Shown piece by piece: positions 1 to 23,850 of a DNA stretch of 23,850 nucleotides. Below the pieces are notes generated by a model. It searched no databases, was not told where the DNA came from, and worked only from the letters and a program-made list of their open reading frames with translations. The stretch lies in NCBI GenBank assembly GCA_024223125.1, contig JAAEOP010000409.1, positions 1 through 23,850 of the forward strand, given 5' to 3'. Every line of letters begins with the position of its first letter. The stretch's first letter is position 1. A program made the position numbers and the translations under genes. This DNA is from Chloroflexota bacterium. Lineage in GTDB: Bacteria; Chloroflexota; Anaerolineae; Promineifilales; Promineifilaceae.

Positions 1-174
1 GCTACCTGGACAAACCAGAGTGCCCCCACGAATCTGAGCTATACTCTTTTGATTTTGGTTCAAGTTAACGAATAATTGTTGTTTTTAGGAGTGTAATGCC
101 ATCCCTTATTCTTTGACTACGGGCAGTTTCCCCAATTTACTAACCCTTTCGTCTGCGATCAATTCCACCATTAG

Positions 175-1317
175 TTAACCAATCCAGGCCAGGTAAACTA
201 TGAGCCAGAGCGGGATTAGTCCCAATAAGGCCAGTAAGGCAATGATGCCCAACGATACGGCCGTCCAATCTGTGGCTTCTTCTTCTGCGACCGGTAGCGA
301 GACTCTTACCGGTCTGGAAGAATTGGTGGGCTGGTCATCTTCGGCAGTGGTGGAAGATAACGGCCGTTGGTAAATCTGCGTCTTCAGTTCGGCTACTGGC
401 ACATCAGACTGGGGCTGCTCTTGATATTGACCAATGGCGATGGGGGCCATATACGTCCCCGTCTCCTCCTGACTGCGCTTTTGGTATGTGTTTAAAATCC
501 GGCCTAACTGTCCGGCGGTACGATAACGACCGGCCGGTTCTTTTGCCAATAGTTTGCGTACAATTTGCTCTAACTGTTTGGGTACGGCCGGATTATAAAC
601 CGTTACTAATGGTGGCGTTTCTTGCAAATGTTTTAAGGCCAGCGCTGTATGAGATTCAGCATAAAAGGGCAGCCGGCCGGTCAGTATTTCAAACATGATC
701 ACGCCAATGGAATAAACGTCAGTGGCCGGGGTCAAAGGTTCTCCGGCGGCCTGTTCCGGGGCAAAATATTGTGGTGTCCCCCATATCTGGCTGACCCGCT
801 CCGGCTGCTGCTGTGTTACCTGGCTCAAAGCACGAGCGATACCAAAATCGGCTACCTTCACTCGTTCATCTCGTGTGACGAGGATATTTTGCGGTTTGAC
901 ATCACAATGCACCACCTCGGCGCGATGAGCATAACCAATACCGTTACAAATTTGAATGGTCAAATCTAACATGCGATTGATGGGGACAAAACGGCCGTTT
1001 TCTGAGTACTGTCGGATAAGTTGCTTCAAAGTGCGCCCTTCAACGTATTCCATCACAATGTAATGTTTGTAGCCATCCTGCCCAATGTCATGTACAGTCA
1101 CGATGTTGGGGTGGGTCAGGTTGGCAGCAGCATGGGCTTCACGTTGAAAGCGCAGTAAAAAATTTTCATCGCTTGTCAGCCCTTCATGCAGCATTTTAAC
1201 GGCCACCAGCCGCCCCAGGGCACGATCCTGAGCTTTGTACACCACCGCCATGCCGCCGCTGCCACTGCGTTCGATGAGTTCGTAACGGCCGTTTAACACA
1301 ATTGGTTCCGTATCCAT
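175..1317 (-). CDS. Membrane-anchored Ser/Thr protein kinase (PknB-like, no PASTA)
   Basis: This is a 380-aa Hanks-type kinase predicted to phosphorylate Ser/Thr residues at the inner face of the membrane. Visible motifs are the glycine loop GSGGMAVVY (18-27), the ATP-binding Lys41 in VAVKML, Glu60 of helix C, the catalytic loop HCDVKPQN (137-144, Asp139), DFG (157-159), GTPQYFAPE (180-188) and the DVYSIGV helix. The usual HRD arginine is Cys138, so this is a non-RD kinase that probably does not need activation-loop phosphorylation in the classical way. After a linker rich in Gln, Pro and Ser/Thr, residues 354-380 form one hydrophobic segment that ends the protein. It is therefore a tail-anchored kinase with no extracellular sensor, unlike PknB with PASTA repeats. 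ATG at 1317 fits a promoter whose -10 ends 6 bases upstream, with no Shine-Dalgarno. It diverges from a crotonase gene. The substrate is unknown. Confidence 0.93.
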   Translation of the reverse strand: MDTEPIVLNGRYELIERSGSGGMAVVYKAQDRALGRLVAVKMLHEGLTSDENFLLRFQREAHAAANLTHPNIVTVHDIGQDGYKHYIVMEYVEGRTLKQLIRQYSENGRFVPINRMLDLTIQICNGIGYAHRAEVVHCDVKPQNILVTRDERVKVADFGIARALSQVTQQQPERVSQIWGTPQYFAPEQAAGEPLTPATDVYSIGVIMFEILTGRLPFYAESHTALALKHLQETPPLVTVYNPAVPKQLEQIVRKLLAKEPAGRYRTAGQLGRILNTYQKRSQEETGTYMAPIAIGQYQEQPQSDVPVAELKTQIYQRPLSSTTAEDDQPTNSSRPVRVSLPVAEEEATDWTAVSLGIIALLALLGLIPLWLIVYLAWIG

Positions 1318-1323
1318 GCGCGG

Positions 1324-1352
1324 ATTGTAAAAGGGTTATCCTCAGGAGACAA
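1324..1352 (-). promoter_or_regulatory. Promoter of the kinase gene, leaderless type
   Basis: On the minus strand TTGTCT (1352-1347) is followed after 17 bases by TACAAT (1329-1324). Only 6 bases separate this -10 box from the ATG at 1317, so transcription should begin at or next to the start codon. No Shine-Dalgarno sequence is present. This is assigned by motif and spacing only. Confidence 0.55.
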
Positions 1353-1360
1353 GTAGCAAC

Positions 1361-1388
1361 TTGCAACTTGCACACTTGCCACTAAACT
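1361..1388 (+). promoter_or_regulatory. Promoter of the crotonase gene, leaderless type
   Basis: TTGCAA (1361-1366), a 16-base spacer and TAAACT (1383-1388) precede ATG 1395 by 6 bases. The -35 box lies inside the repeated AACTTGC word of this spacer. There is no Shine-Dalgarno. The box match is moderate (4 of 6 each), so the assignment rests mainly on the spacing shared with the divergent kinase promoter. Confidence 0.4.
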
Positions 1389-1394
1389 CTCACT

Positions 1395-2213
1395 ATGTCT
1401 GACGAAATAATTTTCAACGTAACTGATCACGTTGCCACTTTGATGGTGAACCGGGAAGCGGCGCGGAACGCCTTGAATTGGGCGGCGCAGGAACAGTTTG
1501 CGGGCTGGGTCACGGCCGTATCCCAGAACCCATCCATTCGCGTTCTCATCATTACCGGAGTCGGGCACAAAGCTTTTGTGGCCGGCGGCGATTTGAAAGA
1601 ACTGCACAATCACCCCGAACCGGAAGCAGGAGTACAGCTCAACCGCATTATGGGGGAGGCTTTGAATCAGCTAACCAGCCTGCCTATTCCTGTAATCGCG
1701 GCCGTTAATGGAGATGCGTTTGGCGGCGGCTGTGAAATCCTGACCGCCTGCGATTTACGATTGGCGGCCCCCCACGCCCGTTTCTGCTTTGCCCAGGTAA
1801 AAAATGGGCTGACGACAGGTTGGGGCGGCACAGCCCGGCTGGTTCGGCTCATTGGACAAAGCCGGGCCATGGAACTCTTATTAACTGCCCGACTGCTGGA
1901 TGCTCAAGAAGCCCGGCAGATGGGGTTCATTCATCGAGTAGCAGATGAGGGGGAAGACTTGATGACGGCCGCACACCACTGGGCACAGCAGCTAACCCAC
2001 TTCCCTACCTCTGCTTTAGCCGCGCTCAAACAATTAACCATCGCCACCGGACAGCAATCCATTGCCGAAACAAATCATCTGGAAACTGACTTGTTTGTCC
2101 ACCTCTGGTCACACCCCGATCATTTGGAAGCAATGCAAGCTTTTAGCGAAAAACGGCCGCCACGCTTCAACCAGGGGCGGGACGATTGGGTATTACCCTT
2201 GCCCAACACATAA
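1395..2213 (+). CDS. Crotonase-family enoyl-CoA hydratase/isomerase-like protein
   Basis: This 272-aa protein has the crotonase fold: an early substrate-binding strand (VNREAARNALN), the oxyanion motif AFVAGGDLKEL (60-70), and NGDAFGGGCEILTACDLRL (105-123). Glu114 sits at the place of the first catalytic glutamate of enoyl-CoA hydratase. The second catalytic glutamate, normally in a FGQPE-type motif, is not visible; that stretch reads FAQVKNGLTTGWGGT (132-146), a form seen in non-hydratase crotonases. Hydration of trans-2-enoyl-CoA is therefore uncertain, and decarboxylase or isomerase roles are possible. Family membership is secure but the reaction is not. It is separated from the next complete gene by a spacer with a TIR pseudogene. 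Its start at ATG 1395 is supported by a leaderless-type promoter. Confidence 0.88.
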   Translation: MSDEIIFNVTDHVATLMVNREAARNALNWAAQEQFAGWVTAVSQNPSIRVLIITGVGHKAFVAGGDLKELHNHPEPEAGVQLNRIMGEALNQLTSLPIPVIAAVNGDAFGGGCEILTACDLRLAAPHARFCFAQVKNGLTTGWGGTARLVRLIGQSRAMELLLTARLLDAQEARQMGFIHRVADEGEDLMTAAHHWAQQLTHFPTSALAALKQLTIATGQQSIAETNHLETDLFVHLWSHPDHLEAMQAFSEKRPPRFNQGRDDWVLPLPNT

Positions 2214-2258
2214 TCCCTTCTCCAATCGTCTCGCCCCACACACAGCCGACCAGGGCGA

Positions 2259-2310
2259 GACAGGCGGGTGAAACGGTTTTGGTGAATGGCAGAGGTATCA
2301 CCTGCCTGTC
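2259..2310. repeat. Intergenic palindrome, 13-bp arms
   Basis: GACAGGCGGGTGA (2259-2271) pairs with TCACCTGCCTGTC (2298-2310) across a 26-base loop, with one G-T pair. Weaker pairing continues outward. It lies about 45 bases after the crotonase stop and has no T-run, so it is not a classical terminator. It could be a dispersed palindromic repeat of this genome. Confidence 0.6.
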
Positions 2311-2360
2311 CTACCCCTACCTCATGATAGACGCTAGGGAGGTACCCCCAGCCCCCCGGT

Positions 2361-2690
2361 TCAGAAACCAGTAAACCAAAAGTCAGGAACCAGAAACGGG
2401 GGCGACAAGACGAACCCCATAGGGATAAGCTCCATTTCCCCTTCATGCTCCAACTCAATAGCCACGTTCGTTTCCCGTTTGACCTATTTGGAATTGACCG
2501 CTTTGGGGGACAATAGCATCATAAAGATGCCGCTTTCCTCCAGGCCGCGTTTGATCGCTTCTACCCACTGCTCGTCCGGCCGTATGCTGTCTGGGGCAAT
2601 CCATACCGCCCACCCTTCCGCTTCCAGATCGGCCGCAAATTGCTGCGCCAATTCAACATCTTCATGGGCGTGACTGATGAAAATCTGGCA
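2361..2690 (-). pseudogene. TIR-domain pseudogene (start lost, one in-frame stop)
   Basis: Reading the minus strand from 2690 gives a near-complete TIR domain: CQIFISHAHEDVELAQQFA at the front, then GWAVWIAPDSIRP, then EQWVEAIKRGLEESG carrying the glutamate typical of the TIR NADase site (Glu44 of the fragment), then IFMMLLSPKAVNSK. Codon 69 is TAG (2486-2484). The family normally has Trp there (S-x-WV-x-x-E), so a single TGG to TAG change explains the break. The frame then resumes as VKRETNVAIELEHEGEMELI and ends in a PPFLVPDFWFTGF-like last strand before TGA at 2361. A TAA at 2702-2700 and no start codon bound the front, so the N-terminus is gone. TIR domains in such genomes often belong to defence or STAND-type proteins; the parent gene type is unknown. 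Confidence 0.72.
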
Positions 2691-2887
2691 AGGATTACGT
2701 TAGGTTGGCGTTATAGCTTTCGGCGTTTTCAAAACATCCACCGCAAGGCAAGGCAGCCAGACATGTGGCATCTATTGGGTTCTTTAGGCTACTCTTGCTC
2801 ACTCGCAACTTGCAAACTTGCAAACTTCATAGACAATATATTCACAATTATCTTCAGCCCACAGTCATAATACGAGGAGAATCCAAA

Positions 2888-4471
2888 TTGATCTTCCCAA
2901 GTCCTTATCCAGATGTTGAAATTCCCAATATTTCTTTAACCCATTTTCTGCTCAACCGCATGAAAGAGTTTGGCGATAAACCGGCTCTGATAGATGGGCC
3001 TTCTGGACGTACCATTACCTACGCCCAACTGACCGGGGGCATCTATCTTGTCGCTGCCAGCCTCAGCCAGCGTGGTTTTGGCAAAGGGGATGTTTTCGCC
3101 ATTTACAGTCCCAACCTGCCGGAATACGCTGTTGCCTTCCATGCCGTCTCCCTCATCGGCGGCACTGTTACCACCGTTAATCCCCTTTACACGGCCGATG
3201 AACTGGCCCACCAACTCAATGATTCCGGGGCTACATATCTGCTCACTATCTCCCTCTTCCTGGAAAATGCTCAAGCGGCCGCTGCCAAATCCGGCGTCAC
3301 CGAAATCTTCACCTTTGACCCTGTAGAAGGAGCCACGCCTTTCGCCAGCTTGCTACAGAGCGACGGCCGTTTGCCAGACCTGACCATTGATCCGCAAGAA
3401 GATGTGGTTGTTCTTCCGTACTCCAGCGGCACGACTGGCTTACCCAAAGGGGTCATGCTCACCCACCACAACATCGTGGCCAATATGGTCCAGGCTGAAG
3501 GCATCGCAGACTTCCAGCTTATAAGCGAAAAAGATGTCATTATGGGTATCCTACCTTTCTTCCACATCTACGGCATGGTAGTTATTTTGAATATGAGCCT
3601 GGTTCTCGGCGCAACCATCGTTACCATGCCCCGTTTTGACCTGGTACAATTCCTGGAACTAATACAAAAACACAAAATCACCCGCATCAATCTGGTTCCC
3701 CCTATTTTACTGGCCCTGGCCAAGCACCCCATCGTAGACAATTACGACCTCTCCTCGCTTATTGAAATGACATCCGGCGCAGCCCCCCTCAGCGAAGACC
3801 TGGCCGAAGCGGTTGTACAACGACTGGGCTGTAACATTGTTCAAGGCTACGGTCTGACCGAAACCAGCCCCATTACCCATGTCTGCCCCAATCTCCCCGG
3901 TATGATCAAACGTTCCTCAATCGGCCCAGCTATTCCCAATACTGAAACGATGGTTGTATCTGTGGAGAGTGGCGAGCCTGTCGGCCATAACCAAAATGGC
4001 GAAATCTGGATACGCGGCCCCCAAGTCATGAAAGGCTACCTCAATAATCCAGACGCTACGGCCGCTACCGTAAACAAAGATGCTTGGCTGCGCACCGGCG
4101 ACATTGGCTATGTAGATGAGGATGGCTATTTTTACATTGTGGATCGCTTGAAGGAGTTGATTAAGTACAAAGGCTTCCAGGTAGCCCCAGCTGAATTAGA
4201 AGGATTGCTGCTTACCCATCCGGCTGTTGCCGATGCGGCCGTTATCCCCAGCCCCGACGAAGAAGCGGGTGAAATTCCCAAAGCATTCATCGTCCTCAAA
4301 CCGGGCGCGGAAGCGTCTGCTGAAGAAATCATGGGCTGGACGGCCAAACGGGTAGCCCCCCACAAAAAAATCCGCCGCCTGGAATTTGTAGATGAAGTAC
4401 CCAAATCACTTTCCGGCAAAATCCTACGCCGCATTTTGATAGATCAGGAACGAGCAAAACTGTCCGTTTAA
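2888..4471 (+). CDS. 4-coumarate/long-chain fatty acid:CoA ligase-like enzyme
   Basis: This ANL-superfamily ligase (527 aa) activates a carboxylic acid to an acyl-adenylate and then an acyl-CoA. Motifs are the P-loop YSSGTTGLPKG (178-188), YGLTETSPITH, GEIWIRGPQVMKGYLN, the hinge TGDIGYVDEDGYFYIVDRLK, and the C-terminal PKSLSGKILRR with the adenylation lysine. The order and wording resemble plant-type 4-coumarate:CoA ligases and related bacterial fatty acyl-CoA synthetases; the acid cannot be named. I chose TTG 2888 because GAGGAG (2874-2879) sits just upstream and the protein there begins in line with the family. A longer reading from 2765 would add an unrelated 41 residues made from spacer repeats. 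Its 3' end overlaps the convergent acetyltransferase gene by 4 bases. Confidence 0.9.
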   Translation: MIFPSPYPDVEIPNISLTHFLLNRMKEFGDKPALIDGPSGRTITYAQLTGGIYLVAASLSQRGFGKGDVFAIYSPNLPEYAVAFHAVSLIGGTVTTVNPLYTADELAHQLNDSGATYLLTISLFLENAQAAAAKSGVTEIFTFDPVEGATPFASLLQSDGRLPDLTIDPQEDVVVLPYSSGTTGLPKGVMLTHHNIVANMVQAEGIADFQLISEKDVIMGILPFFHIYGMVVILNMSLVLGATIVTMPRFDLVQFLELIQKHKITRINLVPPILLALAKHPIVDNYDLSSLIEMTSGAAPLSEDLAEAVVQRLGCNIVQGYGLTETSPITHVCPNLPGMIKRSSIGPAIPNTETMVVSVESGEPVGHNQNGEIWIRGPQVMKGYLNNPDATAATVNKDAWLRTGDIGYVDEDGYFYIVDRLKELIKYKGFQVAPAELEGLLLTHPAVADAAVIPSPDEEAGEIPKAFIVLKPGAEASAEEIMGWTAKRVAPHKKIRRLEFVDEVPKSLSGKILRRILIDQERAKLSV

Positions 4472-5022
4472 TTGTTAACCACCCGTTTTGCCATGATAAT
4501 ATCTGGTTTGCCCAACCCATTGGCGTCGGGAATAACACCGACAATGGTGAAGCCCACTTTCTGATAAAACTCATATGGATGCCGGCTAATGTTTTGAATA
4601 GCAGCTATCTGTTCAAGCAGATTGGGATACAGATCAACGCCGCTCAGACTGGTCTGGTCATCCTCGTCATCTGTGCCCAGGAAGATGGTGACGCCGCCGC
4701 AAGCTCCTACCTGGGCTTCTAAATCGGCGACCAATGCCCGGCCAATACCCTGCCCTTGAAAATTGGGATGAACAACGAGGGGATGTAGTTCCCAGGCACG
4801 GCCGTTGTACTCCCGAATTCCTCCGACCCAACCCAACACCTGACCGTCATCCGCCACCGCCAGCCGGCAAATTCGGTCTGGTTGGGAAAATTCCCGCACC
4901 TCCTCCAATCCCGAAGCCCTATCCAGCCATGCTTGGGGATAATGCTGCCGAAACCCAACCACCAACAGCACGGCCGCCTGCTCTGCTAACTCTTGATGAT
5001 CAACTAAATTGACGATCTGCAT
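4468..5022 (-). CDS. AAC(6')-Ii-like aminoglycoside 6'-N-acetyltransferase (GNAT)
   Basis: This 184-aa GNAT protein should transfer acetyl from acetyl-CoA to an amine. Its wording follows enterococcal AAC(6')-Ii (182 aa) closely: WELHPLVV (77-84) with Glu78 and His80 at the positions of the active-site Glu72/His74, the acetyl-CoA loop QGQGIGRALV (89-98), GGVTIFLGTDDED, TSLSGVDLY, AAIQNISRHPYEFYQKVGF and PDANGLGKPDIIMAK at the end. The resemblance runs over the whole length. Aminoglycoside modification is likely as a capability, though chromosomal members may have other native amine substrates. ATG 5022 is chosen because AAC(6') proteins begin there; an ATG at 5082 would add 20 residues of poor similarity. 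It follows the aryl-CoA ligase by 97 bases on the same strand and may be co-transcribed. Confidence 0.85.
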   Translation of the reverse strand: MQIVNLVDHQELAEQAAVLLVVGFRQHYPQAWLDRASGLEEVREFSQPDRICRLAVADDGQVLGWVGGIREYNGRAWELHPLVVHPNFQGQGIGRALVADLEAQVGACGGVTIFLGTDDEDDQTSLSGVDLYPNLLEQIAAIQNISRHPYEFYQKVGFTIVGVIPDANGLGKPDIIMAKRVVNN

Positions 5023-5119
5023 TGGACTTTCGTTAAAATGAATTGGGCTGGTACGGAGCCTGGTTATAAATGTCGCCCACAAAATCAGGCATATCGGTAT
5101 GGCCCAACATCTCCAGTCT

Positions 5120-6661
5120 CTATTCCCGCAATCTGAAGCGTTGGATTTTGCCGGTGGCTGTTTTGGGTAGTTCCGCTACAAATTCAACCCAACGCGGCCG
5201 TTTATAACCAGCCATCTTTTGGCGACAATATTCTTTCAGTTCCTGTTCCAGTTCGGCCGAGGGATCATACCCTTCCTGCAACACCACAAACGCCTGGGGT
5301 TTATACAAATTAGACTGGTCTGCTTTGCCCACCACAGCACATTCCAACACCGCTTCATGGCTGATTAGGGCACTTTCTACTTCCATTGGCGACACCCAAA
5401 TACCGCCCGCTTTAATCATGTCGTCGGAACGGCCGGCGTGCCAATAGTAGCCCTTCTCATCCACATAATACTTATCCCCTGTAAACAACCATTCGCCACG
5501 GAAGGTTTCTTGGCTTTTTTCATATTGATGCAGGTAAGCGGAAGCTGCCGTTTCCCCCTTCACCAGTAAATTACCAATCTCACCCTGGGGAACTTCCTTG
5601 CCATCCTCATCCGCAATCATCAACTCATAACCCAAAAATGGCTTGCCGCTGCTGCCCGGACAAATATCACCCGGCCGGTTAGAGAGGAAGATGTGATAAT
5701 TTTCTGTAGAGCCAATACCGTCAATAATGTCCAGACCAGTGCGATCCTTCCACTGCTGCCAGATAGGGGCCGGTAACGCCTCGCCGGCCGAAACACACAA
5801 GCGTATAGAGGACAAATCATACCGCTCCATTAAATCTGGAATTGCCAACGCCATTGCGTACCCAGTAGGTGCATTATAAATAATGGTCGGTTTGAACTGT
5901 GCCATTGCCGCCAAGACCTTTTGGGCCTCTCGCGGCGAGCCAGGATACAGAATTGTGCTGGCGCCCGCATACCAGGGGAAAACCAGATTGCCCCCTTGCC
6001 CAAAAGCAAAGAACAGTTTGGCTAGAGCAAAGGTGCGGTCATCTTCCGTCAGCCCCAACACATTAACGCCCCATAACTGGGATGTTAGCGGTAAATCTTT
6101 ATGCGCGTGTAAGATGCCTTTCGGCTGGCCGGTTGTGCCACTGGAATAATTCAGCGTTGCATAATCATCCCGATGCGTATTCATCCGCTCACATTCGGTA
6201 GATTCAGCGGCAATCCAATCGGCATAAGCAACAGCGCCCTCCGCTTCACCAATCACAATAATATGTTCCAGGAATGGTTGGTCTGCTTGTATACCGGCAA
6301 TGACGGGCAGCAAATCCGGGTGGACAATGAGGACGCGGGTATGGCAATCTCGCAAGATGTAATCGTATTCGGCGGGGGTGAGCAGGGTGTTCATTCCCAG
6401 AGCCACACCCCCAATTTTGAGAATACCAAAGTAGCTTGTAACCCACTCAGGCACATCAAAACTCAAAATACCGACCACATCGCCAATCCGCACATCCAAC
6501 TTCTTCAAGGCGTTGCCTACCTGGTTGGCTTCATCGGCCACCTCTTGAAAAGTCATATTGCGGGCGGCGCTGTACAGGGCTACTTTATCCGCCCGTTCAG
6601 CTAGATTGTGTTCTAGAATTTCTACGCTATTGTAATAAAGGGGGAGGTCTGCGGCTCTCAT
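5120..6661 (-). CDS. Benzoate-CoA ligase family (probable 2-aminobenzoate-CoA ligase)
   Basis: This 513-aa ANL ligase probably converts an aromatic acid, ATP and CoA into aryl-CoA, AMP and pyrophosphate in the cytoplasm. Motifs are NYSSGTTGQPKGILHAHKDL (171-190), IDGIGSTENYHIFLSN, SSGKPFLGYELMIADEDG, the hinge FTGDKYYVDEKGYYWHAGRS followed by DDMIKAGGIWVSPMEVE, and PKTATGKIQRF with Lys505. GSTE(N/M)-h-H-(I/F) and AGGIWVSP are typical of benzoate-CoA ligases rather than fatty acid ligases. ATG 6661 has a GGAG Shine-Dalgarno 9 bases upstream. The gene follows the fused monooxygenase/reductase by 58 bases, so the two form an operon. That pairing is known for 2-aminobenzoate (anthranilate) in Azoarcus evansii and for salicylate in actinobacteria. 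Anthranilate is favoured here because of the RidA-like gene nearby, but salicylate or benzoate cannot be excluded. Confidence 0.88.
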   Translation of the reverse strand: MRAADLPLYYNSVEILEHNLAERADKVALYSAARNMTFQEVADEANQVGNALKKLDVRIGDVVGILSFDVPEWVTSYFGILKIGGVALGMNTLLTPAEYDYILRDCHTRVLIVHPDLLPVIAGIQADQPFLEHIIVIGEAEGAVAYADWIAAESTECERMNTHRDDYATLNYSSGTTGQPKGILHAHKDLPLTSQLWGVNVLGLTEDDRTFALAKLFFAFGQGGNLVFPWYAGASTILYPGSPREAQKVLAAMAQFKPTIIYNAPTGYAMALAIPDLMERYDLSSIRLCVSAGEALPAPIWQQWKDRTGLDIIDGIGSTENYHIFLSNRPGDICPGSSGKPFLGYELMIADEDGKEVPQGEIGNLLVKGETAASAYLHQYEKSQETFRGEWLFTGDKYYVDEKGYYWHAGRSDDMIKAGGIWVSPMEVESALISHEAVLECAVVGKADQSNLYKPQAFVVLQEGYDPSAELEQELKEYCRQKMAGYKRPRWVEFVAELPKTATGKIQRFRLRE

Positions 6662-6679
6662 CGGTTTTTTCTCCTTGTA

Positions 6680-6719
6680 AATCGAACTGTTAGTTCGATT
6701 CGCAAACTAACAGTTTGCG
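6680..6719. repeat. Two abutting hairpins between reductase and ligase genes
   Basis: AATCGAACT-GTT-AGTTCGATT (6680-6700) and CGCAAACT-AAC-AGTTTGCG (6701-6719) are two perfect hairpins with 9-bp and 8-bp arms and complementary 3-base loops. They fill the spacer between the two minus-strand operon genes, directly before the ligase Shine-Dalgarno. There is no T-run. RNA processing or stability control is a possible role. Confidence 0.7.
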
Positions 6720-9062
6720 CTACGATTTAACTTCATGCGACGGTGGCTTAAGGGTGCGCCGGTCTTCTAACCATTGGATACGCGCTTTTTCGGCTTCGCG
6801 GAAGGCTTGTGTTTTTCCGCTTAAGTATTGGTTGGGCCAATGTTGGCTATCATAATCGTAATGGGCGGATGCTTGCAAGGTGAAGTAAGGGTTTGTCAGA
6901 TGCGGCCGTGCCAAAGCTACCAGATCCGCGCGACCTTGTAATAGAATGGTGTTCACCTGGTCCGGAGTGGTAATAGCCCCCACAGACATGGTAGCGATAC
7001 CCACCTCATGACGCACTTTGTCGGCGAAAGGGGTTTGATACATACGGCCGTAAACCGGTTCCTGCTCCGGCACAGTCTGCCCAGTAGACACATCCATCAA
7101 ATCCACTCCAGCCTCCTTCAATAGCCAGGTCAGCTTCACCAAATCATCCCCTGGTAAACCGCCTGGAACCCAATCGGCCGCCGAAATACGCACCGACATT
7201 GGTTTATGATCCGGCCAGGCGGCGCGACACGCTTTGAACAATTCCAGCGGGAAACGCATCCGATTTTCAATCGGGCCGCCGTACTCATCCGTTCGTAAAT
7301 TGGTCAGGGGAGAAATGAAGCTGGCCAAGAGATAGCCATGCGCCATATGGATTTCCAGCATGTCAAACCCGGCTTCATCAGCATATTGGGTGGACTGTAC
7401 AAACTCGGATACAATGCGATCCATATCGGCGCGGGTCAGTTCGCGGGGGGTCTGACTTTCGCCGGGAAAATAGGGAATGGGCGAGGCGGATACAATAGGC
7501 CAATTTTCTTCTGGGTTGGGCAGCGGTTTGTCCCCTTCTTGCCATAAAAGTTGGGTGGAGCCTTTGCGACCAGCGTGGCCCAACTGCATACAAATTTTGG
7601 CCTGACTGTTTGTGTGTACAAAATCTACAATGCGCTTGAATTCATGGCATTGGGTTTCGTTCCACAAACCGGTGCATCCAGGGGTAATGCGAGCCTCCGG
7701 CGAGGGACAGGTCATCTCCACAAAAACAAGCCCCGCGCCGCCAATGGCCCGGCTGCTCAGGTGGACAAAATGCCAATCGTTGGGGATGCCATCTACGGCC
7801 GAATACTGCGCCATCGGCGACACTACCACCCGATTCTGCACAACCATATCACGCAAGCGAAACGGCGTAAACATGGGCGGTGTTTCCGGGAGCACGTCAA
7901 AGCCATCAGCTCGTATCTGGTTGATGAACCAGCGGTGGACAGGTTGCACAAATGTTTTATCCCGCACCGTCAACTCTTCAAAGGTTAAATTTTTGGAGCG
8001 GGACATAACGCCAAACGCAAATTGGAGTGGGTCTAACGCCCAATGCCACTCCATCGCTTCAAACCATTCTAAAGAGACGCTGGCTGTATGCTGCGTCTTG
8101 CCCACTTCTTCACGGCGATCACTGTCGTAAATGGCTAACGCGGCCATCAACGTCCCTGCCACCCGCATCGCTTCCAACAGAGAAATGGCATCTTCCATCG
8201 CCAGCTTGGTGCCGGAGCCAATAGAATAATGGGCTGTCGCTTTGGCATCACCCAAGAGAATAACCTTGTCCATGACCCAAGTTTCATTACTGATGGTGGG
8301 GAACTGCCGCCATAAAGAACGGTTATCCAGCAAAGGATGGCCGTCTAATTCCTGGGCAAAGATTTTTTCGATGATGGGGATATGTTCGCCGTCCCAATCG
8401 CTCAATTGGTCAAAGCCGAGTCCGTGCCAGGTGGCAGAGGGCATTTCGATGACCCAGGCGCTCAGTCCCGGTTCGTACTGGTAGCAGTGGGCGACGAGAG
8501 GGCCATGTTCTGTTTCCTGAAAAAAATAATCAAAGGCGTCCAGTTCACGAGTGGAGCCGAGCCAGCAAAAATAATTGTGACGCAGGTCTACGGCCGTGCC
8601 AAAATGATCCTTATGCGCTTCCCGAATCTTGCTGTTGATGCCATCGGCAGCCACGATGAGATCACTGCCAATGAATGGTTCCCGGGCGAGATATTCTGGC
8701 TCAAATTCATATTCAAAGTGCAGGGGAATGTCCAACTGACGGCACCGTTCCTGCAGCAAAATAAGCAGTGATTTGCGTGAACAACCGGCAAATCCATTAC
8801 CGGTGCAGCGGAATTTTTCACCCTTGAAGACGATTTCTACATCATCCCAATAAGCAAAGTTACGCCGGATAGCCTCGTAGCTAGGTTCATCGTACCCTTT
8901 GAAAATGCCTAATGTTTCATCGGAAAAAACCACCCCAAAGCCAAAGGTGTCATCGGCCCGGTTACGCTCGTAAACGGTGATGTCGTAGGTGGGCCACTCT
9001 TTTTTGAGAAGGACGGCCGTGTACAATCCGCCAGGGCCGCCTCCAATAATGGAAATTTTCAT
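6720..9062 (-). CDS. Fused FAD monooxygenase / old-yellow-enzyme: 2-aminobenzoyl-CoA monooxygenase/reductase or salicylyl-CoA 5-hydroxylase
   Basis: This 780-aa protein has two flavin domains. Residues 1 to about 375 are a group A aromatic hydroxylase with an N-terminal FAD motif (GGGPGG, 7-12), an FSDETL segment and a second FAD motif GDAKATAHYSIGSG. Residues from about 396 to 745 are an old-yellow-enzyme NAD(P)H:flavin oxidoreductase with SPMAQYS, LGHAGRKGS, the HMAHGYLLASFISPLTN active-site segment and RTDEYGG. This fusion is known for 2-aminobenzoyl-CoA monooxygenase/reductase, which hydroxylates C5 and then reduces the ring, and for proteins annotated as bifunctional salicylyl-CoA 5-hydroxylase. 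ATG 9062 puts the Rossmann strand KISIIGGG at the start as usual; GTG 9077 is an alternative. It heads an operon with the aryl-CoA ligase and diverges from the paaX-like gene. The exact substrate is inferred from context. Confidence 0.9.
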   Translation of the reverse strand: MKISIIGGGPGGLYTAVLLKKEWPTYDITVYERNRADDTFGFGVVFSDETLGIFKGYDEPSYEAIRRNFAYWDDVEIVFKGEKFRCTGNGFAGCSRKSLLILLQERCRQLDIPLHFEYEFEPEYLAREPFIGSDLIVAADGINSKIREAHKDHFGTAVDLRHNYFCWLGSTRELDAFDYFFQETEHGPLVAHCYQYEPGLSAWVIEMPSATWHGLGFDQLSDWDGEHIPIIEKIFAQELDGHPLLDNRSLWRQFPTISNETWVMDKVILLGDAKATAHYSIGSGTKLAMEDAISLLEAMRVAGTLMAALAIYDSDRREEVGKTQHTASVSLEWFEAMEWHWALDPLQFAFGVMSRSKNLTFEELTVRDKTFVQPVHRWFINQIRADGFDVLPETPPMFTPFRLRDMVVQNRVVVSPMAQYSAVDGIPNDWHFVHLSSRAIGGAGLVFVEMTCPSPEARITPGCTGLWNETQCHEFKRIVDFVHTNSQAKICMQLGHAGRKGSTQLLWQEGDKPLPNPEENWPIVSASPIPYFPGESQTPRELTRADMDRIVSEFVQSTQYADEAGFDMLEIHMAHGYLLASFISPLTNLRTDEYGGPIENRMRFPLELFKACRAAWPDHKPMSVRISAADWVPGGLPGDDLVKLTWLLKEAGVDLMDVSTGQTVPEQEPVYGRMYQTPFADKVRHEVGIATMSVGAITTPDQVNTILLQGRADLVALARPHLTNPYFTLQASAHYDYDSQHWPNQYLSGKTQAFREAEKARIQWLEDRRTLKPPSHEVKS

Positions 9063-9081
9063 TTGGATATAATTCACTTAT

Positions 9082-9111
9082 TTGACGGTCGTTGAAAATT
9101 TGTGTTATATT
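9082..9111 (+). promoter_or_regulatory. Promoter of the paaX-like gene
   Basis: TTGACG (9082-9087), an 18-base spacer and TATATT (9106-9111) form a good sigma-70-type promoter reading right. Its -10 box overlaps the -10 of the opposite promoter. The start site would be near 9118, giving a leader of about 105 bases that contains a hairpin. Confidence 0.55.
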
Positions 9112-9136
9112 TTAACGGCAATTGGAAGGGTGTCAA
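9109..9136 (-). promoter_or_regulatory. Promoter of the monooxygenase/reductase-ligase operon
   Basis: On the minus strand a consensus TTGACA (9136-9131) is separated by 16 bases from TAAAAT (9114-9109). Transcription should start near 9102, about 40 bases before ATG 9062. It faces and overlaps the paaX promoter, so the two cannot both be occupied by polymerase at once, and a repressor bound here would control both directions. Confidence 0.65.
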
Positions 9137-9151
9137 CCCAAAATTGAGATG

Positions 9152-9210
9152 AAAAAACCGATTTCTGTTGTCGAGAAGCGGCCGTCCATTTGGAAAGAAA
9201 TCGGGTTTTT
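9152..9210. repeat. Long hairpin in the paaX leader
   Basis: AAAAAACCGATTTCT (9152-9166) pairs with AGAAATCGGGTTTTT (9196-9210), about 14 pairs with one bulged G and a 29-base loop that contains CGGCCG. The core CCGATTTCT...AGAAATYGG is shared with the palindrome at 15538-15572, which points to a dispersed repeat family. The right arm ends in TTTTT, so it could also work as a weak terminator or attenuator before the start codon. Confidence 0.6.
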
Positions 9211-9223
9211 GAGTAAACTCAAA
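9208..9223. promoter_or_regulatory. Inverted repeat over the paaX start codon
   Basis: TTTGAG-TAAA-CTCAAA (9208-9223) is a perfect 6-bp inverted repeat whose last A is the first base of the ATG. No Shine-Dalgarno is visible before this start. It may be an operator for autoregulation or a structure that hides the start codon; it is short enough to be chance. Confidence 0.35.
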
Positions 9224-10059
9224 TGCTGAATAATATCGAACGGGTCACACGGCCGTCACAAAGTACACAATTCTATCTGTTCAATCTCTTTGCCGACTAT
9301 ATTGTGCCGCGTGACGGCCGTATCTGGACCAATGATTTATTGTATTTGTTAGATTTGTTGGGCGTCAGTGAACGAGCCGCCCGCACAGCCCTTTCACGCA
9401 TGAAGCTGCAAGGTTGGTTTACAACGCACAAAGATGGCCGTCGTACCCAATATGAAATCACGCCCCTCGGCCAGGCAATTTTGGAAGAGGGGGACAAACG
9501 AATTTTTGAAGAACCGTTTACAGATTGGGACGGTCATTGGCATCTGGTAGTGTATTCTCTGCCGGAAGCACATCGTAAATTACGCAATGAACTGCGTAAA
9601 AAGTTAATATGGTTTGGCTTTGGGAGATTGTCGCCCGGTTCATGGGTATCGGCGCGAGATTGGGTAGCGGAGTTAACGGCCGTTTGCCAAAGTTTAGATG
9701 TAAGCGAGTATGTGACTATGTTTACGGCCGTTACCGCCAACGACACCAATCTCATCCAACAATGTTGGGACATTTCTGCGCTGGCAGCCGATTACCAAAC
9801 CTTCATCCAACGCCATCAGTCAGAATATGACGCCATCCAATCAGGCCAACAAACCCTTTCCCCAGAAGATTGTTTTGTACAGCGCTTCTGTCTGACTTAT
9901 CATTTCCAACGATTTCCTCTCAAAGACCCTAATCTCCCCGCTGCCCTACTGCCGGATGATTGGATCGGCTATACTGCCCACACCCTGTTCCGCCAATACC
10001 GACAACTTCTAAATGTGGGTATGGGGGATTTTATTGATGACGTAATCCGTGATTCGTAA
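9223..10059 (+). CDS. PaaX-family transcriptional regulator
   Basis: This 278-aa regulator has the PaaX architecture. An N-terminal winged helix covers roughly residues 10-90 (TQFYLFNLFADYIVPRDGRI, VSERAARTALSRMKLQGWF, GRRTQYEITPLGQAIL). A central ferredoxin-like domain starts at about 100 (WDGHWHLVVYSLPEAHRKLR, LRKKLIWFGFGRLSPGSWVS), and a C-terminal domain contains CFVQRFCLTYHFQRFPLKDP and LPDDWIG. E. coli PaaX represses phenylacetate catabolism and is released by phenylacetyl-CoA. By position, this one probably represses the aryl-CoA genes on either side and responds to an aryl-CoA such as 2-aminobenzoyl-CoA; the ligand is inferred. It is divergent from the fused monooxygenase/reductase, with overlapping promoters. 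The last codons (VIRDS) lie inside the GTAATC-type spacer repeat, so the C-terminal tip may derive from repeat DNA. Confidence 0.92.
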   Translation: MLNNIERVTRPSQSTQFYLFNLFADYIVPRDGRIWTNDLLYLLDLLGVSERAARTALSRMKLQGWFTTHKDGRRTQYEITPLGQAILEEGDKRIFEEPFTDWDGHWHLVVYSLPEAHRKLRNELRKKLIWFGFGRLSPGSWVSARDWVAELTAVCQSLDVSEYVTMFTAVTANDTNLIQQCWDISALAADYQTFIQRHQSEYDAIQSGQQTLSPEDCFVQRFCLTYHFQRFPLKDPNLPAALLPDDWIGYTAHTLFRQYRQLLNVGMGDFIDDVIRDS

Positions 10060-10090
10060 TCTGTAATCCGAATACGGATTACAGATTACG
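10055..10090. repeat. Perfect 16-bp hairpin after paaX-like gene
   Basis: CGTAATCTGTAATCCG (10055-10070) and CGGATTACAGATTACG (10075-10090) are perfect complements around a 4-base loop AATA. Each arm is itself built from a repeated GTAATC word. The hairpin includes the paaX stop codon and ends 15 bases before ATG 10106. There is no T-run, so it is not a standard terminator; it may stabilise or separate the two messages. Confidence 0.8.
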
Positions 10091-10105
10091 GAAAACGAGG
10101 CAACC

Positions 10106-10894
10106 ATGTACGACTTCCTCTACGATATATCCGAAGGTGTAGCCACTATCACCTTTAACCGGCCAGATGTGTTGAACGCGCTGACGTTTGACATTTACGC
10201 TCAATTCCGGGATTTAATAGAAGCGCTGCGTTACGACGACGCTGTTAAAGTCATTGTCCTCACCGGAGCCGGACGAGCTTTTTGCTCCGGCGGCGATGTG
10301 TACGACATCATCGGCGAACTGTTTGAGCAGGATGTGAAAGGACATCTGGACTTTACAAGGATGACGGGCGCAGTGGTGTTTAATATGCGTAGCCTGGACA
10401 AACCGATCATCGCCGCTCTAAACGGTACAACGGCCGGGGCCGGGGCCGTCATCGCGTTGGCCTCCGATTTGCGGATTGCCAGCGAAGTTGCCAGTTTCCG
10501 TTTTCTCTTTACCGGGGTTGGCCTAACAGGAGCGGACATGGGGGCAGCGTATTTGTTGCCGCGCATTGTGGGCATGGGTCGGGCAACGGAGATTTTGCTG
10601 TTTGGGGATAAGGTGACGGCCGTAGAAGCCGAACGTATCGGTCTGGTCAACAAAATCACTGCCCCAGAAGAACTACTGTCCACCGCGCAAGAATGGGCGG
10701 CACGATTGGCGGCCGGGCCAACCACTTCCATCAGCATGACCAAACGGCTACTCAACAACGAATGGAACATGGACCTGGCTTCGGCCATCGAATCAGAAGC
10801 GCAGGCCCAGGCACTTATGCTCATGGGCGAAGATCATCGTATTTTTTATGAGGCATTTAAGGAGAAAGCAAAACCTGAATTCATAGGACGTTAG
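10106..10894 (+). CDS. Crotonase-family protein, probable enoyl-CoA hydratase of the aryl-CoA pathway
   Basis: This 262-aa crotonase has FNRPDVLNALTF (17-28), the oxyanion motif AFCSGGDVYDI (58-68), and LNGTTAGAGAVIALASDLRI (105-124). At the position of the first catalytic Glu of classic hydratases there is Val115. The second site lies in FLFTGVGLTGADMGAAYLLPRIVGMG (134-159), which has Asp144 but no Glu. The GL-x-G-x-D-M-G form occurs in a subgroup of crotonases that probably use a different acid, so the exact reaction (hydration, hydrolysis of a ring ketone, isomerisation) is open. GAGG lies 6-10 bases before ATG 10106. It begins the plus-strand run with the RidA-like gene and two acyl-CoA dehydrogenases, consistent with downstream processing of the ring product. 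Confidence 0.88.
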   Translation: MYDFLYDISEGVATITFNRPDVLNALTFDIYAQFRDLIEALRYDDAVKVIVLTGAGRAFCSGGDVYDIIGELFEQDVKGHLDFTRMTGAVVFNMRSLDKPIIAALNGTTAGAGAVIALASDLRIASEVASFRFLFTGVGLTGADMGAAYLLPRIVGMGRATEILLFGDKVTAVEAERIGLVNKITAPEELLSTAQEWAARLAAGPTTSISMTKRLLNNEWNMDLASAIESEAQAQALMLMGEDHRIFYEAFKEKAKPEFIGR

Positions 10895-10897
10895 CTC

Positions 10898-10957
10898 GTA
10901 TTCCGTGACCCGTAATCCGTAAACCGTAATTCGGAACACGGAACACGGAACACGGAG
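10898..10957. repeat. Spacer repeats: three CGGAACA units and a GTATTCCGTG inverted repeat
   Basis: Three tandem 7-bp units CGGAACA (10932-10952) follow several CCGTAA words. GTATTCCGTG (from 10898) can pair with CACGGAACAC downstream with one mismatch. The RidA Shine-Dalgarno GGAG (10954-10957) is the degenerate fourth repeat unit, so the repeat itself supplies the ribosome site 4 bases before ATG 10962. Confidence 0.65.
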
Positions 10958-10961
10958 AATA

Positions 10962-11360
10962 ATGAGTAAACAACTAATCAACCCAACCCAACTTGTACCC
11001 CCACGCGGCTTTAATCATGGCGTTTTGTGCAGCGGTGGGCAAACTTTATTTTTGGCCGGACAGGACGCAACGGGGGCTAACGGCCGTATTGTACCCGGTG
11101 ATGTCGTCGCCCAATATGAACAAGTGCTGCTCAATCTTAAAGCGGTGGTGGAAACGGCCGGCGGCCAGACAAGCGACATCGTTAAGCTGAACATCTTCGT
11201 CAAAGATCGAGATGCGTATGTGAGCAAGCTGCGGGAACTCGGCCGTGTTCACAAAACCATTTTCGGCGATCATTACCCGGCCATGGCCCTATTTGAAGTA
11301 AACGCCTTCTTCCATTCCGAAGCATTGATTGAACTGGAAGGTTTCGCCTATATTGATTAG
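10962..11360 (+). CDS. RidA/YjgF-family protein, possible enamine deaminase of the pathway
   Basis: This 132-aa protein has the RidA (YjgF/YER057c/UK114) fold and length: FLAGQDATGANGRIVPGDV (30-48), QYEQVLLNLKAVVETAGG (51-68), DIVKLNIFVKD (72-82), and HYPAMALFEVNAFFHSEALI then ELEGFAYID at the end. Canonical RidA hydrolyses 2-aminoacrylate-type imines to ketoacid and ammonia and needs Arg105. The aligned position here is Met108, so it is outside the canonical group, while Glu124 near the end is kept. Among aryl-CoA genes, a sensible proposal is deamination of the enamine 2-amino-5-oxocyclohex-1-enecarboxyl-CoA made by 2-aminobenzoyl-CoA monooxygenase/reductase. That is an inference from chemistry and neighbourhood, not proven. 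Confidence 0.87.
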   Translation: MSKQLINPTQLVPPRGFNHGVLCSGGQTLFLAGQDATGANGRIVPGDVVAQYEQVLLNLKAVVETAGGQTSDIVKLNIFVKDRDAYVSKLRELGRVHKTIFGDHYPAMALFEVNAFFHSEALIELEGFAYID

Positions 11361-11374
11361 AGTTGCAAATTACA

Positions 11375-11424
11375 AGTCAATGTCATTAACTACCCGTTTT
11401 AAAAAAGCCTTAATGACATTGACT
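11375..11424. repeat. Perfect 15-bp inverted repeat before the first acyl-CoA dehydrogenase
   Basis: AGTCAATGTCATTAA (11375-11389) and TTAATGACATTGACT (11410-11424) are perfect complements around a 20-base loop. The repeat ends 13 bases before ATG 11438. That gene has no visible Shine-Dalgarno, so the hairpin may matter for its expression, either as an operator or as an RNA structure. Confidence 0.75.
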
Positions 11425-11437
11425 CGCCACTCGCACC

Positions 11438-12586
11438 ATGAACTTTGAATTAACCGCCCAACAAAAAGAAATCCAACAAATGGCCCGGCAGTTTGCGCAA
11501 GAAGAAGTAGCCCCGCTGGCTCGTGAAACAGACGAAAGCGGCGAATTTCCCATCCATCTGGTGAAACGTATGGGGGAACTGGGTTTTCTTTGCGGCACAA
11601 TTGATCCCAGGTATGGCGGCCGTGGCCTGGACTATCTCAGCTACACCTTCATCTCAGAAGAGTTGGGCCAGGCTGATTCCTCTGTGCGCGGTTTTTTGGC
11701 CGTGCATGGCAGTCTGGTTTCGTTATGCATCAATGATTGGGGCACGGAAGAACAAAAGCAGACCTATCTGCCCCAATTGGCAACCGGCGACCTCATCGGC
11801 TGTTACTGCCTGACCGAACCGAACGCCGGATCAGATGTGGCCAGCATGGAAAGCGCCGTGCGCGAAGAAGCTGACGCTTACGTGATTAACGGCGAGAAAA
11901 TCTGGATTACAAATGGGGAAATTGCCGATGTGGCCCTGGTGTTTGCCACTATTGACCGCGACAAGCGACATGGGGGTATTTGCGCCTTCATCGTGCCCAC
12001 AGACACGCCTGGTTTTCACCGTGAACCCATGCCGGGCAAGGAACTCGGCCATCGCTCTTCTAGCCATGCCCACATTACGTTTCAGGAGATGCGCGTCCCC
12101 AAAGAAGCGCTGTTGGGTCAGGTTGGCGCAGGGTTTAAGGTGGGGATGAGCGCATTGGATCACGGCCGTCTGGGCGTAGCGGCCGGCGCGGTAGGCATTG
12201 CTCAGGCGTGCCTGGATGCGTCGGTGGATTTTACCCGCAACCGGCGGCAGTTTGGGCAGCGTATTGGCGATTTCCAGATGGTACAGGCCGCCATTGCCGA
12301 CATGGCGGCCGATATTGAAGCGGCCCGTATGCTCGTCTACAAAGCAGCCTGGATGAAGGAAAAGGGCCAACCCACTACCCGCCACACATCCATCGCCAAA
12401 CTATTTGCTACGGAAACGGCCGCGCGGGCAGCCAATGAAGCGGTTCTTTTGCATGGCGGCCGTGGCTACAGCAACGAATTTCCTGTCGAACGCTTCTACC
12501 GGGACATCAAAGGATTACAAATTTACGAAGGCACTTCTTACATTCAACGTATTGTTATCGCCCGTGATATAATCGGCCGTGAATAA
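11438..12586 (+). CDS. Acyl-CoA dehydrogenase
   Basis: This 382-aa flavoprotein should introduce an alpha-beta double bond in an acyl-CoA and pass electrons to ETF. Family signatures include CYCLTEPNAGSDVASM (the acyl-CoA/FAD signature 1 type), GEKIWITNG, the middle beta domain, RRQFGQRIGDFQMVQAAIAD, LHGGRGYSNEFPVERFYRD and IYEGTSYIQR with the catalytic base Glu364. A Glu at this site is typical of short-chain, medium-chain and aryl-acyl enzymes. In this setting it may oxidise a ring or ring-opened CoA ester; the substrate cannot be named. It is followed after 79 bases by a second paralogous dehydrogenase, a duplication seen in aromatic-CoA clusters. There is no Shine-Dalgarno, but the ATG matches the family start MNFELTAQQKEIQQMARQFA. 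Confidence 0.93.
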   Translation: MNFELTAQQKEIQQMARQFAQEEVAPLARETDESGEFPIHLVKRMGELGFLCGTIDPRYGGRGLDYLSYTFISEELGQADSSVRGFLAVHGSLVSLCINDWGTEEQKQTYLPQLATGDLIGCYCLTEPNAGSDVASMESAVREEADAYVINGEKIWITNGEIADVALVFATIDRDKRHGGICAFIVPTDTPGFHREPMPGKELGHRSSSHAHITFQEMRVPKEALLGQVGAGFKVGMSALDHGRLGVAAGAVGIAQACLDASVDFTRNRRQFGQRIGDFQMVQAAIADMAADIEAARMLVYKAAWMKEKGQPTTRHTSIAKLFATETAARAANEAVLLHGGRGYSNEFPVERFYRDIKGLQIYEGTSYIQRIVIARDIIGRE

Positions 12587-12589
12587 ACA

Positions 12590-12628
12590 GTAATTGAGTA
12601 ACTGATAATTACCCATTTACTCAATTAC
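12590..12628. repeat. 12-bp inverted repeat between the two acyl-CoA dehydrogenases
   Basis: GTAATTGAGTAA (12590-12601) and TTACTCAATTAC (12617-12628) are perfect complements with a 15-base loop. The spacer continues with more ATTACCCAAT words up to the Shine-Dalgarno of the next gene. Confidence 0.65.
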
Positions 12629-12665
12629 ATAATTACCCAATCTCCCAATTACTTACGAGGACAAA

Positions 12666-13868
12666 ATGGATTTCCAACTAAACGATGACCACAAAATGAT
12701 CGAGCAAACAGTATACAATTTCGCTCGCAATGAAATCATGCCCATCATCACAGAGCATGATCGCAGCCATACCTTCCCCAGCGAACTATTGCCCAAAATG
12801 GCCGAGCTTGGCTTTTTGGGCATCTGCCTGCCGGTTAAATACGGCGGCGCGGGCATGGATTACATCTCCCTGGGGATCCTTTCTGAAGGGCTGGAATTTG
12901 GCGATTCCTCCGTGCGCGAGACAATTGCCGTCCATCTGGGGCTGCACGCCCTGCCCATCTTCCAATGGGGAACTGAGGAACAAAAGCAAACCTTCCTGCC
13001 CCCACTGGCAACGGGTGAAAAAATGGCCTGCTTTGGTCTGACAGAGCCGGGCGCCGGCTCTGACGTGGCCGGAATGAACAGCCGCGCTCGTAAAGATGGG
13101 AACGATTACATTCTCAATGGCGAAAAGATGTGGATTACTCTGGCAGATGTAGCCGACCGCTTCCTGGCCTTTGCAAAAACTGATCCGGACAAAGGAACAC
13201 GGGGTATTACAGCCTTTGTTTTAGAACGAGGTTGGAAGGGGTTAACTACGGGCACGATTGAAGGCAAAATGGGGGTTCATGCCAGCAATACTGGTTGGTT
13301 TAATATGGCCGATGTGCGTGTCCCTGCCAGCCACCGTCTGGGTGCAGAAGGCGAAGGGTTCAAGATTGCAATGAGCGCCCTGGACAATGCCCGTTATGGG
13401 GTAGCGGCCGGAGCCGTGGGTATCATGAAGGCATGTCTGGAAGAATCCATTCGTTATGCCAAAGAGCGTAAAACCTTTGGCAAACCCATTGCTGAATATC
13501 AACTGATTCAGCAAATGCTGGCTCACATACAGCAAAGCATTGACATCGGCCAACTTTTAGTGTGGAAAGCGGGCTGGCTGAAAAACCAGGGCATCCGCAA
13601 TACCCGCGAAACGAGTATGGCAAAATGGTATTGCACCGAAGCGGCTAATCGGGCGGCGAATGATGCGGTGCAAATTCATGGCGCTTATGGTTATTCTGAT
13701 GAGTACAACGTGGAACGCCATCTGCGGAATACGAAGAGTGCTGTTATTTATGAAGGCACATCCCAAATTCACACCTTGATGCAAGCGGCGTATGCGCTGG
13801 GCAATCGCAAAACAAAACCGATGCGGTGTGAGCTACCGGCATATGATCCGGCGGTGTGGGAGGAGTAG
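12666..13868 (+). CDS. Acyl-CoA dehydrogenase (second copy)
   Basis: This 400-aa acyl-CoA dehydrogenase is a diverged paralogue of the one before it. Signatures are [31 protein letters not shown], an [18 protein letters not shown] helix, [19 protein letters not shown] and [20 protein letters not shown] with catalytic Glu363. GAGG lies 7 bases before ATG 12666. About 20 extra residues at the C-terminus ([17 protein letters not shown]) go beyond the first copy and are of the type found in glutaryl-CoA-like and aryl-pathway dehydrogenases. It probably acts on a different intermediate of the same CoA-ester pathway and donates electrons to ETF. It is the last gene of the plus-strand catabolic run; a MITE-like insertion starts 10 bases after its stop. 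Confidence 0.93.
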
Positions 13869-13878
13869 TAGTTTGCAG

Positions 13879-13973
13879 GTAACCATTCAGGTACCCGGCA
13901 CTTCATTACCAAGTCTACTGGAGTAGCACACTCGTTTATAAGTGCCGGGCACCTTGGGGGAGTGAATGGTTAC
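13879..13973. mobile_element. 95-bp MITE-like palindromic element with 8-bp target duplication
   Basis: The element starts with GTAACCATTCA and ends with its exact complement TGAATGGTTAC (13963-13973). Inside, GGTACCCGGCACTT (13890-13903) pairs with AAGTGCCGGGCACC (13940-13953) with one G-T pair; nine extra bases lie between the two stems on the right side. The element is flanked directly by identical 8-bp direct repeats GTTTGCAG at 13871-13878 and 13974-13981. Terminal inverted repeats with an abutting target duplication indicate transposition by an enzyme supplied elsewhere. It carries no gene. It may also serve as a transcript-ending hairpin for the catabolic operon. Confidence 0.75.
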
Positions 13974-14128
13974 GTTTGCAGTGTACAGTGTTCAGTTTTC
14001 AGGTACGGCTACTGACAACTGAACACCAGAAGTTTAACGGGGATTTCGACGATGAAGGTGGAACCTTTTTGAGGTTCGCTGTGGACGGAGAGTTGTCCAT
14101 CCATCATCTGGCAGTACTATCGAGGGTA

Positions 14129-14166
14129 TACTTCCAAAAATGCTCAACTAAAAATAACTGGAAGTA
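14129..14166. repeat. Short inverted repeat before the transposase remnant
   Basis: TACTTCCA (14129-14136) pairs with TGGAAGTA (14159-14166), ending 3 bases before ATG 14170. It overlaps an ATAACTGGAA word (14154-14163) whose complement TTCCAGTTAT recurs at 15190-15199 beyond the remnant; these could be worn ends of the element. Confidence 0.35.
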
Positions 14167-14169
14167 CTC

Positions 14170-15109
14170 ATGAATCAATATCCGTCCGCCATCATTGAAA
14201 AAGCCAAGAAACAGGAAAAACTACTACAAGCACACGCTGCCGGCAAAACATTGGCGCAAGCGCGGGCCATTGTCGGTATTACGAAAATGAGGGTCAAAGA
14301 GGCTAACCGACTGCAAAGAAAGTACGAAGCGGGCAGCTCTACCTGGGAAGCGTTGCTGGACGGCCGTTTCGGACATGATATCAAAGCCAACTCTGCTTTT
14401 GAACGGCTTTACATACAAATATCTGACAATGGAGCATTTTCTGGGACAACTGACGCGGCTCAAAGTCGGGTATCCATTGGCCAATACATTGGCAAACGTT
14501 TATGCACAAAGCCAATATCCTGGCGAAGAACCGATAATTATCTTCACAGATTGGCATGTCAACACACCCACGCGCTATCTTCATTTATAGTTGAAGGAGA
14601 ATGGCAAACCGTTTTCGACGACGCCAGCCGCGAAGCGGTCTATGCGCGGTGGCGCAATTGAGACAAAACAGCAGTCGACCCGCGCCAATTTGTATTGTTG
14701 CGCCCCATCGGCAAAACAGAACCAACCCGGATTTACACGGGATTGATGCCTGAAAACCTACCCGCCGCAGTTATACCTGGGTGTCACCGTCATTGTGCGA
14801 CAACGTCAGAAAATAGAGCATGGGCAACGAGAAGGAAAAGCAGTGAAACGACTGAAGCAAGGGCTGGGGCGGCGGCGAAAGGAATTAACGCGGCGTACAG
14901 TCAGTTTGAGAAAGAAACAGCATCATTTGCACGAAAAGATTATCGAGTTTCAGGAGCGTATGGCTGAATTCAAACCGCAGTTGAGCCAACGGATACAGAA
15001 ACGAGATGCGATAGACACAGAAACGCTTTGCCGTCAGCGCCATTTGGAAAAAGACCAGATCATGGTGGATTGGCAAATTTTGCTGAACAACTTGAAGCGA
15101 TGGAAATAA
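14170..15109 (+). pseudogene. Degenerate transposase (frameshifts, nonsense, internal deletion)
   Basis: The remnant starts in one frame with a helix-turn-helix-like region (EKLLQAHAAGKTLAQARAIV, then VKEANRLQRKYEAG, WEALLDGRFGHDIKANSA). From about 14395 sense moves to the second frame (VGYPLANTLANVYAQSQYPG, then EEPIIIFTDWHVNTPTRYLH), where TDWHV looks like a catalytic-Asp strand. It returns to the first frame (FDDASREAVYARWRN), which is broken by TGA at 14659-14661 where the sense continues as DKTAVDPRQFVLLRPIGKT. From about 14760 it is again in the second frame, as a basic coiled coil ending in LEKDQIMVDWQILLNNL (stop 15109). The coiled-coil end resembles a transposase type I associate with Chloroflexota genomes; the IS family is not assigned. 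Much of the catalytic core is missing. It is not expected to be functional. Confidence 0.55.
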
Positions 15110-15537
15110 CATGCCAGCAATTCAATTAGGCTGGCCTATGTTGGCGAGACGGTTGCTTACTTCGTTCTTTCGGACAGAAACCGCCGTGATTCCAGTTATA
15201 TAATTGCTAAGGTACTGTACAAACCTAATGTTAGCTCCAAAAGTGTCAAGTTAATTCCCCGGGTTTTTGAACCATGCCCAAAATTCAAGTAGTAATCGAC
15301 AGTCATACTAATGGTTGTGGCCGGTCGGGTAGAATGGTTACTTTCCTGGTAGGCGGGTATCCTGTGCCTAATGATCACTCCTGGGGAAATAGTAGAGCAT
15401 GTTATCATTCTCTGGGAGAAAGAATTCAATCAACATTTGGTTGTTTTGAGGTGTCGCGAATCTATCTGCCGGTGATGATACGGCCGTAGTTACAGTCTCT
15501 AATTCAGATGTCGGGCGCTTTTACCAGAAATAGCTAA
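15110..15537. other. Spacer without a recognised gene
   Basis: No convincing gene is seen on either strand here. An open stretch at 15274-15489 (+) begins MPKIQVVIDSHTNG but shows no family signature and no Shine-Dalgarno. TTCCAGTTAT at 15190-15199 mirrors a word in front of the transposase remnant. The stretch is probably decayed mobile DNA. Confidence 0.4.
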
Positions 15538-15572
15538 CAGAAATCCGATTTCTCTGAGAAATTGGATTTCTG
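15538..15572. repeat. 16-bp hairpin, CCGATTTCT family
   Basis: CAGAAATCCGATTTCT (15538-15553) and AGAAATTGGATTTCTG (15557-15572) pair along 16 bases with one G-T pair and a CTG loop. It shares the CCGATTTCT core with the paaX leader hairpin at 9152-9210. No T-run follows on either strand. Confidence 0.7.
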
Positions 15573-15603
15573 CGCTAAAAAAACAAATTTGCCCGAAGAT
15601 GCG

Positions 15604-15609
15604 TATAAT
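15604..15609 (+). promoter_or_regulatory. Consensus -10 box 7 bases before ATG (leaderless type)
   Basis: TATAAT at 15604-15609 ends 7 bases before ATG 15617. The -35 region (AAACAA-like) is poor. The position implies that the mRNA of the DUF309 gene starts at or next to its ATG. Confidence 0.5.
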
Positions 15610-15616
15610 CAGGGGC

Positions 15617-16459
15617 ATGAATGAGATAGAAAAACCGATCATTGTCGGTTTTACGGCCGACTTAATGTTCAGCAGCAAAATTCAAAATGTGGCTAATGCG
15701 ACCGGCTTCCGAATGAAATGGGTGGAAAGTGCGGCCGAGTTGGGTGAGATGGATTCCAATGAAAAAATACGAGGGGAGCGGCTGCACGGCCGTGAAGGTC
15801 AATTGTTCCAAAAAATGGCCGCCTGGCAGCCCGTTCTACTTCTATTTGATCTGACCAATCAAGCAATCCCCTGGGAAAAATGGCTGCCCCTTCTCAAAAC
15901 ATCTTCAGCAACGCGCCGCATTCCCATCATCGCCTTTGGTCCTCATACAGATGTAGACATATTCCAAACAGCTAAAAGCCGGGGAGCCGACGCTGTTTAT
16001 GCTCGCTCCCGATTCTTTGGCAATATGCCCCACTTGCTGCAAAAACATGCTCGCCTACCCGATTCTGAGGCTCTGGCTGATATCTGCGCTGAACCATTAG
16101 CTGCGCTGGCGTTGACAGGGATCGCTCTCTTCAACCAAGGCGAGTATTACAAATGCCACGATGCCCTGGAAGAAGCATGGAAGCAGGACACAACGCCGGG
16201 GCGCAACCTGTACCGGGGTGTTTTGCAATACAGTATTGCTCTGTACCAGATTGAGCAGAGTAATTATCGCGGTGCAGTGAAGATGCTGCTGCGGGTGCGC
16301 CAATGGCTGGATCCGCTGCCAGTAGTTTGCCGGAGTGTCAATGTAGCCAGACTGCGTGAGAATATTCAGCTAACGGCGGACAAAGTACAAGAATTGGGGG
16401 AAGATGGGTTGGTTACGTTTGATTTTACGGCCGTACTCCCCATCGAGATCATTGAGTGA
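15617..16459 (+). CDS. Pseudo-receiver / DUF309 fusion protein
   Basis: This 280-aa protein has two parts. Residues 7-145 look like a response-regulator receiver in outline (IIVGFTADLMFSSKIQNVA, QPVLLLFDLT with Asp78, RIPIIAFGPH, ARSRFF). The paired acidic residues of the first strand and the conserved lysine are not clear, so it is probably a pseudo-receiver. Residues 168-235 match DUF309 (ALFNQGEYYKCHDALEEAW, RGVLQYSIALYQIEQSNYRG), a helical domain of unknown function with conserved Glu and His in the GE-x5-H-x-x-LEE-x-W pattern. ATG 15617 is preferred over ATG 15599 because TATAAT lies 7 bases upstream and the upstream ATG would lie in front of that promoter. The next gene overlaps or nearly abuts it, so they are co-transcribed. 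Confidence 0.8.
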   Translation: MNEIEKPIIVGFTADLMFSSKIQNVANATGFRMKWVESAAELGEMDSNEKIRGERLHGREGQLFQKMAAWQPVLLLFDLTNQAIPWEKWLPLLKTSSATRRIPIIAFGPHTDVDIFQTAKSRGADAVYARSRFFGNMPHLLQKHARLPDSEALADICAEPLAALALTGIALFNQGEYYKCHDALEEAWKQDTTPGRNLYRGVLQYSIALYQIEQSNYRGAVKMLLRVRQWLDPLPVVCRSVNVARLRENIQLTADKVQELGEDGLVTFDFTAVLPIEIIE

Positions 16460-16464
16460 TATCT

Positions 16465-17448
16465 ATGTTTCCTATTCAATTCAAACGTCAATTTTCAATG
16501 TTCATATTGTGGCTTAGCTTTCTTTTCCTCGGCCTTTTTCTATTGGTTGCTTGTGGACAAAGGTCAGAACAAGAGCCACACGTTGTTACCCCGACGCCCA
16601 CAACAATGCCAACAGATACGGCCGTATCCAAAACAAACGCGCTCCCCTTTGTGCCCGGAGAATTAACCATGCACAAATTGGTTGTAAACGGGTTGGAACG
16701 GGAGTATGGTATTTATGTGCCCACGGCCGTAGCAAAAACAGACCCCATGCCGCTTATCATCAATCTACATGGTTCCGGGGCAACCATATTGCAGCATGAA
16801 TTCCTGACTGACATGTCGGCTAAAGCTGAGGAGAAAGGATTTATTTTGCTTTATCCGGTCGCCAGGATTGATCTTTGGGGCAATTGGTATTTGAAAGCAG
16901 ATCCAGAACGTGATGAAGATGTGGCTTTTATACGCCAACTTGTGCAAACAGTTCAGACAACCCTTCCTATAGATTCCCGACGAATTTACGCCACTGGCGC
17001 TTCGATGGGGGGCGGTATGGCCAATCGTCTAGGTTGTGACGCGGCCGATTTATTTGCGGCTGTTGCCCCTGTCGCGGCCGTGTATACCGATTATGCCCAT
17101 TGCAGCCCTTCCGAACCCATTGCTTTTCTAGCAATACATGGCACGGAAGATGATGGGGCTTATTTTTACGGCCGTGATGATCTGCAATTACCGTCTGTTG
17201 GCGGTTTGGCTCAGGCGTGGGCCATCACTAACGGCTGCCGCTCTCAGCCAGTGGAAACGGAATGGGAACCTCTTGTTACAGAAGTAAAATGGAGTGAATG
17301 TGAACGTGATGTGACCGTTATGCTTTATGCGTTGGAAGGATATGGGCATGGCTGGCCTAACCCCAACGTCTTGCCGTCTCAAGTAGATGATTTTACGTTT
17401 GATGCCACTGATGTGATTGTGGAATTTTTGATGGGGCATCCAAAATAG
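16465..17448 (+). CDS. Secreted lipoprotein esterase, PHB depolymerase/feruloyl esterase (LpqC-like) family
   Basis: This 327-aa protein begins with a basic stretch and a hydrophobic segment ending in the lipobox LVAC (Cys30), so it should be a lipoprotein on the outer face of the membrane. A Pro/Thr-rich linker follows (TPTPTTMPTD), then an alpha/beta-hydrolase domain: INLHGSGAT near 100 (oxyanion region), ATGASMGGGMANRL with nucleophile Ser180, AIHGTEDDGAYFYG with the likely acid, and GYGHGWPNPN with the likely catalytic His295. These are hallmarks of the PHB depolymerase/LpqC/feruloyl esterase group, which cleaves polyester or hydroxycinnamate ester bonds. A feruloyl-type activity would suit the aryl-CoA genes nearby, but that is speculative. 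GTG 16456 overlapping the previous stop (GTGA) is an alternative start. Confidence 0.85.
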   Translation: MFPIQFKRQFSMFILWLSFLFLGLFLLVACGQRSEQEPHVVTPTPTTMPTDTAVSKTNALPFVPGELTMHKLVVNGLEREYGIYVPTAVAKTDPMPLIINLHGSGATILQHEFLTDMSAKAEEKGFILLYPVARIDLWGNWYLKADPERDEDVAFIRQLVQTVQTTLPIDSRRIYATGASMGGGMANRLGCDAADLFAAVAPVAAVYTDYAHCSPSEPIAFLAIHGTEDDGAYFYGRDDLQLPSVGGLAQAWAITNGCRSQPVETEWEPLVTEVKWSECERDVTVMLYALEGYGHGWPNPNVLPSQVDDFTFDATDVIVEFLMGHPK

Positions 17449-17482
17449 GTGTCTATTTCGCAGCCCGGATTAAAAAGAGTGG

Positions 17483-18490
17483 CTATTTGTGTGTTGAAGC
17501 GTGTAAGATACACCACTCCAATTCGGTGTCGGTTATCGGAATGCCATCAACCCCGACGCCTTCCAGAACTTTTCCGGTAGGGGTTGGACTTGCAGCGCCA
17601 ACGCAGCTATTCATTATTTTGACTCGCCAACTTGCATGATGAAAATGGGAAACGGCCGTTTCCCGATACAAAAACGTTTCCAACCCCGACTCCCAAATTA
17701 CCTTTGCATTGACTTCATCATCCTCTGGAAAGAAAAAGGAGACGCCCAGAAAACGGCCGTTGACGATCCGACCCAACTCCGCGCCTAAAGCGCCAGGTTT
17801 TTCAATGTTAGGCAATCCCAAATTTGTGGTCATTAGCGGCACAACATTGTCCCTAAAAGGTGTACGCCGGGCGTCAAAAGCCAGCAGTGTTACCCGATCA
17901 TAGTAGCCAAAGTGAGACAAATAAAGCCGATTGCGCCGCAGCACACGCGGGCTGAAATCGGTGGCGATAATGGGTTGATGGCGTTGTTGGATCAACTTCT
18001 CTACCAAATAACCACGACCTGAAGCCAGATCAACGATTGGTTCGTTGGACGAGCCAAGTTGAGCTAAAAGAAAATCAACCTGACTGCTCCAGCATGTCAA
18101 GTAATCATTTGTATATAGTCCTACCTGTGCGGTTTCTTCAGCCTGTTTTGCCTCAGCGTACTGGCCTTTCTCGTCCAACACCATTGACCGAAACATCTGG
18201 TCAGCCGGGGATATAGCTTCTAATGGCGGTTCCATCAATTGCCGTTCAACCTCAGGATGATCTCGCAAAAACTTCATGAGATTGCTATCAACTTGTTCCC
18301 ACATATCATTACGGGGTAGGTCGGGCAGTAGGAAAATGCCGATCTCATCTCGAACGGGGTAGTTGGATTGACAGGTCAGGCAATTTGCCACGGCCGTGTG
18401 TAGTCGTTCAGACGTCTGTTTCTCAATCTCCCAGACCAGTTCTCCATGGCAGGCCGGGCAAACGAGCATATCTATTACATATTTATGCAT
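17483..18490 (-). CDS. Trm112-like zinc-ribbon + SAM methyltransferase
   Basis: This 335-aa protein starts with a Trm112-type zinc ribbon: DMLVCPACHGEL with Cys11/Cys14 and NCLTCQSNYPV with Cys37/Cys40. After a helical linker comes a Rossmann methyltransferase domain with SAM motif I PIVDLASGRGYL (151-162), motif II IIATDFSPRVLRRN and a motif IV region (LLAFDARRTPF, VVPLMTTNLGLPNI). The substrate is unknown; the Trm112-like part may hold the substrate or partner. It starts directly at the stop of the upstream methyltransferase (TAA-ATG), and the strong Shine-Dalgarno GGAGGT (18502-18497) lies inside the upstream coding end, so translation of the two is coupled. The last 40 residues (CVGAASPTPTGKVLEGVGVD) are less regular. 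It ends 34 bases from the convergent esterase gene. Confidence 0.85.
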   Translation of the reverse strand: MHKYVIDMLVCPACHGELVWEIEKQTSERLHTAVANCLTCQSNYPVRDEIGIFLLPDLPRNDMWEQVDSNLMKFLRDHPEVERQLMEPPLEAISPADQMFRSMVLDEKGQYAEAKQAEETAQVGLYTNDYLTCWSSQVDFLLAQLGSSNEPIVDLASGRGYLVEKLIQQRHQPIIATDFSPRVLRRNRLYLSHFGYYDRVTLLAFDARRTPFRDNVVPLMTTNLGLPNIEKPGALGAELGRIVNGRFLGVSFFFPEDDEVNAKVIWESGLETFLYRETAVSHFHHASWRVKIMNSCVGAASPTPTGKVLEGVGVDGIPITDTELEWCILHASTHK

Positions 18491-19213
18491 TTAGCCACCT
18501 CCTTTTGTGGCGCTGATTAGAAAGAAAGGGAGATGGGCAATTTGTGCCCATCTTTCGGTTAACTGATCAGAAAAATTGGCGCACTGATTTAATCTACTTC
18601 TTTCCGTTTCTGCTAATGGGAGCGTTTGTAAAAAGTCAAATCGGGTGGGGGAAGCTGGTAATACCTTATTTAGTAAATTCAGTTCTACCTGAAAATCAGT
18701 CTGAGTCAGCAGCCCTGGCAGTTGTCGGCCGATCTCCGGTTCAGCCCCAGCGCGGGTCAAAGCAGCCAGCCAAAGGTCACGGGTAGCTATTTCAGGAGGG
18801 TATTCTATCATGCCTGCATAATCCGGTTCCAGGGCGATGAGGATGCCGCCGGGTTGTAAGACGCGGTAGATTTCGGCGACGGCCGTTTCCACATCTCCCA
18901 CCCACAGCAGCACACATTGGCAAAACACCAAGTCAAACGTCTCATCTGCAAAAGGTAATCTGAGCGCGTCCCCGTTCACACATTCATTATGGGCGCTTTT
19001 TGGGAGGGCGGCCGTTTCCCTATCCAACGCTACCACAAGACCGCTGCCCCGCCGGACTAATTCCCCCGTTACCGCTCCGTACCCCGCGCCTAAATCTAAA
19101 ATCGGCCGTCGGTGAGCAATGCCCGTCCGCCGCAGCAGCCGCGCCCGCGCCGGGGCTAACCAGCTAGCCTGTTGTTGTAATAAATGTTGGGAAGGAAGCG
19201 CGGGTAAGTTCAT
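18491..19213 (-). CDS. Class I SAM-dependent methyltransferase
   Basis: This 240-aa Methyltransf_11-type enzyme has motif I ILDLGAGYGAV (38-48), the acidic end of strand two in VVALDRE, the GDALRLPF segment, FDLVFCQCVLLWV and EIYRVLQPGGILIALEPDY. Its fold resembles ubiquinone/menaquinone-type and small-molecule methyltransferases, but the substrate cannot be told. The start is taken as ATG 19213, giving MNLPALPSQHLL; a TTG at 19237 would overlap the preceding gene's end by 8 bases. Its C-terminal KGGG is encoded by the Shine-Dalgarno of the next gene, which begins at the base after its stop. The tight pairing with the Trm112-like methyltransferase suggests that they work on related substrates. 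Confidence 0.87.
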   Translation of the reverse strand: MNLPALPSQHLLQQQASWLAPARARLLRRTGIAHRRPILDLGAGYGAVTGELVRRGSGLVVALDRETAALPKSAHNECVNGDALRLPFADETFDLVFCQCVLLWVGDVETAVAEIYRVLQPGGILIALEPDYAGMIEYPPEIATRDLWLAALTRAGAEPEIGRQLPGLLTQTDFQVELNLLNKVLPASPTRFDFLQTLPLAETERSRLNQCANFSDQLTERWAQIAHLPFFLISATKGGG

Positions 19214-19229
19214 GATGCCAGTTTGTAAT

Positions 19230-19994
19230 TTAATCAATCAACTGTATGCCATGTTTATCACAATGGGCGCGTACTTCATCACTCGCTGCCAGAGAAACGA
19301 ATATACCTTCTACCTCTTTGTCCTGGTTTTGGGCTGCAATCACCTGTATTTTTAAGGCAAACAGTTCTACGTCGCCAGGTTTAGCCGTTGCCTTTACTTC
19401 TAAGACCGATATTTTGCCATTCTCAATGATCAGGTCAACTTCTGAAGTAAAGCCAGACGGAAAAACGAGATGATCTGCATCGTCCAGAGTTTGGCGCAAA
19501 TGTATACTCTCTGCTTTAAGGTCTGGATTATTCAGTCCATAACGTAGCGCTTCGGCAAACAAATCTTCCAATGTTTGTCCCTTATCGTTTCGCATCTGCC
19601 CGGTGACAAATCGTAGCCATTTTTCCTGGCCGTCTATCTTTTTGATAATCAGTTCTTGTCCATGACGTAACTGGATAATATCCCGTTTCATACCCAGTTG
19701 TTCTTGGTGGACTTCATCAAAGCGTTGGTCAACCTGCTCAAAGCGTTGGTCAACCTGCTCAAAGCGTTGGTCAACCTGCTCAAAGCGTTGGTCAACCTGC
19801 TCAAAGTTTTCCTTTGTTTCCTGGCGGTGTTCTCTCACTTCAGCCAACATTTGGGCCAGCTCATCCCGGCGAGGGAAATGTTCGGCTAGAATGCCCTCAA
19901 TTGTGGTGGCAACTTCTGGTTCCTGACGAATGATGTCAGGCAGGATTTTGATTATGTAATCTCGAATTTGCTTAAACTCATTTTCAGCCAACAT
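19230..19994 (-). CDS. Coiled-coil protein with PD-(D/E)XK nuclease-like domain (DUF3782-type)
   Basis: This 254-aa protein has an N-terminal helical part, then near-identical heptads EQVDQRF (about 65-92), a coiled coil encoded by four exact 21-bp tandem units, then a C-terminal domain. That domain reads DHLVFPSGFTSEVDLIIENG and ISVLEVKATAKPGDVELFAL, with Asp187 and Glu199-x-Lys201. This matches the PD-(D/E)XK nuclease core, with Glu143 a candidate first acid. Such DUF3782-like proteins are common in cyanobacteria and Chloroflexota and are often multi-copy; no reaction is established to my knowledge. DNA binding or cleavage is possible. It overlaps or nearly abuts the methyltransferase that follows, so it belongs to the five-gene minus-strand run. 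Confidence 0.8.
   Translation of the reverse strand: MLAENEFKQIRDYIIKILPDIIRQEPEVATTIEGILAEHFPRRDELAQMLAEVREHRQETKENFEQVDQRFEQVDQRFEQVDQRFEQVDQRFDEVHQEQLGMKRDIIQLRHGQELIIKKIDGQEKWLRFVTGQMRNDKGQTLEDLFAEALRYGLNNPDLKAESIHLRQTLDDADHLVFPSGFTSEVDLIIENGKISVLEVKATAKPGDVELFALKIQVIAAQNQDKEVEGIFVSLAASDEVRAHCDKHGIQLID
19720..19803. repeat. Four exact 21-bp tandem repeats inside a gene
   Basis: The unit AAGCGTTGGTCAACCTGCTCA (21 bp) is repeated four times without a mismatch. On the coding (minus) strand each unit adds one heptad EQVDQRF to a coiled coil. Exact identity implies recent slippage or recombination, so the copy number is likely to vary between strains. Confidence 0.9.
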
Positions 19995-20063
19995 GCGGTC
20001 ACATCCTTGTTTGGGTGATTAACATTTATTATACATGATGAACGGCCGTTCTGACTATCACCC

Positions 20064-21944
20064 CTATCGTCCACCACCGGCGCAGGCGCAGGCGCAGGCA
20101 CACCCGGCACAGGCGCAAGCGCAGCTACTGCCGCCGGAAGATGAGCCGCCGCTGCCGCCAGATGAGGAAGAGAGCGCCTTGAACACATCCCCCGTTACTT
20201 TGTCGGCACCGCTCAAATTGATGATACCGCCGGAGGCTTCTTTCCCTTGCAAGATTGTGGGGGAAATTGCATCGGTTAGTTTTCCGGCCGTGTTTTCTGT
20301 CCAGCCAGCGAAGGAGGCAGCTACATCGCTGAAAGTGGTTTTGCCGCCGTAAGACGGCCCCGATTGGCCACCAGTGGGAAGGCTGGGGCCGCTGGAGCTA
20401 CTGGAATGGGTGTGGGCATACGGCCGTGCCCATCCCGGATAATAATGATAACCGTGCCGTCGGAATGATTTGTCATAATCATCATCCAGAAAAATCCAGG
20501 GCCATGTTTTGTCCAGATGAGATTCCAGTTCGGGAACCTCGCCAATACGTTTGGCTTGCTCCATTGCCTGGGCAATAATCTTGTGGTAATAATCCTGCGT
20601 GTCAGAGAGATCAAATCCTTTCATGCGAGTGACTACACTTTTGATTAACCTCTTCATGGGGGCGCTGAATTCCAGTTTATGTACCGGTTCGCCATCATCA
20701 TTTTGCAGTACATTCAGAAATTCATGTTCATAATTGCGGAGGACGATGCCCTGTTTTTGGGCGATTTTTTGCCGCTGCTGCCGCCGCACTTTGGCAGATT
20801 TCTTATCAATAAAATAAGCCCGCTCAACCACAACCCGCAGCGGAGAATCATCTTTGAGCGTTATTGTGCCTTTATCTAGCAGGCCAAAGATGATGAGCAG
20901 CAGTACTTTGTTCAAGGGCAGTTCCAGCAAGATGGCTGCTTCGGGGGCGGTTAGGCCACGTTTGATGCCGCCTCCCTCTACCTGAGCAATAGCCGGTAAA
21001 TATTTATCCTTTTTGGTAGCCACCCGCCATTCAACAAAGCCAACGGCCGCAATGGAGATGGGTAGCGCCAGCAGCACGGCCGTTGGATTCACAAACAACC
21101 ACCAGATCAAACCGCAGGCCACCATAGCAAAGACGATAAAGCCTGTGCCGCCACTAAATCGGAAAAAAGACACCGCCAACAAAATAAATGTCAACACGCC
21201 AAAGAATATGACGATGCCAGGATTATCTGTCAGCCATTTCTGTACAATGTCTAGCAATGTTTGCTCGATGACCCGGCTCATGCCAGTGGTGGGGAAAGAA
21301 ACGCCAACCCGATGTGCTTCGGTAGCCAGCGCCGTCGGCCAATGCCAGCCGACAACGGCATGTTCCTCAAACGTGGTCTTATCGGTAAAAGCTTCATCCT
21401 GGTACAACACATCCTCTCCGTTTACTTCTGGCAGCATGTGAACGACCACAAAAATGTCTGAACTACCGGCCACTACTGACGGATCAAACCAGGTAGGCGT
21501 TATTTGCATGGAAGCGTAGTCATCTTGGGTTGTGTCTTCATAAACCATGTCCGGCATAGGAAACTCAACATGCAGTACACCGCTTCGACCGGGTTGGATT
21601 GCCTGATCGTGCAGGTGGATTTCTACGCCAGTGTCAATATATTCAGATACGCGGATATCGGTGAGGGGACGGCCGTTGATGGACGCCTTGAAGTCGCTCA
21701 GATTATAGTCTTTATGCGGCGTGCCAATATCTACAATATCAATGGCTGAGTAACCGGGTTTATTGGCAAAGGTCATGTCGTAGATGATGTAGGCGGAAGC
21801 GTCTGGCTGTACAAAAACCTGCATTCGCAGTTCGGGTACGCCAAAGAAGTATTTCTGTGCCTGGGATGGGGCAGCAGAAACAAGCAGAAGCAACAGTAGT
21901 CCCAGAAAAGAGATGAGGGTAAGGGGGGAGCGGCTGTTTTTCAT
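20064..21944 (-). CDS. DUF2207-type membrane protein with C-terminal Cys-Ala repeat
   Basis: This 626-aa protein has a signal peptide (about 1-29, ending PSQAQ), an extracellular beta-rich DUF2207-like domain (30-240), transmembrane segments at about 243-262, 267-285 and 287-304, and a predicted cytoplasmic part from about 310 with a winged-helix-like stretch (LTAPEAAILLELPLNKVLLL). It then has a low-complexity Ser/Gly tail. The last 19 residues are (CA)3-G-(CA)4-GGGR, seven cysteines at 608, 610, 612, 615, 617, 619 and 621, while the rest has almost no Cys. Regular Cys repeats at a C-terminus next to a Gly-Ser linker look like a peptide-modification or metal site. The gene before it in the operon encodes a SPASM-containing radical-SAM relative. 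A Shine-Dalgarno AAAGGAG lies 10 bases before ATG 21944. Confidence 0.85.
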   Translation of the reverse strand: MKNSRSPLTLISFLGLLLLLLVSAAPSQAQKYFFGVPELRMQVFVQPDASAYIIYDMTFANKPGYSAIDIVDIGTPHKDYNLSDFKASINGRPLTDIRVSEYIDTGVEIHLHDQAIQPGRSGVLHVEFPMPDMVYEDTTQDDYASMQITPTWFDPSVVAGSSDIFVVVHMLPEVNGEDVLYQDEAFTDKTTFEEHAVVGWHWPTALATEAHRVGVSFPTTGMSRVIEQTLLDIVQKWLTDNPGIVIFFGVLTFILLAVSFFRFSGGTGFIVFAMVACGLIWWLFVNPTAVLLALPISIAAVGFVEWRVATKKDKYLPAIAQVEGGGIKRGLTAPEAAILLELPLNKVLLLIIFGLLDKGTITLKDDSPLRVVVERAYFIDKKSAKVRRQQRQKIAQKQGIVLRNYEHEFLNVLQNDDGEPVHKLEFSAPMKRLIKSVVTRMKGFDLSDTQDYYHKIIAQAMEQAKRIGEVPELESHLDKTWPWIFLDDDYDKSFRRHGYHYYPGWARPYAHTHSSSSSGPSLPTGGQSGPSYGGKTTFSDVAASFAGWTENTAGKLTDAISPTILQGKEASGGIINLSGADKVTGDVFKALSSSSGGSGGSSSGGSSCACACAGCACACACAGGGR

Positions 21945-21972
21945 TTTATGTGTTCTCCTTTTTTCAGTGTGC

Positions 21973-22023
21973 AGTTTTCAGTGTGCAGTCGTTATATTGC
22001 GTGAAGAGATATTACTGAAAACT
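21973..22023. repeat. Spacer inverted repeat with CAGTTTTCAGTGTGCAG words
   Basis: AGTTTTCAGT (21973-21982) and ACTGAAAACT (22014-22023) are perfect complements with a 31-base loop. The CAGTGTNCAG and CAGTTTTCAG words here also occur right of the MITE at 13976-14002, an unrelated locus. Confidence 0.55.
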
Positions 22024-22032
22024 AAAAACTGA

Positions 22033-23328
22033 TTACCGAAAACTGGCCCACCCGGACGGTTCTCGCGGACAGTCGGCCATGCAAATAACCAGACCGGGGC
22101 AATCTACACAGCGGGTTGGTTCCGCTACTCGTTCACGATAACGGGTAAAGGGGTCCCGGTCCCAGATGGTTTGCCAATCGTCGCTTAAAATGTTTCCAGC
22201 CGCCTGGTAAGGGCCGCGTGGGGGAATGACACGGCCGTCAGCTTCAATCCGTACTGCTGCATCTCCGGCACTGCGCGGTCCTTGCTGCACCTGTTCCGCC
22301 AGCGTTTGATGGGGGTTGCGTCGTACCGGTGGCTGCCAGATAAAACGTACATCTAGTTGATTGCTGATCTCTTCTACCCAATCGGCCGTTTGCGGCATTG
22401 CCTGAGCAGTTAAAGCGGCGTCTCGTTCTTCATCACTCATTCCATCGGGGGCAACAATGGCAAAAAAGGAGAAAGTTGTAATTCCAATCTGTATCAGATT
22501 GTTTAGCGTTTCCTGTAAACTAGAGACGCTTCCTTCAATTAAGGCGATTTCGGCCACCGGATACACTTCCTGGGCGTACGCATCGTTGATGAGGGCTATT
22601 ACCGCTTCATGATCGTCACGGCCGCAAAGGGTATCATGGTCGGCCGTGCCTCCCGCCACCACTAAAACTGTCACATGATCCACTCCCGCCTGCGCCAAAT
22701 CAGCCAATAAAGAAGCATGACTAAGGTCAGTTGCCCGACCGCGTACCCCGGCAATCATGCCCAGGTCTTCAGCCCGCTCGACCGACCGCACCAAATGCAC
22801 CGGGTCAAATTTTTCTGGCACAAAGAAGGTGATATGCGGAATGCCGATTTCCCACAAGCGATTCAGAAGAGGCACGATTTGTTCTGGCGGGGCCAAAGAA
22901 ACGGTGGCTTCCAGAGGGGCAAACAGTTCCGATTCAAAAACGGTGGGATTCAATTCATCCAGATTCAAGATAGGGTAATCATCTTCTGGCATAACCAGCC
23001 TGTTGATGATGCCTTTCACTTGCTGCAAATCGGCTTGAATGATTTCTGGTGTTGCCCCCTTAAATCGTGATTTGATTGATTTCACGATTTCATCTTCGGG
23101 CTGTTTATCTAGCAGCCCTTTGGCCATAAGAGCGCCGGTGGGGGAGAGACGGGCGGCGGCCGATGCATTAGCCAATAACATACCTCGGCCGTCTGGTTCT
23201 ACCCGTAAATGAAAGCGTGTGTACAAACCATCATGGTCTTGCATGTAATGATATAAGCCGGGTGCAATCGCCTGGGTCTGTTTTGCCCGATGAGGAATCA
23301 GCCATTGGCGAAGTTTCTCTTTGTCCAT
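22033..23328 (-). CDS. Degenerate radical-SAM/SPASM-like protein with PqqD-like N-terminus
   Basis: This 431-aa protein has the layout of a peptide-modifying radical SAM enzyme. A PqqD-like region (about 40-112: LLANASAAARLSPTGALMAK, EIVKSIKSRFKG) is followed by a TIM-barrel-like middle beginning PLEATVSLAPPEQIVPLLNR (138-157), and then a SPASM-like end: RIEADGRVIPPRGPYQAAGN, ILSDDWQTIWDRDPF and RCVDCPGLVICMADCP with Cys407, 410, 416 and 420. The CxxxCxxC motif that binds the radical SAM cluster is absent; the chain passes straight from ATVS to the first helix. The GGEP-like motif reads VPEK, and one SPASM Cys position is Pro370. It probably cannot do SAM cleavage itself, but it may bind one Fe-S cluster or act as a scaffold. 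AAGGGG lies 6 bases before ATG 23328. It leads the operon with the Cys-Ala tail protein. Confidence 0.75.
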   Translation of the reverse strand: MDKEKLRQWLIPHRAKQTQAIAPGLYHYMQDHDGLYTRFHLRVEPDGRGMLLANASAAARLSPTGALMAKGLLDKQPEDEIVKSIKSRFKGATPEIIQADLQQVKGIINRLVMPEDDYPILNLDELNPTVFESELFAPLEATVSLAPPEQIVPLLNRLWEIGIPHITFFVPEKFDPVHLVRSVERAEDLGMIAGVRGRATDLSHASLLADLAQAGVDHVTVLVVAGGTADHDTLCGRDDHEAVIALINDAYAQEVYPVAEIALIEGSVSSLQETLNNLIQIGITTFSFFAIVAPDGMSDEERDAALTAQAMPQTADWVEEISNQLDVRFIWQPPVRRNPHQTLAEQVQQGPRSAGDAAVRIEADGRVIPPRGPYQAAGNILSDDWQTIWDRDPFTRYRERVAEPTRCVDCPGLVICMADCPREPSGWASFR

Positions 23329-23376
23329 ATTTGCCCCTTTATTCTAAACGAATGTCTGATTTTGGTTTCACTTGAC

Positions 23377-23382
23377 ATTATA
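23377..23382 (-). promoter_or_regulatory. Consensus -10 box for the minus-strand five-gene run
   Basis: TATAAT (23382-23377, minus strand) lies about 50 bases before ATG 23328 in a divergent spacer. The -35 region (TATGCG-like) is poor. A TTGACA reading right (23372-23377) overlaps it but lacks a good partner box. Confidence 0.4.
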
Positions 23383-23473
23383 TCTACAATCTCTTTAGAC
23401 GCATATCATAATGTGTTGCAAGCTTGCAAGTGGCAAGTTTGTAGATTGTCTAAATTGATTGAGGAAAATTATT

Positions 23474-23850
23474 TTGTCATCTAACAACAAACATAAAAAC
23501 ATACTCGCCTTGTCACAAATTCCACCGTTGGACAACAGGCGTATTGCTGTACACATAACTCCAGCGGCCGAGCGAGCGGTGCGCGGCGGCCATCCCTGGT
23601 TGTTCGCGGACTCACTTGTGAAACAAAGTTTTAACGGCCGTGCCGGAGACATCACCGTTATTTTTGATCGTAAAAACCGTTTTTTGGCAGTTGGTTTGTA
23701 TGATGCGCAGGGGCCGATTCGGGTACGAATCTTGCATGTGGGAGACCCGGTGACGATTGATGGAATTTGGTTACGGGCGCAGTTGGCCGCGGCCGCAGCT
23801 CGCCGTACCCCTCTATTACAAACCAACAGTATTGGCCATGCTCTGGATCA
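23474..23850 (+). CDS. RlmI-like class I SAM-dependent rRNA methyltransferase (5' part)
   Basis: This gene runs off the right end. The visible 125 residues match the N-terminal PUA-like and linking region of RlmI/RlmK-type 23S rRNA cytosine methyltransferases: RIAVHITPAAERAVRGGHPW, then LFADSLV, GRAGDITVIFDRKNRFLAVG, LYDAQGPIRVRIL, then the start of the next domain. The catalytic methyltransferase domain lies outside the window. I propose TTG 23474 as start because GAGG (23461-23464) is 9 bases upstream and no ATG or GTG in frame lies between it and the conserved region; a TTG at 23510 is possible. It diverges from the SPASM-like gene across a spacer containing AACTTGC-type repeats. Confidence 0.8.
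   Translation, partial: MSSNNKHKNILALSQIPPLDNRRIAVHITPAAERAVRGGHPWLFADSLVKQSFNGRAGDITVIFDRKNRFLAVGLYDAQGPIRVRILHVGDPVTIDGIWLRAQLAAAAARRTPLLQTNSIGHALD

Follow-up and report, generated by a model that had tools for sequence, protein, structure and literature searches.

A conserved Cys-Ala tail on a membrane protein and its association with a radical-SAM/SPASM protein family in bacteria and Asgard archaea

The 23,850-nucleotide contig analysed here (the window) raises the question of why a large membrane protein should end in alternating cysteine and alanine residues, and what the neighbouring SPASM-like gene has to do with this tail. Both genes are encoded on the minus strand at the positions given in the original prediction, and the features of the locus are as follows.

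22033..23328, minus strand: pseudo-radical-SAM/SPASM protein, 431 aa, with a PqqD/RRE-like N-domain, a radical-SAM-like barrel without CxxxCxxC, and a SPASM region
22069..22110, minus strand: CX2CX5CX3C (C407, C410, C416, C420), the sole cluster-type Cys motif kept in the pseudoenzyme
20064..21944, minus strand: DUF2207-like membrane protein, 626 aa (ORF, structure model, profile-profile match), running from a signal peptide and an extracytoplasmic beta domain through TM segment(s) and a cytosolic helical domain to a disordered Gly/Ser linker and the Cys-Ala tail
20124..20222, minus strand: conserved stretch and Gly/Ser linker, residues 575-607 (alignment), a proposed recognition element
20067..20123, minus strand: Cys-Ala tail CACACAGCACACACAGGGR, residues 608-626, following the Gly/Ser linker, the proposed substrate
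19230..19994, minus strand: PD-(D/E)XK-like coiled-coil protein between the tailed gene and the methyltransferase, judged to lie outside the system
18491..19237, minus strand: class I SAM-dependent methyltransferase, 248 aa, a conserved system member
17483..18490, minus strand: second methyltransferase, its N-terminus Trm112-like, judged to lie outside the system

Sequence comparisons make it likely that a conserved system for maturing a protein tail is partly encoded in the window, with the tail as the substrate of a radical-SAM complex.

The tail was predicted to follow a Gly/Ser linker at the C-terminus, where it was indeed found, and it is widespread beyond the window. The string CACAGCACACACAGGGR ends 118 of the 120 best homologues of the 626-aa protein. 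The two exceptions are a record marked partial and cut inside the tail (P0142) and a protein with an unrelated-looking C-terminus (P0194), which was probably read in the wrong frame. A genome scan identified CACACAGGGR followed by a stop codon at no fewer than 117 loci under at least 17 phylum names, Asgard archaea among them. The 117 matches listed encode the tail by 116 different DNA strings, in which each of the six Arg codons and each of the three stop codons is used, indicating that selection acts on the protein and ruling out a chance or DNA-level repeat; a repeat search returned only imperfect 27- and 24-nt pairs. All 110 tailed ORFs of at least 80 aa among the 117 listed match the profile of the tailed membrane-protein family, while the remaining seven are cut short (16-74 aa). 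A chimeric TPR protein (L167) is also joined to the C-terminus of this family, which likewise made up most of the matches listed in a protein search with the tail region. The common forms of the tail contain six to eight Cys, the Ala residues vary no more than the Cys residues, and the GGGR end is fixed. According to record titles the tail is present in four cultured Anaerolineae, so the native protein is open to examination.

The description of the tailed protein as DUF2207-type holds at the level of remote relationship, since profile-profile comparison with ordinary DUF2207 proteins gave a probability of 99.3% (E 4.8e-20), the homology covering the N- and C-domains. However, a Pfam search of the 626-aa protein returned 0 families, with no DUF2207 domain even at E 0.1, and membership of Pfam DUF2207 is thereby ruled out. 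The NCBIfam search of the window protein also returned 0 families, and hence no TIGR04222 match. With tailed proteins of a second type, described below, the profile-profile probability was 99.9%, and both comparisons place the protein in a DUF2207-like superfamily. A PF09972 match is lacking in eight of the nine tail-bearing genomes among 60 genomes searched; the ninth (G080) has one. Ordinary DUF2207 proteins of Anaerolineae (30 loci) have Gly/Ser-type ends, and the last 45 residues are Cys-free in all 25 that were readable.

The structure model of the membrane protein (mean pLDDT 78.4) contains helices at residues 242-264, 269-285 and 289-310, with residues 566-626 at pLDDT <50. Its N-terminal region is similar to the beta domains of M1 aminopeptidases in a structure-library comparison, where the matches were confined to domains (TM 0.19-0.24 on the query). 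A hydropathy scan for TM segments after residue 120 (n=89) assigned one segment to 47 proteins, two to 26, three to 10 and four to 6, a mixture due to the scoring of a conserved soluble helix as TM (residues 338-356 in the window protein, a helix in the model). The model and the basic residues after the last TM segment suggest that the tail is on the cytosolic side. Residues 575-607, directly ahead of the tail, include NLSGxDKVTGDxFKAL as the majority sequence in the alignment of the protein's subfamily, and a helix is modelled among them (578-594, pLDDT <50); this stretch may be the element recognised by the enzyme.

The gene at 22033-23328 had been labelled SPASM/PqqD-like, and its structure model (pLDDT 87.2, pTM 0.85) bears out the fold, with SuiB 5v1q as the best match (E 1.5e-11, full-length) and SkfB 6efn and PqqE 6c8v also matched. 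However, the 431-aa protein scores under the Pfam cut-offs for Radical_SAM, SPASM (19.1 bits vs a gathering cut-off of 21.5; 21.6 in the L019 homologue) and PqqD (18.5 bits; cut-off 23.4), and a PDB sequence search with it returned nothing significant. The CX2CX5CX3C motif is present in 120 of 120 homologues and is invariant or nearly so in the alignment. No CxxxCxxC was found in residues 60-300 of any of the 120 best homologues, the window protein included. The window gene is therefore a pseudoenzyme, and it was rejected as a likely catalyst.

Canonical paralogues are encoded beside tailed genes elsewhere. Those of at least 380 aa contain CxxxCxxC in 81 of 81 cases, with invariant columns in the alignment, and CX2CX5CX3C in 79 of 81, while CxxxCxxC was found in none of the 42 pseudo paralogues at tail loci. 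Among solved structures the family is closest to the RiPP maturases SkfB, PqqE and SuiB. The RRE protein TfuB1 is a structural match for the N-domain of the family, and canonical enzymes score 22.8 (L018) and 27.8 bits (L003) with Pfam PqqD (cut-off 23.4), consistent with a leader-binding RRE/PqqD-like domain. Neither the catalytic paralogue nor the gene of a zinc-ribbon protein (see below) was found within the window. The original proposal that a SPASM/PqqD-type partner matures the tail thus gains from linkage and co-occurrence, but the window gene is unlikely to be that catalyst, and the role would pass to a paralogue outside the window.

A same-strand gene of the radical-SAM/SPASM family directly adjoins the tailed gene at 87 of 95 testable type-B and archaeal loci (those with at least 400 nt downstream) and at 9 of 11 testable type-A loci (those with at least 2400 nt upstream); tailed proteins mostly without such a neighbour, the outcome that would have spoken against the predicted pairing, are not what the genomes contain. 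At all eight type-B exceptions the catalytic enzyme is encoded elsewhere in the genome, on another contig (556-680 bits). A profile search detected the enzyme family at 98 of the 117 listed tail loci. The genome of L071 (Armatimonadetes) has a tail and no enzyme match, L100 has an enzyme fragment only, and L034 and L095 combine a type-B tail with a type-A-clade enzyme. Tail spelling tracks the enzyme tree, with 5 changes vs 34.3 in shuffles (half of the type-B rows being left out). Such clustering of spelling on the tree is also expected from co-inheritance of an operon.

The association extends to whole genomes. In 199 Anaerolineae genomes the tail and the enzyme occur together in 22, the tail pattern only in 1, the enzyme only in 4 and neither in 172 (Fisher 3e-24). 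The single tail-only case is a 32-aa chance ORF, and three of the four enzyme-only genes lie no more than 450 nt from a contig end, leaving G029 as the enzyme-only genome away from known contig ends. In the Asgard phylum (119 genomes) the protein and the enzyme co-occur in 23 genomes, with 1 protein-only and 4 enzyme-only (G254, G261, G272 and G278; Fisher 2e-19). Together with G029 these four enzyme-only genomes count against the pairing. The end of the protein is readable for 19 of the 24 Asgard genomes that encode it, and all 19 finish with CACACAGGGR. A second tail, (ACHS)n, pairs with a second radical-SAM subfamily in 15 of 17 Asgard genomes, and no crossing between the (ACHS)n and (CA)n pairs was observed in Asgard genomes. 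The second-type protein L172 scores 38.1 bits with TIGR04222 (cut-off 43) and 30.9 with Pfam DUF2207 (cut-off 24.4). Tail-bearing genomes thus nearly always encode the matching radical-SAM enzyme; this co-occurrence, together with linkage, suggests that the tail is probably chemically remodelled after translation.

Three further genes following the tailed gene had been named as possible members, and this applies to one of them. The methyltransferase at 18491-19237 (Pfam Methyltransf_11, E 1.3e-21) recurs at many of the 117 listed loci by blastp and at 65 by profile search, and a single ORF of L108 fuses it to the pseudo-radical-SAM protein; its best NCBIfam match is the DVU_1556 family (79.6 bits, under the cut-off of 155). 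The other two do not recur: blastp at E 1e-5 found no homologue of the PD-(D/E)XK-like gene among the ORFs of the listed loci, and the methyltransferase at 17483-18490 has a single marginal match there (E 3e-7). A small membrane zinc-ribbon protein accompanies the system in relatives (68 of 117 listed loci); this count and that of the methyltransferase profile matches refer to 8 kb per locus, many loci being cut. The zinc-ribbon proteins end in PKW in 65 of 67 and in W in 67 of 67, the two ends without Lys being PVW and PIW (L032, L081); a separately found zinc-ribbon protein ends in PTW (L157). One zinc-ribbon protein weakly matches DVU_1557 (17.2 bits, under the cut-off of 60). Neither a peptidase nor a sortase was noticed among the genes that recur at tail loci. 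PADLOC returned superfamily-level matches only, namely viperin models for the radical-SAM enzymes, mad2 for the methyltransferase (1.5e-14) and weak coiled-coil matches for the PD-(D/E)XK gene, with none for the tailed, pseudo or zinc-ribbon proteins; nothing among these matches points specifically to a known anti-phage defence system.

In the proposed mechanism the tailed protein would be anchored in the membrane with its Cys-Ala repeats predicted in the cytosol. The catalytic enzyme, whose gene adjoins the tailed gene in most relatives and which combines a PqqD/RRE-type N-domain with a full SPASM domain, would bind the conserved residues ahead of the linker and modify the repeats. The pseudoenzyme of the window would probably join the live enzyme in a complex or present the tail, the methyltransferase may make or finish a second modification, and the zinc-ribbon protein found in relatives would complete the set. 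Sactionine-like Cys thioether cross-links within the alternating tail are judged the most likely chemistry, although as a tentative choice. It is also conceivable, somewhat more speculatively, that the radical-SAM complex builds a protein-borne cofactor or a rigid redox/metal structure on the cytosolic tail, with at least two 'tail codes' (CA repeats ending in GGGR; ACHS repeats), each read by a separate subfamily of the enzyme, in anaerobic bacteria and Asgard archaea.

Metal-thiolate sites have C-x-C spacing, with Cys alternating with a small residue. The same spacing, the six to eight Cys of the common tails and the zinc-ribbon protein that travels with them would fit an unmodified metallothionein-like thiolate or Fe-S site, the part of the radical-SAM protein being limited to binding, reducing or loading it. 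This is unlikely: the full radical-SAM motif in every canonical enzyme and the RRE-like domain fit chain chemistry better, and neither the invariant Ala nor the fixed GGGR is needed for metal binding alone. Another reading takes the tail as a docking or regulatory element only, with the enzyme acting on a different member such as the PKW end of the zinc-ribbon protein. SPASM enzymes are known to form Lys-Trp links, and SuiB, the best structural match of the pseudoenzyme, is a Lys-Trp cross-linking enzyme; the near-constant PKW and constant W also favour this reading. However, the Lys is not universal, the zinc-ribbon gene is found at fewer listed loci than the enzyme family (68 vs 98), and the enzyme subfamily changes with the tail type and not with the zinc-ribbon end, which leaves this reading unlikely as well.

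Co-inheritance of genes whose enzyme makes an unrelated small molecule is very improbable; linkage and co-occurrence never prove a shared reaction, but the pairing persists across contigs in the eight type-B exceptions and spans bacteria and archaea with two distinct tail-enzyme pairs. Equally improbable is cleavage of the tail as a sorting or degradation signal, with the neighbours as processing machinery: a fixed C-terminal string after a flexible linker resembles other such signals, but no TM helix follows the tail, the recurrent neighbours include no peptidase or sortase, and the tail is confined to one protein family in all testable listed loci, while the L167 chimera has that family's C-terminus too.

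Radical-SAM/SPASM maturases are known chiefly for acting on small secreted peptides and on a few enzyme subunits. If the cofactor or 'tail code' reading of remodelling is true, the present genes would represent a housekeeping post-translational system and not a natural-product pathway; that the tail is kept almost to the letter between Chloroflexota and Asgard archaea speaks for a basic role in the cell. With two tail-enzyme pairs, substrate specificity is directly testable. The DUF2207, TIGR04222 and tailed families could be joined in one idea, that of a membrane scaffold repeatedly bearing a modifiable Cys-rich tail.

A literature search, with few subscription papers within reach, found no published description of the tailed protein and enzyme pair. 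The system shares with SkfB, SuiB, PqqE and sactisynthases the RRE, radical-SAM and SPASM architecture and a Cys-rich target beside the enzyme gene, although scores with the NCBIfam equivalogs examined are far under cut-off (e.g. PqqE, 122.7 vs 381). Unlike those maturases, it has no small dedicated precursor, and, as the original prediction held, the conserved Cys residues targeted lie at the end of a ~600-aa membrane protein; export or peptidase genes do not recur, and a dead paralogue, a methyltransferase and a membrane zinc-ribbon protein belong to the set. A radical-SAM/SPASM-like fold without the catalytic motif is also found in TIGR04347, which we take to be pseudo-SAM/SPASM proteins of haloarchaea; the window gene, however, scores 23 bits against the equivalog cut-off of 525. 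The methyltransferase and one zinc-ribbon protein resemble those of what is presumably a single system of DVU_1556, DVU_1557 and the TrsS radical-SAM protein, both under NCBIfam cut-offs.

Work on thuricin CD describes TrnC and TrnD as paralogous radical-SAM proteins that form a complex, radical-SAM activity being required of one (PMC12093266). The present paralogues are similarly paired and may similarly interact, but TrnC and TrnD are both described there as active, with a small bacteriocin as target, whereas the second copy here is without the radical-SAM motif. Pfam DUF2207 proteins share remote homology and a low-complexity C-terminus with the tailed protein; they differ in their Cys-free Gly/Ser-type ends, and the window protein has no Pfam match. 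A mutant phenotype is reported for a DUF2207 protein of S. mutans, a relative (PMC10457818).

A further close parallel is TIGR04222. These membrane proteins, as PMC12452194 presents them, have a Ser/Gly-rich C-terminal region with interspersed Cys, are often encoded near an MNIO gene and occur mostly in Actinomycetota, 490 of 1372 genomes being without MNIO (Table 3); modification of the tail by MNIO and its periplasmic location are predictions in the same source. Both systems combine a membrane protein, a Cys-bearing C-terminal region and a RiPP-type modifying enzyme encoded nearby. The TIGR04222/MNIO association appears the looser of the two, and the present system differs in its radical-SAM/SPASM enzyme, its occurrence in bacteria and archaea, its near-invariant tail and the predicted cytosolic position of that tail.

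The tailed protein is encoded second in a row of five genes on the minus strand of the window:

22033-23328, minus: SPASM-like protein, 431 aa (first in order)
20064-21944, minus: membrane protein with the Cys-Ala tail, 626 aa (second)
19230-19994, minus: PD-(D/E)XK-like protein (third)
18491-19237, minus: methyltransferase (fourth)
17483-18490, minus: second methyltransferase (fifth)

The 626-aa membrane protein terminates in CACACAGCACACACAGGGR, and CACAGCACACACAGGGR ends 118 of its 120 best homologues, at identities down to 49%; the other two are a partial record and a record probably in the wrong frame. The closest named homologues of the window come from Chloroflexota MAGs, e.g. Ardenticatenaceae and Promineifilaceae. 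About 85,000 genomes were scanned for CACACAGGGR plus a stop-like codon, which recovered at least 117 loci. The 117 matches listed encode the tail by 116 distinct DNA strings, in which every arginine codon and every stop codon is used; the tail is under protein-level selection. Record labels of the matches listed comprise 17 NCBI phylum names and three Aminicenantes, with Chloroflexota accounting for 70 of the 117 and archaea for 19 (13 of them Asgard by label), and among the listed tailed ORFs all 110 that reach 80 aa belong to one family. A 1143-aa ORF (L167:978-4406) combines a TPR-like body with this family's C-terminal end and tail, and is either a real chimera or an assembly error.

Spellings of the tail among the matches listed
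(CA)4G(CA)3GGGR: 55, the commonest
(CA)3G(CA)3GGGR: 15
(CA)5G(CA)3GGGR: 13
(CA)6GGGR: 11, all archaeal
(CA)3G(CA)4GGGR: 11, the spelling of the window

The check suggested originally, whether a SPASM-like gene adjoins the tailed gene in many genomes, had a positive outcome. Among the matches listed, 95 type-B and archaeal loci extend 400 nt or more past the tailed gene, and 87 of them have a radical-SAM/SPASM gene directly 3' of it in the same orientation; of 11 loci of type A, the class of the window, that extend 2400 nt or more before the tailed gene, 9 have such a gene 5' of it. All eight type-B exceptions have a catalytic enzyme elsewhere in the same genome (556-680 bits), while of the two type-A exceptions one genome contains an enzyme fragment only, and no enzyme match was found anywhere in the genome searched for the other (L071). 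Tail spelling follows the enzyme tree (5 changes vs 34.3 when shuffled), a match broken by L034 and L095, where a type-A-clade enzyme accompanies a type-B tail. At these two loci and L023 (L023:2062-5191, L034:2783-5433, L095:353-2981), the type-A-clade radical-SAM gene has an extended, partly Cys/Gly-rich C-terminus, adjoins a short DUF2207-like protein without the tail, and faces, on the opposite strand, a pseudo enzyme and a tailed gene of type B.

At score thresholds chosen after a clear gap had been seen, and in genome sets of unreported completeness, tail and enzyme also coincide genome-wide: of 199 Anaerolineae-class genomes, 23 show the tail pattern, 26 encode the canonical enzyme (at least 580 bits) and 22 have both (Fisher 3e-24), and of 119 genomes in the phylum to which a Hodarchaeota MAG belongs (the Asgard-phylum set), 27 encode the enzyme, 24 the tailed protein and 23 both (Fisher 2e-19). 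The sole tail-only Anaerolineae-class genome represents a 32-aa chance ORF; in three of the four enzyme-only genomes (G030, G152 and G181) the enzyme gene lies no more than 450 nt from a contig end, and in the fourth (G029) no tailed gene was present in the 11 kb read. CACACAGGGR ends all 19 readable C-termini from the 24 Asgard-phylum genomes with the tailed protein.

The gene beside the tail belongs to either of two clearly homologous paralogues (hhalign E 1.3e-96). The canonical enzyme comprises a PqqD/RRE-like N-terminal domain, CxxxCxxC (81/81 among the matches listed) and a SPASM domain (motif in 79/81), while CxxxCxxC occurs in none of the 42 pseudo paralogues listed. The window gene at 22033-23328 is of the pseudo kind, scoring 658 bits on the pseudo profile vs 244 on the canonical one; it lacks CxxxCxxC and keeps only CX2CX5CX3C. 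Its model (pLDDT 87.2) has the full RRE, barrel and SPASM fold, and the RiPP maturases SuiB and SkfB are its best structural matches. On a 1.7-kb contig (P0071) the ORF of the pseudo enzyme extends into the first part of the tailed protein, possibly by error, and four enzyme-family genome matches (L134, L153, L164 and L209) each contain one in-frame stop, reflecting frameshift, error or recoding.

A small membrane zinc-ribbon protein recurs in 67 loci by clustering, on the tailed gene's strand in all (e.g. L018:6440-6823 and L019:6577-7014); among the matches listed its sequence ends in W in 67/67 and in PKW in 65/67, and it may be a target of modification in its own right. By profile search, neither its gene nor the canonical enzyme was found within the window, which is a whole contig of 23,850 bases; in the close relatives L127 and L130 both lie directly upstream, and in G001 (L132, L175) on another contig. 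Possible membership had been raised for the three genes following the tailed one, and gained support for the methyltransferase at 18491-19237, whose family has profile matches in 65 of 117 loci listed, archaea included. In the Chloroflexota genome L166, 10 kb of a single strand encode the zinc-ribbon protein, canonical and pseudo enzymes, two tailed proteins and the methyltransferase, and a single ORF (L108:1-1668, minus) comprises a pseudo-radical-SAM protein and the methyltransferase. The methyltransferase at 17483-18490, directly after the conserved one, has a Trm112-like zinc-binding N-terminus, and the PD-(D/E)XK-like protein (19230-19994) contains a coiled coil with tandem in-frame repeats (FEQVDQR) at 19698-19800.

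The tailed protein is recognised by no NCBIfam or Pfam model; it is a remote relative of DUF2207, not a member of the Pfam family. Ordinary DUF2207 proteins, present in 44 of 60 genomes of Anaerolineae class, had no Cys in the last 45 residues of the 25 readable C-termini (30 fetched), nor an enzyme-family gene within the 2-3.6 kb fetched. A second enzyme subfamily (about 330-390 bits; 24/199 Anaerolineae-class and 17/119 Asgard-phylum genomes) is accompanied, beside its gene or in the same genome, by a DUF2207-like protein with ACHS repeats at its end, namely in 6/6 Asgard and 3/5 Anaerolineae loci read; the other two Anaerolineae loci read had no ACHS-repeat neighbour. Loci of this second system, from the Anaerolineae-class and Asgard-phylum sets, are L164, L165, L172 (4226-7582) and L241-L246. 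Of the Asgard-set genomes that have the second enzyme, 15 of 17 also have the second protein, and the reverse count is likewise 15 of 17, with no crossing between this pair and the first. ACHS-tailed proteins are homologous to the CA-tailed family (99.9%), and that of L172 is over the Pfam DUF2207 cut-off and near that of TIGR04222. A zinc-ribbon membrane protein is encoded near the second system in L172.

The tailed protein is modelled with a signal helix, a beta domain outside the cytoplasm, three helices between residues 242 and 310 and a further helical domain; from residue 566 to its end the model is disordered. Although a simple hydropathy scan leaves the topology ambiguous, the chain is basic after the last membrane helix (e.g. 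RKRRKSKEY in L003), and the tail is therefore expected on the cytosolic side, the compartment in which radical-SAM enzymes act. The RRE domain may read the conserved stretch before the Gly/Ser linker and the enzyme would modify the Cys-Ala repeats, Cys thioethers being the most plausible product, with the pseudo paralogue as putative partner of the canonical enzyme. Thuricin CD involves two radical-SAM proteins in a tight complex with radical activity needed in only one (PMC12093266), a working precedent for such a pair.

No published description of the tailed protein and radical-SAM pair was found in the open-access papers searched. In the nearest published idea, MNIO enzymes would act on some TIGR04222 membrane proteins whose tails are rich in Cys (PMC12452194); the present system employs a different enzyme class, occurs in archaea too and varies far less in its tail. 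Comparison with TIGR04222/MNIO, NCBIfam, Pfam and the literature thus places it with RRE/radical-SAM/SPASM maturation of a Cys-rich target, a kind already known, while there is a fair chance that its product is something new.
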